A DNA stretch of 64,000 nt. It comes from Solitalea longa. GTDB taxonomy: Bacteria > Bacteroidota > Bacteroidia > Sphingobacteriales > Sphingobacteriaceae. Below the pieces are notes generated by a model, which was given only the letters and a program-made list of their open reading frames with translations, made no database searches and was not told the origin of the DNA. The DNA lies in assembly GCF_002920915.1 (NCBI RefSeq), contig NZ_PQVF01000005.1:248001-312000 (forward strand), given 5' to 3'. Below, piece after piece: positions 1-64,000 of this stretch (position 1 is its first letter; every line of letters begins with the position of its first letter). Position numbers and translations under genes: made by a program.

Positions 1-255
1 CGCTTTGCAATTGGAGGTATCAACATTTTGCTTAAAAAAGCACCCAATGCTTTAATAGTGCCTATTGCCATTAAAAATAACTGGAAGGTTAATCAATATG
101 GCAAATACCCTCTTTCTGCGTTTGAAAATGTTAGCTGGACAATCTTGCCAGGAATAGAGTCGAAAGATCGGGAAATTGAAGATGTGGTTCTTGAAGCCGA
201 AACTGCAGTGAAAACAGAGCTGGAGCAAATCAAAATAAACTCCCAAATACTTTAG
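1..255 (+). CDS. 1-acyl-glycerol-3-phosphate acyltransferase-like protein, C-terminal part (5'-truncated by window edge)
   Basis: The reading frame is open from base 1 and stops at 253-255; the true start lies outside the window. The visible 84 residues (RFAIGGINILLKKAPNA then LIVPIAIKNNW) resemble the C-terminal part of PlsC-type lysophospholipid acyltransferases, where a gly-rich turn is followed by a hydrophobic VPIAI strand. The catalytic HX4D motif would lie upstream and cannot be checked. The family transfers an acyl chain to lysophosphatidate at the inner membrane. A hairpin terminator follows. Family assignment is from recognition of the C-terminal segment only. Confidence 0.55.
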   Translation, partial: RFAIGGINILLKKAPNALIVPIAIKNNWKVNQYGKYPLSAFENVSWTILPGIESKDREIEDVVLEAETAVKTELEQIKINSQIL

Positions 256-293
256 TAACGCTTAAACAGTAAAGATATTTAATGATAAATTTT

Positions 294-325
294 AAATGCG
301 GGGCATTATGTTCCGCATTTTTTAT
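294..325 (+). terminator. Rho-independent terminator after the acyltransferase
   Basis: Arms AAATGCGG (294-301) and CCGCATTT (313-320) close an 11-nt loop and run into a T tract at 318-323. It lies 38 bp past the acyltransferase stop and separates it from the TPR gene. Confidence 0.75.
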
Positions 326-414
326 TAGATACTAGAAGTGCGTGACTAACCTAGATGATTAATCAACTGAATATCATTATGTTTTATTAATTTAAATTAA
401 TCAATAAAGCACTA

Positions 415-2109
415 ATGAAACCCTACTTATTAATTCTACCCCTGGCACTCTTATTTTCGGGTGCAAAAAAAACGGTTTTGCCTAAAGAACCTGTGAAAAG
501 TACAATTCCATTTTGTTATGGTTCTGCAAATACTAATCTCACTTTAATTGATTCAGTTCCCCCTATTCTTTATTTAGGTTTAGGGGACTACCATTTTCCC
601 GTAAGTTCAAAAAATGAGATTGCTTCAAAGTATATTGATCAAGGCTTCAAATTATATTACGCCTTTAATCATCCGGAGGCTTACCGCTCATTTAGGGAGG
701 CCGCGCGTCTTGACTCTTCGCTTGCTTTGGCATATTGGGGACAGGCGCTTTGTCTTGGCCCAAACATAAATATGCCTATGGATGATTCAAAAACGCTGAC
801 AACTTTTCAATTAATCCAACGAGCCATCCGGTTAAGTGAAAAATCATCGCCTAAAGAAAAAGCGTTTATTAAAGCATTATCAAAAAGATACACCGAGAAG
901 CCCGGAAAAAGGGTAGAACTGGATAATGCGTATGCCTCGGCAATGAGAGTCCTTATAAAAGAATACCCCAACGATGCAGATGCATTAGCATTATGTGCAG
1001 AAGCATTAATGGATCTGCACCCTTGGAACTTTTGGAAAAGCAATGGCGAACCTCAGCCTTGGACCCAGGAAATAGTTTCAACGCTTGAGAAGGCGATAGC
1101 TATAAACCCTGCTCATATTGGTGCTAATCATTTCTATGTCCATGCACTGGAAGCTTCTCCGATGCCGGCCAAGGCTTTGGGTTCGGCGTCAAAGCTAAGA
1201 AGCCTTGCTCCTGAAGCTGGCCATTTGGTTCATATGCCTTCCCATATTTACATTCATATCGGCGAATATGCCGACGGATCTCTTGTAAATAAACAGGCAA
1301 TAGACATAGACGCTAAAAGCCTAAAAAATGGAATGCAAAGTGTGGCTTACCCCGAGCATAATATTCATTTTTTATATACCACGCTTACGCTTGAAGGCAA
1401 TAGTAAAGAGGCCTTGCTGTATGCAGAAAAGGTAAAAGAAAGCATTCCGTTTGAGGCATTGAATGACCCTTTATACGGTGGATCGTCACAAAACCTTTAT
1501 GCATCTCCTTTGTATGCGATGGTAAGGTTCGGCAAGTGGAATGAAATACTTAAACAAAAGGAACCTGCCAGGAAACAACTCCTTTTAAGAGGTATTTATC
1601 ATTACGCGGTTGGAATGGCGTATGTAAGAACAAACCAACTCGACAGTGTACTAAAACATCACGCGGCATTACTTGGTATTATTTCAAGAAAAGAGGCAGA
1701 TACAACTGTAGTATGGCAAACTAATACCATTAAAAGACTATTGGAAATCGCCGCAAACGTATTGGAGGGCGAGTTTTACGCCGCTAAGAAAGATTATCCA
1801 AAAGCACTCATCCCTCTTCAAAAGGCGGTGAAACAGGAAGAAACTCTTTTTTATGGCGAACCTTCAGATTGGCCAAATCCCGTTAAAAATAATTATGGGG
1901 CGGTATTAGTGGAGGCTGGCAGAGCTAAAGAAGCCGAGTCGATCTATAATGCAGCCTTAAAACAATATCCTGAAAACGGATGGTCGTTGATAGGTTTATA
2001 CAATGCCTTAACAGCTCAACAGAAAACCAACGAATCGGCGGTTGTAAAAAAGAGGTTTGATAAAGCTTTTAAAAATGCTGATATAACTTTAAAAAACTCC
2101 CGATTGTAA
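415..2109 (+). CDS. Tetratricopeptide-repeat protein, probably exported
   Basis: This 564-aa protein starts with a hydrophobic leader (MKPYLLILPLALLFSGA), which suggests export. No lipobox cysteine is seen there. A first TPR-like block (AYRSFREAARLDSSLALAYW) lies near residues 95-115. More helical repeats run through the middle (AINPAHIGANHFYVHALEAS) and near the C terminus (KDYPKALIPLQKAV; AGRAKEAESIYNAALKQYP). No catalytic motif was seen, so a scaffold or binding role is the most one can infer. Terminator upstream and a 69-bp gap downstream suggest it has its own transcript. A closely related soluble TPR family occurs across Bacteroidota, without an assigned role known to me. Confidence 0.8.
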   Translation: MKPYLLILPLALLFSGAKKTVLPKEPVKSTIPFCYGSANTNLTLIDSVPPILYLGLGDYHFPVSSKNEIASKYIDQGFKLYYAFNHPEAYRSFREAARLDSSLALAYWGQALCLGPNINMPMDDSKTLTTFQLIQRAIRLSEKSSPKEKAFIKALSKRYTEKPGKRVELDNAYASAMRVLIKEYPNDADALALCAEALMDLHPWNFWKSNGEPQPWTQEIVSTLEKAIAINPAHIGANHFYVHALEASPMPAKALGSASKLRSLAPEAGHLVHMPSHIYIHIGEYADGSLVNKQAIDIDAKSLKNGMQSVAYPEHNIHFLYTTLTLEGNSKEALLYAEKVKESIPFEALNDPLYGGSSQNLYASPLYAMVRFGKWNEILKQKEPARKQLLLRGIYHYAVGMAYVRTNQLDSVLKHHAALLGIISRKEADTTVVWQTNTIKRLLEIAANVLEGEFYAAKKDYPKALIPLQKAVKQEETLFYGEPSDWPNPVKNNYGAVLVEAGRAKEAESIYNAALKQYPENGWSLIGLYNALTAQQKTNESAVVKKRFDKAFKNADITLKNSRL

Positions 2110-2178
2110 AAAACTTTATCGATGTGCAACATCTTTAATAATTAATCCGTCTGATAGAAGAACTTATTTACCCTTATT

Positions 2179-2925
2179 ATGAAATTAATAGAAAAAACTC
2201 TTACCGCTCTGGCTTTATCGGCCGTTTTAATTGGCTCATCAACTATACTATATGCCACTGACATTAAATCAAATAAAGAAACCAGAGATGTTGTTACCGA
2301 AACCAGAAAGGTTACCGGTTTCCATGGAATTAATGTAAGTACCGGAATTGATGTGTTTATTACCCAGGGTACAAGTGAAAAAGTTACTGTAACGGCCAGC
2401 AGCAATATTATTGGCAAAATAAAAACGGTGGTAAACAATGGAATATTAGAAATTTATGTAGATAAAACTGGAAAAGACAGTTGGTCGTGGGGCAATGAAA
2501 CGCGCAAAGTATATTTAACAGTTAAAACGTTGGACGCCATTGTTGCCAACAGTGGCTCTGATGTTTCCACTACTAACCGATTAAAGGCAGATAAGCTTTT
2601 TGCCCAATCGTCATCAGGCTCGGACCTTAAACTGGATTTGGATGTAAGAGATTTGATTTGTGAAACATCCAGTGGCAGTGATGCTGAGCTCAGTGGTATT
2701 GCCAAATCGTTCAATGTTCAGGCATCTAGCGGAAGTGATGTTAATGCATTTCATTTAACCACCGAGGTGTGCGTAGCAAATGCAAGCAGTGGCTCGGATA
2801 TCGATGTTACAGTTACAAAACAATTAACAGCAGACGCAAGCAGCGGTGGTGATGTTACCTATAAAGGAAAACCTCAAAAGGTGGTGAAAAACGAATCGAG
2901 CGGTGGCGATATTTCTGCTCAATAA
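2179..2925 (+). CDS. Head GIN domain (DUF2807) protein, exported
   Basis: A 248-aa protein with a signal peptide (residues about 1-29, ending ILYATD). The rest matches the head-GIN/DUF2807 auto-transporter adhesin-like family, which folds as a right-handed beta-helix. The repeated rungs are visible as recurring SSGSD or SSGGD motifs spaced about 20 residues apart over residues 140-248, with the entry motif GINVSTGIDVFITQG near residue 50. No enzymatic residues are expected. The next gene is a clear paralogue in the same direction, so this is a tandem duplication. Function in the family is unproven; cell-surface or periplasmic binding is inferred. Confidence 0.88.
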   Translation: MKLIEKTLTALALSAVLIGSSTILYATDIKSNKETRDVVTETRKVTGFHGINVSTGIDVFITQGTSEKVTVTASSNIIGKIKTVVNNGILEIYVDKTGKDSWSWGNETRKVYLTVKTLDAIVANSGSDVSTTNRLKADKLFAQSSSGSDLKLDLDVRDLICETSSGSDAELSGIAKSFNVQASSGSDVNAFHLTTEVCVANASSGSDIDVTVTKQLTADASSGGDVTYKGKPQKVVKNESSGGDISAQ

Positions 2926-3061
2926 ACAAAATAACCTTCATCAACATATAACAGGAAAGGTGGCCCAATCAGCCATCTTTTCGTTTTTTATTTAGGCTTG
3001 ATTACTGTAACCAAGCGACACCTTCTGTCGTCTTATTTTCAAACTAAAACCAACTACTCAT

Positions 3062-3811
3062 ATGAATATCACTAAAAAAGCAATAATTGTTTTAACCGTG
3101 CTTTGCACTTTACAAATTTCATTCGTTAACTCTTTCGCAGCCAATAGACATACAATCGAGATTGGTGCCAACAAAACCGAAACCAGAAGCGTTTCTGGTT
3201 ACTTAGGAATACAAGCGCACAATGGCGTTCAGGTATATATTACACAAGGAGCCGCTGAGAAGGTTAGTGTGACGGGCTCAGAGGATGGGTTAAAACGATT
3301 AAAAACGGAAGTAAAAAATGGTGTTTTAGACATTTATGTTGAAAGAACAGGATGGTTTTGGTCGGGATGGTCAAATAACAATGAAGTTTTTAAAGTATAT
3401 GTTACCATTAAAGAAGTAAATTCTCTAATTGCCCACAGTGGAGCAAATATTTATACAACCTCAAAAATAAAAGCTGATAAATTAACTGTTAAAACCCATT
3501 CCGGTTCTTATATAAAACTTGAGGGCGACTCAAACGAGCTTACCTGCGAATCTTCAAGTGGCTCGCAGATGGAATTAATTGGCAGCACAAAAAACTTTTC
3601 AATTCAAACTTCAAGTGGCAGCAATGTAAACGCTTTTCGCCTGTTAACAGAGACTTGCTCTGCCCAATCGAGTAGTGGTTCTAACGTCGATATAAGCGTA
3701 AGCAAACAACTAACGGCTAACTCGAGCAGTGGGAGCCATATTAACTATAAAGGCAATCCAAAAATAGTAAGCAAAAATTCTTCAAGCGGAGGCGAAGTTT
3801 CGGCACATTAA
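3062..3811 (+). CDS. Head GIN domain (DUF2807) protein, paralogue
   Basis: This 249-aa protein has the same plan as its upstream neighbour: signal peptide (to about residue 27, SFAA), entry motif GIQAHNGVQVYITQG, then SSGS-N/Q rungs to the C terminus. The last rungs read SSGSHINY and SSSGGEV. Aspartates after the SSGS turns in the first copy are often replaced by asparagine, glutamine or histidine here, so the exposed rung face has diverged. The 136-bp gap between the copies contains no clear terminator, so co-transcription is possible. A strong two-way terminator follows. Confidence 0.88.
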   Translation: MNITKKAIIVLTVLCTLQISFVNSFAANRHTIEIGANKTETRSVSGYLGIQAHNGVQVYITQGAAEKVSVTGSEDGLKRLKTEVKNGVLDIYVERTGWFWSGWSNNNEVFKVYVTIKEVNSLIAHSGANIYTTSKIKADKLTVKTHSGSYIKLEGDSNELTCESSSGSQMELIGSTKNFSIQTSSGSNVNAFRLLTETCSAQSSSGSNVDISVSKQLTANSSSGSHINYKGNPKIVSKNSSSGGEVSAH

Positions 3812-3825
3812 TTTTCAACTACCTA

Positions 3826-3862
3826 TAATAAGAAAAGCGGCCGAAAGCCGCTTTTCTTATTA
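3826..3862. terminator. Bidirectional terminator between convergent genes
   Basis: Perfect 15-bp arms (3826-3840 and 3848-3862) with a 7-nt loop. The arms contain A runs on one side and T runs on the other, so it can end both the head-GIN transcript and the convergent metallo-hydrolase transcript. It overlaps the stop codon of the latter. Confidence 0.85.
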
Positions 3863-5260
3863 TAGCTGAAATTGTTGATGTCGATAAGGAATTTCAACAT
3901 TTTGAAAACCCTGGAGCTGGAGTTTTTCTTTAAATTCTTGCTGTACATCATATTCGCCATGCACTAAAAACACTGTTTTAACCTTTGAAGCATCCTGACA
4001 AGAAATGAACCTGGAAAGATCTTTATAATCGCCATGAGCACTTAATGAATCGATCTTGCCAATTTCTGCCCTAACAAAATATTTTGTTCCGAAAATATGA
4101 ACAACGTCAGGCCTGTTAAGCAATCGTCCGCCCAAGGAGCTCGACTCACAATATCCTACTAATAAAATTGTGTTCTTTGGATCGCTAATGGTATTAGCGA
4201 TATGGTGCTTCACCCTGCCCGCTTCAGCCATTCCTGAAGCGGAAATAATGATACATGGTTCTTCACTATAGTTCAGCGCCTTCGACTCTTCTATATCCTC
4301 AATAAAATGCAAGCCCTTAAAATCAAAAGGATCCCTGTCGAACTTCAGCGTTTGTTCCACATCGCTATTAAAATATTCGGGATAGCTTTTTATAATCCTG
4401 GTAGTTTTTTCAGATAAAGGACTATCCACATATACCTTAACCTCGGGCAATTCCTGCAAATTTTCGAGATTGTTTAACAAATACAACAATTCCTGTGTTC
4501 GCCCAACGCTAAATGCAGGGATAACGAGTTTTCCTTTCTTTTCGACACAAGTTCTTTTAATATACTTTAAGAGCTCCCTTTCAGTTGGTGCCACATCTAA
4601 ATGCAAAGAGTTGCCGTAAGTAGATTCGAGAATAACATAATCTGCCTGGGGAAAAACTGCTGGTGATCGTAATATATCCGCCTCATAACGCCCTACATCC
4701 CCGCTAAAGGAAATCCGGGTTGACTTATCCCCTTCGTGTATAATCAAGTGAACAGCCGCACTGCCTATAATATGGCCCGCATCGGTAAATAATACTTCCA
4801 GTTCATTATCAATTCTTGTCCACCTGTTATACTGAACAGGAACAAAGCGCTCGTAACATTCTTCGACATCTTGCAAGGTATACAGCGGAAACAAAATAGA
4901 CTTACCCTGTCTTTTACGACGTTTATTCAGAAAGTCGATATCCGATTTTTGAATCCTGGCTGAATCCTGCAACAATAAACGAGCTAGATCAATGGTGGCC
5001 GGAGTGCAATAAATCTTACCCGAAAAACCTTCATGGACCAACCGTGGAATTAAACCGCAGTGATCAATATGTGCATGTGACAAAATGAGCACATCAACCT
5101 CGCTCGGATTGAATCCAAAGTGCTTATTTAACACCTCGGTTTCTGCACCACCTCCCTGGAACATACCGCAATCAAGCAATATCTGCTTTCCGTTACTGGT
5201 TTTTATGAGGTGCTTGCTGCCTGTTACGTTTTGCGCTGCACCATGAAACGTAATGTTCAT
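3860..5260 (-). CDS. Metallo-beta-lactamase/beta-CASP hydrolase (RNA-processing exonuclease type)
   Basis: A 466-aa protein with the MBL zinc motif HAHIDHCG (His62, His64, Asp66, His67). A later SFSGDVGRY segment supplies the metal-binding Asp. The beta-CASP region carries KLVIPAFSVGRTQELLYLL, and the RMMBL part carries ASGMAEAGRVKHH and HGDY. Members act on RNA in the cytoplasm (YSH1/CPSF73-like; bacterial relatives include RNase J-type enzymes), but this shorter COG1236-type branch has no settled substrate. The M28 gene lies 17 bp upstream on the same strand, and S15 is upstream of that, so the three may share a transcript. Start is the first Met, with the beta strand MNITFHGAA directly after it. 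Confidence 0.9.
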   Translation of the reverse strand: MNITFHGAAQNVTGSKHLIKTSNGKQILLDCGMFQGGGAETEVLNKHFGFNPSEVDVLILSHAHIDHCGLIPRLVHEGFSGKIYCTPATIDLARLLLQDSARIQKSDIDFLNKRRKRQGKSILFPLYTLQDVEECYERFVPVQYNRWTRIDNELEVLFTDAGHIIGSAAVHLIIHEGDKSTRISFSGDVGRYEADILRSPAVFPQADYVILESTYGNSLHLDVAPTERELLKYIKRTCVEKKGKLVIPAFSVGRTQELLYLLNNLENLQELPEVKVYVDSPLSEKTTRIIKSYPEYFNSDVEQTLKFDRDPFDFKGLHFIEDIEESKALNYSEEPCIIISASGMAEAGRVKHHIANTISDPKNTILLVGYCESSSLGGRLLNRPDVVHIFGTKYFVRAEIGKIDSLSAHGDYKDLSRFISCQDASKVKTVFLVHGEYDVQQEFKEKLQLQGFQNVEIPYRHQQFQL

Positions 5261-5277
5261 AGTAGAAAGAATTAAGT

Positions 5278-6633
5278 TTATTGACGAAGTGGTTTTGGAA
5301 ACACCGCTAAGCTTTCATGTCCATTCTCATCAACGGATTGAACGGCAAAGAAATAATTGTCTTTTGAATAAGGCAATCTAACTTTGGCATCTGTTACAAA
5401 AATCTTCTTTGTCCAAAACGCATCTGTGGTTTCTCTTATTAAAACATAATAACCCTTAGGTTTCTTCCCTGCCGGGGCTCCCCAAACCAGATCAGTAAAG
5501 TTAGTCAGTTCTTTTGTTAAAATATTTACGTTCCTCGGTTCCTGAGGGGCAAAGGCCACATTAGCCAATGTGGCTGCATTTACACCCGCTACCTTTTTTA
5601 AATAATTAAAATCGACAAAATCTGTTAAATCGCCATAATCCTTACCCCCTTCAGTTCTTATATTTTGATGTTGGCGATCGAAGTTCTCGTTCATTTCGGT
5701 AAAACGTATAGCAGCAAAACCCTGATTACTGAAAGGGATATGGTCACCACCGCGTAAGTAGCGATCGCGTCTATAAATCAGCTTCACCTCCATATTTTCC
5801 ACATAGCGTTCAGCCACTTCCTTTACATAACGGGCAAACTGCCTTGCCGGACTATCATTCTCCCCTCCTGTTTGCTGGCGAACCAAGGTCATCGGTCCGG
5901 TTTCTGTTGCCGGGACTCCTTCACTAAATACGCGTAACTTCAAATTATCTTTAAGATCGGTTTCGATACCGTAACTATTGCCTACAATATCATTAGTGAT
6001 CATGCCTTTCACCTGCCAATTTTCGGCCAATGCCCTTTTTGCGAGATTCCCGGCTCCTAATAAGCCTTGCTCCTCACCTGTAACACAGGCAAAAATGATG
6101 GTGGCGCTAAACTTATGTTTACTCATTACTCTGGCTAACTCCATAACCGCAACGGTTCCTGAGCCGTCGTCGTTTGCACCCGGAGCTGTAATGGTATCGT
6201 TATTCACATCCGAAGCCCTTGAATCAAAATGCCCAGTAACAATAAAAACACGTTTATCGCTGGTATCAACTCCTGGAAGAATTGCCAGCACATTTTTAAT
6301 GGTTGTTTTCTTAGTCACACGGCCGCCATCAGGCTCTACAGCAAATGAATCAAATTCAACTTTTAACCGGCTGCCACTTTCTTTGCTGTATTTGGTAAAT
6401 TCAGAAAATATCCAGTTTCGGGCCGCTCCTATGCCAGTGGTTTTTGATAACGTGTCACTAAATGTATGGCGAGTTTTGAAAGACACCAATTTAATGTTTA
6501 AGGCTTTCAAGTTTTCAGAAGACAGTTCATCAACAATTGATTTAATCTCCGGATCCCGGTTAATAATTACCTGTGAAAACGTATTAGAATAGGTTACAAA
6601 AAGGCAAAAAACGGCCACAATACACTTTTTCAT
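5278..6633 (-). CDS. M28 family zinc aminopeptidase, exported
   Basis: A 451-aa protein with a signal peptide (residues 1-20, ending NTFSQ). The M28 site is complete in sequence: VTGHFDS (His135, with Asp137), PGANDDGSG (bridging Asp155) and TGEEQGLLG (Glu187/188). GGDHIPFSNQGFAAIRFTE supplies the distal histidine loop. A C-terminal fibronectin type III-like segment follows from about residue 370 (NVNILTKELTNFTDLVW onward). The family removes N-terminal residues from peptides, here probably in the periplasm. Next to it is an S15-type hydrolase 11 bp away on the same strand, which suggests a shared peptide-degrading role. Confidence 0.92.
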   Translation of the reverse strand: MKKCIVAVFCLFVTYSNTFSQVIINRDPEIKSIVDELSSENLKALNIKLVSFKTRHTFSDTLSKTTGIGAARNWIFSEFTKYSKESGSRLKVEFDSFAVEPDGGRVTKKTTIKNVLAILPGVDTSDKRVFIVTGHFDSRASDVNNDTITAPGANDDGSGTVAVMELARVMSKHKFSATIIFACVTGEEQGLLGAGNLAKRALAENWQVKGMITNDIVGNSYGIETDLKDNLKLRVFSEGVPATETGPMTLVRQQTGGENDSPARQFARYVKEVAERYVENMEVKLIYRRDRYLRGGDHIPFSNQGFAAIRFTEMNENFDRQHQNIRTEGGKDYGDLTDFVDFNYLKKVAGVNAATLANVAFAPQEPRNVNILTKELTNFTDLVWGAPAGKKPKGYYVLIRETTDAFWTKKIFVTDAKVRLPYSKDNYFFAVQSVDENGHESLAVFPKPLRQ

Positions 6634-6644
6634 ATCAATCTATA

Positions 6645-8516
6645 TTATTCTAAAACGTTAACTTTTAAGGAAGAGGCAGCATCAGATTGACGCAGAATTT
6701 TAATCTCTGCTTTTTGAAAATCATGATCATTTGCTTCATAAATATTCTCTACGAATTTCTGCGGATTGCGGTCGACCAAAGGAAACCATGTGCTTTGAAC
6801 CTGGATCATTATCTTATGCCCTTTGCGGAAGGTGTGCATTACATCAGGTAGATAAAACTTTACCTGTTCTGTTTTTCCAGGTGTTAATGCTTCAGGTTTT
6901 TCATAACTATTGCGATACTTGGCGCGCATTACTTCAGCACGCAGCAACATTTGATATCCGCCAATTTTAACTTCTTTCTTGTTCAATACATAGCTGTTCA
7001 AACTATCGGGATAAACATCTATTAGTTTTACGATAAAATCTGCATCGGTTCCGGTAGTAGATACAAAAAGATTGGCATTCAGCGGACCTGCAAGGGTAAT
7101 TTCCTTATCAAGAACATCTGTTTCGTAAACTAATACGTCAGGCCTACGGCTGGCAAAACGCTGATCATCTATCATATACTCACGCGAACGATTCATTGCT
7201 ATACCATCTTGGTAGGGCACCGGTTTTTCTGGATCACTGATATAAGTGTCTGCCCCAGTCGTTTCTTTTGGTGCGTCAAAAGACAATTTTCCTTTAGCTC
7301 TGAAATAAAGCGTTTTTTCTTTTGCCTCTGCAGGAGGCCATGCCGAATGTTTCTTCCAACTATCGGCACCTATATCAAATGTTAAAGCTTCGGGAATATC
7401 AGGATTCCCCTGTCCTTTCAAATAATATAAAAAGAATGGAAGTTCTATGTTTTGCTGGTACCAGGTACTTGTTGTTGAACCGAATTTAATATCACCAAAA
7501 TAAGAACCATCACTACGGGCCCATCCGCCATGGAACCATGGCCCCATAACCAAGGTATTGGTAATTTTAGGATTATTTTTTTCGATTGATTTATACGTTT
7601 CTAAAGTGCCCCAGCAATCTTCGGCATCGAAAAAACCGCCAACAACCAGCATAGCTGGCTTGATGCCTTTTAAATGCTGGCGAATGTCACGTGCTTTCCA
7701 AAAAGCATCATAGTTTGGATGAGCCACCAAATCTTTATAAAAAGCCACATTTCCATTAAACACTTCTTTTTCAAGATTTTTTAGGGCCCCCTTTTTAAGA
7801 TAGAAATCATAAGCGTCAGATGATTTAAATTGGTACCCTTGAGGCCACTCTTTAATCAGTTGCGGGCGAGGTAAGCCAAAAACCGAATAAAAAGAAAACG
7901 TATCAAACATGAAAAGAGCTCCATTATGGTGGAAGTCATCTCCTAAAAACCAATTAGTAACAGGTGCCTGGGGTGAAACCGCTTTAATGGCCGGATGTCC
8001 AGCCAAGGCAGCCGTGGTTGAATAAAACCCCGGGTAAGAAATACCGTAAACACCAACTTTGCCATTCCCGCCTTTTACATTCTTTATGAGCCAGTCTACC
8101 GTATCATACGTATCTGTTGACTCATCAACAGAAGAAGAAATCTTGTCTTTGATTTGTGGGCGAATATTTACATACTCGCCTTCCGACATGAATCTTCCTC
8201 TTACATCCTGGTAAACAAATATGAAGCCTTCTCTCAGTGCAAATGAGGATGGGCCTAATGCTGTTTTGTACTTCCCTTCTCCATATGGACCAACAGAATA
8301 AGGCGTTCTGTTTAGCAAAAAAGGATAAGCCTTTGACTTATCTTTTGGTGAGTAAACTACAGTAAAAAGCTTTTTGCCATCTCGCATCGCAATCTGGCAT
8401 TCCTTTTTATCGTAATGATTTATCACAAAAGCCGAATCAGTTTCCTGCGCAAAGAGCCGCCCGGTTATGGAAGCAATTAGAGTAAAGCTAAAAATGAGTG
8501 AATAGATCTTCTTCAT
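6645..8516 (-). CDS. CocE/NonD or X-Pro dipeptidyl-peptidase (S15) family hydrolase, exported
   Basis: The chosen start, at 8516, gives 623 aa beginning MKKIYSLIFSF with a clean signal peptide to LFAQ. The longer frame from 8567 would bury that signal behind 17 residues. The nucleophile motif GVYGISYPGFYST fits the S15 GxSYxG consensus. MVVGGFFDAED and MGPWFHGGWAR contain the expected Asp and His regions, and the C-terminal half is a jelly-roll typical of this family. Members are alpha/beta hydrolases acting on acyl esters, beta-lactams or X-Pro peptides. With an M28 aminopeptidase directly downstream, peptide breakdown is a fair inference. Confidence 0.88.
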   Translation of the reverse strand: MKKIYSLIFSFTLIASITGRLFAQETDSAFVINHYDKKECQIAMRDGKKLFTVVYSPKDKSKAYPFLLNRTPYSVGPYGEGKYKTALGPSSFALREGFIFVYQDVRGRFMSEGEYVNIRPQIKDKISSSVDESTDTYDTVDWLIKNVKGGNGKVGVYGISYPGFYSTTAALAGHPAIKAVSPQAPVTNWFLGDDFHHNGALFMFDTFSFYSVFGLPRPQLIKEWPQGYQFKSSDAYDFYLKKGALKNLEKEVFNGNVAFYKDLVAHPNYDAFWKARDIRQHLKGIKPAMLVVGGFFDAEDCWGTLETYKSIEKNNPKITNTLVMGPWFHGGWARSDGSYFGDIKFGSTTSTWYQQNIELPFFLYYLKGQGNPDIPEALTFDIGADSWKKHSAWPPAEAKEKTLYFRAKGKLSFDAPKETTGADTYISDPEKPVPYQDGIAMNRSREYMIDDQRFASRRPDVLVYETDVLDKEITLAGPLNANLFVSTTGTDADFIVKLIDVYPDSLNSYVLNKKEVKIGGYQMLLRAEVMRAKYRNSYEKPEALTPGKTEQVKFYLPDVMHTFRKGHKIMIQVQSTWFPLVDRNPQKFVENIYEANDHDFQKAEIKILRQSDAASSLKVNVLE

Positions 8517-8709
8517 ATAGTTGTGTTTCTCTTTAAAGTAAATATAGCACTGTTCGTAAAAATTCAACCTGAATGAGATGACAAATCAACTATCGAATCA
8601 ATTTATCGAGATAAAAATTAAAAATTAAGCCTCAAATCATTATAAACTCAACTCATTAAGGAAATACTCCAATCTGAAATTAATTTCAAGCGTAATACTA
8701 TAGGAAAAG

Positions 8710-8735
8710 GCAGATTGTTAAATCTGCTTTTTTTA
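8710..8735 (+). terminator. Orphan Rho-independent terminator
   Basis: GCAGATT (8710-8716) and AATCTGC (8721-8727) form a 7-bp stem with a GTTA loop, followed by seven Ts. On the plus strand there is no upstream gene for it to end, because the hydrolase to the left runs the other way. Confidence 0.65.
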
Positions 8736-8799
8736 TTTCCACCGAGCAACCGTTTCGCAATCAAGTCCGTAATACACAGTAATATATACTGCTCAAATA

Positions 8800-8831
8800 T
8801 TGTAAAAGAGCAAAGATCTACACTATTTTTG
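8800..8831 (+). promoter_or_regulatory. Putative Bacteroidota-type promoter for the flippase/CapK pair
   Basis: TTG at 8800-8802 and TATTTTTG at 8824-8831 are separated by 21 bp, close to the TTTG-N(17-23)-TAnnTTTG pattern known for primary sigma factors of Bacteroidota. The predicted leader to the start at 8968 is about 130 nt and contains a small AGGCA/TGCCT hairpin. Confidence 0.5.
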
Positions 8832-8967
8832 TTTAGCAGGATAATCTAACTATTAAGAAATCGAGAAATATGCTTTTACTACCATACAAGGCATAATAAT
8901 TGCCTAAGAACAGGACACTTGGAAAAGGCAAACTCTTAAAACAGCTGTTTCTACCGTTTAAACTTGT

Positions 8968-10251
8968 ATGTATCTAATTAATAAACTCTCAAAGGGATCT
9001 CAATTCTCAAGAAATTTTCTGACTTTATTGTCGGGAACAGCCATTTCTCAGGCTATTCCTGTATTAATCAGTCCAATTCTTACCCGTCTATACACTCCTG
9101 ATGATATTGGAATTTTTGCTATCTATTTCAGTACATCGGGCATACTGTCCATCTTAATAACCGGAAGATATGAACTGGCCGTTTTACTTCCCAAAGAAGA
9201 ACATCAGGCTAAACAATTAATATGGTTATCAACCATTTTATCCTTTGCTGTCACTGTGTTATTTGTGGTGATTTTGTTTTTTTTCAAAGAGCCCATTGCA
9301 GGATTATTAAGCCTGAGCAAAACTTCTAATCTTATTTATATACTTCCCTTTTTAACACTTACCACTTCCCTGTTTCAAATTGTAAGTTATTGGCTAAACC
9401 GTAAGAACGATTATACGACCATGGCCCGTGGAAAGGTTTGGCAAAGTGCAGGTATGGCCTTCATTCAAATTGCGTTTAGCTTTTTAGGTGAAATTGCACT
9501 GGTTATGGGGCGCTTAATTGGGCAGATCGCAAGCACCGTTTACAGCCTTCCTCAATTGTTAAAAAGGCAAAACTGGAAAAAGCTAAAATTTAACAAACAG
9601 GAACTGAAAGAAACCGCCATTGAATATGCCGATTTTCCTAAGTATTCAATGCCAAACTCCTTAGTCAATAACATATCAGGCAGCCTCCCCGTTTTTTTAC
9701 TTACCCAATACTTCAGCATTACAGCAACAGGATTATTTTCCTGGGCGAGTCGTATCATTCAGGTGCCTATGAGTATGATTACGATGAGCATGCAACAGGT
9801 GTTTTTTCAGGAAGCATCAAGAATTAATAATGAAGGAAAAAATCTTTACTCACTTGTAATCCGTACCTACAAGAAATTGTTTTTTATTGCAATTGGACCA
9901 TACCTGATATTTGGAATTTTTTCGCCGTTCATTTTTCGGATTGTTTTTGGAGCACAATGGGAAGAAGCAGGAGTTTACACACAATACCTTACTCCATGGC
10001 TGTTTTTGGTATTTTTAAACTCTCCCATCACTTCAATTATTCCGGTATTAAATAAGCAAAAGCAGTACTTGGTCTTTGAGGTTTTAATTTTAATTATACG
10101 TTACATAGCCCTTTTTATAGGCTATAAAGTTTTTCATAGCGTCAACATTTCTATCATACTATACAGCGCTGCAGGATTTTTTTATAGCATATTTTTGTTT
10201 TTCTATCTAATCAACCTTGTTAAAAAACAAGCACCTATTTTGAATAAATGA
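8968..10251 (+). CDS. Oligosaccharide flippase family protein (Wzx-like)
   Basis: This 427-aa polytopic protein has roughly 12 hydrophobic helices. The N terminus (NFLTLLSGTAISQAIPVLIS then PILTRLYTPDDIGIFAIY) is the signature region of the polysaccharide-transporter (PST/Wzx) branch of the MOP superfamily. These proteins flip lipid-linked saccharide repeat units across the inner membrane. The gene is followed 1 bp later by a CapK-like gene, so the two are translationally close. No glycosyltransferases or polymerase lie nearby, which is unusual for a Wzx gene; it may serve a distant locus. Confidence 0.85.
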   Translation: MYLINKLSKGSQFSRNFLTLLSGTAISQAIPVLISPILTRLYTPDDIGIFAIYFSTSGILSILITGRYELAVLLPKEEHQAKQLIWLSTILSFAVTVLFVVILFFFKEPIAGLLSLSKTSNLIYILPFLTLTTSLFQIVSYWLNRKNDYTTMARGKVWQSAGMAFIQIAFSFLGEIALVMGRLIGQIASTVYSLPQLLKRQNWKKLKFNKQELKETAIEYADFPKYSMPNSLVNNISGSLPVFLLTQYFSITATGLFSWASRIIQVPMSMITMSMQQVFFQEASRINNEGKNLYSLVIRTYKKLFFIAIGPYLIFGIFSPFIFRIVFGAQWEEAGVYTQYLTPWLFLVFLNSPITSIIPVLNKQKQYLVFEVLILIIRYIALFIGYKVFHSVNISIILYSAAGFFYSIFLFFYLINLVKKQAPILNK

Positions 10252-10252
10252 A

Positions 10253-11593
10253 ATGAAAACTCCAACAACACTACGTGAAAATTTTTTACGTCTTTGTTAT
10301 AAAACAATTGGACGAAAAGAAATGTCATTGTATGATCAGTTTCTTACAAACCAAAACAAATCATACGATGAGTTAGTTTTTGATCAAAATAAACAGCTCA
10401 AAAAATTAATTGAATTTGCTTATCGAGAAGTTCCATATTACCATAGCCTATTCGATAAAAACGGTGTAAATCCTACCGATATTAAAACCATTGATGATCT
10501 TTACAAGATCCCCGTTTCCACGAAACTTGATATTCGAAATCATATTCATGATCTAAGCCCTAAAAATTTACAAGGGAAATATATAAGTAAAACTACAGGA
10601 GGCTCAACTGGTCTTACATTACGCTACAAGATGAGCATTGATTGTGCTTCAAGAGGAACAGCTTTATTATATCGGGGTTGGGGCCTGGCGGGATATGTGC
10701 CGGGAGATCCGATCAGTTTTTTTGGAGGAGGATCCTTGGTTGCCAAAAAGAGAACTGCATGGTCGAGAATAGGTAATTTTGCGCAAAACATCTATCAAAC
10801 CTCGTGCTATGGCCTTACTGAAGAGGATTTAAATACTTACTTCAATAATTTGAAGCATCAACAACCCATATTCATACGAGGTTATCCTACTTCTATAATG
10901 ATCCTGGCTAAATACATCGATAATCTGGGAGGGTTGGACAAGGTGAGGATTCAACCTATAAAAGGAATATTCTGTACAGCTGAGGTGCTTTTTGATAATC
11001 AGCGCCGGTACATCGAAAAAGTTTTTAGGACCACGGTTTATAACCAATATGGATTAAATGATGGAGGCGTATCTGCTTATGAAAATGGAATTATACCCGG
11101 CTTAATGATCGATACGGAACGCGCTGTAATGGAATGCGTTGATAAATCAGGTAAAAATCAATTGCATCAGGCAGGGAGTATTGTGGCTACCAGTTTATAT
11201 AATTATGCTTTCCCTTTTATTAGGTATGATACTGGAGATATTGGGGAGTTTGATGACAGTTATATTAAAACGGGCGGAAACCGTATGCTGCTTAAACAGT
11301 TGCTCGGCCGCACTACCGAAGTAATGAAGATTAATGGGAAACTGATCTCGGGTATAATGCTAGCAGCCTGTATATCAGAGGTTGATGTTTTAAACTTCCA
11401 GATCATTCATAAAAAAGATGACTCATTAAAGATCATTATTAACCGGGGTGGCGAGTATAATGTTGAACAGGAAAACTTTATACGAAAATCACTTACATCA
11501 AATTTGGGTAACATAAGGATTGATTTTGATTATGATGCCAATTTCGTTGAAGGGGGGAACAAGCATAAATTTATATTAAAAGAAAACGCATAA
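10253..11593 (+). CDS. CapK/phenylacetate-CoA ligase-like adenylate-forming enzyme
   Basis: A 446-aa protein of the PaaK/CapK-like ANL family. SKTTGGSTGLTLRYKM is the P-loop-like AMP-binding motif (about residues 113-128). YNQYGLNDGG corresponds to the family's Y-G-x-x-E region but has Asn-Asp in place of the usual Glu, and FIRYDTGDIGEF is the RYxTGD motif. The family activates carboxylic acids as acyl-adenylates; CapK-type members lie in capsule clusters. It is cotranscribed with the flippase (stop and start separated by one base), so a role in modifying an exported glycan is inferred. Substrate unknown. Confidence 0.8.
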   Translation: MKTPTTLRENFLRLCYKTIGRKEMSLYDQFLTNQNKSYDELVFDQNKQLKKLIEFAYREVPYYHSLFDKNGVNPTDIKTIDDLYKIPVSTKLDIRNHIHDLSPKNLQGKYISKTTGGSTGLTLRYKMSIDCASRGTALLYRGWGLAGYVPGDPISFFGGGSLVAKKRTAWSRIGNFAQNIYQTSCYGLTEEDLNTYFNNLKHQQPIFIRGYPTSIMILAKYIDNLGGLDKVRIQPIKGIFCTAEVLFDNQRRYIEKVFRTTVYNQYGLNDGGVSAYENGIIPGLMIDTERAVMECVDKSGKNQLHQAGSIVATSLYNYAFPFIRYDTGDIGEFDDSYIKTGGNRMLLKQLLGRTTEVMKINGKLISGIMLAACISEVDVLNFQIIHKKDDSLKIIINRGGEYNVEQENFIRKSLTSNLGNIRIDFDYDANFVEGGNKHKFILKENA

Positions 11594-11608
11594 CGATACA
11601 CCCCTATA

Positions 11609-11650
11609 AAACAAAAGCGGCAGAAAAATAATTCTGCCGCTTTGTTTTAT
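11609..11650. terminator. Bidirectional terminator between capK-like gene and sdhB
   Basis: ACAAAAGCGGCAGAA on the left pairs with TTCTGCCGCTTTGTTTT on the right, around AAAATAA. A and T tracts flank the stem, so both convergent transcripts can end here. Confidence 0.8.
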
Positions 11651-11662
11651 TTATAAACGCTA

Positions 11663-12421
11663 TTAGTGAGCAGCTTTTGCTACCAAATAATCTCTGTTCA
11701 TGCGGGCGATATTCTCTAAAGAAATTCCTTTAGGACACTCCACTTCACAAGCTCCGGTATTGGTACAGTTACCAAAACCTTCTTTATCCATTTGCTCAAC
11801 CATGTTTTGAACACGTGAGTAGCGCTCAGGCTGGCCTTGTGGTAATAAGGCTAATTGAGATACCTTAGCTGAAACAAATAACATTGCCGAAGCATTTTTA
11901 CAGGTAGCTACACAAGCACCGCATCCAATACAAGCAGCTGCCTCAAATGATTTGTCGGCATCTTCTTTAGCAATTGGAAGCGCATTAGCATCTTGTGCAT
12001 TACCGGTATTTACTGAAATAAACCCTCCTGCGGCAATGATGCGGTCAAATGCTGAACGGTCAACCACTAAGTCTTTGATTACAGGGAACGCAGTAGCTCT
12101 CCACGGCTCAACAACTACAGTGTCGCCATCTTTAAAAGAGCGCATATGCAGCTGGCAAGTAGTGATGCCTTCTTTTGGGCCATGTGGTCGTCCGTTAATA
12201 AACATCGAACACATACCACAAATACCTTCGCGGCAATCATGGTCGAATGCAATTGGTTCCTGGCCTTTTTCAACCAAGTCTTCATTTAAAACGTCAAACA
12301 TTTCAAGGAAAGACATATCAGGTGATACATTACTTACCGGATAGGTTACCAACTCTCCTTTTTGTTTTTGATTTTTTTGGCGCCAAACTTTCAGCGTCAA
12401 ATTCATATTTCCTTCACTCAT
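11663..12421 (-). CDS. sdhB: Succinate dehydrogenase/fumarate reductase iron-sulfur subunit
   Basis: A 252-aa protein with all three Fe-S clusters recognisable. The [2Fe-2S] site is CREGICGMC (Cys63, 68, 71) plus Cys89. The [4Fe-4S] site is [11 protein letters not shown] (Cys164, 167, 170, 174). The [3Fe-4S] site is [11 protein letters not shown] (Cys219, 225, 229) followed by a P. It relays electrons between the SdhA flavin and the membrane haem protein. It is the last gene of a leftward sdhCAB set. The 88-bp gap to sdhA is occupied by an unusual A-rich inverted repeat. The b558-type complex can run as succinate dehydrogenase or fumarate reductase. Confidence 0.97.
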
Positions 12422-12443
12422 GATTTTGAGTATTTTTTATGAT

Positions 12444-12499
12444 CAAAGAATAAAGAGCAAAGAACAAAGACTTTATCTTTTGTCTTTGCTCTTTGTTCA
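12444..12499. repeat. Intercistronic inverted repeat between sdhA and sdhB
   Basis: AAAGAGCAAAG (12452-12462) and its complement CTTTGCTCTTT (12484-12494) form an 11-bp stem. Both arms are built from short AAAGA-type units (such as AAAGAATAAAGAGCAAAGAA), so several registers can pair. It fills most of the sdhA-sdhB gap and looks like a small dispersed palindromic element rather than a terminator. It could stabilise or trim the mRNA. Confidence 0.6.
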
Positions 12500-12509
12500 G
12501 GGCTATCTA

Positions 12510-14504
12510 TTATTTATAACTACGTTGAGCAATTTTGATGTTCTCGTACTTAAGTTCTTCCTTGTGAAGTTCCCAATTACTTTCAGCTTTATACTCCCAG
12601 GCAGATACGTAAGCGAAGTTTTCATCATCACGCATTGCCTCCCCTTCTTCGGTTTGGTACTCTTCACGGAAATGGCCTCCGCATGACTCATTACGATTTA
12701 ATGCATCCTTACACATTAATTCGCCTAACTCAAGGAAATCAGCCACACGACCCGCTTTTTCCAACTCAGGATTAAGCTCATCAGCAGAACCAGGTACACG
12801 AACATTCTTCCAGAATTCGGCTTTTAACGCCTGAATTTCAGAAATAGCTTCCGCTAAGCCCGCCGCATTTCTGGCCATACCGCATTTATCCCACATAATC
12901 TTACCAAGTTTTTTGTGGAAATAATCTACGGTCTTAGTGCCTTTAATATTCAATAAAGTATCGATCTGAGCCTTTACATTATTCTCTGCCTCAACGAAAG
13001 CAGGATGATCAGTAGAAATGGCTTTTGTACGAATTTCGTTTGAAAGATATGCACCGATTGTATAAGGAATTACAAAATAGCCATCGGCCAAACCTTGCAT
13101 CAATGCAGATGCACCTAAACGGTTTGCACCATGATCAGAGAAATTGGCTTCACCTAATGCATACATACCTGGAACGGTGGTCATCAGGTTATAGTCAACC
13201 CAAACACCTCCCATAGTATAGTGAACCGCAGGATAGATTTGCATTGGTTCATCGTATGGATTTACCCCGGTAATTTGTTCGTACATATCGAACAAGTTTC
13301 CGTATTTCTCTTTAACAACCGCCTTGCCTAATTCAACGATCTTAGCTGCTGAAGCATCAATACCCTGTTTTGTGGCTTCAATTTTACCGTAACGATCAAT
13401 TGCCGCAGCATAATCAAGATAAACCGCCTGTCCAGTGTTATTTACACCAAAACCTGCATCACAACGCTCTTTAGCGGCACGCGATGCAACATCTCGGGGA
13501 ACAAGGTTACCAAAAGCTGGATAACGGCGCTCTAAATAGTAATCGCGGTCATCTTCAGCTATATCATTAGGGCCTTTTTTGCGGGTACGCAAAGCCTCCG
13601 CATCCTCTTGCTTTTTAGGAACCCAGATACGTCCATCGTTACGTAATGATTCCGACATTAGGGTCAGTTTCGATTGATGATCTCCTGAAACTGGAATACA
13701 AGTAGGGTGAATCTGAGTATAACAAGGATTTCCAAAGAAAGCTCCTTTTTTATGCGCTTTCCAGGCAGCAGTAACGTTACACCCCATTGCGTTGGTTGAA
13801 AGGAAGAACACGTTACCGTATCCACCGGTACATAATAACACAGCATGTCCGAAATGACGCTCGAGTTTACCGGTTACCATATCGCGTGCAATGATACCAC
13901 GGGCTTTATCGTCAATGATTACCACGTCCAACATTTCGTGACGGGTATACATTTTAACTGAACCCATACCTACTTGGCGCTGTAAGCCCGAGTAAGCACC
14001 CAGTAACAACTGCTGACCGGTTTGTCCGGCAGCATAGAAAGTACGTTGAACCTGAGTTCCACCAAACGAGCGGTTACTCAACAATCCTCCGTACTCACGG
14101 GCAAAAGGAACACCAGATGCAACACACTGGTCGATGATGTTACCACTTACCTCCGACAAACGATGAACGTTTCCTTCACGGGCACGGTAATCACCTCCTT
14201 TAATAGTATCGTAGAACAAACGGTAAACACTATCACCGTCGTTTTGATAATTCTTAGCTGCATTGATACCACCCTGTGCAGCAATTGAGTGCGCACGGCG
14301 GGCCGAATCCTGGTAGCAGAATACTTTTACTTTGTAACCCATCTCTGCCAATGAAGCAGCAGCTGAGGCACCAGCCAAACCTGATCCAACAACTATAATT
14401 TCAAGGTTACGCTTATTTGCAGGGTTTACCAATGGAACGGTTGAACGGTATTTTTTCCATTTTTCCGCCAATGGTCCTTCAGGTATTTTTGAATCTAAAG
14501 CCAT
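12510..14504 (-). CDS. sdhA: Succinate dehydrogenase/fumarate reductase flavoprotein subunit
   Basis: A 664-aa protein with the N-terminal dinucleotide fold [20 protein letters not shown]. The flavinylation segment is [13 protein letters not shown], where the His carries covalent FAD. The active-site region includes [12 protein letters not shown], and a second FAD stretch reads [20 protein letters not shown]. It oxidises succinate to fumarate, or does the reverse, at the cytoplasmic face of the membrane. The length fits the long form found with single-subunit b558 cytochromes. sdhC ends 14 bp upstream. Confidence 0.97.
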
Positions 14505-14518
14505 ATGATGATCAGTGT

Positions 14519-15208
14519 TTACTTGTTAATAACGAAATGAACATATAAAGGCATCAAAGCGAACAATACAGGAACGATGATAGAGTACCATATTCCAATA
14601 GCTTTAATAGCCGGGGTATATTTGTAATGATTTAATCCTAAGGATTGGAATGCACTTTGGAATCCGTGCATTAAGTGATACGATAACGAGATCATAGCTA
14701 GTACATAAACTGCAACAATGATAGGGTTGCTGAATATGATTTTCATTTGAGCAAACATATCATGAGTGCCGGCCACTGTTCCTTCAGGAATTCCACCCCA
14801 AATGCCAAAACGAGCCTCAACCCAGAAATGACAAAGGTGAATAATTAAGAACATCAATATTAATGTTCCCAATAAACCCATTGATCTTGAATACCATTTG
14901 CTGTTAACATTTGAACCAGATACTGCGTATCCTTCAGGACGGGCCGCCTTATTGGCACGTGTTAATACAACAGATTGAACAATGTGTAAGATGATACCAG
15001 CGAATAGTACAAACTCCATTGATCGGATCAACCAGTTAGTGCCCATAAAATGAGCCGCCGTATTAAATAGCTCACCCGAACTATCTAAGAAAACCATTGC
15101 GTTAACCCCGACGTGCACTATTAAAAATGTGATTAGGAAAATGCCTGTGATGCCCATCACAAACTTTCGCCCCAAGGATGATGTAAAAAAAGATGAAGAA
15201 CTACTCAT
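14519..15208 (-). CDS. sdhC: Succinate dehydrogenase cytochrome b558 subunit
   Basis: A 229-aa integral membrane protein with five predicted helices, matching the single-polypeptide di-haem cytochrome b subunit found in Bacillus/Wolinella/Bacteroidota-type complexes. Candidate axial haem histidines sit in helices near [39 protein letters not shown] and [14 protein letters not shown]. It exchanges electrons with menaquinone. It is the first gene of sdhCAB, with a good -7 box about 27 bp upstream of the start. Confidence 0.95.
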
Positions 15209-15234
15209 TTTTACGAGAATTTATTTTTTGCACA

Positions 15235-15242
15235 CAAATGTA
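15235..15242 (-). promoter_or_regulatory. Putative -7 box for sdhCAB
   Basis: Read on the minus strand the bases are TACATTTG, an exact TAnnTTTG match, placed to give a leader of about 20 nt before sdhC. The -33 element is weak (a T-rich run without TTTG). Confidence 0.45.
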
Positions 15243-15339
15243 TCTAAAAATTGAAAAAACGCTTATATCGCAGCTTATTTAGATTCGTTCTATCAGGCTT
15301 TTTCTGAATCCTTAACTCTAAGCACTCTTTACATATCAC

Positions 15340-16692
15340 TTATCCAACACCAAATAACTTAGCGAACAAAAAACCGGCTGAAATACTAACAACCATTTGC
15401 ACCATACCCGGCAGGAGGAAACTATGATTGATAACGAAATTGCCAATTTTGGTCGACCCTGTTTTATCCATATAAATTGCGTTAAGAATTGTAGGGTAAC
15501 CAGGAAGCACAAAAAAACTGTTAACAGCTGGAAACATAGCGATTAATGCCGCAGGAGACAGCCCCAGTGCTAAACCTAAAGGCATCATTGATTTTGTGGT
15601 GGCTCCCTGGCTGAACATTAATATACCCATAACAAATATGGCAACTGCAAACAGCCAATGATGATCGGCCACCGCTGCACCAAGAGATCCAGTGATGATT
15701 TCTTTATTATGATCCATAAACGTAGCTGCCATCCACACAACACCAAAAACCGAAACAAGTGCGCTTGCCATTGAAGTAAACAAACTTGCTTTTACAATTT
15801 TATCGGCGCTTGTTTTTGTTACCAATGCCATAACTGCAGCAGCAGAAAGGGAAATGATTTCGATTATGGTCACCATCTTCAGTGTTCCGTCGGCATTAAC
15901 GTGAAAGTTGGCATTGCCTTCTGCAGTTTTAGGAACCAATTGAGGAAATGAGCCTCCAAGGACAATTATTAAAATTGCCATCGCAAAAATCCCAACTGCG
16001 ATCTTTGCCTTCCTCATATCTTGCTGGCCCGCATTAGCACTTGTCTTCATGTCAATTGCAGCCGCAAATTCCGGGTCCTTCATCTTTTCGAGAAACACAG
16101 GATCATCATTCAACTCCTTTCCATACTTATACATTACCAGCGAGGCAGCAATGCATCCCAAAAAACAGGAGGGAATACAAACAATCATAATGTCGAAAGG
16201 AACGATACCCTTAATTGAAAGTATTGAGGCGAAAGCTGCTGTGCAGGCCGCCATCGGACTTCCGGTTAATGATGCATGACATGCAATTACCGATACACTT
16301 AGTGGCCGTTCAGGACGAACTCGGTTCTTGGCAGCCACATCGGAAATAATTGGAAGCAATGAATAAATCACATGTGATGTTCCCGCAAAGAGACACAATA
16401 CAAAAGAAACCAAAGGTGCTATTAGGGTCACATTTTTAGGATTACTGCGAATTACATTTTCAGCAACACTAACAAGATAGTTCAACCCCCCTACCGCTTC
16501 AAGGGCTGCCGACAAGGTAACGATGCTAAGGATGATAAGCATAATATCACCCGGCGGCTGTGCAGGTTTCATCCCGAAAAACTGAACAAAGATGAACATA
16601 CCCAGCACCCCCATTAAACCCAAACCGATACCTTTCAGGTGCGATCCTATAAGGACCATTGCTAGTAATACTATAAGCTGTAGCCAAATCAT
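15340..16692 (-). CDS. Anaerobic C4-dicarboxylate transporter (Dcu family)
   Basis: A 450-aa membrane protein with about 10-12 helices. It shows the Dcu-type segments LAGTSHVIYSLLPIISDVA and ACHASLTGSPMAACTAA, and ends with a helix reading MVVSISAGFLFAKLF. DcuA/B carriers exchange external fumarate, malate or aspartate for internal succinate. Upstream come asparaginase, aspartase and a porin on the same strand, and downstream the sdh genes, so this carrier links amino-acid uptake with fumarate respiration. A hairpin lies in the 175-bp gap to ansB, so expression may be partly uncoupled from the upstream genes. DcuA versus DcuB cannot be decided here. Confidence 0.9.
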   Translation of the reverse strand: MIWLQLIVLLAMVLIGSHLKGIGLGLMGVLGMFIFVQFFGMKPAQPPGDIMLIILSIVTLSAALEAVGGLNYLVSVAENVIRSNPKNVTLIAPLVSFVLCLFAGTSHVIYSLLPIISDVAAKNRVRPERPLSVSVIACHASLTGSPMAACTAAFASILSIKGIVPFDIMIVCIPSCFLGCIAASLVMYKYGKELNDDPVFLEKMKDPEFAAAIDMKTSANAGQQDMRKAKIAVGIFAMAILIIVLGGSFPQLVPKTAEGNANFHVNADGTLKMVTIIEIISLSAAAVMALVTKTSADKIVKASLFTSMASALVSVFGVVWMAATFMDHNKEIITGSLGAAVADHHWLFAVAIFVMGILMFSQGATTKSMMPLGLALGLSPAALIAMFPAVNSFFVLPGYPTILNAIYMDKTGSTKIGNFVINHSFLLPGMVQMVVSISAGFLFAKLFGVG

Positions 16693-16762
16693 ATTCGGTA
16701 GTTGAAATAAGAAATTACCATTAAATCATTTTTGCTTGCCCATTATTCCCGTCTTATAAATA

Positions 16763-16816
16763 AAAAAGCACATTGGCTTTGGGAACTAAGTCCCAAAATC
16801 GAATGTGCTTTTTGAA
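16763..16816 (-). terminator. Hairpin between ansB and the Dcu carrier gene
   Basis: Outer arms AAAAAGCACATT (16763-16774) and AATGTGCTTTTT (16802-16813) enclose an inner stem TTTGGGA/TCCCAAA. On the minus strand the stem ends in a T run, so it can terminate or attenuate transcription leaving ansB. Confidence 0.75.
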
Positions 16817-16867
16817 TTTCATATAACGTAATACTTGTTGCTTAACCTTACTCGGCCAAAAACCATT

Positions 16868-17926
16868 CTAATATTCAAAGAACATATTCTGAATTTTAGC
16901 CTTATCTGTGGTATTTGTTAATGCTAGCATTAATAAAATACGGGCTTTCTGAGCATTATAATCATCTGATACAAGGGTGCCCAAAGCGGCATCGTCAACT
17001 TCATCATGAAGTGTTACTCGTCCTCCGGGTGTTCTGGTTGCACGCACCACAATAACTCCTTTATCAGTCGCAGCTTTTATAGCATCATAATTCTTCTTAT
17101 TCATATTGCCGTTTCCTACTCCGGTAAATACAACTCCTTTGGCTCCTGCAGAAACAAATGCATTGAGAGCTGTTGGGTCAGCATCGGCATACATATACGC
17201 AACATCAACCCTAGGCAAAGAAGTTAAATTAGATACATCAAATGGTGTGCTTGTGCCCGATTTACGAACCGGGGTGTAATAATATTCAACCTTTTTATCG
17301 TAAATAAGACCTATAGGCCCAAAGTTCGTTGAAAGGAAGGTTTCCAATGAAGTAGAGTTAGTTTTAGTAACCGATTTAGCATCAAATACTCGCTCGTTCA
17401 TTGCCAGTAAAACCCCTCGTCCCTGGCTCTTAGGGTCGGCAGCCACAACAACTGCATCTAATAAATTCTTGGGCCCATCGGCGCTGATAGCTGTTGCAGG
17501 GCGCATTGCACCTACCAACACCACAGGTTTATTATATTTTACCGTTAAATCTAAAAAGTAAGCAGTTTCTTCTTGGGTATCGGTTCCATGGGTGATTACA
17601 ATTGCATCGGCTTCGTTCTTGGCAAAGATCTCATTTATGCGTTTAGCTAATTTGAGCCAAACTTCTACCGACATGTCCTGGCTACCGATAGAGGCCACCT
17701 GCTCGCCGGTTATTTTTGCCAATTTATGTATTTGAGGTACGGCATTTAACAATTCATCAATGGGTAACTTGCCTGCAGTATACGCGGCTCTGTCGGCCGA
17801 AGCTCCCGCGCCGGCGATAGTACCTCCTGTAGCAAGTATTTTAACACGCACATTTTGACCAAATGTTGTACATGAAATGGTTACTGCAATAAGCAATAAA
17901 GTAAATTTTGTGAGAGAGCGTTTCAT
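16868..17926 (-). CDS. ansB: Type II L-asparaginase, periplasmic
   Basis: A 352-aa protein with a signal peptide (residues about 1-23, ending TFGQ). The first catalytic motif LATGGTIAGAG holds Thr36 (equivalent to Thr12 of the mature E. coli type II enzyme), with Tyr49 in the flexible loop. The second motif ITHGTDTQEETA holds Thr114-Asp115, and VLVGAMRPATA contains the next substrate-contact strand. It hydrolyses asparagine to aspartate and ammonia outside the cytoplasm. It lies between aspA (26 bp upstream) and the Dcu carrier, as in fumarate-respiring bacteria that grow on asparagine. Confidence 0.95.
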   Translation of the reverse strand: MKRSLTKFTLLLIAVTISCTTFGQNVRVKILATGGTIAGAGASADRAAYTAGKLPIDELLNAVPQIHKLAKITGEQVASIGSQDMSVEVWLKLAKRINEIFAKNEADAIVITHGTDTQEETAYFLDLTVKYNKPVVLVGAMRPATAISADGPKNLLDAVVVAADPKSQGRGVLLAMNERVFDAKSVTKTNSTSLETFLSTNFGPIGLIYDKKVEYYYTPVRKSGTSTPFDVSNLTSLPRVDVAYMYADADPTALNAFVSAGAKGVVFTGVGNGNMNKKNYDAIKAATDKGVIVVRATRTPGGRVTLHDEVDDAALGTLVSDDYNAQKARILLMLALTNTTDKAKIQNMFFEY

Positions 17927-17952
17927 ATAGATATCTTTTTGAATTAAACCAT

Positions 17953-19362
17953 TTATTCTTTAATAAACTTAGGGTGGATCATATTTTCAATGCTGTAAAT
18001 CTCATCCCATTTTTCCTGGGTGATCAGTTTTCGATCCTTTATAACAATTTCGTGAACAGATTTGCCTGTACTGAGTGCTTCCTTGGCAATTGAAGCTGAT
18101 TCTTCGTAACCTAATATTGGATTCAGCGAAGTAACAATGCCAATACTGTTCATTACAAGATTCTTACATACATCTTCGTTGGCTGTAATTCCATTAATAC
18201 ATTTTGAAATAAGTGTATGAATCGCGTTTGTCATGTATTCCAAAGAAGTAAACAAACTAAAAGCAATCACAGGTTCCATTACATTTAGCTGAAGCTGTCC
18301 GCCTTCGGCAGCAAGTGTAATTGTAACATCAGCACCAATAACATAATAAGCTGTTTGATTGACCACTTCAGGAATTACCGGATTTACCTTTCCGGGCATT
18401 ATGGATGACCCTGGCTGCATTTTAGGCAAATTAATTTCATTTATACCCGTACGCGGACCAGAAGATAAGAGTCGCAGATCATTACAGATTTTAGATATTT
18501 TTATAACACTTCGCTTTAAGGTGCCCGAAATCTGAACATACGCTCCTGTATCTGAAGTTGCCTCAATCAGATCTTCAGCTAACGTAATTGGAATACCCGA
18601 AATGTCTGCAAGATATTTGGTGCATAACTCAGGATACCCGTCAGGGGCATTGATGCGTGTGCCGATTGCTGTGGCCCCCATATTACATTCGCAGATCAGT
18701 TTTTGAGATTCGCGCATACGCTGGATATCCTCTCCAATGGTGGTTGCCCATCCATGAAACTCGCTGCCTAATGTCATGGGAACAGCATCTTGCAGCTGCG
18801 TACGGCCCATTTTCAGCACATTCTTAAACTCGTTTGCTTTTCTTGAAAACGATATTTGTAATGCCTCCAATGATTTTACATAAATATCAATTTTCTTATA
18901 GAGCGCAATTCTAAATGCCGTTGGATAAGCATCATTGGTGGATTGCGAGCAGTTAACATGATTGTTGGGATGCAGATGATCGTAATCGCCCTTCTGATAT
19001 CCCAAATACTCCAGACCAATGTTGGCAATAACCTCGTTTGCATTCATATTACATGAGGTTCCGGCACCCCCCTGAATCAAATCTGAAACAAACTGATCAC
19101 CATACTCCCCTCCAATTAATTTGTCGCTGGCGTAAACTATGGCTTCGGTAACTTTAGCATCTAATACTCCACAATCACGGTTGGCAAGCGCTGCGGCCTT
19201 CTTAACAAAACCAAAGGCCTGAATAAATAATGGTTCCTTAGAAATAGGAATGCCTGTAATACTAAAATTTTCGAGGGCCCTTAAGGTTTGTACTCCGTAA
19301 TAAACTGAGTTGGATATCTCCTTCTCGCCAAGAAAATCATGTTCAATTCGCGTTGATGACAT
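17953..19362 (-). CDS. aspA: Aspartate ammonia-lyase
   Basis: A 469-aa enzyme of the fumarase/aspartase superfamily with the signature GSSIMPGKVNPVIPEVVNQ (flexible SS loop) and the substrate-binding motifs GGAGTSCNMNANEV and VNCSQSTNDAYPTA. It splits aspartate into fumarate and ammonia in the cytoplasm. Length is the usual 465-480. It sits between the porin gene and ansB with short gaps (41 and 26 bp), supporting one operon. Confidence 0.95.
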   Translation of the reverse strand: MSSTRIEHDFLGEKEISNSVYYGVQTLRALENFSITGIPISKEPLFIQAFGFVKKAAALANRDCGVLDAKVTEAIVYASDKLIGGEYGDQFVSDLIQGGAGTSCNMNANEVIANIGLEYLGYQKGDYDHLHPNNHVNCSQSTNDAYPTAFRIALYKKIDIYVKSLEALQISFSRKANEFKNVLKMGRTQLQDAVPMTLGSEFHGWATTIGEDIQRMRESQKLICECNMGATAIGTRINAPDGYPELCTKYLADISGIPITLAEDLIEATSDTGAYVQISGTLKRSVIKISKICNDLRLLSSGPRTGINEINLPKMQPGSSIMPGKVNPVIPEVVNQTAYYVIGADVTITLAAEGGQLQLNVMEPVIAFSLFTSLEYMTNAIHTLISKCINGITANEDVCKNLVMNSIGIVTSLNPILGYEESASIAKEALSTGKSVHEIVIKDRKLITQEKWDEIYSIENMIHPKFIKE

Positions 19363-19403
19363 AGCTATAATTTTTAAAATGATTGGTTTTTAAATACTGT
19401 TTA

Positions 19404-20600
19404 CTACAAGAAAACTAAAGGTGTGCTGATACCAAAAGTAAATCGGTTATTGCTATAATTGGTTCTGTTCAATGTGTTTTTTGAAAAGTCGGTAAAGCGA
19501 TAATCATGGCCCACATAACTTACAAATATTTTAATGTTAAGGTCTTTAGATGGCAGAAATTCCACACCCGGAATATAACAATAACCTGTATAAATATCTT
19601 GGTTCGACGAGGCATTGCTATAATAAGTATCTGCCTTATCCCATCTTCCCTTATCTATAAACCCTACGAAAAACAGGTTCACTTTAGGTACCAAGCGGTA
19701 GTCAAGGCGAGTCCAAAAACTATTGTAAACCGTTCCCTGAGCGGTACGATCATCATATTCATCCCCTGTTTTTATGTAGTTGGTAACGATACCTTCTCGG
19801 TCCAACTGCTCGCTGCACCATTTATAATCGAATTGTATCCTAAATTTTGAAGAAGGAATCACCTGGATACCAAATGATGCGTAATTGATGAAATATTCCT
19901 TAGCCTCATTGAATAAACTGTACGACCAGATTGTTTGGAGCTTATCGCCAAGCAAATGTCCTCTCCAGTTAGCAATATAGGCTAACGGCGCCTTACTTTC
20001 TTCAATAAAACCCACATCACCAGGATAGAGCTCTGCAAAGGTTTTAGTACGTGTATTTAAGACCTGTAAGGAGAAAGAGTGATCTTTGCTTACCTTGAAA
20101 CGCGATCCGATACCGGTTAAAAAGTTATCTGCGGCATTAATAAAGTCGGTGTATTGATAAATAAAGATTGGATTTGTATCAAACTCAAAGCCACCCCAAT
20201 CGGCACACATTTTACCAAAGGACAAATGCCAAAATTCAGAATCCTTTTTCATTTTAAACTCTACATAAGCCAAATCTGTAGAACGACTTAGATTATCAAC
20301 GGATTCGGAAGTGGCAGGTCTGGTGTAGCGGTCCCTGAATCGGAAATATGTCCTTTTACTGACATTTCCTTTAAACTCAAGGCGAAATTGTTCCATTTGA
20401 AATCTGAAATTATTAAATCCATTCTGATCAAAGTAGGCATTGCCGGCAGAACGGATATTAGCAATAAGATTTACGTTTTTCAGCAGTTCCTGCTTATCAA
20501 GAGGGATAATTGATTTGGCAATAGTTGAGTCAATTTGCTGTTGCCCACTTGCAAAAATGGGGGTAAGCAAAACGAGGAGAGCGTAAATAATTTTTTTCAT
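19404..20600 (-). CDS. Outer-membrane porin-like beta-barrel protein
   Basis: A 398-aa protein with a signal peptide (ends about FASGQ) followed by many alternating aromatic/polar strands, and a C-terminal strand RFTFGISTPLVFL ending in hydrophobic residues, typical of an outer-membrane beta-barrel. It resembles phosphate-selective porin O/P-like proteins of Bacteroidota. Being first in the run before aspA and ansB, it probably admits asparagine/aspartate or dicarboxylates. That substrate is inferred from context only. The region upstream (20601-20795) contains no other gene. Confidence 0.8.
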   Translation of the reverse strand: MKKIIYALLVLLTPIFASGQQQIDSTIAKSIIPLDKQELLKNVNLIANIRSAGNAYFDQNGFNNFRFQMEQFRLEFKGNVSKRTYFRFRDRYTRPATSESVDNLSRSTDLAYVEFKMKKDSEFWHLSFGKMCADWGGFEFDTNPIFIYQYTDFINAADNFLTGIGSRFKVSKDHSFSLQVLNTRTKTFAELYPGDVGFIEESKAPLAYIANWRGHLLGDKLQTIWSYSLFNEAKEYFINYASFGIQVIPSSKFRIQFDYKWCSEQLDREGIVTNYIKTGDEYDDRTAQGTVYNSFWTRLDYRLVPKVNLFFVGFIDKGRWDKADTYYSNASSNQDIYTGYCYIPGVEFLPSKDLNIKIFVSYVGHDYRFTDFSKNTLNRTNYSNNRFTFGISTPLVFL

Positions 20601-20795
20601 GGTTTGTAAGTTTAAATTAGAATTTCTTAGTTGACATAAAGTTTATTCATTGCTTTTTGCGGTGTGCTGTTTGGCTAAAATGAAGACTAAACTTTGAACT
20701 TATGAATCTATGTAGGGAAGGTCGCTTTATGCAATTTAAATTACACAAATAAAATATAAGTAGAAAGTTTTGCTTCTATAATTTATTGTTAACAC

Positions 20796-20829
20796 AAAAG
20801 GGTGTTAACCGCTGGTTAACACCCTTTTA
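20796..20829. terminator. Strong hairpin terminator downstream of degP
   Basis: Perfect 15-bp arms AAAAGGGTGTTAACC (20796-20810) and GGTTAACACCCTTTT (20814-20828) with a 3-nt spacer. On the minus strand it lies 21 bp past the protease stop and ends in TTTT. Confidence 0.85.
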
Positions 20830-20849
20830 TATAGCCGTAAGACTTATTT

Positions 20850-22343
20850 TTATTTTGATGCAGGAAATGAGAAACTATAACGTGATGATGGCTCATCAGG
20901 ATAGATCCCTTCCAGATTTACCATGCCGTTGCGGCTGTTGCTTAAAGCAGCCTTAACCTCTTCCTCTGATGAAACGGTTTTTCCATTAACACGGGTAATT
21001 ACAAATCCTTGCTGAATATCATATTGCGATAAAATGCCATTCTCTTTTAAAGCGCTGATCTTTACCCCTCCTTGTATCTTATATTTTTTCTTCTCGGCAT
21101 CATTTAACGGGCTAAACTTAGCTCCCAGCGCATCGAATGTTGCACTCGAAGTTGATTTCACCAAGGAAGCATTGTTCTCTGCATTTTTCAAAATTACTTT
21201 GTAATCCTTTTCGCTACCATTACGTAAAACGGTTAAATTAATGGCATCGCCCGGACGGTGTAAGCCAATTTGCTCTTGTAGGTCAGAACCTGAAGTGATC
21301 AAATTACCTTCAATTTTGGTGATCAAATCGCCTGATTTAATACCTGCGGCAGCAGCAGCACCACCCTCCATAACCGATTCAACATACACCCCATTAAAGG
21401 TTTTCAGTCCTTTTTTCTCAGCCAGTTCAGCATTGTTTTCATTAAACTGAACACCTAAATAACCGCGCTGAACAGTACCAAAGTTTAAGATATCGTTTAT
21501 AACCTTTTTAACAAGGTTCACCGGAATTGCAAAACCATAGCCTTCATAAGCGCCGGTTTGCGAAGCAATGGCAGCATTAACACCAACAAGCTCCCCATTT
21601 GTATTTACCAATGCCCCTCCACTGTTGCCGGGATTAATGGCTGCGTCTGTTTGAATAAAGGCTTCAATTGGACGCGCATCAGGGTCATTTTGATTGCTCA
21701 AAATACCGATATTCCTGGCTTTTGCACTGATAATACCCGCTGTTACAGTTGAAGTAAGGTTGAACGGATTGCCTACGGCCAATACCCATTCGCCAACTTT
21801 AACATTGTCGGAATTACCGTATTTTATAAATGGAAGGTCTTTCCCTTCAACTTTAATTAAGGCCAAATCGGTGTTTGGGTCTTTCCCAATAAGCTTGGCT
21901 TTATATGATCGCTTATCATTTAAAACAACCTGAATTTCATCGGCATCGTCAACTACGTGGTTGTTGGTAACAATATAACCATCAGGAGTTACAATTACAC
22001 CTGAGCCGGAAGCCCGCTGTGGCTGGCGACTACGCCCTCCTCCCCGATTTCCAAAGAAATCATCGAACATATCTTCAAAAGGACTGTATTGCTGCCCTCT
22101 GCCACTTGTTGTGTAGGTTGTTTTTATGTGAACTACACCCGGAGTAACCATTGCTGCTGCTGAAGTAAAATCAACATCGCCGGCCGAACCAACCATATTG
22201 CCTTTTTCTCCAAAGCTTACAAATTTTACATTTTGTTTGTCTTCAATACTGGTTTCGCCTTTGTTCTCGAAAACCTTATATGCCCCAACGGCCACTATAC
22301 CACCCATGCTGGCAGTTAATAATGTTAAAGCTATTTTTCTCAT
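20850..22343 (-). CDS. DegP/DegQ (HtrA) family periplasmic serine protease
   Basis: This 497-aa protein has an N-terminal hydrophobic anchor or signal (residues 3-22), an S1C protease domain with His129 (TNNHVV), Asp159 (DLALIKVE) and Ser241 (NPGNSGGAL), then two PDZ domains (about residues 285-375 and 395-490). HtrA proteases degrade or refold damaged envelope proteins. It stands alone, divergent from dapF, with its own -7 box and a strong terminator. Confidence 0.95.
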   Translation of the reverse strand: MRKIALTLLTASMGGIVAVGAYKVFENKGETSIEDKQNVKFVSFGEKGNMVGSAGDVDFTSAAAMVTPGVVHIKTTYTTSGRGQQYSPFEDMFDDFFGNRGGGRSRQPQRASGSGVIVTPDGYIVTNNHVVDDADEIQVVLNDKRSYKAKLIGKDPNTDLALIKVEGKDLPFIKYGNSDNVKVGEWVLAVGNPFNLTSTVTAGIISAKARNIGILSNQNDPDARPIEAFIQTDAAINPGNSGGALVNTNGELVGVNAAIASQTGAYEGYGFAIPVNLVKKVINDILNFGTVQRGYLGVQFNENNAELAEKKGLKTFNGVYVESVMEGGAAAAAGIKSGDLITKIEGNLITSGSDLQEQIGLHRPGDAINLTVLRNGSEKDYKVILKNAENNASLVKSTSSATFDALGAKFSPLNDAEKKKYKIQGGVKISALKENGILSQYDIQQGFVITRVNGKTVSSEEEVKAALSNSRNGMVNLEGIYPDEPSSRYSFSFPASK

Positions 22344-22372
22344 GTTTTCTTTTTATAAAATCAATTGCTATT

Positions 22373-22404
22373 CAAAATTAATACTCGTTTGTTGCAAAAA
22401 CCAA
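22373..22404 (-). promoter_or_regulatory. Putative promoter of the HtrA-like protease gene
   Basis: On the minus strand TTG (22404-22402) is followed after 21 bp by TAATTTTG (22380-22373), a good match to the Bacteroidota pattern, about 30 bp upstream of the start codon. Confidence 0.5.
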
Positions 22405-22417
22405 CTATCATTTCTAT

Positions 22418-22425
22418 TAGTTTTG
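22418..22425 (+). promoter_or_regulatory. Putative -7 box of dapF
   Basis: TAGTTTTG matches TAnnTTTG. A TTG lies at 22392-22394, 23 bp upstream, at the long end of accepted spacing. The elements of the divergent protease promoter overlap this region. Confidence 0.4.
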
Positions 22426-22491
22426 TAAAAATGAATTTACACTCTACGAAACGGTTCGTATTCAAAATTATTACCCGAAAGTGAAATTTTC

Positions 22492-23271
22492 ATGAAGATA
22501 AAGTTTTATAAATATCAAGGCGCCGGAAACGACTTTGTATTGATTGACAATAGAAATGCCACAATTAATATTAACGTAAAGTTATTTAAACACTTATGCG
22601 ATCGTCGTTTTGGCATTGGTGGAGATGGGATCATGCTGCTTCAAAATCACGAAAACTTTGATTTTGAGATGATTTACGCCAATTCAGATGGCAATCCGAG
22701 TAGCATGTGCGGCAACGGAGGAAGATGTATTACGGCCTTTGCCAACCGACTTGGCATATTTGAACAAGACACAAACTTTATTGCCGTAGACGGTCCTCAT
22801 TATGCCAAGATGACAGAAAAAGGCGTGAGTTTGCATATGATCGACGTGAATGATGTTGAAGTTAATGGCGACCATTTTGTACTCAATACCGGTTCTCCGC
22901 ATTTTGTACAAGAGGTTTTAAATGTTAAAAATCTCGACGTATTTAAAGAAGGGCGCGCCATCCGATACAATGGCCGTTTTAAGGTCGAAGGAATTAATGT
23001 GAATTTTGTAGAAGACAAGGGCGATCATTTAGTAGTTAGGACATATGAACGCGGTGTTGAAGATGAAACCCTTGCTTGCGGGACCGGTGTTACTGCCGTT
23101 GCCCTGGCAATGATGAATAAGAAGAAAATTACAGGAACCCACACCACAAAAATTAAAGCAATGGGAGGAGATTTGGCGGTAACAGCAACTACTGCTAATG
23201 GAAAAGCCTTCACTGACATTTATCTTGAAGGGCCGGCTGATTATGTTTTTGAAGGTGAAATAGAACTCTAA
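22492..23271 (+). CDS. dapF: Diaminopimelate epimerase
   Basis: A 259-aa enzyme with both catalytic cysteines: Cys73 in SMCGNGGRC and Cys196 in LACGTGVTAVA. The N terminus FYKYQGAGNDFVLIDN is the conserved DapF start. It interconverts LL- and meso-diaminopimelate for lysine and peptidoglycan synthesis in the cytoplasm. It is monocistronic: divergent from the HtrA gene and followed by a two-way terminator. Confidence 0.97.
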   Translation: MKIKFYKYQGAGNDFVLIDNRNATININVKLFKHLCDRRFGIGGDGIMLLQNHENFDFEMIYANSDGNPSSMCGNGGRCITAFANRLGIFEQDTNFIAVDGPHYAKMTEKGVSLHMIDVNDVEVNGDHFVLNTGSPHFVQEVLNVKNLDVFKEGRAIRYNGRFKVEGINVNFVEDKGDHLVVRTYERGVEDETLACGTGVTAVALAMMNKKKITGTHTTKIKAMGGDLAVTATTANGKAFTDIYLEGPADYVFEGEIEL

Positions 23272-23281
23272 TCTTGCAAAC

Positions 23282-23325
23282 TTAACCACAGAATAATTCT
23301 GGTAAAGCATAATTCTGTGGTTAAA
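23282..23325. terminator. Bidirectional terminator after dapF
   Basis: TTAACCACAGAAT (23282-23294) pairs with ATTCTGTGGTTAA (23312-23324), lying between the convergent dapF and DUF2490 genes. T runs are weak, so its strength is uncertain. Confidence 0.65.
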
Positions 23326-23351
23326 CTATAACTTGATCAGGGGCTTTACTA

Positions 23352-24083
23352 CTATAACGTAAACTTGGTAAACATCGTTAACTGAATAATGTGATTTGTT
23401 GAGGTTGCCCCACTCTTCTGTTTCTGTTGTTGATTCATATAACCGCCCTCCAGGTCAATTAGCCTTTTAAATTTAAAGCCAATAGCCGTATAAAGTCGGT
23501 TCTGATCAAAAAAACTATTATTGGTGGTTTCTTTGTTTACATAGTTAAACATAACCTCATCCTGCAACACCCCATAAAACCCTTTTTCAAATAACAAATC
23601 CTGATTAAACCAGATCATCCCTCTTAAGGAATATCGAATACGCTGCTGGGTTTTATAGTCATCCGGATAAACTACTGAACTTATCCAACGATGCTCATTT
23701 CTGAGTCGATGATAGAATAAAACGCTGCCCCACTTATGATTATAGATTACCTGTTCCCAAAGTCTGTGCTCATCAGAATACAGCCTCTCCTCATTCTTAT
23801 AACTAAAGTTTAATACATAAGCATAGCCGGCGGCTGCAGTAAAATGGTTATTTAATTTATAAGAAATTGCGGGTCTAATAATAATTTGCTGTAAGTGCTC
23901 ATAATTATCTGTTGTCCGTAAAGGAATGTCAATAAAACCACCCCAAGGCGTTTTCGCACTCTGAAAGCGTGTGTTAAAGGTAAGCCAGGCCGTATTTATG
24001 TTTTGTGCAAGTAATGTGGCAGATGACAGGACCAGTAATAAACAAACGAGTAAGTAGCGTTTAAAATAAACCAGTATCTTCAT
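23352..24083 (-). CDS. DUF2490 family outer-membrane-like protein
   Basis: A 243-aa protein with a signal peptide (ends LLAQ) and the DUF2490 pattern: NTAWLTFNTRFQSAKTPWGG near the N terminus, YNHKWGSVLFYHRLRNEHRW in the middle and a terminal strand IIQLTMFTKFTL suited to a beta-barrel. It shares long stretches with the neighbouring gene (for example NEHRWI and NYVNKETTNNSFFDQNR). Function is not established for the family. Confidence 0.85.
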   Translation of the reverse strand: MKILVYFKRYLLVCLLLVLSSATLLAQNINTAWLTFNTRFQSAKTPWGGFIDIPLRTTDNYEHLQQIIIRPAISYKLNNHFTAAAGYAYVLNFSYKNEERLYSDEHRLWEQVIYNHKWGSVLFYHRLRNEHRWISSVVYPDDYKTQQRIRYSLRGMIWFNQDLLFEKGFYGVLQDEVMFNYVNKETTNNSFFDQNRLYTAIGFKFKRLIDLEGGYMNQQQKQKSGATSTNHIIQLTMFTKFTL

Positions 24084-24145
24084 TCATAATTTTTTATGAG
24101 GCGCAAAGATACTGGTATTTACCTTTTTCGGGATTTATAATTTAA

Positions 24146-24868
24146 TTATAGATTAAGCCTTGTATAAATGGCTAGCTGAAAAATATTGTTGGTAAGGGTG
24201 TTTCCGCTTCTTTGTTTCACCAATTGATTCATATAACCTACTTCCAGATCTATTTTAGAATTAAATCGATAACCCCCTCCAACAAAGGCCCGGTTTTGAT
24301 CAAAGAAACTGTTATTGGTTACTTCTTTATTGATGTAATTAAACATGATCTCTTCCTGAAACGAAAAAAAGACCCCTTTGCTAAATACAGAATCCCTTTG
24401 AAAAGGAATGACTCCTCTAAGAAAATACCTAAAACGTTGCTGGGCATTAAAATCATTCGGATCGGCGGCGGTTGCGATCCAACGATGTTCATTTCTAAAG
24501 CGGTGTATTAATGAGATACTACCCAGTTTATGATTTATAAAGAACTGTTCAAAGGCACGGTGCTCAGGAACACGATCAGAAACACCATTAATTACCGCAT
24601 AACTAGAAACATAAGCATAGCCCGCAGAAGCTGTATAATGCTTATTAAATTTATAGGTTAAGGCCGTTCGGAAAAGATATTGTTGTAAATGAACATATTC
24701 ATCTGAAGAGCGGACCTGGGCATCAAACATTAACCCAAACTTAGATTGTTTAAACTGAAAAGATCCGATATATGCGGCCCATCCAGAACTTTGACTTTGA
24801 CCTGATGCTGTGGGTATGGAAAAAAGCATTACAATGAACGCAAAAAGGGTAGTTGTTTTTTTTAACAT
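24146..24868 (-). CDS. DUF2490 family outer-membrane-like protein, paralogue
   Basis: A 240-aa protein with a signal peptide (ends about TASGQ), and the same order of motifs as the next gene: SSGWAAYIGSFQFKQSKFG, RFRNEHRWIATAADPNDFNA and NYINKEVTNNSFFDQNR. The 62-bp gap between the two paralogues makes a two-gene transcript likely. Barrel-like C-terminal strand IFQLAIYTRLNL. Role unknown. Confidence 0.85.
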   Translation of the reverse strand: MLKKTTTLFAFIVMLFSIPTASGQSQSSGWAAYIGSFQFKQSKFGLMFDAQVRSSDEYVHLQQYLFRTALTYKFNKHYTASAGYAYVSSYAVINGVSDRVPEHRAFEQFFINHKLGSISLIHRFRNEHRWIATAADPNDFNAQQRFRYFLRGVIPFQRDSVFSKGVFFSFQEEIMFNYINKEVTNNSFFDQNRAFVGGGYRFNSKIDLEVGYMNQLVKQRSGNTLTNNIFQLAIYTRLNL

Positions 24869-24977
24869 AAATCTTCGATTTCAATTAGGGTATGTTTTTT
24901 ATATCATCTAAGATGATTTCAATTGTAAAAATATGTGCTATAAGTTTATTAATTTAAGATAGACAGCTTTTTTTACA

Positions 24978-25616
24978 ATGAACTACCTCAAACAAACATT
25001 TCTTTTTGCTCTATTACTGATAGTAAGCGCAGCAAATGCCCAAAACGTAACAGGGATTTTCATGCTTCATGGCGTAATGGAAACCGCTGCTGGCTTCCAA
25101 CTATTGGAGGATGGAACCTTCGAATATTTTTTTTCCTACGGAGCGGCCGACAAATGGGGAAAAGGTCTTTGGAAGAAAGAAGGCAATAAAATAATATTCA
25201 ATAGCTTTCATAAACAACCTTTGGCTGATTTTAAACTTTCCAGCGCAACAAAAACCCAGGATAAATTTATTACGCTACGTGTAGCCGACACGCTAAATCG
25301 CCCTTACCGGTATGTTGCCTGCAGATTGAACGATAATGAAGAAACAACTAATGAAAACGGTGAAGTAAGATATCCCCTTGACACCGCACGTTTTCTGCAA
25401 ATGTACCACCCGATTTTTAGCTTGCGATTAACCACCCTTACGCTTGATAAAGATAAAAACTCATTTTTAATTGCACCTACATGCGACCTATCAGAGGTTT
25501 TCTTTGATGACCTTAGTTTCTCTATCGGTGAAAATGAAATTAATGCTGCTTTTTTACCCGGTTCGCCGGATCAACCTGTTGGATCCAGAACATTTCATTT
25601 TAAAAAACAACAATAA
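24978..25616 (+). CDS. Secreted protein of unknown function
   Basis: A 212-aa protein with a clear signal peptide (MNYLKQTFLFALLLIVSAANAQ). The start of the mature part (NVTGIFMLHGVMETAAGFQLL, read in two pieces) and later DGTFEYFFSYGAADKWGKG suggest a beta-rich lipocalin-like or calycin-like fold where a response curve to a substrate is not implied; this is only an impression. I do not recognise the family. Transcribed divergently from the DUF2490 pair. Confidence 0.7.
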   Translation: MNYLKQTFLFALLLIVSAANAQNVTGIFMLHGVMETAAGFQLLEDGTFEYFFSYGAADKWGKGLWKKEGNKIIFNSFHKQPLADFKLSSATKTQDKFITLRVADTLNRPYRYVACRLNDNEETTNENGEVRYPLDTARFLQMYHPIFSLRLTTLTLDKDKNSFLIAPTCDLSEVFFDDLSFSIGENEINAAFLPGSPDQPVGSRTFHFKKQQ

Positions 25617-25805
25617 TTAATTGTTATTCAGTGTTTTATCTTCAATTAATTGTAAATTTAACTTCTACAGCCCATAAAACTTAACAGCTTTCCATCATCC
25701 GCTGTAAACCTTAACACATTCATTCAGAACCTCAAATCAGCATTTCTATTCATTTTATTCGAATTGAAATTCCTTTTCTTTCATTATAAAAACAAGGAGG
25801 TACTT

Positions 25806-26582
25806 ATGAAAGTTCATTCATTCACAAAATTTATCACTTCAATATTAGTTCTTGCGTCATGCATTGTTGCAAAAGCTCAGGATACCAACAAGGGCATTTT
25901 GTACCTGGTTCACGAGGACCAAGTAATACCGGAAAAGGCAGTGATGTATGAAAAGGCAGCCAAGGGACTGGCAGATGCAATGATTAAAAATACCAACGGA
26001 TCAATAATGTACTGGGTGGCAAGCCGTGATGATTTTTCCTACATCTATGTAATTCCAGTGAATAATTATGCCGGTATTGACATGGTTGACAACGCTTTTG
26101 GTCAATTATCAAAAGCAATGGGTAAAGATGCAATGGAATCAATGATGAAAAACTATGATGGAACATTCTCCACTCATAGGGATTTTATGGTCAGGTATCG
26201 TGCCGATCTATCGTATATGCCTGATTTCCCTGCAGAAAACACTTTCAGACACTGGGATTTTTATTACATCAACCCTGAAAAAGAAAAAGAAGCTATGGAA
26301 ATAGCCAAAGAGTGGAAAGCTTTATTTGAGAAGAAAAAAGCTCCAACGGGCTACCGGTTTAACTTAGGGGATATCGGCTTGGAACCAGTATTTATTGTTG
26401 TTCAGAGTGCAAAAAACGCCAACGATTATTATTCTAAATCGCAGGAAGTTGATAAACTACTGGGAGAAGAAGGCGAAGCCTTAATGAACAAAACATGGAC
26501 TGTTATAAGCCGTTTTGACCATAAAAACGGAAAAATCCATCCCGATTTATCTTGTATGCCAACAACCACTTCGAAAAAATAG
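25806..26582 (+). CDS. Secreted protein of unknown function with a strong Shine-Dalgarno site
   Basis: The start at 25806 gives 258 aa beginning MKVHSFTKFITS with a signal peptide ending KAQD. It lies 5 bp after AAGGAGG (25794-25800), so it is preferred over the upstream in-frame start at 25764. The mature protein has two similar-looking halves (HEDQVIPEKAVMYEKAAKGL and YYINPEKEKEAMEIAKEWKA), which is reminiscent of a tandem dimeric alpha/beta-barrel fold. No catalytic motif is visible and I do not recognise the family. A terminator follows directly. Confidence 0.75.
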   Translation: MKVHSFTKFITSILVLASCIVAKAQDTNKGILYLVHEDQVIPEKAVMYEKAAKGLADAMIKNTNGSIMYWVASRDDFSYIYVIPVNNYAGIDMVDNAFGQLSKAMGKDAMESMMKNYDGTFSTHRDFMVRYRADLSYMPDFPAENTFRHWDFYYINPEKEKEAMEIAKEWKALFEKKKAPTGYRFNLGDIGLEPVFIVVQSAKNANDYYSKSQEVDKLLGEEGEALMNKTWTVISRFDHKNGKIHPDLSCMPTTTSKK

Positions 26583-26586
26583 CTTA

Positions 26587-26622
26587 AAAAAATAGCCGGC
26601 CAATAATTGACCGGCTATTTTC
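26587..26622. terminator. Bidirectional terminator
   Basis: AAAATAGCCGG (26589-26599) pairs with CCGGCTATTTT (26611-26621), between the convergent secreted-protein gene and the DUF4139 gene. Confidence 0.8.
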
Positions 26623-26630
26623 AATAGTAA

Positions 26631-28439
26631 CTATAAGTTTAAATTCTGATCCTTTGGATATCTGACGGCATAGCTTAAAGTAAACTCTCGGGTTTCGCCC
26701 GGTTTCATCTCAAACTCCCAGGTTAATGTTCCAACTTCGTTGTTTACATGCGCCTTTGACGATTCTAATAGTTCAACTTCAATGTCTTTTTGTGTTGATA
26801 GAGGATACTGATCCTTTAAGATCATTTTTACAGCCGAATTCTTGGTGTTTTTAACCGTTAGCTTGTAGGTGAAAATTTGCTTCTTTTCACTTCCAATAAA
26901 CTTGGTGCTGCTATAATCCTGCATTTTCTCACGTTTTACGATCACGCGCTTGTCATTTCCTAAGGTGAGGTTAAGCGTTTTTTGGGTTGACAAAGGATCG
27001 ATATAAGATTTGCCAATATAGGTTCCTTCAAATGTGATGTTGGCCTCACCCGGTAATAAATTCAATTTTTCCCAGTCATTTACCGTTGCCAACAAATAGG
27101 TGTTTTTATCTGCCTTAGGAGCACTGTAAAATTTGTATTCAGCAGGTAGGTCAAAGCTTTTCAAGGTTACACTTTGCTCATTTCCAGATCCAAGGATGTC
27201 GTAAGGCAGATCAATATCATAGGTTACATCAATCGGATTTTCCCTCTCAGAAACATAATCTGTTTGTTCTTTCAACGTGATAATAATTACCCCATTTGAA
27301 GCACGATTACCATACAATGCTATTGCAGACGCATCTTTCAAAACATTTATATCCTTTATGGTCTCAGGACTAATTTTAGTGGCTTCCTCGGCATTCATTA
27401 TTTGTCCGTTTACCACATACAATGGAGATTGATTAGGGGTGACACTATTTGTGCCTCTAATCACTACTGATTCGCTCAGGTATTTTTTTTCTCGTTTAGC
27501 AGAAGCATCATCATACGAGATTGCGTTTTGAGCAACCTCAAGTCCGGGCACTCTGCCTTGTAAAGCTTTATTGATTGCATATTCCAGAAACCATGCTTTA
27601 AGTTCAGGAGCAGTTTTACCATTGCCAGGGGTTGACGTTGAAAGCGTTAGTTTTACTTTTTTCCAGTCAAGACCTGTTGTTTGTACAAACTTGGCTTTGT
27701 AAGTTAGCTTAACCGGTTTATCTGCCGAAGAAGCTTGCAGATCATAATATGGAATCCAATAAGCAGCATTGGTATAGTATGAAACCGTGAAATCATACGT
27801 TGCGGCTAGTGGACTGCTCAATTGCAGTTTTAACCTGCCAAAGGATTTGTCATTCTTACGAGATTCTTCGTCAATCTGAAGCTGTAAACGAGCAATAGAT
27901 TCACTGATCTTACTCAACTTATTATTGAAAACACTTTTCTCGTTTTCAAGCTCTGTTGATTTAGCCTTGTAATAATCCATCATTTTCATTAACTCAGCCA
28001 CGCTCAGTCCGGTTTGAGTTCCTCCTATTGATTTATTTGCTTTGAGTAAACTCAAAAGTTCATCATTCGTTTTCAAGAATACTTGAATTCTATCTTTCTC
28101 TCTGCCGTAATAGTCTATAGAATCTTGCAGTTTTTTAACTGAAGGCAATGGTGTACCGGTGGTTAAATAGTCGGTTGAAAACGCAGAAGACATAACCGTT
28201 ACGCCCCCCGAACATTTTATTTGAAGACTGTTTACATCAATTGAAGAACTTAAGCCCTCAATCCATAATTCGTTGCTTCCTTGTGTAAGTGTTGCTTTGG
28301 CGGTATGGGTTACTTCGGCCCCAACCCGTAAAATCATTGCTGACTGAAGCTTCGCATTTACTGAGTTCTTACCATCATTGGCCAATGCTGGCAAACAATA
28401 GGCAATTAATGTAGCTGTTAAAAGCGTTTTGACTCTCAT
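26631..28439 (-). CDS. DUF4139 (mucoidy-inhibitor MuiA-like) protein with an inserted SusC-type plug segment
   Basis: A 602-aa exported protein (signal peptide to about residue 20). The N terminus fits DUF4140 (VGAEVTHTAKATLTQGSNEL), then a coiled coil (about residues 125-195, rich in KLSKISESIARLQLQI-type heptads), then the DUF4139 beta-rich part, which continues to the end (ITFEGTYIGKSYIDP, PGETREFTLSYAVRYP). Around residues 285-390 it contains sequences of a TonB-receptor plug: ALQGRVPGLEV, SPLYVVNGQIM, INVLKDASAIALYG and ASNGVIIITLK. Such a plug normally belongs to SusC/RagA receptors. The role of the chimera is unknown; no barrel follows. Confidence 0.85.
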   Translation of the reverse strand: MRVKTLLTATLIAYCLPALANDGKNSVNAKLQSAMILRVGAEVTHTAKATLTQGSNELWIEGLSSSIDVNSLQIKCSGGVTVMSSAFSTDYLTTGTPLPSVKKLQDSIDYYGREKDRIQVFLKTNDELLSLLKANKSIGGTQTGLSVAELMKMMDYYKAKSTELENEKSVFNNKLSKISESIARLQLQIDEESRKNDKSFGRLKLQLSSPLAATYDFTVSYYTNAAYWIPYYDLQASSADKPVKLTYKAKFVQTTGLDWKKVKLTLSTSTPGNGKTAPELKAWFLEYAINKALQGRVPGLEVAQNAISYDDASAKREKKYLSESVVIRGTNSVTPNQSPLYVVNGQIMNAEEATKISPETIKDINVLKDASAIALYGNRASNGVIIITLKEQTDYVSERENPIDVTYDIDLPYDILGSGNEQSVTLKSFDLPAEYKFYSAPKADKNTYLLATVNDWEKLNLLPGEANITFEGTYIGKSYIDPLSTQKTLNLTLGNDKRVIVKREKMQDYSSTKFIGSEKKQIFTYKLTVKNTKNSAVKMILKDQYPLSTQKDIEVELLESSKAHVNNEVGTLTWEFEMKPGETREFTLSYAVRYPKDQNLNL

Positions 28440-28712
28440 TGTACTATGTATTGTTTGCTTAAAGATGCAGATGTTTTGATTATTTCATAAAGCAATGAAA
28501 ATTTCTTTTTAATTATAATGATTCTGTTTTTAGAGTATTCGTAACGTTATTAACGCTAAACTTTTCTTGTCATGAAACCCACCATTATAAATAATACGAA
28601 GTATTAATTTGTTGATTTTTTAATCCACCGTAAACACAATTTCAATAATATTGCTACTTTTAAAATTTTTGGCGGCAGATAGGCGGCCAGATTTCAGAAA
28701 AGAGTAGAACAT

Positions 28713-31583
28713 ATGCTGAGGGTAGATAGCACCAGACCATGTAAAATAGTGTATTCGTTATTACAACACGAATTCCTGGGCTATTTATTTGAACCCCACA
28801 TTGTACAAATGAACCGGGAGTATACTTATTCATTGGTACATAAACGTTTGTTCTCGCATACGGCATCGGAATTTGCCCGTTTTTTAGATCAAACCGATTA
28901 TAAATTGATTGCTTTGCTCGAACAGGTAGAGCAGGAAAATATCATCCGCAGGTTTCATAAGCAGCCTGTGCGCCCTCGTGAATTCTTTACCAAATATTGG
29001 AACGATGCTTTAAAAACTAAGGTGCAGCCGTTTATTGAGGCTACTTTAAGTGAAGCTATTGAACTGATGCGCGACAAAGCTGTATTTGAAACCGGTAAAG
29101 AAGGCAATCCCACCTGGCAAGCCGTCTCTATTGCCGAACAGCCGGCCTCTGTCTTATTTCATTTCCGAAGAAACGAAGAAGCCACGCGCTATTTTCCGAC
29201 CATTAAATATCGAGACAAGCGCATAGAGTTTATGTTCAAAGAGGCACAGGTGATTTCGAACCAACCCGCTTGGATGCTGTTGGAAGATACACTTTACAAT
29301 TTTGAGCATGAGCTTGAAGGGAAAAAACTGGTCCCTTTTTTAAACAAACGGTTTATTGAGATCCCAAGGAGTTCGGAGAAAACCTATTTTGAAAAGTTTG
29401 TCGCTCCCCTTATTGAAAAGCATCATGTTTATGCAGAAGGTTTCGACATAATTACCGAAAAGTATGAAGCCACGCCTCATTTAAAGATCAACCTGAAAAA
29501 GGAAAAGCCTTGTATTGATCTGCATTTCAAGTACAATAAGTATAAGTTCGCTTTCGGTTCGCAAGCAGCGGTTTCGGTAACAGTTGAGAAAAAGGAGGAG
29601 AATTATGTTTTCCATCGAATTAAACGCTCATTAAACTGGGAACAAAAAAAGGCTGATGAACTATTGAGCCTGAGTTTAGCGCTGGAAATGCCAAACCACT
29701 TTCAACTCAGCAACAGTTCCGATTTTGACGATGAGTTTTACCTGCATGATTGGCTGAATGAGCATTTCGACTTGTTACAGGAAAAGGGCTTTTCGATTGA
29801 TCAATCGGGAGAGAAACGCTATGTGTTTGGTAAATCGTCGATCAATTTATCGTTTAAAGAAAATAACGACTGGTTCGACATTCATGCTATTGTAACTTTC
29901 GGTGCATTTGAAATTCCTTTCATCGAACTAAAACATCATATTTTAAACAGAAGGCGTGAGTTTAGCTTGCCTAACGGTGAAATTGCTATTATTCCTGAAA
30001 GTTGGTTTAATACCTACGGAAATCTGTTTGCTTTTGCCGAAGGGTCCAAGCACTTAAAACTTAAGAAACACCACATCGGCTTAATCCAGGATTACGCAAG
30101 TTCCGATTTGGCCGAAGTTACTATGGACCGCAAACTGCGCAGGCTTGAGCAGTTTGAAGAAATAGAGGATTTCCCAATTCCAACACATTTCAAGGGAGAG
30201 CTTCGCCCCTATCAAAAAGCCGGCTTTAACTGGTTCAACTTTTTGAGCAGTTATAATTTAGGCGGATGCCTTGCCGACGATATGGGTTTGGGTAAAACCG
30301 TGCAAACCCTGGCTCTGCTGCAAAAAGTAAAAGAGCAGAGTGAGATTCATCAAACTTCGTTGCTGGTTATGCCAACATCATTGATTGATAACTGGATTAG
30401 CGAAGCCAAAAAGTTCACTCCTAAATTAAAAGTTCACGTTTTCACTGGCGCAGCACGTGAAAAAGACGTATCGCTTTTTGCCAATTACGACCTTATTTTA
30501 ACTACTTACGGCATTGTGCGCATTGACCATGAGCTGCTGGAGAAGTTTTACTTTCATTACATCATTTTAGATGAAAGTCAGAATATAAAAAACCCACACA
30601 GCAAAAGTGCCAAGGCCATAAAAGCATTAAAATCGAAACATAAACTAATCTTAACCGGTACGCCTGTAGAAAATACAGTGGCCGATTTATGGACACAGCT
30701 TTCGTTTGTAAACCCTGGATTACTGGGCACCCACACCTATTTCCAAAACGAGTTCATCATTCCGATTGAGAAAAAACAGGATGAGGAAAAGCTTCGTCGT
30801 TTGCATGCGTTAATAAAACCTTTTGTTTTACGCAGGACCAAGGACCAAGTTGCCAAAGAACTTCCGCCAAAAACCGAGCAGATATTCTACTGCAACATGA
30901 GTGAAGAGCAGGAGAAGGTATATGAAGAAACGAAATCGTTTTACCGAAATGAATTGCTTCAGATTATTACCGAAAACGGCGTTGCTAAGTCACAGATTCC
31001 GGTTTTACAAGGATTAACACGTTTACGTCAAATTGCCAACCACCCTAAACTGGTTGACGAAGGATATAAATTCGACTCGTGGAAGTTTTCGTTGGTAGTG
31101 GAGTTACTGCAAAACACACTGGTTAAGGGTCACAAAATTTTGGTGTTCTCGCAGTTTGTTAAACATTTGCAACTGCTGCGAAACGAACTGGACACACTGA
31201 ATATCCGCTATGCCTATTTAGATGGGTCCACCCAAAATCGCTCAGCTAATATCAAAGAGTTTAAAGAAAACGATGATGTACAGCTTTTCTTAATTTCTAT
31301 TAAAGCTGGAGGTACGGGTTTAAACTTAACCGAAGCCGATTATGTGTTCTTGCTTGATCCTTGGTGGAACCCTGCAGTAGAGCAACAAGCCATTGACCGT
31401 GCACACCGGATCGGTCAAACCAAGAATGTGTTTATCTATAAATTTATCACCAAAAACTCGGTGGAAGAAAAAATACTCAAGCTTCAGAAGAAGAAAAAAA
31501 ACTTATTCAACTCCTTAATTACGGTTGAAGATTCTTTTGAGAAATCATTAACGGCTGAAGATATTAAGGCTTTACTAGACTAG
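28713..31583 (+). CDS. SNF2 family DEAD-like helicase
   Basis: A 956-aa protein with a long N-terminal half of unknown structure and a C-terminal Swi2/Snf2 motor. Walker A is ADDMGLGKTVQTLALL (about residue 525). Walker B is IILDESQNIKN, motif III is LTGTPVEN, and motifs V/VI are SIKAGGTGLNLTEADYV and QAIDRAHRIGQ. These enzymes translocate on double-stranded DNA and remodel protein-DNA complexes. The gene is upstream of two short membrane-protein genes at 20- and 50-bp spacing. The start is the first Met of a frame whose N terminus continues smoothly. Confidence 0.93.
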   Translation: MLRVDSTRPCKIVYSLLQHEFLGYLFEPHIVQMNREYTYSLVHKRLFSHTASEFARFLDQTDYKLIALLEQVEQENIIRRFHKQPVRPREFFTKYWNDALKTKVQPFIEATLSEAIELMRDKAVFETGKEGNPTWQAVSIAEQPASVLFHFRRNEEATRYFPTIKYRDKRIEFMFKEAQVISNQPAWMLLEDTLYNFEHELEGKKLVPFLNKRFIEIPRSSEKTYFEKFVAPLIEKHHVYAEGFDIITEKYEATPHLKINLKKEKPCIDLHFKYNKYKFAFGSQAAVSVTVEKKEENYVFHRIKRSLNWEQKKADELLSLSLALEMPNHFQLSNSSDFDDEFYLHDWLNEHFDLLQEKGFSIDQSGEKRYVFGKSSINLSFKENNDWFDIHAIVTFGAFEIPFIELKHHILNRRREFSLPNGEIAIIPESWFNTYGNLFAFAEGSKHLKLKKHHIGLIQDYASSDLAEVTMDRKLRRLEQFEEIEDFPIPTHFKGELRPYQKAGFNWFNFLSSYNLGGCLADDMGLGKTVQTLALLQKVKEQSEIHQTSLLVMPTSLIDNWISEAKKFTPKLKVHVFTGAAREKDVSLFANYDLILTTYGIVRIDHELLEKFYFHYIILDESQNIKNPHSKSAKAIKALKSKHKLILTGTPVENTVADLWTQLSFVNPGLLGTHTYFQNEFIIPIEKKQDEEKLRRLHALIKPFVLRRTKDQVAKELPPKTEQIFYCNMSEEQEKVYEETKSFYRNELLQIITENGVAKSQIPVLQGLTRLRQIANHPKLVDEGYKFDSWKFSLVVELLQNTLVKGHKILVFSQFVKHLQLLRNELDTLNIRYAYLDGSTQNRSANIKEFKENDDVQLFLISIKAGGTGLNLTEADYVFLLDPWWNPAVEQQAIDRAHRIGQTKNVFIYKFITKNSVEEKILKLQKKKKNLFNSLITVEDSFEKSLTAEDIKALLD

Positions 31584-31603
31584 AAATCAAACTAAACATC
31601 TGC

Positions 31604-31975
31604 ATGAATTTAATTGGAAATATTATCTGGCTAATATTTGGCGGACTGGCCATTTTTATGGAATACCTGGTTTCGGGCTTTGCAATGTGTTGTACAATTG
31701 TTGGCATTCCCTGGGGTATTCAGTGTTTTAAACTGGCATTTTTAGCCTTGTTTCCATTTGGAAAGAAAATCCGCGTAACTGAAGGTAACCCGGGATGCTT
31801 ATCAACTTTACTGAATATTATTTGGTTTTTTATTGGCGGATTATGGATTGCACTAACTCACCTTGGCTTTGGCCTATTGTTAGCCATTACCATTATCGGG
31901 CTTCCATTTGCAAAGCAGCATTTTAAGCTAATGGGCTTATCCCTTACCCCATTTGGCCGCGAAGTTTATGAATAA
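31604..31975 (+). CDS. YccF domain inner-membrane protein
   Basis: A 123-aa protein made of two similar halves, each with the YccF pattern: LIGNIIWLIFGGLAIFMEY/VGIPWGIQCFKLAFLALFPFG and LLNIIWFFIGGLWIALTHL/IIGLPFAKQHFKLMGLSLTPFG. About four helices. The family has no established function. It starts 20 bp after the SNF2 gene. Confidence 0.9.
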   Translation: MNLIGNIIWLIFGGLAIFMEYLVSGFAMCCTIVGIPWGIQCFKLAFLALFPFGKKIRVTEGNPGCLSTLLNIIWFFIGGLWIALTHLGFGLLLAITIIGLPFAKQHFKLMGLSLTPFGREVYE

Positions 31976-32025
31976 GCCGGGTATTTTCTGGCAAGGTTTT
32001 CTTATCTTATTAAAAAATCTTTGCT

Positions 32026-32364
32026 ATGAATCTTATTGTACGTTTAATTATTACAGCAGTTGTTGCTTTCGGACTGTCGTATATTTTACCGGGTGTACAT
32101 ATTGATACATTTGGAACGGCACTCATTTTAGCTGTGGTGCTAGGCATTTTAAATGCAGTAATAAAACCAATTCTAGTCATTCTTACCCTTCCGATTACCC
32201 TTATTACCCTGGGTTTGTTTTTATTGGTCATCAACTTCCTAATCATTTACTTTGCCGAAAAAGTGGTGAGCGGATTTTCTGTTGATGGCTTTTGGTGGGC
32301 CATTATTTTCAGTTTCTTGCTTTCACTAGTTACTTCTATCCTTAGCGGTAGCGAAAAAGATTAA
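32026..32364 (+). CDS. Phage holin family IV-like (YvlD-type) membrane protein
   Basis: This 112-aa, four-helix protein (LIVRLIITAVVAFGLSYILP, ALILAVVLGILNAVIKPILV, TLPITLITLGLFLLVINFLI, FSFLLSLVTSILSG) matches the small membrane-protein family annotated as phage holin family protein (YvlD-type), widespread in bacterial chromosomes and not necessarily lytic. A strong terminator follows. Function unproven. Confidence 0.85.
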   Translation: MNLIVRLIITAVVAFGLSYILPGVHIDTFGTALILAVVLGILNAVIKPILVILTLPITLITLGLFLLVINFLIIYFAEKVVSGFSVDGFWWAIIFSFLLSLVTSILSGSEKD

Positions 32365-32397
32365 AAAAAAGGGAGAGCCAAGCTCTCCCTTTTTTTA
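32363..32397. terminator. Bidirectional terminator
   Basis: A-rich run plus GGGAGAGC (32371-32378) pairs with GCTCTCCC (32382-32389) followed by seven Ts. It separates the holin-like gene from the convergent S41 protease gene. Confidence 0.85.
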
Positions 32398-35300
32398 TTT
32401 CTCTGCTTTCATATTGTTTGCTTTAAGCAGCTCTTTAACCGCAGTTTCAATTTGCTGATCCCTTCCGCTTGTTACCACTGAAGGATCATTTGCCACTTTA
32501 ACATCGGGCTCCAATTGATTATTTTCTAAATACTTTCCGTTAGTGTCTAACATCCCAACTTGTGGAATCCCAAATACTAGTGACGGATCGATCTGGGTTT
32601 CCCACCAAACAGCTGTGCCTGTTCCAGGAACCGGCATGCCAATAAGCTTACCCACATTATTAGCCCTGTAAGCGTAAGGGAACATATGAGCATCAGAGTA
32701 ATTGCCTTCTCCCATTAAAACCACCGACGGTTTTGTCCATTTCTTAAACGGCTCTTGTCCTCTGTGTTTTTCTCTCGGATAAATATCAATATACTTTTTA
32801 CCGCTTAACAAAGTAACCAGGTCATCATGCAGCCAACCACCGCCGTTAAAACGGGTATCGACAATTAGCGATTCTTTTTGTCCATTCTTGCCCAATACGT
32901 CTTCGTAAACGGTACGGAAACTTTCATCATTCATTCCGCGCACATGAACATAGCCTACCTTTCCACCCGAAAGTTTGTCTACCTCTTTACGACGGTTCTC
33001 TACCCAACGGGTATATAATAGTTCATTCTGTTCACCTATGGTCAGCGGTTTAATACTTTCATCCCAATGTGCGCCATTGGAAGGGTCGAATAAGGAAACC
33101 AGCGTTAGTTTTCCAGCCTTACGATTCAATAGTTTATTATAATCGTCATTAACCGTTATGAGCTGACCATCAATCTTTTCGATAATTGTTCCCGCTTTTA
33201 CTTTTGATTTTGCCGTATTAAAAGGCCCTTTAAGTAGCACTTCTTCTACTTTAAGACCGTTTCCGTTAAAGCTATCATCATATACCAAGCCCAAAACAGC
33301 GGTACGGTCGCCACCTTCCGAAGGCGGAGCATAACGGCAGCCCGTATGTGAAGCGTTCAACTCTCCAAGCATTTCGCTCATCATCTCAGCAAAATCATAA
33401 TTGTTATTTATATAAGGAAGGAACTTCTTGTACGCTTTTCCGTAATACTCCCAATCAACGTTTTGCAAATTGGTTACGTAGAATTTCTCTTTTACCTGGC
33501 GCCATGCATGGTTAAAAATATATTCACGCTCCTGAGCCGCGCTCAGCATCATTTCGCTGCTAATGCCAATTGGTGTTACCTTTCCGCTTTCAGCATCTAC
33601 TTTCGAAATTTTTCCACTCGAAACCACAAATAATGATTTGCCATCGTTAGCGATTTCTATACCGGCAGGACCACCATCCAGTTTCGCTAAAATTTTGGTG
33701 TCTTTGGTTCGAGGCTCAGTTACCCACAGATCATAACCTTTTTCAAACTTCGAAAGGTAATACAACTTCTCCCCATCCGAAGACATTATCGCATCTGACA
33801 AATCTGAAGAGTTGATCGTTAAACGTAAGCGACGGTCTTCAATACCCGGCAGCTCAATTTTAACAGTTTTATCTTCAGGCTTGACTGATTTTTCGTCTTT
33901 TTTATCTTTTGAATCGGTTTCTTCCGTTTTCTTGTCTTTCTTCTCCTTTTCTTCCTGCTCTTTAACCAAGGTAAAATCTGTTTTGCTTAGTTTAAATCGA
34001 TCAAAGGCCTCTTGTGTAAAGAATAAACCATAAACATCTGATTCACCGCCCCAGCTTCCATGGTTTTTCATACCATCACGATCGGCAAAATAAATCATCA
34101 TTTTACCACCTAAAGCCCATTTTGGCGACCCTTCGCTATAACCGCTTGGAGTAAGATTGGTCAACTTTTGTTTTCCGTCGGCGGCAATTAGCGCTATATC
34201 ATTGTTAAAGTATTGATTGGGTTCATTGAAGCCGGCTAATATCCATTTACTATCTGGCGACCAGGTATAATACTGATCCCCATCTGAATATGAATAATTG
34301 CTTTCGTCAGTCAATAAAGTTCTTAAAGCCTTTGAAGCCAGATTGATGACACGTAATGTAGTACGGTTCTCTAAAAAAGCCACTTCTTTTCCATCGGGAG
34401 AAAAAGCCGGCTGAAATTCATCCTTGTCAGTACTTGTAATTAACGGTTCTTCATTTAATAAAGTTGATGAATAAAAATACGCCTCCTCTTTTCGTTGAAT
34501 ACTAGATTTCAGCACGTCCCAAGTTCCATTGCGTTCGGCAGCATACAGTAAAGTACGGCCATCGGGACTAAAACTTACAGTACGCTCCTGGGTTGGAGTA
34601 TTGGTAACACGCTTGGTTACTCCACCTTCAACTGAACTAACAAAAACCTCTCCCCTGAAAACAAAAGCGATCTCTTTACCATTTGGTGAAAGCGCCATCT
34701 CTGTAACTCCTGTATTAACAGGCAGCACTTTTTCAGCATTATTTCGGCCGTCTGTTGAAATTTTAACAGTTACTTTTTGAGGCTGTCCACCCTGTTTTTG
34801 CGTATAGATCTCACCATTATAGGTATAGCAAAGTGTATTGTTTTCAGAAACTGATAAAAAACGAACCGGATCTTTTTGAAACGATGTGATTTTGGTATTG
34901 CTCCCCCCACCTGCAGGCATTTGGTGAACATTCAGCGTTCCACTTTCTTCACTTAAATAAAAAATTTCTCCATTGGCCCCAAAAACAGGATTGCGGTCTT
35001 CTCCGTTAAATGAGGTTAGTTTATTGTAAGATTTTTCGGCAATGTCATACAGCCAAATATCCTTTGTAACCGCCGAAGTATGGTGTTTACGCCATGGGTC
35101 TTCGTACCCTTTGTAATCCTGGTAGATGATCTTCTTGCCGTCTTTACTATAACGGGCAATTTCCATGGTATTGGTGTTCAGCATTGAGGTTTTACCACCG
35201 GCTGCCGGAACACTATAAGTCTCGGCCATGCGTCCGTATGGAAATTGGGCAGAAGTAAACGCATCCTGCCGAACCGAGGTAAAAACGACATTCTTATTGT

Positions 35301-35652
35301 CGGCGCTAAAATCCGAAGGAAAATCATTTGCTGAATAATACGTAAGTCGCTTTGCCTCTCCTCCTTCCGCCGGCATCACGTATACATCGAAATTACCATA
35401 ACGGTCCGATGCAAAGGCAATTGATTTACCATCATGCGACCAAACCGGCATAAAATCTTGTGCCTCGTGAAGCGTTAAAGGAACAGCCTGGCCTCCTTCA
35501 GCAGCCATTCTATAGAGATCACCCTTGAAACTAAAAACGATTGTTTTACCATCTGGCGATATAGCAGGATAACGCAGCCACAACGGATTATCTTGGGCTT
35601 GTGTAGTTTGAAACAATCCAAGAAGACAGATTGCCCCGATTAATTTTTTCAT
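32395..35652 (-). CDS. Tricorn-like S41 family peptidase, exported
   Basis: A 1085-aa protein with a signal peptide (ends TTQA). PD40/WD40-like propeller blades with repeated SPDGK or SADNK motifs fill residues about 20-550. A Lys/Glu-rich low-complexity linker lies near residues 550-600, followed by a second propeller part, a PDZ domain (KAGTIIEKIDGQLITVNDDY) and the S41 catalytic core. The core contains VDTRFNGGGWLHDD and GEGNYSDAHMFPYAY, where the Ser of YSDAHMF fits the tricorn nucleophile position. It probably degrades peptides in the periplasm. Monocistronic, with a terminator just past its end. Confidence 0.93.
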   Translation of the reverse strand: MKKLIGAICLLGLFQTTQAQDNPLWLRYPAISPDGKTIVFSFKGDLYRMAAEGGQAVPLTLHEAQDFMPVWSHDGKSIAFASDRYGNFDVYVMPAEGGEAKRLTYYSANDFPSDFSADNKNVVFTSVRQDAFTSAQFPYGRMAETYSVPAAGGKTSMLNTNTMEIARYSKDGKKIIYQDYKGYEDPWRKHHTSAVTKDIWLYDIAEKSYNKLTSFNGEDRNPVFGANGEIFYLSEESGTLNVHQMPAGGGSNTKITSFQKDPVRFLSVSENNTLCYTYNGEIYTQKQGGQPQKVTVKISTDGRNNAEKVLPVNTGVTEMALSPNGKEIAFVFRGEVFVSSVEGGVTKRVTNTPTQERTVSFSPDGRTLLYAAERNGTWDVLKSSIQRKEEAYFYSSTLLNEEPLITSTDKDEFQPAFSPDGKEVAFLENRTTLRVINLASKALRTLLTDESNYSYSDGDQYYTWSPDSKWILAGFNEPNQYFNNDIALIAADGKQKLTNLTPSGYSEGSPKWALGGKMMIYFADRDGMKNHGSWGGESDVYGLFFTQEAFDRFKLSKTDFTLVKEQEEKEKKDKKTEETDSKDKKDEKSVKPEDKTVKIELPGIEDRRLRLTINSSDLSDAIMSSDGEKLYYLSKFEKGYDLWVTEPRTKDTKILAKLDGGPAGIEIANDGKSLFVVSSGKISKVDAESGKVTPIGISSEMMLSAAQEREYIFNHAWRQVKEKFYVTNLQNVDWEYYGKAYKKFLPYINNNYDFAEMMSEMLGELNASHTGCRYAPPSEGGDRTAVLGLVYDDSFNGNGLKVEEVLLKGPFNTAKSKVKAGTIIEKIDGQLITVNDDYNKLLNRKAGKLTLVSLFDPSNGAHWDESIKPLTIGEQNELLYTRWVENRRKEVDKLSGGKVGYVHVRGMNDESFRTVYEDVLGKNGQKESLIVDTRFNGGGWLHDDLVTLLSGKKYIDIYPREKHRGQEPFKKWTKPSVVLMGEGNYSDAHMFPYAYRANNVGKLIGMPVPGTGTAVWWETQIDPSLVFGIPQVGMLDTNGKYLENNQLEPDVKVANDPSVVTSGRDQQIETAVKELLKANNMKAEK

Positions 35653-35800
35653 ATGATTATTTAGTTAAATAGGTATTTTAAATAAAACTATAGAAAAAAT
35701 CGCCACAAGCAAACTTGTAACAAGCATATTGCTGTATAGCCGCTTTTACAATGTCTCTTTGAATTAAAAAACAAGCCTCTGCTTTAAAATCTTAGGTGTT

Positions 35801-35808
35801 TATATTTG
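35801..35808 (+). promoter_or_regulatory. Putative -7 box of ypdA-like gene
   Basis: TATATTTG is an exact TAnnTTTG match. It ends 5 bp before the ATG at 35814, so transcription from it would start at or very near the start codon. No good -33 element was found. Confidence 0.4.
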
Positions 35809-35813
35809 TATAT

Positions 35814-36788
35814 ATGGATGTTACGGTAACTAATTACGAGGTTATTATTATTGGCGGAGGACCAATTGGGCTTGCCTGTGGACTTTCGACACAAAAAGCA
35901 GGGTTATCCTTTTTAATTTTAGAAAAAGGCTGTCTTACCAATTCGCTATATAACTACCCCCTAAACATGACGTTCTTTTCCACTTCCGAAAAGCTGGAGA
36001 TAGGTGGCGTTCCCTTTGTCTCGAACAATGCCAAACCTACCCGCCCTGAAGCGCTGGAGTATTACCGGCGTGTGGCTTTTTCAAACCAGTTAAATATTCA
36101 GCTATTTGAGGAAGTGTTAAACGTAGTGCCAAATGGGTGGGGTTATAAAGTAATTTCCTCAAAAGCCGAGTATACCGCTTCACATGTGATCATCGCCACC
36201 GGATTTTATGATATTCCACTTTTAATGGATGTTAAAGGAGAAAATCTGCCTAAAGTAACTCATTATTATAAAGACCCGCATTTTTATGCCGGACAAAAAG
36301 TGCTGGTTGTAGGCGCCAATAACTCAGCGGCCGATGCGGCTTTGGAAACCTGGCGTAAAGGGGCCGAAGTTACATTAGCCGTTAGAAACGGGGAATTAGG
36401 ACGAATAAAATATTGGACCAAACCCGACCTGGAGAACCGAATAAACGAGAATTCAATTAAAGCTTATTATAATACTACCATTAAAGAAATTGGCGAAAGG
36501 GAGGTTATTTTAGCTACAGCTGATGGGGATGTAAATATTGAAAACGACTTTGTTATAGCGATGACTGGTTATCGGCCCAATTTTGCTTTTCTCGAGAAAA
36601 TTGGGATTATTATTTCTGAAGATGAAAAACGTTATCCGTTTTATGATTCAGAGACCATGGAAACTAACCTTAACAATGTTTACCTGGCAGGAGTTGTTTG
36701 CGGCGGAATGGATACCCACATTTGGTTCATTGAAAACTCCAGGGAACACGCCGATAAGATCATCCAGAAAATAGTCTCGAAAATATAA
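35814..36788 (+). CDS. YpdA-type bacillithiol disulfide reductase-like flavoprotein
   Basis: The start at 35814 gives 324 aa (MDVTVTNYEVIIIGGGPIGL). The longer frame from a GTG at 35796 would include the putative promoter. Two dinucleotide folds are visible: IIIGGGPIGLACG (FAD) and VLVVGANNSAADAALE (NADPH). There is no CxxC redox pair as in thioredoxin reductase, as expected for YpdA/Bdr. The C-terminal motif NNVYLAGVVCGGMDTHIWFI is typical. The enzyme reduces low-molecular-weight thiol disulfides such as bacillithiol disulfide in the cytoplasm. Confidence 0.88.
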   Translation: MDVTVTNYEVIIIGGGPIGLACGLSTQKAGLSFLILEKGCLTNSLYNYPLNMTFFSTSEKLEIGGVPFVSNNAKPTRPEALEYYRRVAFSNQLNIQLFEEVLNVVPNGWGYKVISSKAEYTASHVIIATGFYDIPLLMDVKGENLPKVTHYYKDPHFYAGQKVLVVGANNSAADAALETWRKGAEVTLAVRNGELGRIKYWTKPDLENRINENSIKAYYNTTIKEIGEREVILATADGDVNIENDFVIAMTGYRPNFAFLEKIGIIISEDEKRYPFYDSETMETNLNNVYLAGVVCGGMDTHIWFIENSREHADKIIQKIVSKI

Positions 36789-36847
36789 GCTCCAACACAT
36801 TTTAAACCCTTAATGCATATTTTGGTCATACGTTCAAATTACTGCGT

Positions 36848-38242
36848 ATGGAAAGACTCTCCCCAAGGCAAATTCAGCATTTGTATGCCAGAGCCGGCTT
36901 CGGAATTTCCTATAATGAGCTTCAAAAGCTTAACAACAAACCCTTGGTAAAAATTGTAAAAGACCTGTTCGAACAATCGAATGATTATTCCTCTATCGAT
37001 TTAAACTTTTCATTGGAAGATGTTCAGGGAAAAGAAATGATGAGTGAAGAAAACCGAAAGGAGCTCCGTAAATTCTTTAAGCAATCTACCGAAAACCTGA
37101 ATACCCGTTGGATGCAGCAAATGAGTATTAGCAATGCGCAGTTGAGGGAAAAGGCAACCTTGTTTTGGCACGGTCATTTTGCCTGCAGAAGTTTCAACCC
37201 TATCCACAATCAACAGCTTAATAATATAATGCGCAACCTGGCATTGGGCAACTTTAAGGAATTGCTGATCGCTGTTTCTAAATCACCGGCCATGCTGTCC
37301 TTCCTAAACAACCAGCAAAACCGTAAAAACAGTCCAAATGAAAATTTTGCACGAGAACTGATGGAGCTGTTTACAATTGGCCGTGGAAACTATACCGAAA
37401 ACGATGTAAAAGAATCAGCCCGTGCCTTTACCGGATGGGGGTTCACTCCATTTACTACTGATTTTGTTTTCAGAACCAAGCAACATGATTTTGGCAGCAA
37501 ATCCTTCATGGGACAAACCGGAAACTTTAATGGAGAAGATATTATTGAGATCATTTTAAAACGCAAAGAAACCGCCCTATTTATCTGTCGCAAGTTTTAT
37601 AAATTCTTTGTAAATGAAACAGTAAATGAACAGCACATAAAGCAGCTTGCCGACCATTTTTATGAGTCAAACTATAATATTGGCAGCACCTTGTTTTTAA
37701 TGTTTACAGCCGATTGGTTTTATGCTTCCGAAAATATTGGGGTGAATATTAAATCGCCGGTCGAATTTATTGTTGGTTTGAACCGACAGTTTTATATAAG
37801 TTATGAGAGCACCGATATGTTATTGTTCTTGCAAAAGGCTCTAGGTCAGGTGCTTTTTTATCCACCTAATGTAAGCGGCTGGCCAGGTGGCAAAAACTGG
37901 ATAGATAGCTCAACCCTCATGTATCGGCTAAAAACCCCCTCTGTAATATTAAATAGTGGCATTATAGAAATTGCTGGGAAAGCTGATCCGGAAGAAGAGG
38001 CTGAAATAGCCCTGATGAAAAATCAGAGCCCACAAATACAGCGTAAAATAAAAGCCGTTGCTGATTGGGACCATTTTCTCCAGGATCTTCCTCAAAGCAT
38101 TAGTCGGGAACAATTAATTGATTACTTTTTAGCTCCCGACCTCAATAAGCGTAAGTACGCTCTTCTGTCCGAATTATCAGAATCAACTGTAAAAGAACTC
38201 ATTGTTCAACTGGTTTCGATGCCCGAATATCAACTTTGCTAA
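36848..38242 (+). CDS. DUF1800 family protein
   Basis: A 464-aa protein with the DUF1800 hallmarks: HLYARAGFGISYNEL at the N terminus, ATLFWHGHFACR, NENFARELMELFTIGRGNYTE in two parts (about residues 165-185), and PPNVSGWPGGKNWIDSS near residue 340. DUF1800 genes almost always precede a DUF1501 gene, as here (12-bp gap). Proposed roles include export or surface assembly, without proof. No clear signal peptide. Confidence 0.93.
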   Translation: MERLSPRQIQHLYARAGFGISYNELQKLNNKPLVKIVKDLFEQSNDYSSIDLNFSLEDVQGKEMMSEENRKELRKFFKQSTENLNTRWMQQMSISNAQLREKATLFWHGHFACRSFNPIHNQQLNNIMRNLALGNFKELLIAVSKSPAMLSFLNNQQNRKNSPNENFARELMELFTIGRGNYTENDVKESARAFTGWGFTPFTTDFVFRTKQHDFGSKSFMGQTGNFNGEDIIEIILKRKETALFICRKFYKFFVNETVNEQHIKQLADHFYESNYNIGSTLFLMFTADWFYASENIGVNIKSPVEFIVGLNRQFYISYESTDMLLFLQKALGQVLFYPPNVSGWPGGKNWIDSSTLMYRLKTPSVILNSGIIEIAGKADPEEEAEIALMKNQSPQIQRKIKAVADWDHFLQDLPQSISREQLIDYFLAPDLNKRKYALLSELSESTVKELIVQLVSMPEYQLC

Positions 38243-38254
38243 ATCATTTATTAA

Positions 38255-39451
38255 ATGAAAAGAAGAGATTTTATACGAAATACGGCTTTAGCATCCGGTG
38301 CTTTAATGATTCCATCATTCTTAAAACCTCTTGAATTAATGGCTGCGGGCAATTTGGGATTCAAACGGTTGGTGATCATACAGCTATCTGGAGGAAATGA
38401 TGGCCTTAATACCATTGTTCCATTTGGGGACGATAGTTATTATAAAAAACGCCCCTCTTTAAGTGTTGGTGCAAGTGAAATCATAAAATTGACGGACATG
38501 CAAGGTTTTAACCCTGATATGGCATCGCTTAAAGAAATCTATGACCAGGGCTGGATGAGTATCGTTAATGGCGTTGGATACCCAAACCCGGACCGGTCAC
38601 ATTTTCGCTCAATGGACATTTGGCAAACCGCCAGCTCCTCAAACGAGTATCTCTCAAACGGATGGATCGGCCGATATCTTGATTCAAACTGTTCGGATTG
38701 TAGCAGTCCACACACCGCCATTGAGGTAGACGATTCATTATCCCTGGCGTTGAAAGGTGTTGCTCATAAAGGATTGGCGGTAAAAAACAGTCAGCAATTA
38801 TACCGGACAACGCGCGAGCCGTTCTTTAGGCTCGAAGCCGATAATGCTAAACAGAACATGCTTTCAGAAGACAATCTGGGCTATCTATACAAAACAATGA
38901 TTGAGACCTGTTCCTCAGCAAAATATATAAATGATACAGCTAAAATCTATAAAAACACTGCGTTTTATCCTATCTCTGCCTTTGCCAATGAGCTAAAAAC
39001 CATTGGCACATTTATAAATTCAGGCTTGAGTACCAAAATTTATTATGTATCACTTAGTGGTTTCGATACACATATAGCCCAAAAAGGTCAGCAGAATCGG
39101 TTATTAAAAATCTATTCAGAGGCCGTGTCGGCATTTATCAAAGATTTAAAACAGGCCAATAATTTAGATGACACTTTGGTGATGACCTTTTCTGAATTTG
39201 GCAGAAGAGTAGCTCAAAATGCAAGTGGCGGAACCGACCATGGAACGGCCAATAATTTGTTCTTGTTTGGTGGTAAGCTTAAAAAAGCGGGAATTTATAA
39301 TAATACTCCTGATCTTGAAGATTTGGACAATGGGGATTTAAAGTATCAGGTTGATTTCAGAGAAGTTTACGCTACTGTTTTAGATAAATGGTTGGGAGTA
39401 AAAAGTGAACCGCTATTAAATGGTCAGTTCAATACTTTGGGGATAATTTAA
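38255..39451 (+). CDS. DUF1501 family protein with Tat-like signal
   Basis: A 398-aa protein beginning MKRRDFIRNTALASGALMIP, a twin-arginine-type signal. The body carries IQLSGGNDGLNTIVPFGDD, NPDRSHFRSMDIWQTA and TFSEFGRRVAQNASGGTDHG, the metal-binding sulfatase/alkaline-phosphatase-like motifs of DUF1501. Partner of the DUF1800 gene directly upstream. Probably a folded, exported metal-dependent protein; substrate unknown. Confidence 0.93.
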   Translation: MKRRDFIRNTALASGALMIPSFLKPLELMAAGNLGFKRLVIIQLSGGNDGLNTIVPFGDDSYYKKRPSLSVGASEIIKLTDMQGFNPDMASLKEIYDQGWMSIVNGVGYPNPDRSHFRSMDIWQTASSSNEYLSNGWIGRYLDSNCSDCSSPHTAIEVDDSLSLALKGVAHKGLAVKNSQQLYRTTREPFFRLEADNAKQNMLSEDNLGYLYKTMIETCSSAKYINDTAKIYKNTAFYPISAFANELKTIGTFINSGLSTKIYYVSLSGFDTHIAQKGQQNRLLKIYSEAVSAFIKDLKQANNLDDTLVMTFSEFGRRVAQNASGGTDHGTANNLFLFGGKLKKAGIYNNTPDLEDLDNGDLKYQVDFREVYATVLDKWLGVKSEPLLNGQFNTLGII

Positions 39452-39569
39452 TGCCATAAAAAAAGGGCCTTTTCGCATTGGCCCCCACCGCTTTCGCGTA
39501 TCTGGATTTGTCTCGATGGCTATTTATACAGTACAACAAATGTACTGTAAATCATTGAAATAATAGAAT

Positions 39570-39791
39570 TTATTTTAGCCTCAGGTCATCAAAGTTATCG
39601 AACAAGTCGTCCCAGTGTTCATGCAATTTATCACTAAAACGAATAGAAGAACTTGAATGATTGCTTTCAATCTCTTTATTAATTCTATTACTAGGAGGTT
39701 CGATATGAAAAATTAGTGTTGATTTTTCTTTCTCTTTTAATGATTTGAACCTCAGTCGGGCAGTTGTGGGGTTGTTTTTTACATTTCTCAT
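39570..39791 (-). CDS. Small hypothetical protein
   Basis: A 73-aa, charged, soluble protein starting MRNVKNNPTTARLRF and ending FDNFDDLRLK. No family was recognised. It is transcribed leftward, away from the TPR peptidase gene. Composition is plausible for a real protein and no larger ORF competes, but there is no homology evidence. Confidence 0.45.
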   Translation of the reverse strand: MRNVKNNPTTARLRFKSLKEKEKSTLIFHIEPPSNRINKEIESNHSSSSIRFSDKLHEHWDDLFDNFDDLRLK

Positions 39792-40006
39792 GAGCGTTTT
39801 CTTTTTTTTATCAAAATAAGACTATGAAATAAACTGCCTGACAATTTTCTATTAACATTTTATTAAGGCGGTTTTCATTATAAAATTTTGACTTGGTGTA
39901 TAATTTACAAACTTTCTTCTAAAAAAATTTGACATTTTGCAATTCAGATAGGAATTTAACGTCAAATTCATATCCGATCAGATAAATTAAATTATTTAAC
40001 CTAACG

Positions 40007-42877
40007 ATGAAGACAAAAGAAGTTTGTTTAGTTGCCTTTTTTACCACAATTTGTTTAAAGTCGGTAGCAATAAACCCTGACAGTACATTAACTGCAAAAC
40101 AGTTACTGGATAAAGAAAGAGCCGCTGTATTAGTCAACAAAGAGCTAAAGCCAGAACCCAAAATTGAGCGCATGCTTAAATTAGGGATGTGGAAAGAAGC
40201 CTTACCATTATTAACTGCTGACAAAAATCCGGGAAATGATTTTCGGCTATTAAATGCCGAATATTATCTAATGACCAACGATTTCAAAAAAGCAGATTCT
40301 CTTGTGTCGGTGGTTCTGGATAGAAGGAAAGAAAATCCAAAAGCATTGCTGTTAAAAGCACAATTGCAAACATGGGCCTGGAAACTGGATGCCGCAGCGC
40401 AAACATGCGAACAGTTAATGCTTTTAAAAGATAAACCACTTTATGCAGAGACGATGATTCAACTGGGGCAGATTCGTTTATTGCAAAAAAGATATGATGA
40501 CGCCTTAAAAATTGCTAAAGATATTGAATCTCAGTATCCTCAAAATGCCGAAGGCTGGCTACTTGAGTCAGATATACTATTCTGGAATCAGAAACCCGAT
40601 TTAGCGGAAGTTCCCTTAAAAAAATCACTCGAACTCGATCCCTTCAATGCAGATGCACGGTATAACTATGGTTATGCCATATGGAGAAGAGGAGATGCTC
40701 GTCAGCTTACAAAAATGGAAGAGCAATGGCAGTTGGCTATCGATTTAAATCCATTGCATTTTAAAACACATTGGCATTGGGGTAACGGTCATACCACACA
40801 AACCTATCTTCAATATTCCGCCACAGATGATAAAGCTGTAAAAGAGGAACTTTCAAAAACGGAAGAACTTATAAAAAAACATCAGCTTAAGGACGCTATT
40901 GAGCAAACCCGAAATGTGGAGAAAAAATACCCTAATTCGGTAATACCAGCCATGGTGCGGGCCTCGGCTTATTACATGGCTTTTGACATGGAAAGAAAAA
41001 TGCGATTAGATTCAGCTCAATCCATTTTTCTGCAAATACTTGCTAAAAAGAAAAACTATGGCCCGGCTCATAACGGATTAGCAGCTGTAATAAAGTCGAA
41101 ACGCATTCCTTATCTTTCAAGCTATGACTCTTTAGAAACCGTACTGAAAGGGCTGAGTATTCCAAATGAGAGATCTTTCAGTGAAGTTTTTCCAGATCTG
41201 ATATATTACACTGGAGAAACCGCCAAAAAATGGATCGTTAACCAACTTTACACATCTTCAGCCTATTTCCCCTTGCTTTCCAAGCAAAAACTGACCTTTG
41301 CTGTGCCTCCTTTGCATACCAGTTTGGCAACGGCTATGCATAACAGCTATTTTAACTCTGCTACTACTTTTGATAATCGCCAATGGATGGATATTCGCGG
41401 TGTGGGTAGTGGAGCAGCGGGAATTGAATATGTTGAAAGAGGGGCTTATGGAGAGAGAAATGTTTTGCTGCATGAGTTTGTTCATTTGTTTCACCTACAG
41501 GTTTTAACGGATTCCGAGAAACGCAAGATCCGTGAGCTTTACCTAAAAGCCATGGCCGAAAACCGTATGCTCGATTATTATTCGGCCAATAATGAACATG
41601 AATATTATGCGCAGGCCTACCCTGCTTATTTTGAGGCCGAAAAAGTTCATCCTTTAGATTTTAAGTCGATGTGCAACACCGCCGATCTTAAGGCAAAAGA
41701 TCCAAACCTTTACCAGTTCATCGAGAGTGTGGTAAAAAAAGAAAAGTCGGCCGTTAACGGAAATACACAGGCTATGAAAAGTAATTGGGCACAGGTTTAT
41801 CTCAACCTTTTCAACGAAAACGGTAAAATAGCCTTGCTCGATACCGCATTAAACTATGATAAAGATTACCTCCCCGCCCTATTGGCGTATGCGGATGCTA
41901 AATCACTGGAAGGCAATTTTGCTAGTGCTCAATCGATGATCAGCAAGGCAGAAAGCGTAAATGCTAATTATGCGCCATTATACATTTCAAAAGCCCGTTT
42001 AAGTGAAGCGCAATCCTTAAAACAAGGAAATGCATCAGCCTCCCTTCAAACTGAAAAAGATCTATACCTTAAAGCATTATCGCTTGAAACCGATCCAATG
42101 GTAAAAGCTGATCTGATTAATACTATAGAACATTTTTACGTTAAAAGTGCCTTTATAGCTGATGCCATTTTAACTGCAGAAGACTATGTTAAAACAGCTC
42201 CAGTGGTTTCAACCTATTTAAGGGATATAAAAGATGAACAAATTGCCTTTGCGGCATTGTTGCGTGCCCAACTTGGATACAATGACGCTTTAGCTGTTCT
42301 AAAAAAACAAGCAGATCAAAAGCCTCAAAATTTTGAATTGCTGGGTCAGTATACAGATGCACTAGCCGTCAATAAAAAATATGATGCTGCCATTGCAGCA
42401 CTTCAATCGTCACAAAAAATATTAAATGCCGCCGGCACTCCCCGATTAGATTACACGCTGCGTATTGCCGAATACTACTATCAAAGCGGGGATGCTGATT
42501 CGGCATCTTATTTTATTGATCCGTTAATTAAAAATCAAAAAGCGATTTCAGGTTACCAAACCCGATTTATTCGCCTTTTAGCTAATTTGAATAAAATAAA
42601 AATAGCTGAAGGGTTGTTTGATGCCTTACCTATTGCTTCTGATAATTTTTCAAAAGCCGATTATTACTATACAAAAGCGAAAATTAGAGAAGGCAAAGGT
42701 GAAATGATTGAAGCGTCGGAAGAATATAAACAAGCCATTGTGTATAATCCATATCACTTTAATGCGGTTTTCGATCTGATGAAATACTATCGTGCCATGG
42801 GATATAACAAAGAGTCGAATGCCCTTTATGAAAAGTTAATGGACTTAAAAATAAAACCCGGACCAACTTTTAGATAA
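40007..42877 (+). CDS. TPR protein with an HExxH metallopeptidase-like site
   Basis: A 956-aa exported protein (signal peptide to about residue 22). TPR units occur in the N-terminal third (for example NPKALLLKAQLQTWAWKLDAA, YPQNAEGWLLESDILF) and the C-terminal third. Between them, near residues 487-495, is LLHEFVHLFH, a zincin HExxH motif, followed about 40 residues later by NNEHEYYAQAYPAYF, which could supply a third ligand Glu. This suggests a gluzincin-like peptidase embedded in repeat domains. Transcribed alone, with a terminator downstream. Activity is not proven. Confidence 0.8.
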   Translation: MKTKEVCLVAFFTTICLKSVAINPDSTLTAKQLLDKERAAVLVNKELKPEPKIERMLKLGMWKEALPLLTADKNPGNDFRLLNAEYYLMTNDFKKADSLVSVVLDRRKENPKALLLKAQLQTWAWKLDAAAQTCEQLMLLKDKPLYAETMIQLGQIRLLQKRYDDALKIAKDIESQYPQNAEGWLLESDILFWNQKPDLAEVPLKKSLELDPFNADARYNYGYAIWRRGDARQLTKMEEQWQLAIDLNPLHFKTHWHWGNGHTTQTYLQYSATDDKAVKEELSKTEELIKKHQLKDAIEQTRNVEKKYPNSVIPAMVRASAYYMAFDMERKMRLDSAQSIFLQILAKKKNYGPAHNGLAAVIKSKRIPYLSSYDSLETVLKGLSIPNERSFSEVFPDLIYYTGETAKKWIVNQLYTSSAYFPLLSKQKLTFAVPPLHTSLATAMHNSYFNSATTFDNRQWMDIRGVGSGAAGIEYVERGAYGERNVLLHEFVHLFHLQVLTDSEKRKIRELYLKAMAENRMLDYYSANNEHEYYAQAYPAYFEAEKVHPLDFKSMCNTADLKAKDPNLYQFIESVVKKEKSAVNGNTQAMKSNWAQVYLNLFNENGKIALLDTALNYDKDYLPALLAYADAKSLEGNFASAQSMISKAESVNANYAPLYISKARLSEAQSLKQGNASASLQTEKDLYLKALSLETDPMVKADLINTIEHFYVKSAFIADAILTAEDYVKTAPVVSTYLRDIKDEQIAFAALLRAQLGYNDALAVLKKQADQKPQNFELLGQYTDALAVNKKYDAAIAALQSSQKILNAAGTPRLDYTLRIAEYYYQSGDADSASYFIDPLIKNQKAISGYQTRFIRLLANLNKIKIAEGLFDALPIASDNFSKADYYYTKAKIREGKGEMIEASEEYKQAIVYNPYHFNAVFDLMKYYRAMGYNKESNALYEKLMDLKIKPGPTFR

Positions 42878-42888
42878 GCTATTTAAAC

Positions 42889-42927
42889 TTAAAATGGCTC
42901 CCCGATTTAACGGGGAGCCATTTTTTA
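42889..42927. terminator. Bidirectional terminator
   Basis: AAAATGGCTCCCCG (42891-42904) pairs with CGGGGAGCCATTTT (42911-42924) and continues into Ts. It ends both the TPR peptidase gene and the convergent rbfA gene. Confidence 0.88.
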
Positions 42928-43296
42928 TTCCTCATCACCTGACTTAGGTTGTTTTTCAATTTCGTCAAAGAGTTTGTTCATTTTCATCACATATTCTTGT
43001 GTGTCATCAACAAAAAACTCTAACTCAGGAATTACCCTAACCTGGTCTTTAATTCTTTTTCCAAGTTTATACCTGATCTCACTTTGCTGGGCTCGCACAC
43101 CATTAATTGCTTGTTGTGCTGTTGTTGTATTTAAAAAGCTTAAATAAACCCGGGCCATTCCTAAATCAGGGGTTACCCTTACTTTAGTTACCGTTACAAA
43201 GTTATTGGGGAAAAGGCTGTTTCCTTCCTGTTGAAAAAGATCGGCTAAGTCCTTCTGAATTTGGCGGGCAAATTTCAATTGTCTTTTCGATTCCAT
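42925..43296 (-). CDS. rbfA: Ribosome-binding factor A
   Basis: A 123-aa protein with the RbfA KH-like fold: RQLKFARQIQKDLADLFQQE, VTVTKVRVTPDLGMARVYLS and the terminal IPELEFFVDDTQEYVMKMNK. It binds the free 30S subunit and helps mature 16S rRNA. It is divergent from the S4-domain gene, so two translation-related genes share an intergenic region. Confidence 0.95.
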   Translation of the reverse strand: MESKRQLKFARQIQKDLADLFQQEGNSLFPNNFVTVTKVRVTPDLGMARVYLSFLNTTTAQQAINGVRAQQSEIRYKLGKRIKDQVRVIPELEFFVDDTQEYVMKMNKLFDEIEKQPKSGDEE

Positions 43297-43402
43297 CTTC
43301 TCAATTTCTTTATTTTAAAATCCAAATCCAAACAGACCTGGCTGTTTTTTATTAACAGTCAAAGGTAACAACCTAAAAGCATTTTCTATTGTGCTTTTAC
43401 CC

Positions 43403-43410
43403 TATCTTTG
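43403..43410 (+). promoter_or_regulatory. Putative -7 box of the S4-domain gene
   Basis: TATCTTTG matches TAnnTTTG and is 18 bp before the start codon. The -33 region lacks a good TTTG. Confidence 0.45.
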
Positions 43411-43428
43411 TTTCTTATTCTATAAAAT

Positions 43429-43635
43429 ATGACTTCTTTTAAAATCAATTCAGAATATATCGAACTTATCAAGTTATTAAAAGCCAGTGGCAATGCCGAA
43501 AATGGTGGACACGCCCAAGCCCTGGTGGATGCTGGTGAAATTCGCGTTAATGGTGAAATTGAAAAACGCAAAAGAGCAAAATTAAAGCCCGGTGATAAAG
43601 TTGAAACCCCTCAGGGTATTATAAATTTAGAGTAA
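43429..43635 (+). CDS. S4-domain RNA-binding protein (YaaA/YbcJ-like)
   Basis: A 68-aa protein that is essentially a single S4 domain: EYIELIKLLKASGNAENGGH, ALVDAGEIRVNGEIEKRKRAK and LKPGDKVETPQG. S4 domains bind structured RNA such as rRNA or tRNA. It faces rbfA across a 132-bp gap. Exact RNA target unknown. Confidence 0.9.
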   Translation: MTSFKINSEYIELIKLLKASGNAENGGHAQALVDAGEIRVNGEIEKRKRAKLKPGDKVETPQGIINLE

Positions 43636-43665
43636 GTTTTCTTTCAATAATCAATTTTTAATTTT

Positions 43666-44460
43666 TTACGGACGATACGGCTTGTAAACTTCGCGTTGCA
43701 GCTCAGGGTTTTGCATTGATTTATAATGTACCAAAACTCTAAACATTAATTTAAATGAGTGCCATTTAAGCAAAGTCACCATTCTTACGGCCTCAAAGGG
43801 GAAAACCAGGCTATACCAGAATAAATTAATGGCACTTAGTTTTCTTTTTTTACCCATCATGGTACTAACAAAAACCCTTCGTCCATCTTTGTTTTGATCA
43901 TCGATTTTAATTGAAAACGATTTATTGGGTACTTCCAGGTTGAAATGTACATTTTCATCATTCTCAATAAATGGGGAACCGTAAAGTTTTGGTGTGTCTA
44001 AATAAAAACGTTGTCCGCGTAAATTTTCCTTACCAATAAAGTAGTTCCTCTTTTCGCCCGATTTATGGTTAACCTCCACAATTGAACATAGTGGATCATT
44101 ATATTCATCGAGTAAAAAGTAAAACGATACCGGATTAAATAAATACCCAAATGTGCACACATTACTTAAGAGCATAATTTGTTTATCATCCACATCAACG
44201 CCGTTTTCTTTAAAGCATTCGGTAATGTATTCCTTTAATGGAACGACTTTTTGCTCATCATCATCAGTTGAAATAATGTGGTCGGCATCTCTAAAGTTGA
44301 AGAAATTAAACCTGTTTCGACTAAAGAACCAGCGTTTTCGTGCTATTTTATCAATCTCATCTAGGTTTAAATAAAACATTAGGTTACCATAATGAAACTT
44401 GCTCTTTCGTGGCTCCAGCCGGTCGTGCATAATCAAACATTCGTACAAACAAGAATTCAT
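43666..44460 (-). CDS. DUF1365 family protein
   Basis: A 264-aa protein with the DUF1365 motifs LEPRKSKFHYGNLMFYLNLDE, FGYLFNPVSFYFLLDE and VNHKSGEKRNYFIGKEN. DUF1365 genes are usually linked to a flavin oxidoreductase of the COG2907 type and to cyclopropane- or other fatty-acid-modifying enzymes. Here the oxidoreductase gene lies upstream on the same strand, but a rightward 53-aa gene and a terminator intervene. Function inferred: lipid modification. Confidence 0.88.
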   Translation of the reverse strand: MNSCLYECLIMHDRLEPRKSKFHYGNLMFYLNLDEIDKIARKRWFFSRNRFNFFNFRDADHIISTDDDEQKVVPLKEYITECFKENGVDVDDKQIMLLSNVCTFGYLFNPVSFYFLLDEYNDPLCSIVEVNHKSGEKRNYFIGKENLRGQRFYLDTPKLYGSPFIENDENVHFNLEVPNKSFSIKIDDQNKDGRRVFVSTMMGKKRKLSAINLFWYSLVFPFEAVRMVTLLKWHSFKLMFRVLVHYKSMQNPELQREVYKPYRP

Positions 44461-44532
44461 AGAAGTTTTATTTAATATTTAACTTATTTTTTAATCAGGC
44501 TTTTATATTTTTGCGCTAAATATTTAAAAACT

Positions 44533-44694
44533 ATGTTGTCAACATTAGCTGCATATCTGGCACCTGCTCAATACGTAATTCCAACGGTTATTTGCCTGGG
44601 TTTAATTCTTCCTATTTGCATTATTTTAGTTTTCGAGAAACAGCGTAAAAGCGAATTGGAAAACCCAACACACCACGAAGAAGATCATCATTAA
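44533..44694 (+). CDS. Small single-helix membrane protein (53 aa)
   Basis: An ATG at 44533 opens a 53-codon frame ending TAA at 44692-44694. The protein has one long hydrophobic helix (VIPTVICLGLILPICIILVF) and then a charged tail rich in Glu and His ending HHEEDHH. A -7-like TATTTTTG lies at 44506-44513 and a terminator follows directly, so it has the layout of a complete small transcription unit. The His/Glu-rich tail could bind metal. Family not recognised. Confidence 0.65.
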   Translation: MLSTLAAYLAPAQYVIPTVICLGLILPICIILVFEKQRKSELENPTHHEEDHH

Positions 44695-44699
44695 TAGTT

Positions 44700-44734
44700 G
44701 AAAAGGGTTGAGATAGCTATTCAGCCCTTTTCTG
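44700..44734. terminator. Bidirectional terminator
   Basis: GAAAAGGG (44700-44707) pairs with CCCTTTTC (44725-44732) around a 17-nt loop, between the 53-aa gene and the convergent oxidoreductase gene. Confidence 0.7.
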
Positions 44735-46036
44735 TTATAAAACCTTCATTTCCGGCATTTTATTTTTCTGACTGTGAAGAACTGCCTCTGAACAGCTAAT
44801 AGCTGATTTGTAGGTTTCTTCATAAAGCCCATTTTTGAAATAACTACCACAGAAGAAAGTTGTTTTATCTCTGTCTTCAAATTCTGGTAATTGATTTAGT
44901 TTCGACAACTGTTCCTGCGTTTTTAGTGTTTTTAAATCAAAAAGCGGAAGTTCCATTTCAAGCGCACCCAGCACTTTTTTATTGTCTATTTTTCCTGAAT
45001 CATTGATAGAAACAAAGTAATTACCGCTTAACCCGGCTTTTTCAAACCGGTTTACCCATTTAACCAGAGAAACCCTTCCTGCCTCTTCCATGCGATAATT
45101 GAAAGCTGCCCATGCACGTTTATTTATGGGCATTACACTTTCATCACTGTGTACCAAAACTTTGTTTTTCTCGTACTTAAAATTTCTTAGCAAGCTGTAT
45201 TCCAAATTTGTAGCATCGTCTTCTAAAATGCGTAAAGCCTGATTGGCATGGCAGGCAAATATTATCTTATCAAATTTTTCAACCGAACCATCTTCAAAAA
45301 ACAACACAACAATCATCCGTCCATATTCAAGTTGTCGTTTTACAAAACGTACTTTTTTATTCTTTTTTAGGTTGGGAAAATCCAGCTTTTGAGTGAGCAA
45401 TGTCCAATTCTCCGGTGTCAACCAATTATTCCTGCTGTTTTGATCAGAGCCGATAAGTTTTCTTAAATACTGAATAGTTAATATGGCCGGGAAATCGGCT
45501 GCTTTATGAAAGGGAACGGCCCAAATAATAGCGCTGATAGGGATTAAATAATTGTTCAGCAACCCGGCACTTAGCCCTTTTTCCCTAGCGTATTGCTTTA
45601 GTGTATGATTACTATAATTTACTTCATTTATGTCAGAAAGACAATTATTGTGGAAACGTTTTATGTGGAAATAAAGCTGGAGTTGCTTGCCATCGAAAAC
45701 TCTTTTTGGTTGTGCAAAAAAGGCGTTGATATTTTCTTCTCCATACTCCAAACCAAAGCGTTGCTGTTGTATTCCAAATGATACTGAGGCCGGTTTTAGC
45801 GGTATCTGTAACTTATTAAACAACTGAATAATGTTACTATCGACAGTTTCATTAATTGCATTGAAAGTAACATCAACTGTTAACTGATCCTGATGCTTAT
45901 TAATTGAGAATGTTTTGGTTTGACCAAAAGACTGATCCTTTTCTTCAAATATTGTAATATCAAAATGCTCTTTAAGATGGTACGCTGCTCCCAATCCGGC
46001 CAAGCCAGATCCAATGATTGCTACTTTTTTCTTCAT
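44735..46036 (-). CDS. FAD-dependent amine oxidase-like oxidoreductase (COG2907-like)
   Basis: A 433-aa flavoprotein starting KKVAIIGSGLAGLGAAYHL with the Rossmann FAD motif, then ITIFEEKDQSFGQTKTF. Later segments IIFACHANQALRIL and FCGSYFKNGLYEETYKSAIS correspond to the C-terminal FAD region of the NAD/FAD-binding protein family often linked with DUF1365. In those clusters it is thought to act on unsaturated or modified acyl chains. Here a fatty-acid desaturase lies nearby and no cyclopropane synthase is present. Substrate unknown. Confidence 0.85.
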   Translation of the reverse strand: MKKKVAIIGSGLAGLGAAYHLKEHFDITIFEEKDQSFGQTKTFSINKHQDQLTVDVTFNAINETVDSNIIQLFNKLQIPLKPASVSFGIQQQRFGLEYGEENINAFFAQPKRVFDGKQLQLYFHIKRFHNNCLSDINEVNYSNHTLKQYAREKGLSAGLLNNYLIPISAIIWAVPFHKAADFPAILTIQYLRKLIGSDQNSRNNWLTPENWTLLTQKLDFPNLKKNKKVRFVKRQLEYGRMIVVLFFEDGSVEKFDKIIFACHANQALRILEDDATNLEYSLLRNFKYEKNKVLVHSDESVMPINKRAWAAFNYRMEEAGRVSLVKWVNRFEKAGLSGNYFVSINDSGKIDNKKVLGALEMELPLFDLKTLKTQEQLSKLNQLPEFEDRDKTTFFCGSYFKNGLYEETYKSAISCSEAVLHSQKNKMPEMKVL

Positions 46037-46173
46037 ATAAGTGCCATTACTGATGATTTAATGACACACTAAAAGTAGTCCAAATAAAATCAAATAGCCC
46101 TGACACAGTGCATTTTACGTATAAATACGCATCCGTTTTTAACTCTTTTTTTCTTTCCTTTATTTAGAAATTG

Positions 46174-46199
46174 CCCCCAATAATCCTGATTATTGGGGT
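46174..46199 (-). terminator. Hairpin at the 3' end of the Rid gene
   Basis: CCCCAATAATC (46175-46185) pairs with GATTATTGGGG (46188-46198) with a 2-nt spacer. It overlaps the stop codon of the Rid gene; T-rich sequence follows on the minus strand after a few bases. Confidence 0.65.
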
Positions 46200-46576
46200 A
46201 AAATGGCCGTCGCTTCAATTTCCACTAGCAGTAGTGGATCTATCAGCGATTTAATTTCAATCATAGAGGTGGCTGGTTTTATATCTTTAAAAAATTCGGC
46301 ATGAGCTTTCCCTATTGCTTCCCATTGTTCAATATTTGTTACATACATTCGGGTGCGAACAACATCACACATAGAAGCTCCTGCCTTTTCGAGCGTCTCA
46401 CTTATTTTATGTAAAATGGTTTTAGTCTGAAGATAAAAATTATTGATGCCCACAATTTTTCCGTCAACTATAGCCGTTGTTCCCGAAACTTCGATAATGT
46501 TTCCAATCTTAACTGCACGGCTGTAGCCCACAATATCTTCCCATTTGGCACCTGAACTAATGTTTTCTCTTTTCAT
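46190..46576 (-). CDS. Rid (YjgF/YER057c/UK114) family protein lacking the usual catalytic arginine
   Basis: A 128-aa protein of the Rid superfamily: [19 protein letters not shown] at the start and [20 protein letters not shown] at the end. In RidA the sequence equivalent to PAT is P-A-R, whose Arg binds the imine carboxylate. Here that position is Thr, as in Rid branches that do not deaminate imines. So a classical 2-aminoacrylate deaminase role is unlikely. Next to the desaturase gene, but a terminator separates them. Confidence 0.85.
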
Positions 46577-46606
46577 TGTATTTGTTTTTTTATTGATAAC
46601 AGGTAA

Positions 46607-46636
46607 AAATAAAAATCCCGCTCGTGGCGGGATCGT
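46607..46636 (-). terminator. Terminator after the desaturase gene
   Basis: ATCCCGC (46615-46621) and GCGGGAT (46627-46633) with a 5-nt loop. On the minus strand it is followed by TTTTTATTTTT, a standard intrinsic terminator. Confidence 0.82.
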
Positions 46637-46645
46637 TTTAATAAT

Positions 46646-47392
46646 TTAAGCGGTAGTTTTTCTAAGTTGAATAATTCTAATCCAATGTAATACTATCATC
46701 ACAGGATAAACCGGATCGAATTCCCACCATTTTTTAGCAAAATTCGGGCTGTTTGGATATTTATGATGGTTGTTTTGAAACAGCTCACCAAGCATTAAAA
46801 ACTCAATTGGAGTGGTATTTTTTGATTTATCACCATTATCATAGTTTGAGTATCCATATTTGTGACCACACCAGTTAACTACAGCTCCGTGAATGGGTCC
46901 CATTAACCAATGAATAGGTAATAACAAAAAGAAAAAGGGAGAATAGCCTAAGCCAAAAATAAAATAGGCATATATAGCCACGTAAATTATCCCAATTGAA
47001 CTTCGGGTTATTATCGAATCACCCACCTTATCCAGCCATCTCCACTCAGGATAGTTTCCTTTAAACTCATTTTCCGGTTCTTTTAACCTGGTTACATATG
47101 CATTATAAATACGACGGGTTTCCAGCATCATCGACCAAACGTCATCAAAAAAATGGGGTGAATGAGGATCCTTCTCAGTATCGGAATATGCATGATGCAT
47201 GCGGTGCATTATGGCATAAGCACGTGGATTCAAGAACGATGATCCCTGAAACAAAAATGTAAGGAAATAAAATGTACGCTCCCAAAATTTACTGGTACTA
47301 AACATTTTATGCGACGCGTAACGATGTAAGAAAAAGGTTTGAAAAAAAAGTGACAAAAACCAATGACACAAAAAGAAAATTAAAATGGGCAC
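46646..47392 (-). CDS. Fatty-acid desaturase (acyl-CoA/acyl-lipid delta-9 type)
   Basis: A 248-aa integral membrane protein with the three histidine boxes of di-iron desaturases: HRYASH (about residue 24), HRMHH (about 63) and NNHHKYPNS (about 208). Four or so membrane helices surround them. It introduces a double bond into acyl chains of membrane lipids using oxygen. Shorter than typical 300-aa acyl-CoA desaturases but complete in its boxes. The upstream region holds a long hairpin that could modulate expression. Confidence 0.9.
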   Translation of the reverse strand: MPILIFFLCHWFLSLFFQTFFLHRYASHKMFSTSKFWERTFYFLTFLFQGSSFLNPRAYAIMHRMHHAYSDTEKDPHSPHFFDDVWSMMLETRRIYNAYVTRLKEPENEFKGNYPEWRWLDKVGDSIITRSSIGIIYVAIYAYFIFGLGYSPFFFLLLPIHWLMGPIHGAVVNWCGHKYGYSNYDNGDKSKNTTPIEFLMLGELFQNNHHKYPNSPNFAKKWWEFDPVYPVMIVLHWIRIIQLRKTTA

Positions 47393-47874
47393 AGTTTAAT
47401 AGTTAAAAGAGTTAATAAGCCTATTGATTAAAATGTTATGCAAGCATAATTTACATAAAACAGTAATGGCCTTTTTATCAGTTAAACTTAACTTTTAAAA
47501 AGGCCACTATTGCGTTGTATCTGTAAAAAAAGAACTTCAAAGTTAGCTAAGCCATTGATAATTACTTAAGAACAGTAATAAATTAGCCTAGAAAATTCGC
47601 AGGCAAAAATAAATAAATGATTCGACTAAAGAGTTAAGTTTTTGTTGTTCTTGTAAATTAAGCGAAACCCAGTTTTAATACCTTAATCTTAACTACCTAA
47701 ACCAACTGCATAGAAAGGTCACTGTCTTCACTAAAATTTTCTAAAATTTAAAAAAAGACAATAATATACCTTAGTTGTTAATATTAAATCAATTAAAACT
47801 GGTTTTCGTTTCTAAATTAATAATGAATATATTGGGCTTTGGAATTCAAATTGGATTTCAACAAAAGCTTTAAT
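47393..47874. other. Intergenic region upstream of the desaturase and GapN genes
   Basis: About 480 bp, AT-rich, without a convincing ORF. It holds a stem-loop TGGCCTTTTT (47467-47476) / AAAAAGGCCA (47497-47506) with a 20-nt loop, about 75-115 bp upstream of the desaturase start. The rest shows no clear signals for the rightward gapN-like gene beyond A/T-rich tracts. Confidence 0.5.
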
Positions 47875-49506
47875 ATGACTACAAATTCATTTAAACAAAA
47901 ATTGACAAATCTATTCGTTAAAGAAGAGGATATTCCTGAAGAGTTTCGGATTGAGGAACTTCACCAACAGGAATATCTGATCAATGGCGAAATGAGAAAA
48001 TGGAACGGCCCTGTTACTGAGGTTTATTCTCCGATCCTGGTTCAAACAAATGAAGGTCCTAAACGAAAACTAATCGGAACTTACCCGATTGGAACTGAAA
48101 AAGAAGCTAATGAGGCATTGGAGGCAGCACTTGCCGCTTATGACAACGGCCGCGGCGAATGGCCTACCATGAGTGTTAGCAATCGGATTGAATGTTTGGA
48201 GCGCTTTGTTTATAAAATGGGCGAACAGCGTGATACAGTTATTAAACTGATCATGTGGGAAATTGGAAAGTCTTATGCCGATTCTGTGAAAGAATTCGAT
48301 CGAACGGTTGAATATATTAACAATACGATTGATGCATTAAAAGATCTTGATCGTGAGTCTTCACGATTTTCGATAGAAGAAGGTGTAATTGCACAAATCA
48401 GACGTTCGCCTTTAGGTGTAGTTTTATGTATGGGACCTTTTAACTATCCTTTAAATGAGACCTTCACCACGCTTATTCCGGCCATTATTATGGGCAACAC
48501 ACTTTTGTTCAAGCCACCAAAACATGGTACGCTTGTTCATTATCCATTATTGAAAGCGTTCCAGGAATCGTTCCCTAAAGGTGTGGTAAATACTGTTTAC
48601 GGTCGTGGCGCTGACGTTACTCCGGGATTAATGAAAAGCGGAAAGATCAACGTATTGGCGTTTATCGGGTCGAGTAAGGTTGCCAATGATTTGAAAAAGA
48701 ATCACCCTAAACTAAATCGTTTACGGGCCATCTTAAGCTTAGACGCGAAAAACGCTTCCATCATTACTAAAAACGCCGACTTAAGCCTGGCTGTAAACGA
48801 AAGTATTCTGGGAAGCTTGTCGTACAACGGTCAACGATGCACAGCAATAAAAATTTTGTTTGTACATAAAAGCATCGTTGATGCATTTATAGCTAAACTT
48901 AACGAAACAATTGCCGGCCTTAAATACGGATTGCCATGGGAGAAGGGCGTTATGCTTACCCCTGTTGCAGAACCAGGTAAACCAGCTTATTTAACCGAAT
49001 GTATAAATGATGCAATTGCCAACGGCGCGCAGGTAATGAACGAAAACGGTGGTACTGTAGCCGAATCATTTGTTTATCCGGCGGTAGTTTATCCGGTTAA
49101 TAATAAAATGAAGCTTTATCGGGAAGAGCAATTCGGACCTATAATTCCAATTGTTCCATTTGAAAGCTTAGACGAGCCTATTAACTATTTAATTGAATCG
49201 CCACATGGACAACAGGTGAGCGTGTTTACCACCGATCCGGGAGAAACGGCTCATTTAATCGATCCATTGGTAAACCTGGTAAGCAGGGTAAATATTAACA
49301 GCCAATGTCAGCGTGGACCCGATGTATTTCCTTTTACCGGAAGAAAAGACAGCGCCGAAGGAACCTTATCGGTTGTGGATGCATTGCGGTCATTTTCTAT
49401 CCGTTCATTGGTTGCCTCAAAAATGAATGATGTTAATAAAGAGTTGATCAATTCGGTTGTTAAAGGTCACGAATCCAACTTTTTAAGCACCAACTATATT
49501 TTCTAA
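47875..49506 (+). CDS. gapN: NADP-dependent glyceraldehyde-3-phosphate dehydrogenase-like aldehyde dehydrogenase
   Basis: The start at 47875 gives 543 aa beginning MTTNSFKQKLTNLF; the longer frame from a TTG at 47839 has no support. The ALDH fold is clear: MGPFNYPLNETFTTLIPAI (with the catalytic Asn), FIGSSKVAND (the NAD(P) loop), YNGQRCTA (nucleophile Cys, about residue 322) and REEQFGPIIPIVPFE. The closest pattern is GapN, which oxidises glyceraldehyde-3-phosphate directly to 3-phosphoglycerate with NADP. The family has close relatives with other aldehyde substrates. Confidence 0.82.
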   Translation: MTTNSFKQKLTNLFVKEEDIPEEFRIEELHQQEYLINGEMRKWNGPVTEVYSPILVQTNEGPKRKLIGTYPIGTEKEANEALEAALAAYDNGRGEWPTMSVSNRIECLERFVYKMGEQRDTVIKLIMWEIGKSYADSVKEFDRTVEYINNTIDALKDLDRESSRFSIEEGVIAQIRRSPLGVVLCMGPFNYPLNETFTTLIPAIIMGNTLLFKPPKHGTLVHYPLLKAFQESFPKGVVNTVYGRGADVTPGLMKSGKINVLAFIGSSKVANDLKKNHPKLNRLRAILSLDAKNASIITKNADLSLAVNESILGSLSYNGQRCTAIKILFVHKSIVDAFIAKLNETIAGLKYGLPWEKGVMLTPVAEPGKPAYLTECINDAIANGAQVMNENGGTVAESFVYPAVVYPVNNKMKLYREEQFGPIIPIVPFESLDEPINYLIESPHGQQVSVFTTDPGETAHLIDPLVNLVSRVNINSQCQRGPDVFPFTGRKDSAEGTLSVVDALRSFSIRSLVASKMNDVNKELINSVVKGHESNFLSTNYIF

Positions 49507-49557
49507 AAATGACAAAGGCAGATGTTTTAGCATTTGCCTCTGTTTATTATACTTATA

Positions 49558-49592
49558 CAAAAAGCTCAGCAATGATTGCTGAGCTTTTTGTA
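49558..49592 (+). terminator. Strong terminator downstream of gapN-like gene
   Basis: A 16-bp perfect inverted repeat (49558-49573 and 49575-49590), GCTCAGC core with loop AATGATT and a T run after. A weaker hairpin AGGCAGATG/CATTTGCCT precedes it at 49517-49540. Confidence 0.88.
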
Positions 49593-49599
49593 TTTCAAC

Positions 49600-50378
49600 T
49601 ACTTTCTGTACATGATATTTGCAGGAGAACGTTGATGTATGGGTTAGTTTGCCATATAATTCATATGTGGCTTTACGTAGCGGTAAAATAGCAACCATAA
49701 ATTGCCCATATTTTAGAGAGGGAACAGACCAAGAGGATATTTCAGCTGCTTCACTGAACTCGGGCAAAACAAGTGACAAACCATTGGAACATCCACCGGA
49801 GGTCCGCTCAACAATTGGAATAAACTGCATGTAATGACTTCCAATTTGTTTTAAGAATCGATAAACCTTTATCGGCTCCCACTGCATTTACATTGTTAAC
49901 CACCGTAAGTGTATTAAATTCAACCTTGTGCCTTAGTAAAAGTTCAATGCCTTTTAACACTTTGCCAAAGGTTCCATGGGCACCCCTGTTTAATCTGTAT
50001 TTATTATGAATTTCTTCAGCTCCATCGATGGATATCTGATGAGAAAATTATTCTCTTTGAAAAATGAACACCATTCAGCATTTAAAAGAAAGCCATTGGT
50101 TTGAAACGAATTATGAATCACTCTACCACTTCTGTATTTTTTCTGAAATGAAAGTGCTTTTTGAAATAGTCAATTCCCAATAGTGTGGGTTCGCCCCCCT
50201 GCCAAACAAAATGGTTGTATTTCCTCACAAATGTTTCCAGAGTGGTTTCGTTCATAACGAAATTGTTGTTTCCCGGATACATCTTCTCTTTTTCAAGGTA
50301 ATAGCAATAGGTACAATCAAGGTTGCAAACCGGCCCCGTAGGTTTGGTCAACAAATTAAATGGAGGAATTGAATTCAT
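49600..50378 (-). pseudogene. Decayed anaerobic sulfatase-maturating radical SAM enzyme (anSME) gene
   Basis: The leftward frame from 50378 encodes 86 aa with KPTGPVCNLDCTYCYYLEKE, the CxxxCxxC radical-SAM cluster motif plus the anSME-type continuation, and FVWQGGEPTLLGIDYF. The frame then breaks near 50118. Further left, in other frames, come EFNTLTVVNNVN and VYRFLKQIGSHYMQFIPIVER (read in two parts), then SWSVPSLKYGQFMVAI, all of which fit later parts of anSME. The C-terminal cysteine-rich region seems lost. At least two frameshifts plus truncation make this a pseudogene. It is next to the island border. Confidence 0.8.
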
Positions 50379-50638
50379 TATTAGATGTGTATATTACCGG
50401 TAATCTAAAAAGCAGATGGTAGATAAAATATGATATTTGTCCCATTTGTTAGGTTATCTAGCTGGAAAAGGTGATTTTGAACTGTCGATCTCTATAAATT
50501 GTTGATAAGATCCCTTTCTTAGCTATTCTTTGGAATTTCCTCTTAATAAAGGTGGTACAAAAAGGGTACAGTGTTTATATAATTGCTACTTTCTAAGAAA
50601 TAAAAAAGCCTTCTATTAATATATAGAAAGCTCATTTT
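50379..50638. other. Region between the anSME pseudogene and the island's left border
   Basis: About 260 bp with no ORF. It contains a 12-bp palindrome ATTACCGGTAAT (50393-50404) just upstream of the pseudogene start, which could be an operator, and a pair of GGTAC-type repeats (50554-50569) like the integrase-arm repeats inside the island. Confidence 0.5.
50554..50571 (+). repeat. GGTACA-type direct repeat pair just outside the island
   Basis: GGTACAAAAAGGGTACAG contains two GGTACA units 11 bp apart. Inside the island very similar pairs with a 12-bp period lie near each end. This outside pair may be left from an older element at the same tRNA. Confidence 0.5.
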
Positions 50639-50698
50639 ACGTCGGGATGGCCGGATTTGAACCGACGGCCTCCAGCACCCCATGCTGGCGCGATACCG
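50639..50698 (-). repeat. attL: Left attachment site (60-bp direct repeat; 3' part of tRNA-Pro)
   Basis: These 60 bases are identical to 63300-63359 and comprise the 3' portion of tRNA-Pro through the anticodon stem-loop and into the D arm. The tRNA's 5' bases do not follow here (they diverge after ...GATACCG), so it is a partial gene copy, as expected at the far end of a tRNA-integrated element. Confidence 0.93.
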
Positions 50699-50757
50699 CC
50701 TTTTATGTTAATTAATTAGTTAATTTTCAACCTGTTTGCTGTATAAAGCATTTCTTG

Positions 50758-50780
50758 AAGGTACACTAAAAGGTACACTT
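50758..50780 (+). repeat. Arm-type direct repeat pair, left end of the island
   Basis: AGGTACACTAAAAGGTACACT (50759-50779) has two AGGTACACT units with a 12-bp period, about 60 bp inside the left attachment repeat. It matches the pair at the right end and is probably a recombinase arm-binding site. Confidence 0.6.
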
Positions 50781-50854
50781 ATATTATAAGTCTGAAGTTT
50801 TTATCCAAAGGTAATTCAAAAAACAGTTTATAAGAGGAGTAAAAAAGTTCTGTC

Positions 50855-51277
50855 CTAACTTAACATTTCAACTATAGAGAAAGGAAGAAAACCTATATGT
50901 CCATGGATAGGATCATCAACTCCAATCATGCTTTCTGTATCGCTATTAACATCGATCTTCATAATTCTTTTTTCGCTCTTATCAACGATATAAACGTCAA
51001 CAATATGTAGTTTATCTATGAATTCAGAATAGATGAAATAACCAAGTTCTCCGATTTTATTTCCTTCAAAAAATTTAAACGGTTTCAAACCTTTTCGCGG
51101 ATTCACAACATAACCAGTATAATAAAACTCAGAGTCAGTATGTTCCAGGATAGAAAAAATTTTTTCCTTTTTTTGGGGTTTAATCGTTGTCTTCTCAGAT
51201 TTCTCGGAAGGACTAAATATTAAAGAAACCAATATTATTAGAAAGAAAATTAAAATTGTAATAAAGAAATAATCCAT
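50855..51277 (-). CDS. Hypothetical membrane-anchored protein
   Basis: A 140-aa protein with one N-terminal transmembrane helix (YFFITILIFFLIILVSLIF), a Lys/Glu-rich linker and a soluble C-terminal domain (SEFYYTGYVVNPRKGLKPFKF, IVDKSEKRIMKIDV). No family recognised. It lies 128 bp downstream of the mcrBC-like operon on the same strand, so it could be a late member of the defence operon. Confidence 0.6.
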   Translation of the reverse strand: MDYFFITILIFFLIILVSLIFSPSEKSEKTTIKPQKKEKIFSILEHTDSEFYYTGYVVNPRKGLKPFKFFEGNKIGELGYFIYSEFIDKLHIVDVYIVDKSEKRIMKIDVNSDTESMIGVDDPIHGHIGFLPFSIVEMLS

Positions 51278-51405
51278 GCTGCTTTAATTAAGTAATTTCT
51301 GCCAACGATAAACATTTTAAAAAGTAAACCAAAATGAAGAAAGATGACCATTGTACGGTTTTCTCTGACATTCATCATTCCAATGTAGTAATTGCATGTA
51401 AAAGG

Positions 51406-51624
51406 CTATGTCAAACTAATTGGAAATTCTTCTGCTATAATTTGTTCAACAGTTGTCACCTCTTTAGTATCCATTCTTGCTAAAATTGCTACTGTTTCCC
51501 TATACTCCATTGCTTCTGGAGGCATTATAAATTCTGTTTGCAAGCCGTTTAATGCATCCCATGGAGAGTACACCAAAAGGTACTCTACAAAATTGACGAT
51601 TTCTTGGTTATTGTCGGATTTCAT
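51406..51624 (-). CDS. Small third protein of the McrBC-like operon
   Basis: A 72-aa, acidic, soluble protein starting MKSDNNQEIVNFVEYLLVY, with a C-terminal part rich in hydrophobic heptads (KEVTTVEQIIAEEFPISL). Its start codon lies within the last codons of the McrC-like gene (17-bp overlap including the stop), which argues for translational coupling. Family not recognised. An opposite-strand ORF covers the same bases but has a poor composition. Confidence 0.65.
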   Translation of the reverse strand: MKSDNNQEIVNFVEYLLVYSPWDALNGLQTEFIMPPEAMEYRETVAILARMDTKEVTTVEQIIAEEFPISLT

Positions 51625-53395
51625 TTAAAGTTAGATGCATCGCATAATCAATTATTTCAAGTATTGGGTTTTTTGATATATCAAAATTTTTGGGATCAAT
51701 TTCAATTGACCCAATCTGTGGGCCAATATATTCTGTTAAAGAAAGGTCATAACTCTTTTTAAAAGTACTTTTTCTATAATTACTAGGCCCCATTGAAATC
51801 GTATATAATCCAATGGTCTCGTTAATATATCTATCATTGGGACCTATTTTATGAAGATAATTCAATGACAATTTTGAAAGATCTTGTTCTAACGTTAAAG
51901 TATTATATTGTTTAAATTTTGCATCAAAGATGAAAAACTTTGACTTTCCATTGTTTTCAAATTCAATTAAAAAATCAGGTCTATATTTTAGATTTCCTCT
52001 TGAATATTGCTGAAAACAAACCGGCAATGATTCGTAGTGTAGCCTAATTAAAATGCTGTCTTTTTTAAGCTCATATTCCCCAGAAAGTTTATTATCTGGA
52101 GAAATATTTGTGCTTTTTCTTGTAAAGCTTGATGCGGTTTTCCTTTCTAAAATATCTTTCAATAAATAAAAGCAATAGACTTCAAACAATTTATCAAATG
52201 ATTCTATTTCAAGACTAAGATCATCTTTCTCTATATCAACAGAAAAGATATTTTGAGTATAAAGGATTAAGTCATAAACATTCTTATAGTGTTCTTTCGA
52301 AAGAAAGTTATGATTTGAGTTGTTTAACTTTGATATTGGGTGAGAAACAGGTACGTGCCTAATAAAAAAAAGATTTATTTTATCAATTTCTTGATCAATC
52401 TGATGTATGTATGTTTTAAATAGATCTAAGAAGCAATTAATTAAATAGTCTTTAAAATTAACAACTCTAGTTCTTAAGGCCTTCTCATTATTAAAATAGA
52501 GTTCTTTTTCTTTTACTAAAAGCGATAGATTCTTTAAGAATCCATGAATTACTCTATTTTCATAGGAATCAGTAGAAGAAATAGGATTGTCAATCAATAT
52601 TGATTCTACAATGTAATAAGAATTATTTATTTCAATTGCCTCATCATGTTTATGAAAGTTTGTTCGTGACAATGTATTTAAATTGTCAACAATATAATTC
52701 AGTGAAATATCTGATAGTTCCAGATCCTTATTGAAACTAACCAAATTCTGTTCATTGTGATACCGTTTTATAGAGTTTGTTTTGAATTTGTTAATTTCTT
52801 CGCTCCAAACCTTTAGTCTTCTTAGAAGTTCTCGTAATGCTTCAATTAAAGAATTTTGAATGTTACTTGAGTTTCCTGTGACAGAAACTTTATAGAGAAT
52901 TTGATTATCAAAATAATTATTACTTATTAAATAAGTCGTTACCAAATAAAAATTGTCATAAGTGATTTTTGAAGAAGAAATTTGTACCTTACCTTCTACC
53001 AATGCTTCACCTGTAGAGTTTAATAAAACTTCTAATTTGGCAATCCCAATCTCATTGATAAAAATTCTAGAGAATCTTCTATTACCCAAACTTGTCTTAT
53101 AAAAGACTTTTGAAATATGCGCATTATTATTTCCTGGAAGAATGTTAGAAATAAACTCTAAATCTAAATAATAAAAATACTGACCATTTATTTCTATCGG
53201 TTCTGAAAAATTGAATATTGTATTACCAATAAATAATTTTAGGTCTTGTGTTTTAAAATAAGTATCTGTAACGAATTCAATATCTATATAATCAAACTCA
53301 TTAACTTGAATAGTTAATGAGTTATCTTGAAGCAAAGTAAATTCCTTTAGTTCGTTCTCAGAGGAAACTCTTAAGATGATTTTTTCAGAATCCAT
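51608..53395 (-). CDS. McrC-like nuclease subunit (DUF2357/PD-(D/E)xK, COG1700-like)
   Basis: A 595-aa protein with an N-terminal beta-rich part, a helical middle and a C-terminal nuclease core. The core reads KYRPDFLIEFENNG (PD motif) and then FFIFDAKFKQY (D-A-K), about residues 468-500, which fits PD-(D/E)xK nucleases paired with McrB-type motors. The start ATG overlaps the upstream gene's stop as TAATG, so the two are translationally coupled. In McrBC-type restriction the motor loads on modified DNA and this subunit cuts. Here the target is unknown. Confidence 0.85.
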   Translation of the reverse strand: MDSEKIILRVSSENELKEFTLLQDNSLTIQVNEFDYIDIEFVTDTYFKTQDLKLFIGNTIFNFSEPIEINGQYFYYLDLEFISNILPGNNNAHISKVFYKTSLGNRRFSRIFINEIGIAKLEVLLNSTGEALVEGKVQISSSKITYDNFYLVTTYLISNNYFDNQILYKVSVTGNSSNIQNSLIEALRELLRRLKVWSEEINKFKTNSIKRYHNEQNLVSFNKDLELSDISLNYIVDNLNTLSRTNFHKHDEAIEINNSYYIVESILIDNPISSTDSYENRVIHGFLKNLSLLVKEKELYFNNEKALRTRVVNFKDYLINCFLDLFKTYIHQIDQEIDKINLFFIRHVPVSHPISKLNNSNHNFLSKEHYKNVYDLILYTQNIFSVDIEKDDLSLEIESFDKLFEVYCFYLLKDILERKTASSFTRKSTNISPDNKLSGEYELKKDSILIRLHYESLPVCFQQYSRGNLKYRPDFLIEFENNGKSKFFIFDAKFKQYNTLTLEQDLSKLSLNYLHKIGPNDRYINETIGLYTISMGPSNYRKSTFKKSYDLSLTEYIGPQIGSIEIDPKNFDISKNPILEIIDYAMHLTLNEIRQ

Positions 53396-55836
53396 TAAAA
53401 AAATGAGTAGGTTTTAAAATCATTGCCTTTTAAAAGAATGTTGTCAATTTCATCAGCACATTTAAACAATGATTTGTCTAGACATATATCTTTTAGTTTT
53501 GACAATCTTTGCTTAAACCCTTCTCCTTGACCGTTTATTAAAGGGATGATATTTTGCAAGATTGCATAATCTAATGCCAGAAATTGATTTTCTTGATACT
53601 GATTAAAAATATTTCTCGTAGTAGTACAATAACGGCCTATCGATTTTAACTTTCTTGGACTTATTGGAATTTGACTTCCAAGTTTATAATTCTTTTCCAT
53701 GAAAAGATCTTTAATCTCATTCATTACTCTTTTCTCAGATTGATTTAATGAGAATTCATCAGGTAAAAAAATCGATTTTAGATGTTCGTAGTTTAAAGAT
53801 GTATTCTCCTCTGTTTCGTCGTCTCCTTTTTTTACTTCAATTGAGTCAAAATATTTATAATCTATATTCAATATAGTTGCTCGATCAATTAAACGAGGTG
53901 ATAACATTTCTGTCGTATGATCATTATTAACAGTAAGGATAAACCTTAGTCCATCAGGCAGAAATAGCTTACCATCTTTAAATTCATTACTTTGAATATA
54001 TCTGCCTGTTTCTTTATCACATAACCCAATAAAATCAGACCAATAATGCTCAATTGGACTTAAATTAGCTTCATCTAAAATAACATGAGTTGGAAATCGT
54101 TCAAGTAAGTTTTTATCATTGTTATTAAGGCTTTTAAGCAGCTTTACAAATCCGTAATCATCGTATTGATATGTTCCTTTTAATGGATTATAGTAACCCA
54201 AAATGTTCTTTTTAGAACTCCATCCTCTACCTACGGGAATTTCAATGGCAAAATCTCTTGCACAAAAATAGTTTGCAAGTAAATTTGCTAAAGAGGTTTT
54301 TCCCACTCCGGGTAAACCAGAAAAAATCGTTAGGAAGTTTTGGTTAACACTAGTTAGTATATTAGCAATTTCTATTTCATTTAAACCTCTTCCATTCCTT
54401 TCTAAAAATTGCTTTAGATCAATAATAATTTCATTAATATCAGCTACATTTTTAAAGCTATATTTTTGTAAAACGATTGACTCCTTGTTGTCTCTCTCTT
54501 CTTCAGGATAAACACCACTAAGAGCTTTAACATAAGGCATTAATTCAACAATTTTTTTGTGTGAACCTTTATTCGCTTCTTCAATATAAGCATTCCGAAG
54601 CTCCTCAAGCTCAGCAGTAACTTTTTCCTTATCCTGCTTTAATCTATTGACAAATCCAAACAAAACATCGTACTCCTTGTTTAGATCCTCATAATTTTCA
54701 ATCCGCTCTAGTTCCTTGATTTTTTCTGAAATCGAATTTTCAACTTTTGTTAATTCTTCAGATTTAGATTTTAAATAATCTTTATCATCCTTTAATTTTA
54801 TAATTTCAGATTCAATTCCCTTCTTCTCTTCTATTAATTCTTCAACTTCTTTATGTAATTCGATTTGATTTTGTTTTGCAGTAGTTTTAAGCTCTTCCTC
54901 TATATCTTGTAGAAGTTTATTTTTATTATTCTTTATAAATTGATCTATTTTATCTTGCCCTTCTTCTGTATTAAAATATTTATTGACTAAAAAAGAATCA
55001 ATAAAATTAACCCACCGAACACTTTTGTCATTTAAACCCACAAAGCGCTTAAATCTTAGTTCGTCTATTCGACCACTGGTAATAACTATCTCATTAGAAT
55101 CAATTTTGGGAAATTGCTTTGGGAATGCTTTAGGAATGTAAGTTTCTGCCCAAGTAATAATAGAGGTATCCGTTTCCGTTAATAAAATATCTTCTGGATC
55201 AATTTTGGAAACAATGAAATCAATTTGACTTATATATTCCTCCATTCCATTCAGGCCGTACGAATTTTTAACAATGAATTCAGATAGTTTATTACTGCTA
55301 AATTTAAAAACTACTTGAGCTAAATTTTCGTCAATTGAAAGATCTGTTGTATTTAATGGTTCTATTTTATATTTAACCCAATTAGTCTCTTCAGTAGTGT
55401 TACTTTCTAAAATAGAAATTGGGCCATAAATTGATTCATTATCTTCCACAAAAACATATTTGTGATTCTTATAAGGCAAAAATATTCCATCCTTAAGAAC
55501 ATCTTCAATGTTTGATTGAATCAACATTGGAAGTTTTTTTAATGTGGAAGTATTCCCATTTTTAGTCTGATATTTACAGCTACTAGGTGAAAACTCTTGG
55601 TAGTTTCCTGTTTCTTCAATTTCAATAATGAAAAACTCTTTATCGTCAAAATCTTGCGAAATTTGATAGAATTCCTTGTGAACAATCACCGTCCCTGTAT
55701 TTGCATAGATATCTTTGGCAATGTCTGCATTACCAACTAATTCAAAATGATTGTTAGAGTTAAAATGGTAAACCGGTTTAATAAAGCCAGTTTCTTCATT
55801 TTTTCGGTTGCTTTTTCTTGCAATTATTTTATTCAT
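53395..55836 (-). CDS. McrB-like AAA+ NTPase with a long coiled coil
   Basis: An 813-aa protein. Residues about 1-290 form an unrecognised, probably sensing, region. Residues about 305-415 are a strong coiled coil with long runs of Glu, Lys and Leu heptads. The AAA+ core has Walker A FSGLPGVGKTSLANLL (about residue 508), Walker B VILDEANLSP and a sensor-type segment LTVNNDHTTEMLSPRLIDRA. E. coli McrB has MNTADR at that position and binds GTP; the difference means nucleotide preference is open. Coiled-coil McrB relatives are known from CoCoNuT-type systems, but membership is untested. Partner genes follow immediately. Confidence 0.85.
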   Translation of the reverse strand: MNKIIARKSNRKNEETGFIKPVYHFNSNNHFELVGNADIAKDIYANTGTVIVHKEFYQISQDFDDKEFFIIEIEETGNYQEFSPSSCKYQTKNGNTSTLKKLPMLIQSNIEDVLKDGIFLPYKNHKYVFVEDNESIYGPISILESNTTEETNWVKYKIEPLNTTDLSIDENLAQVVFKFSSNKLSEFIVKNSYGLNGMEEYISQIDFIVSKIDPEDILLTETDTSIITWAETYIPKAFPKQFPKIDSNEIVITSGRIDELRFKRFVGLNDKSVRWVNFIDSFLVNKYFNTEEGQDKIDQFIKNNKNKLLQDIEEELKTTAKQNQIELHKEVEELIEEKKGIESEIIKLKDDKDYLKSKSEELTKVENSISEKIKELERIENYEDLNKEYDVLFGFVNRLKQDKEKVTAELEELRNAYIEEANKGSHKKIVELMPYVKALSGVYPEEERDNKESIVLQKYSFKNVADINEIIIDLKQFLERNGRGLNEIEIANILTSVNQNFLTIFSGLPGVGKTSLANLLANYFCARDFAIEIPVGRGWSSKKNILGYYNPLKGTYQYDDYGFVKLLKSLNNNDKNLLERFPTHVILDEANLSPIEHYWSDFIGLCDKETGRYIQSNEFKDGKLFLPDGLRFILTVNNDHTTEMLSPRLIDRATILNIDYKYFDSIEVKKGDDETEENTSLNYEHLKSIFLPDEFSLNQSEKRVMNEIKDLFMEKNYKLGSQIPISPRKLKSIGRYCTTTRNIFNQYQENQFLALDYAILQNIIPLINGQGEGFKQRLSKLKDICLDKSLFKCADEIDNILLKGNDFKTYSFF

Positions 55837-55948
55837 TATTATTAAAAAGAAAGGTGTGTTTACAAAAGAGGTGGAGCAAATAAATTAAAAATAGCCAGTA
55901 AAATTATAAGACGCAATTTATAATAATTAATGAAAGATGAAAGGCTTT

Positions 55949-56413
55949 TTATAAAAGCCCCTCATCTCCAAAACTAAAGTAACCTTCACTTGAAACAATC
56001 AAATGATCTAGCACATCAATATTTAGTACTTTACCGGCCTCTTTTAATTGCCTCGTTATTCTTATGTCCGGTTCACTAGGTTGTAAATTCCCACTTGGAT
56101 GATTGTGGCAAAGAATGATAGTAGAAGCATGAGAAAGTAATGCTGCAACAAATATTACTTTAGCATCAACAACAGTTCCTGAAACACCTCCTAATGAAAC
56201 AGGATAAAGACCAATTACTTTTTGATTACGCTTTAATAATAAAACTTTAAATTCTTCCAGAAATTCTATTAAACCTTTATCCCAACTCTCCATAAAGATG
56301 TCGTAAGCATCTTTAGAAGTTCGAATCATCTTCATTTCAGACGATTTTACTTTAGGATAGTAGCTTAATGAGATTTCTGAAACTAACGGAAGTGTAGTAG
56401 CTTGTTTTTTCAT
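55949..56413 (-). CDS. RadC-type JAB/JAMM domain protein
   Basis: The start at 56413 gives 154 aa starting MKKQATTLPLVSEIS. The frame is open to 56554, but those bases belong to the structured region. The JAMM core is intact: CHNHPSGNLQPSEPD with both histidines, Ser and Asp, followed by VLDHLIVSSEGYFSF. It lacks the helix-hairpin-helix part of full RadC, as is common in mobile elements of Bacteroidota. The true biochemical role of RadC-like proteins is not settled. A 640-bp noncoding region lies directly upstream. Confidence 0.88.
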   Translation of the reverse strand: MKKQATTLPLVSEISLSYYPKVKSSEMKMIRTSKDAYDIFMESWDKGLIEFLEEFKVLLLKRNQKVIGLYPVSLGGVSGTVVDAKVIFVAALLSHASTIILCHNHPSGNLQPSEPDIRITRQLKEAGKVLNIDVLDHLIVSSEGYFSFGDEGLL

Positions 56414-56469
56414 ATAAATAAAGATTAACGAATGATTAACTGATAGAATGAATGGTTGTGCACCTACAG

Positions 56470-57003
56470 AACGCGCTCGCCGCTGCGAGTTAAGTGAAAG
56501 GTCACTGCAAAAGAGTTCGCTAGAACGCTGCAGTGATATGTTCGAAGAACACAAGGAACTGGCGAAGCTTTTCTTAAAAGCTATGACAGTTCTGAAGCCT
56601 GAAACGATAAGCAGGCGAGCCCAAAGTGTAAAGCGGTTGGATTTTGAACAATGAAGCTTGCTGAGTCTGTTTAAAAGACAATGGCAGCTTTACGATGACG
56701 AATGCAGAAACGGACAAGAATTGTGACAGAAAGCGAAGGGTAGGGATTGAAGCCTGGAACAATTGTTCCAAGCTGAAAAGTCTTGGTGCTTGTAAAGCTA
56801 TGCTTTACGAATCTGGCGGAATTCTATGGTAGTGCCGTAATGAGGAACGCCGAATTCCCGTTCATCAATATATTCCGATCCAGTAGCACACTATATAAGC
56901 AGTCCAGTAACCTTTTACCCTATAAAAGAATATGGAATGTGTTCTCCGAAGATCAGTTTTTGGCTTATCCCTCCTTAGGCAACCATCCGAGGGAAAGCCA
57001 TAA
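56470..57003 (+). ncRNA. Candidate structured RNA or structured replication/transfer region
   Basis: No convincing ORF crosses this stretch, yet at least nine stem-loops can be drawn. 56475-56490 is GCTCGC/GCGAGT with a CGCT loop. 56502-56509/56529-56536 is an 8-bp stem around GTTC-GCTA-GAAC. 56540-56550 is GTTC-GAA-GAAC. 56566-56582 is AGCTTTT-CTT-AAAAGCT. 56597-56616 is GCCTG/CAGGC. 56751-56774 has a 16-bp palindrome core. 56792-56808 is GTAAAGC-TAT-GCTTTAC. 56818-56858 is GGAATTC/GAATTCC. 56961-57000 is a nested TGGCTT+CCCTC/GAGGG+AAGCCA. GC looks higher than in the neighbours and plus-strand single-stranded parts are purine-rich, which favours RNA on the plus strand, but the strand is not proven. 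Confidence 0.5.
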
Positions 57004-57052
57004 CAAATGATCTGAACGGATTTGCAGAAAATGAGTTAAATATGTAATACCC

Positions 57053-57676
57053 TTAATTAGCTGCGAAACTGTTTTGGCTCTTTACGATATTAGAAATGGT
57101 TTCTAATAGTTCTTCATGCTGACTAATTAAGTTGTTTTTGTTCTCCAATTCTTGTTTGTAGTTGGCAATGCTTTCGGCAAGTGTTTTATTATTGGATCTT
57201 TCTTCTTGAAATTTCTTATAAATCAAAGCTTCTTTATAGCTAGTGCAGTTTTCATCTATTTCAATTACGTTGTTCCATGTATTCTGAAGAGAGTTCTTTT
57301 GAGAGTGGTCATCGGTTAATTCAATGCTTTGGCCATTAATAGAATGAGGAACTAGTTTAAATCGAAGATTAGAGCCGTTATAATGTAAAGAGACATTCCA
57401 GTTTTTCAAACTAATAGATTTAGAATGGATTACTTCATTATTTTGATCAATAAGAGTATAAATCTCGTGGTAATAATATGTCCATCCTCGTTCAATAGAA
57501 ATAAAAGTGCTAACAATATTGTTATTCAATGTTTCAAGTAAAGAAGTACAATATTTGATATTCTGCATTGTATCAATAGTGAAATAGCTTATGCTTCTGA
57601 TCCTTCCTGTTATTTCTATTTCATGCTTGGCTACATTAATTAATTTTTGAATCAATTCAATTTTGTTGTTATTCAT
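57053..57676 (-). CDS. Hypothetical island protein with C-terminal coiled coil
   Basis: The start at 57676 (MNNNKIELIQKLINVAKHEI) gives 207 aa and lies 5 bp after AAGGG-type purines; the frame extends to 57739 with less support. Beta-rich centre (SFISIERGWTYYYHE-like) and a C-terminal coiled coil (NYKQELENKNNLISQHEELL). Family not recognised. The stop is next to the structured region. Confidence 0.6.
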   Translation of the reverse strand: MNNNKIELIQKLINVAKHEIEITGRIRSISYFTIDTMQNIKYCTSLLETLNNNIVSTFISIERGWTYYYHEIYTLIDQNNEVIHSKSISLKNWNVSLHYNGSNLRFKLVPHSINGQSIELTDDHSQKNSLQNTWNNVIEIDENCTSYKEALIYKKFQEERSNNKTLAESIANYKQELENKNNLISQHEELLETISNIVKSQNSFAAN

Positions 57677-58020
57677 AAGGCCCTTTTTGCTAACGCTTAT
57701 ATTGTACGGCGTAAACATAATAATTAATGTTAAAATCAAAAATGATTAAAAAGAAGTATACTGCAGGGAGTGAGGAAGTTTTGGCCCTGTAAAAAGTAAG
57801 GCAGAAGAAGACAAAACCAAAAGATTTTCAAGGTCTAGGCACTATTCATAGTAGAGGTAATAACTTTAAGCCCTTACTTTTTAAAAAGCAGTCTTTTTAG
57901 GTTTCTTCTTCGTGCCTCTTAGTGTTCTTCACTTAGATAAAACACTTTAATCAAATGGATGAGCGGGGGTAGTATCATTTACTGGATTGGTGTTTTTAAA
58001 CTATAAAATTTTTTTTTGAT
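57677..58020. other. Noncoding stretch with competing inverted repeats
   Basis: 344 bp without a convincing gene. AAAAAGTAAGG (57791-57801) can pair with CCTTACTTTTT (57872-57882). Overlapping bases GGCAGAAGAAGACAAAACC (57800-57818) can instead pair imperfectly with GGTTTCTTCTTCGTGCC (57900-57916). A small ACTAT/ATAGT hairpin lies between. The arms share bases, so only one major fold is possible at a time. Confidence 0.5.
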
Positions 58021-58281
58021 TTGGATAAGGTGATTGAACTTGTAAATTTAGTTATGGAAAGAAAAATTATCCGATTTAAAGACAAAAATGTTGACTATGA
58101 GGCATCAATGTTAAATGTAACTATGAAGACAAACGCTTTATTAAGCACAATGTTGGATGTTTTAATTGATATTCATTGTGAAGGAAAAAGTGATGACTAT
58201 AGATTGTCCTATGTAAAAGAAATTGTTGAAAACCTCACAGATAATAATGAAAGGGAGTCTCGGGAGTTGATTGAATCTTAA
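58021..58281 (+). CDS. Small hypothetical protein
   Basis: The only clear rightward gene of the island, up to 86 aa. It opens with a TTG at 58021; an ATG at 58051 would give 76 aa (MERKIIRFKDKNVDYEASML). It is helical, acidic and soluble, ending NNERESRELIES. No family recognised. It is oriented against its neighbours and flanked by inverted repeats, and a hairpin at 58377 follows. Start uncertain. Confidence 0.45.
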   Translation: MDKVIELVNLVMERKIIRFKDKNVDYEASMLNVTMKTNALLSTMLDVLIDIHCEGKSDDYRLSYVKEIVENLTDNNERESRELIES

Positions 58282-58376
58282 AAAGGCCTGCGTATTCGAA
58301 GGGTACTTTATTCCTGAAATTTTGAAATTCTTGTAATTCCCCTTATAAGAAGGTCTATTTGCTATAATTCAATAAA

Positions 58377-58413
58377 AACAGGAAGAAATTAAATTAATTA
58401 ATCTCTTCCTGTT
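58377..58413. terminator. Hairpin between convergent island genes
   Basis: AACAGGAAGA (58377-58386) pairs with TCTTCCTGTT (58404-58413) around an AT-rich 17-nt loop, between the small rightward gene and the leftward helicase gene. Confidence 0.65.
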
Positions 58414-58484
58414 CCTGAGAATTATCTTCTCTTTTTTTTAAAATTCTTGCATGCTCACTTTAACTAAGTGTTTTTTGTAATATT

Positions 58485-60365
58485 TTAGGAAAAAAAAGAA
58501 ATTTCATTAATCATTGATTCAGCAATTACCCTTAATTTAAAACTCATTGCTTGAATGTAAAATGCAGGGTACGATTTACCATTAATTTTTTTCTTGTCTT
58601 CTTGTGTAGTAAACCAACCTCTTTTTTGCAAATCAGTTGCTTTGGCAGTTTCCTTTAGACCTACTTTATCGTATAATTCTTGAAGTTTGGTTTTAATGTA
58701 TTCTTTAGCATAAGTTTCATCGACGATAAATTCAACAATCAATAATTTGTTTAACTGGTTTTCCGCTTTCTCATTTTTCTTAAGTATCAACTCTTTCTGT
58801 AAATCTTTTATGCTGAAATTCAGTTCTTCTATTTTCTCTTTTCCCAATTCATAATAGACCTCAAAAGCAAATGGGTCACTTATTTTAATATTACCCAATG
58901 CTGCGTCATTAAAACTGAAAAGCGATTCTTTTTTACCTTGTTCCAACTTTTCCATTAAATCAATAGTTGCCTTTAGTTTATCCCTTTTAGATTTTCGTTT
59001 TTCTTTTGATGGAGAAGACTCTATAGGTTTATGAAACTTTTTTAACTCAACCTTATAGCCTGATTCTTCCCATGCATAAATAATGAAGGATAAATGATTA
59101 AATTCTTCATTGCAAAGGTCTTCATTAACAAACTGATCAAGTTTGGTGTCATTTAATGTTGCAATTTGGTTTGCTTCTATATCTGAGAAGCTTTGAATTT
59201 TTTCAATCTCCTCTGTAAGAGGTTTAACATTATTGGCCTTGCATTCATCTACATATTGATTGTAATTCTCAATCAGTTTCATTGCATGAAATCGATATTC
59301 AGTATAGAATGATTCTATGGTTTTCATAAAGTGTTTTTTTCGATGGTTGGTGATATGGTATAATGCATATGGTATTGAACGGATTCTTCCAATTGCCTGA
59401 ACACCCTTATTTCTTATTCCAACTTTAGTATGTCGACAGTTCACATCTGTCACTAAAATTATGGTTGCATTCTCATCCTCAATATCAATTCCTTCGAAAT
59501 ATCTTGAAGTATAAAAATTTATCTTTTTATATTCTCCTTTAACTGGTTCGGGATTAAAGAAAACAGACACATCATCCATCCGCTCCATATTTTCTTCTTT
59601 ATCTGCACAATAGATGTTACAGTCATTTATTCCGACATATCTTATAAGCTCTGCTATTTCTGTAACTGAATTATAAAAGAAATGAAGATTGCCAGGAAAG
59701 CTATCTGCATGGCTTAAAAAATAGTTCACGCATGATTTAATTGTAAACGTTTCAACTACCGTTATATATCCCAAATAAGGCTCATTAAAGCGAATTTTAT
59801 AATAATCCAATTGCTTTATTCTTTCGTCACTGAAATAAAATGGGGTAGCTGATATGAACGATTTGTTTTTGAAGTTCCATAACCATTTAAAAGGATCTAA
59901 TATGCGTTTACGGAATTTCTCTGTCACTGAAGTATGACACTCGTCAAGAAGAACAAAGAAATCACTGTACAGCCTATCTAGAGATATTGATTCTTCTGCC
60001 GCCTTAATAATTTTCTTAAAGCCATCAGGAGTAGTCATTATTTTGAAGAATCCATCCGACTGCAGCAGTTCTGCTTTTATTGCAGAAATTGTAATTCCCT
60101 TATAAACTCCAAAGATTTTTCTGATTGCACTATTTCTGTCTTTGTTTGTTGCATCGGATCGCATTTTATTCTTTATAATGCCTACCGTGGGAACAATAAT
60201 AATCGAATGACGAAGGGTGATTAAACAAAGTGTGGTTCCGCCTATTCCGCAGCGACCTTTATCTATAAAAGCATTGGATGGAAGCACTTTAAAAGCTTTA
60301 GTTATATAATCTTTATTTGAGAGAATAATCGTTATAGGTTTTTTCATAATCTGAGGTATAGACAT
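58485..60365 (-). CDS. SF2 helicase-like protein with a lysine-less P-loop
   Basis: A 626-aa protein (or 620 aa from Met7 at 60347). The N-terminal motor has DKGRCGIGGTTLCLITL where Walker A would be GxxxxGK[ST]; the Lys is replaced by Gly. Other motifs remain: FVLLDECHTSV (DECH), FISATPF (motif III) and GVQAIGRIRSIPYALYHI (motif VI-like). The C-terminal half is helical and charged (KEKRKSKRDKLKATIDL) and not recognised. Helicases with GIGxTT-type loops occur in phages and plasmids of Bacteroidota as far as I recall, so this may be a family property rather than decay. A role in replication of the element is inferred. Confidence 0.7.
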   Translation of the reverse strand: MSIPQIMKKPITIILSNKDYITKAFKVLPSNAFIDKGRCGIGGTTLCLITLRHSIIIVPTVGIIKNKMRSDATNKDRNSAIRKIFGVYKGITISAIKAELLQSDGFFKIMTTPDGFKKIIKAAEESISLDRLYSDFFVLLDECHTSVTEKFRKRILDPFKWLWNFKNKSFISATPFYFSDERIKQLDYYKIRFNEPYLGYITVVETFTIKSCVNYFLSHADSFPGNLHFFYNSVTEIAELIRYVGINDCNIYCADKEENMERMDDVSVFFNPEPVKGEYKKINFYTSRYFEGIDIEDENATIILVTDVNCRHTKVGIRNKGVQAIGRIRSIPYALYHITNHRKKHFMKTIESFYTEYRFHAMKLIENYNQYVDECKANNVKPLTEEIEKIQSFSDIEANQIATLNDTKLDQFVNEDLCNEEFNHLSFIIYAWEESGYKVELKKFHKPIESSPSKEKRKSKRDKLKATIDLMEKLEQGKKESLFSFNDAALGNIKISDPFAFEVYYELGKEKIEELNFSIKDLQKELILKKNEKAENQLNKLLIVEFIVDETYAKEYIKTKLQELYDKVGLKETAKATDLQKRGWFTTQEDKKKINGKSYPAFYIQAMSFKLRVIAESMINEISFFS

Positions 60366-60424
60366 AGCAAGGCCATTAAGGGCTGTTTACTCTTTTAATT
60401 TTAAAATGAAAGTTTTTAGAAAAT

Positions 60425-60453
60425 AAAACAGGGGCTGAATCGCCCCTGTTTTG
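60425..60453 (-). terminator. Terminator upstream of the helicase-like gene
   Basis: AAAACAGGGGC (60425-60435) pairs with GCCCCTGTTTT (60442-60452), loop TGAATC. On the minus strand it is followed by T-rich sequence, so it ends the transcript of the 128-aa gene and separates it from the helicase-like gene. Confidence 0.85.
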
Positions 60454-60461
60454 ACTAAGGT

Positions 60462-60848
60462 TTAAGCAGCTTTTGCAGCTTCTACTAATTCAACTAAAGT
60501 GAATTTAGGACTAATCTTTCCATCGATATAGTCATCAATGAATTGATCGATTTTACCACCAAGTACTAGCTTGAGTTCAGAAGTACCACGTGCTTTCCTT
60601 AAACGAAGCATTTTGTAGAGAGAACCAGCTTTGTCTTCCCTAACAAAGGGACTAACTTCAAAGTTTCCCACTTCAGAAATAGTCTTAAAAATTACGACTA
60701 GCTCTTGCTTGTTTTTAGAGGTTAATTTTCTTAAGTATACCATTAAATCTACTTTTGAAAAGTAAGTGTTGAAGAACTGTTCTTTTGTCAGTTCATTTGA
60801 TGATTGGCTTTCGCCAATTAAGTTGGTTAAATCAATATTATTTATCAT
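60462..60848 (-). CDS. Hypothetical island protein
   Basis: The ATG at 60848 gives 128 aa starting MINNIDLTNLIGESQSS; the frame is open to 60884. The protein is helical with basic patches (KMLRLRKARGTSELKLVLGG) and ends with an Ala-rich tail EAAKAA. Possible nucleic-acid binding is inferred from charge only. Terminator directly downstream. Confidence 0.6.
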   Translation of the reverse strand: MINNIDLTNLIGESQSSNELTKEQFFNTYFSKVDLMVYLRKLTSKNKQELVVIFKTISEVGNFEVSPFVREDKAGSLYKMLRLRKARGTSELKLVLGGKIDQFIDDYIDGKISPKFTLVELVEAAKAA

Positions 60849-60971
60849 AAAACTATTGTCAGTTGTTTTTTTCTGACACAGCAAATGTGAGTAAACAGGG
60901 AAATCGTGGAGAAACTTGGAGTGAATTTTTCAATATTTTCATTTCCCCTAATAATCAGCCAGTTGGATAAT

Positions 60972-61778
60972 TTACCTTTTTTCGTCCCGATATGAAATAA
61001 TTAATCTGCGCATGTTATCCACATTAATTTCTTCCTTATTTTTATTGATGATTTTCATTAAGGAGGTCAATCTTCTGAAAAATCTTAATTGATCATTAGA
61101 AAGAGTTTTTACATCTGATTTTAAGGAGGTCTCCTTGTTTAAATATTCACAGATTCTTAGACAAAATTCTGCAGTGGCATCATTAAATTTCCCGGCTAAT
61201 TTTAATGGCTTACCTTCTCGGATCACCTTTTCTAAAAAATCACTATTCAGATCACGTTTACCGAACATAGAAAACCAGTAATTCCCCAATTCATGAGAGC
61301 TTGAATAATTATTAAGTCTGTAAAAGATAGAATCAGCTATAAATTGAATTATTGCTTTCTCTTTTATAAGAATCGGCTCTTTATTTTTTCTTTTGAGGGT
61401 TATTTTTTCAATTTGGTCAAGATGATTCTTTTTAAAAAACAGCAGTATCTGTGCCAATTCGGCGCATAAAGAGGCATCCATTAGGTCCATGTCTTTAGAA
61501 TAGATTCCTTGCCAAAGTTCTTCGTATAAGTCAATGCTTACGTATAATAAATTGTCGTAATGATCAATTAAGTCGTAATTGTTTAAAAGCTTGTCAAACT
61601 TTTCTTCGAATTCATTTTTTTCTGTTTCAGAGTTAATATGCCTGAAGTAAACTTTTCCTCTGTTCAATTTATGCAGACGTAATTTTTCTTGCCATTCTTC
61701 TTCGGAAAGCTGAGACCAGAAATATGGTCTTAGTATTTCAAAATCAGGATTAAGGATAAAAGGGTCAGTATTAGCCAT
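60972..61778 (-). CDS. Hypothetical island protein
   Basis: A 268-aa, mostly helical, soluble protein (MANTDPFILNPDFEILRPYF at the start). Segments such as DASLCAELAQILLFFKKNHL and DQLRFFRRLTSLMKIINKNK are amphipathic. No family recognised. It lies between the recombinase gene and the 128-aa gene on the same strand but is separated from the former by a terminator. Confidence 0.65.
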   Translation of the reverse strand: MANTDPFILNPDFEILRPYFWSQLSEEEWQEKLRLHKLNRGKVYFRHINSETEKNEFEEKFDKLLNNYDLIDHYDNLLYVSIDLYEELWQGIYSKDMDLMDASLCAELAQILLFFKKNHLDQIEKITLKRKNKEPILIKEKAIIQFIADSIFYRLNNYSSSHELGNYWFSMFGKRDLNSDFLEKVIREGKPLKLAGKFNDATAEFCLRICEYLNKETSLKSDVKTLSNDQLRFFRRLTSLMKIINKNKEEINVDNMRRLIISYRDEKR

Positions 61779-61805
61779 GAACTCTTTTTAAAGGTAAAAT
61801 CTTAA

Positions 61806-61841
61806 ATAAAAAGGCAGTCCATTGTTTAGAGAACTGCCTTA
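61806..61841 (-). terminator. Terminator after the recombinase gene
   Basis: AAGGCAGT (61811-61818) pairs with ACTGCCTT (61833-61840). On the minus strand it is followed by TTTTTATTT, 58 bp past the recombinase stop. Confidence 0.8.
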
Positions 61842-61897
61842 GGACAAAAATAATATTTACCTGTTAAAAGGTGTTTTTTGATAATATTTTGGATGAA

Positions 61898-63166
61898 CTA
61901 AAAATCAAAGATTTTAGCTTCTGCTGAAGAAATCACTCCTTTTTCGAATTCATCAAGGTAAGTTTGGGTTTGTTGCTCGGTTTGATGCCCTAATGCTTCG
62001 CTAATAATGCCGGTTGCAACTCCTGAACGTTTAAGATTAGTTGCATAACTATGGCGACTAACATAGGTTGTTAGTTTCAAATCTTCCTCACCTATCAGTT
62101 TAGCAATCTCTTTGAGGTTATCGTTTACTTTCTTAATAACGGTTTTCTTGCGGGTGTACTTCTGCTTTTCTGTAATATGAATCGAATCATTAAGAATTGG
62201 GAACACATATTTATCATTATGAGAAGTATTCTTGTAAAATTTGAGAATCTCTGCAGCATACTGATTTAGAGGTATAGTAAATAATTGACCTGTTTTACGT
62301 CTGGTATAATGAATCTCATTATTATGAATGTCTGACCATTCGAGAAAAGCCATATCAATGAAATTCATTCCACGCATGTAGAAGCTAAACAAGAAAACTT
62401 GTTGAGCGAAGTGAAGACCAGTTCCTTCTTTAAGTTTTAAGTCTTTAATCCTTTTAAAGATGTTAAGATTGACAGAACGTTTTCTTGTCTTATGGTTTAG
62501 ACGTTTGTTAATAGAGTATTTCTTCTCACCGAAGGGATAGTTTTCTTTTTTATAAAGGCCGTCTTCGATGGCTAGGTTTACTACTCTTTGTAGGTTTCGC
62601 ATTTTTACACTAATTGTAGTGTCTTTATTCTTTCGTTCATTCCTTAACCAATCCTCGAAGCTCTCTAGGAGTTTACTGTTTAAGTCGGTAATAAGGAGGT
62701 TAGAATTGAACTTTTTAAGCAAACTTTGGGTTTCATAATATACTGAAGCTAACCCTAGTTTCCTTTTATTTTCAAGCTCATTGATTAACTGCTTATAGTA
62801 TTCATTTAAAAGGTGAGAAGGTTTCTGTTTCTTTAAATCACGTTCAAATTGTGTAAATGTAAATGGAATATCATTCAGTTCGTATTCTCTAATGATCTTG
62901 TTGGCTTCTGAAAGCCTCTTTTCTAATATTGGATTTAGTTCTTTATAGAACTTAAAACTCCTGCGAAATTTACCTAATCCATTATCCTCTTGTGTTGCTT
63001 CACTCCATTGTTCTGGTAAACACTTAAAAGGGATTGACTGGTTTTCGACTAAAGACGTAATACTGTAGTACTTTCTCTCTTTGTTTTGACTAACTCTTAA
63101 GGCTACAGAATATTCGCCATTAGATAGTTTCTGCTTAGTTTTTAAAACGATTGCTGCTTTTGCCAT
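61898..63166 (-). CDS. int: Site-specific tyrosine recombinase (integrase)
   Basis: A 422-aa phage-type integrase of the Bacteroidota branch. N-terminal arm-binding domain (about residues 1-110), SAM-like core-binding domain and catalytic domain. Visible catalytic parts are the first Arg in FYMRGMNFIDMAFLEW (about residue 263), the second box TYVSRHSYATNLKRSG, and LGHQTEQQTQTYLDEFE with the nucleophile Tyr (about residue 405). It lies 137 bp from the tRNA-Pro gene and points away from it, the usual arrangement for an integrated element. It should catalyse integration and excision at the 60-bp repeats. Confidence 0.95.
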   Translation of the reverse strand: MAKAAIVLKTKQKLSNGEYSVALRVSQNKERKYYSITSLVENQSIPFKCLPEQWSEATQEDNGLGKFRRSFKFYKELNPILEKRLSEANKIIREYELNDIPFTFTQFERDLKKQKPSHLLNEYYKQLINELENKRKLGLASVYYETQSLLKKFNSNLLITDLNSKLLESFEDWLRNERKNKDTTISVKMRNLQRVVNLAIEDGLYKKENYPFGEKKYSINKRLNHKTRKRSVNLNIFKRIKDLKLKEGTGLHFAQQVFLFSFYMRGMNFIDMAFLEWSDIHNNEIHYTRRKTGQLFTIPLNQYAAEILKFYKNTSHNDKYVFPILNDSIHITEKQKYTRKKTVIKKVNDNLKEIAKLIGEEDLKLTTYVSRHSYATNLKRSGVATGIISEALGHQTEQQTQTYLDEFEKGVISSAEAKIFDF

Positions 63167-63201
63167 AACGTTAAAATGTTACGGCGATACCGCTACAATG
63201 A

Positions 63202-63222
63202 AGGTACACCAGAAGGTACACC
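63202..63222 (+). repeat. Arm-type direct repeat pair, right end of the island
   Basis: AGGTACACCAGAAGGTACACC shows two AGGTACACC units with a 12-bp period, about 80 bp inside the right attachment repeat and just upstream of the recombinase start. The same pattern occurs near the left end. Confidence 0.6.
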
Positions 63223-63299
63223 AACTAACAAAAAAGCCTTAAAAGCTCATTCTGAAAAAACAATCAATGCTCTCAGATATGCTTTAAAAGGCTATTTAA

Positions 63300-63359
63300 A
63301 CGTCGGGATGGCCGGATTTGAACCGACGGCCTCCAGCACCCCATGCTGGCGCGATACCG
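63300..63359 (-). repeat. attR: Right attachment site (60-bp direct repeat inside tRNA-Pro)
   Basis: Identical to 50639-50698. The repeat covers the 3' part of the tRNA including the anticodon arm; the remaining 5' bases of the tRNA (63360-63376) lie just outside, so the integrated element leaves a complete tRNA at this end. Confidence 0.93.
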
Positions 63360-63376
63360 GGCTACGCTACATCCCG
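63303..63376 (-). tRNA. tRNA-Pro (anticodon GGG)
   Basis: 74 nt without encoded CCA. Acceptor stem CGGGATG/CATCCCG, anticodon stem CCAGC/GCTGG with loop ATGGGGT giving anticodon GGG after U33, and TPsiC loop GGTTCAAATCC. It is intact and serves as the integration target of the island. Confidence 0.95.
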
Positions 63377-63434
63377 TGGGTTTTGTATTCGATAAGTAAA
63401 AATATAAAAAGCTTTAAAATTTGCTAATAAGTTC

Positions 63435-63776
63435 CTAAGCCTTACGAACAAACTCCGATTTTAATGCCATAGCACCAAAGCCCTCAATTTTACAATCAAT
63501 ATTATGATCCCCTTCAACCAGCCGAATGTTTTTCACTTTTGTTCCTGCTTTTACAGGGCCCGAAGCACCTTTTACCGGTAGGTTTTTAATAACTATAACC
63601 GAATCGCCATCCTGCAATACGTTTCCGTTCGAATCTTTAACAATTAATTTGCCTTCCTCTATTATTTCTTCTGGATTCCATTCGTGGCCGCATTCGGGAC
63701 AAGCATATAGTTGGTCACTTAATGAGTATCCATACGGACAACTACATTGTGGACAAGGTTTCATTTCGTCAGACAT
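63435..63776 (-). CDS. phnA: PhnA family zinc-ribbon protein
   Basis: A 113-aa protein with an N-terminal zinc ribbon ([20 protein letters not shown] then ECGHEW) and a C-terminal beta domain ([38 protein letters not shown]). This is PhnA as in E. coli, historically linked to phosphonate use but without proven involvement. Lies just outside the island. Confidence 0.93.
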
Positions 63777-63884
63777 GATTATTTATAATTAAAGGCCAAA
63801 AGTAACATCATCCTGTTACAATAAAAAGCTCTGTAAATTTATTAATGCGCAGTATAAAAAAATTCTTTCAGCGAAATTATTAAC

Positions 63885-63892
63885 TAAATTTG
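63885..63892 (+). promoter_or_regulatory. Putative -7 box of the last gene
   Basis: TAAATTTG matches TAnnTTTG and lies 22 bp before the ATG at 63914. A weak TTTC stands in for the -33 element. Confidence 0.4.
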
Positions 63893-63913
63893 TTATTGAG
63901 GCTAAGTGTATAT

Positions 63914-64000
63914 ATGGCGAATCAAAATTCAAACTACGATTACCTGATTGGGAAGCTCGACGAGTTTATCCGGAAATATTATAAAAACCGGTTAATTAAA
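63914..64000 (+). CDS. N-terminal start of a DUF4175-like protein (truncated by window edge)
   Basis: The ATG at 63914 opens a frame that runs off the window after 29 codons (MANQNSNYDYLIGKLDEFIR then KYYKNRLIK). This N terminus, especially LDEFIRKYYKNRLI, resembles DUF4175-type large membrane proteins of Bacteroidota as I remember them. Function unknown, and the identification rests on few residues. Confidence 0.45.
   Translation, partial: MANQNSNYDYLIGKLDEFIRKYYKNRLIK

Follow-up and report, generated by a model that had tools for sequence, protein, structure and literature searches.

A conserved folded element of Bacteroidota islands that looks like an undescribed family of structured RNA or single-stranded DNA

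GOLLD, ROOL, OLE and HEARO are large, ornate RNAs, several of which reside in mobile elements. In integrons, the attC site is a folded strand at cassette boundaries, where cargo is exchanged. The RadC-type protein family, which concerns us because such a gene lies beside the element described here, has a function that has long been unsettled. The radC RNA motif is listed for Proteobacteria, and the STAXI motif is a repeated structure, built of tandem pseudoknots whose loops are UUCG, that occurs next to antirestriction and integrase genes (PMC2864571). The rAID arrays of Bacteroidales hold immunity genes together with conserved intergenic motifs and a tyrosine recombinase; they are described with short, co-oriented immunity genes and a single recombinase (PMC12247911). 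Here we analysed a 64,000-nt stretch of the Solitalea longa genome (the window) and found an element that looks like an apparently undescribed family of structured RNA, or of folded single-stranded DNA. A literature search, whose reach left out most subscription journals, recognised no earlier description of it.

A preliminary description of the window had marked positions 56470-57003, a stretch dense in stem-loops, as a possible new large structured RNA. The stems are present where it drew them, at 56792-56808 and at the positions given in Table 1, and its placement of the element holds apart from a slight widening at both ends: the nearest full-length relative (G004) is homologous from ~56460 to 57040. 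Folded on the + strand, 56470-57003 had a minimum free energy of -166.2 kcal/mol (z -4.4, 0 of 100 shuffles as good); its - strand gave z -3.8 (again 0 of 100), and the + strand gave z -5.9 with DNA parameters. The GC content (43.5% against 30.6% in the remainder of the island) bears out the earlier remark on a GC-richer region, and the AT and GC skews of the + strand are positive there. A stretch of ~95 bases at the 3' end of the element, comprising hairpin 56962-56999 with its tail, is found again at 80% identity in L006 and L021 of genome G065, where it overlaps, twice in the one genome, the 3' end of a gene named by eye as transposase-like.

Table 1 Features of the structured element and of the tRNA-Pro island that carries it, in window coordinates.
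Feature	Position	Strand	Evidence or remark
Structured element	56466-57040	+	whole homologous stretch, ends approximate; full-length relative in G004 75% identical; fold z -4.4
Hairpin P2	56500-56537	+	predicted fold and consensus fold
Hairpin P3, GAA loop	56540-56550	+	predicted fold, loop survey
Core, covered by covariance model R1	56551-56695	+	
Hairpin P4	56556-56592	+	covaries
Hairpin P5, then conserved GAGCC stretch	56597-56616	+	alignment and covariation test
P6, long stem around hairpin: inner helix and tandem G.A step	56628-56694	+	covaries
Equivalent of the 3' edge motif (GGAATGCC...CC) of shorter Sphingobacterium-type copies	56844-56859	+	
Extra 3' domain with hairpin 56962-56999	56860-57040	+	common to G004 and G000:C12 copy
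Left attachment repeat	50639-50698	.	60 bp identical to 3' part of tRNA-Pro; repeats 63300-63359
Cargo, McrC-like, weak PD-(D/E)XK match	51608-53395	-	PDDEXK_7 E=3.8e-4, 21 bits, just under cut-off 22.1
Cargo, McrB-like AAA+ protein	53395-55836	-	AAA_5 E=1.8e-4; PADLOC PDC-M26A E=9.6e-28
RadC-like JAB-domain gene, divergent, start 52 bp from element	55949-56413	-	PF04002 E=1.5e-36
Gene of unknown function, convergent to element	57053-57676	-	sub-cut-off Med28 match only
SF2-helicase-like protein, the element's most regular partner	58485-60365	-	no family in Pfam, NCBIfam, PHROGs or PADLOC
Small island protein	60462-60851	-	its cluster in 5/97 neighbourhoods
Island protein of unknown function	60972-61778	-	no family match
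Tyrosine integrase of island	61898-63166	-	Phage_integrase E=6.6e-14; Phage_int_SAM_5 E=2e-18
tRNA-Pro (ggg), integration site	63302-63376	-	right repeat 63300-63359

This copy lies inside a 12.7-kb tRNA-Pro island bounded by perfect 60-bp direct repeats. With an integrase beside the tRNA and flanking direct repeats, the locus is a tRNA-integrated genomic island. Two of its cargo names are provisional: the AAA+ protein is probably McrB-like, and the adjoining protein may be McrC-like, given its position beside the AAA protein. A coding role for the element itself was rejected for want of a conserved reading frame: across all six frames, no more than 77 codons run without a stop, and no frame stays open throughout in 20 Sphingobacterium-type relatives, in keeping with the earlier judgement that no open reading frame there was convincing. 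The Rfam search suggested in the preliminary description yielded no family match for the element. At gathering cut-offs, a tRNA was the sole match of Rfam 15 in the whole window, and at E<=10 over 55800-57200 there were 11 matches, every one below its cut-off.

The core carries a signal of selection on pairing. Our covariance model R1 has 166 positions and 37 pairs. In an alignment of 103 matches (102 distinct) fitted to the model, and so leaning towards it, 91.8% of cells were paired against 71.4% after shuffling, and 34 of the 37 core pairs showed two-sided change. The covariation score was 0.507 against 0.162 for shuffled alignments, none of 500 shuffles scored as high, and sliding the partners destroyed the signal. 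The same structure on a MAFFT alignment of 18 sequences gave 93.3% paired cells against 84.1% shuffled, with two-sided change in 18 of the 37 pairs. For 20 full-length Sphingobacterium-type copies, RNAalifold proposed 105 pairs, 40 of them with two-sided changes. Its consensus on a loose MAFFT alignment (A1) held just 11 pairs, 5 two-sided, a poor result that we put down to misalignment; the structure used for covariation was named by hand on a tighter alignment (A2) and replaced that consensus. Judging from compensatory changes beyond those of shuffled and slid controls, the element is a structured nucleic acid under selection. Covariation among homologues, on which the preliminary description had staked its proposal, is thus present, and as far as sequence goes the proposed large structured RNA is supported as a conserved, covarying fold without an Rfam match; folded single-stranded DNA would fit this too, and the origin, oriT or transfer site that the preliminary description offered as alternatives are candidates.

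As to orientation, the core pairs include 136 G.T cells but 66 A.C cells, and the form seen most often inside P6 is a tandem G.A step (GA/GA in 39 of 103 rows). The folded strand is therefore, by these sequence criteria, the + strand, with which RNA and single-stranded DNA are both compatible. A long-range 5' pairing predicted in Sphingobacterium-type copies (GCUCGCC/GGCGAGC) is not claimed, because it hardly varies there and, by eye, is absent from other lineages.

The element is widespread in its family. With BLAST, the own genome proved to hold a second copy, and 17 of 301 family genomes, the own one included, gave matches; in a profile search most of these loci proved to be one homologous element, with L006, L021 and L004 matching only in part. 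A pattern scan of named genomes returned 36 loci. Twenty were accepted on reading, in Sphingobacterium species (S. deserti and S. paludis among them), a Parapedobacter, Draconibacterium, Tangfeifania, Labilibacter and a Cytophagales MAG, and 16 were dismissed as chance matches (for example, in Haemophilus, Mannheimia and Acidobacteria). The scan also placed the element in a contig labelled Wolfebacteria, which may be misbinned. R1 matched at least 132 of 399 Sphingobacteriaceae genomes (14 of 25 genera) and, class-wide, at least 19 of 395 genomes (15 of 197 genera). A second model, R2, matched at least 10 of 375 genomes phylum-wide, all within the same class, and in the own genome R1 and R2 gave six and seven matches, respectively. 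These family-, class- and phylum-wide counts, and the helicase counts given below, are lower bounds, because weak matches were lost and first-look scoring took few candidates per genome. Neither plasmid and phage collections (blastn) nor viral contigs (exact pattern) contained a match.

Where the element begins and ends could be read from 33 Sphingobacterium-type loci, some of them sharing a genome (three in G315 and two in each of G327, G162 and G333). Among their 528 pairs, 521 align through the core; 389 of these alignments stop 75-89 nt before it and 314 stop 130-149 nt after it, the remainder stopping mostly earlier, in truncated or divergent copies. If a flank counts as shared once the alignment reaches more than 120 nt upstream or 185 nt downstream of the core, 502 pairs have no flank in common, 10 have the left one, 9 have the right one and none has both. 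Inside the element, distances of the 5' and 3' parts correlate at 0.29 across 20 copies, whereas 200 column permutations averaged 0.85 and never fell below 0.63; measured by sequence distance, the two parts have different, mosaic histories.

Genes abut these edges closely. Thirty of the 33 loci have a recognisable 3' edge motif, and in 26 of those a forward ORF of at least 100 aa starts within 130 nt; at random positions of the same loci, where an upstream in-frame stop was also demanded, a forward-ORF start was seen in 261 of 5,748 cases. The right gene starts 9-40 nt after the 3' edge in 17 of the 30 loci, and in seven loci forward left genes stop 4-13 nt before the 5' edge. We scanned ten cargo proteins, eight encoded by the first and two by the second forward gene behind the element. 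They matched SIR2/STAND, NACHT, GmrSD, Schlafen-AlbA_2 and AbiLi-like AAA proteins as well as PDC-S28, PDC-M02 and, weakly, PDC-M67 candidates; three of the ten, the NACHT protein among them, had no PADLOC match. By these profile matches, most of the tested cargo proteins are putative members of defence families. Two cargo proteins, each searched in 50 genus genomes, matched in 2 of 50, always at a known element locus; since one of the two matches is the query's own, this small sample gives one independent case per protein. A place at exchangeable junctions of defence and immunity cargo has good support from the Sphingobacterium-type loci and is hinted at by those of the own genus.

We tentatively favour, with a confidence just short of even, a new family of large structured elements at junctions of exchangeable cargo genes, combining a role at the RNA level with homology-driven cargo exchange. 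What we observe is a conserved covarying strand, fixed-orientation co-occurrence with a helicase-like gene and, in Sphingobacterium-type loci, common edges, unrelated abutting genes, independent flanks and mosaic parts. The + strand would be transcribed, and the folded RNA would act with the adjoining cargo; in Sphingobacterium it would form the 5' leader of the gene starting 9-120 nt behind the element. Recombination at the homologous sequence that the conserved block supplies would also exchange the cargo on one side, and the partner helicase might work on the folded strand or take part in replication or transfer of the island. We counted the size, the loop conservation and the Sphingobacterium-type leader position for RNA. 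The leader position is not general across loci: the gene closest on the right is forward in 53 of 90 loci and the one closest on the left is oriented away in 56 of 78 (edges being approximate outside Sphingobacterium-type loci), and in the window the nearest right gene is convergent.

The closest competitor, which we consider somewhat unlikely, is a folded single-stranded DNA site resembling a giant integron attC or a transfer or replication site, at whose edges a recombinase joins cargo. The strand would fold while the island is single-stranded, and either a host enzyme or the tyrosine integrase of the island would serve as the recombinase. The shared edges at the two ends and the independent exchange of flanks are consistent with such a site, as are the tight spacing of left and right genes and the DNA-handling neighbours (integrase, RadC and helicase). 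DNA-type stability is a further point in its favour. Over 13 copies, the mean z of the + strand was -7.6 with DNA and -6.0 with RNA parameters (- strand, -6.2 and -5.0), and the order was reversed for RNase P (-2.5 DNA, -3.1 RNA; 7 sequences) and tmRNA (-0.7 DNA, -1.1 RNA; 6 sequences). GNA triloops are very stable in DNA; among loops picked automatically, they made up 44 of 87 at P3 and 21 of 69 at P2. In these small samples, the larger gain with DNA parameters and the GNA loops hint at DNA. Nor is a promoter motif enriched ahead of the element: the Bacteroidota motif TAnnTTTG occurred in 1 of the 27 loci (of 33) whose edge was located by motif, against 1.3 by shuffling, and an earlier test with approximate edges likewise found no enrichment. 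Within the 3' part, the exact motif was present in 0 of 27 copies and its one-mismatch form in all 27 (shuffled mean 20.2), which is not independent evidence because the copies are homologous; an internal promoter for the right-hand gene in this part is possible.

Against a folded DNA site stands the length of the element, which at 385-575 nt far exceeds that of attC sites. The window integrase, the only one scanned, is not an integron integrase (IntI model TIGR02249, 21 bits against a cut-off of 265). The mosaicism inside the element points to homologous exchange and not to a fixed crossover point, and truncated copies stop at different positions (51, 129 and 166).

For neighbouring genes we used 97 of the 103 model matches, omitting L138 (41 bits), L052 (its contig equal in length to that of L155), second hits in L039, L144 and L145, and a partial hit on the minus strand in L205. 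A member of the helicase-like family is present in 26 of the 97 neighbourhoods, always downstream and on the opposite strand. A search with the helicase protein matched at least 94 of 399 family genomes; among the matches listed, 72 genomes have both, 60 the element only, 22 the helicase only and 245 neither (Fisher p 1e-23). A listed element lies within 25 kb of at least 68 of 105 helicase places, and in 67 of these the helicase is 3' of the element on the opposite strand, 1.8-18 kb away; in the exception (G108), it is downstream on the same strand. The other 37 places have no listed element near. The family keeps the SF2 marks DE, SAT and QxxGRxR, and at motif I its alignment consensus is GIGAT in place of the usual GKT. 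The protein has no sequence match in the PDB; its predicted model (mean pLDDT 86) has mostly RecQ/BLM and DEAD-box helicases as best PDB neighbours, at low TM-scores of 0.2-0.4.

A RadC-type gene is found in 30 of the 97 neighbourhoods, its strand always opposite to that of the element. It is upstream in the window, L024, L028, L039 and others, and downstream elsewhere, including the Sphingobacterium-type loci L029, L035 and L040. Directly beside the 5' end it occurs in only 4 of 97 (window, L024, L039 and L156), plus L023 outside that set. The link to RadC that had been drawn from adjacency survives as a frequent island neighbourhood, but not as a regular position at the 5' end. More regular partners than RadC are the helicase-like gene and, in Sphingobacterium-type loci, the forward gene directly 3'. 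Among other neighbours, named by eye, L045 and L192 have two tandem XerC-like recombinase genes 0.2-2.2 kb behind the element core, and L043, L145 and L192 have Rhs-core-like fragments to its left, hinting at polymorphic-toxin arrays.

The strong co-occurrence with the helicase at 1.8-18 kb would also suit a free-standing island noncoding RNA akin to GOLLD or ROOL, which would form assemblies of its own or with the helicase-like protein and whose position beside cargo would be incidental. The large, ornate fold fits this too, as does the precedent of such RNAs in mobile elements. We regard it as improbable: with flanks that differ from the edges outward, it has no conserved promoter or terminator of its own beyond them, a scan of the window region for Sigma-70-type promoters and terminators found nothing beyond chance, and the spacing to forward genes in Sphingobacterium-type loci is tight.

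Copies in the own genus sit in arrays. Five of them, four in the own genome and one in G029, are 91-95% identical over ~525 bp and lie behind a repeated four-gene module with DUF5675, with mostly different cargo around. The module (267 aa, DUF5675, 82 aa and 73 aa; ~2 kb, 88-93% identical) stands at the left end of cargo arrays in L134-L137 (own genome) and L139 (G029), and in another family two of its proteins have relatives upstream of the element (L186 and L187). Incomplete copies occur as well. Fragments of the 5' part lie between cargo genes (model positions 1-166 in L135; 1-129 and 1-51 in L139), L138 is an inner fragment (176-281) away from such an array, and in L023 and L039 a RadC gene lies between a fragment and a fuller copy; L196 lacks the 5' part, and L031 and L198 lack the usual 3' part. 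The L135 array (G000:C3:120528-121110) begins ~0.2 kb behind the tmRNA gene, which makes ssrA its possible site. Between cargo genes there is also a second repeat, ~125-140 bp long and with a hairpin that by eye resembles a terminator (L139 3663-3799, L135 4473-4613, L136 2774-2901, L137 7364-7501), once directly behind an element 5' fragment.

A small mobile element, moving by itself or in trans and inserting between genes, could account for the five own-genus copies of 91-95% identity with mostly unrelated flanks but is very improbable, since L135 and L137 share their left cargo and not their right, 0 of the 521 Sphingobacterium-type pairs share both flanks although single flanks are shared, and no transposase recurs beside the element in the 25 commonest neighbour clusters.

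Present in at least a third of the sampled family genomes and without an Rfam match, the element would offer a handle for finding the defence genes that abut it, a way to ask how Bacteroidota exchange defence cassettes, and defined partners with which to test why islands are accompanied by RadC-type genes. A bolder proposal, which we think unlikely as a whole, is an integron-like Bacteroidota cassette system for defence and immunity genes. The giant, deeply conserved folded strand would be its exchange site, served by the SF2-helicase-like partner and RadC; arrays would grow and swap cargo there, and the strand would also govern the gene behind it.

Compared with described systems, STAXI shares the ambiguity between RNA and single-stranded DNA; whereas STAXI consists of tandem pseudoknots (PMC2864571), the element is one 385-575-nt fold with many GNA and GNNA loops. 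The rAID arrays differ from the element in their description, with short, co-oriented immunity genes and one recombinase (PMC12247911). GOLLD, ROOL, OLE and HEARO differ from the element in that no Rfam match links them to it. For group II introns and HEARO, there was likewise no Rfam match, nor a reverse transcriptase or IscB/TnpB-like partner among the window proteins scanned. The radC RNA motif (RF01754) is likewise a structured RNA and is named after radC genes; its covariance model gave no match to the element over 55800-57200, even at E<=10. Unlike attC, the element is longer and has no IntI at the window island; where an attC-type site has a fixed crossover, the element shows common edges alongside mosaic exchange inside it.
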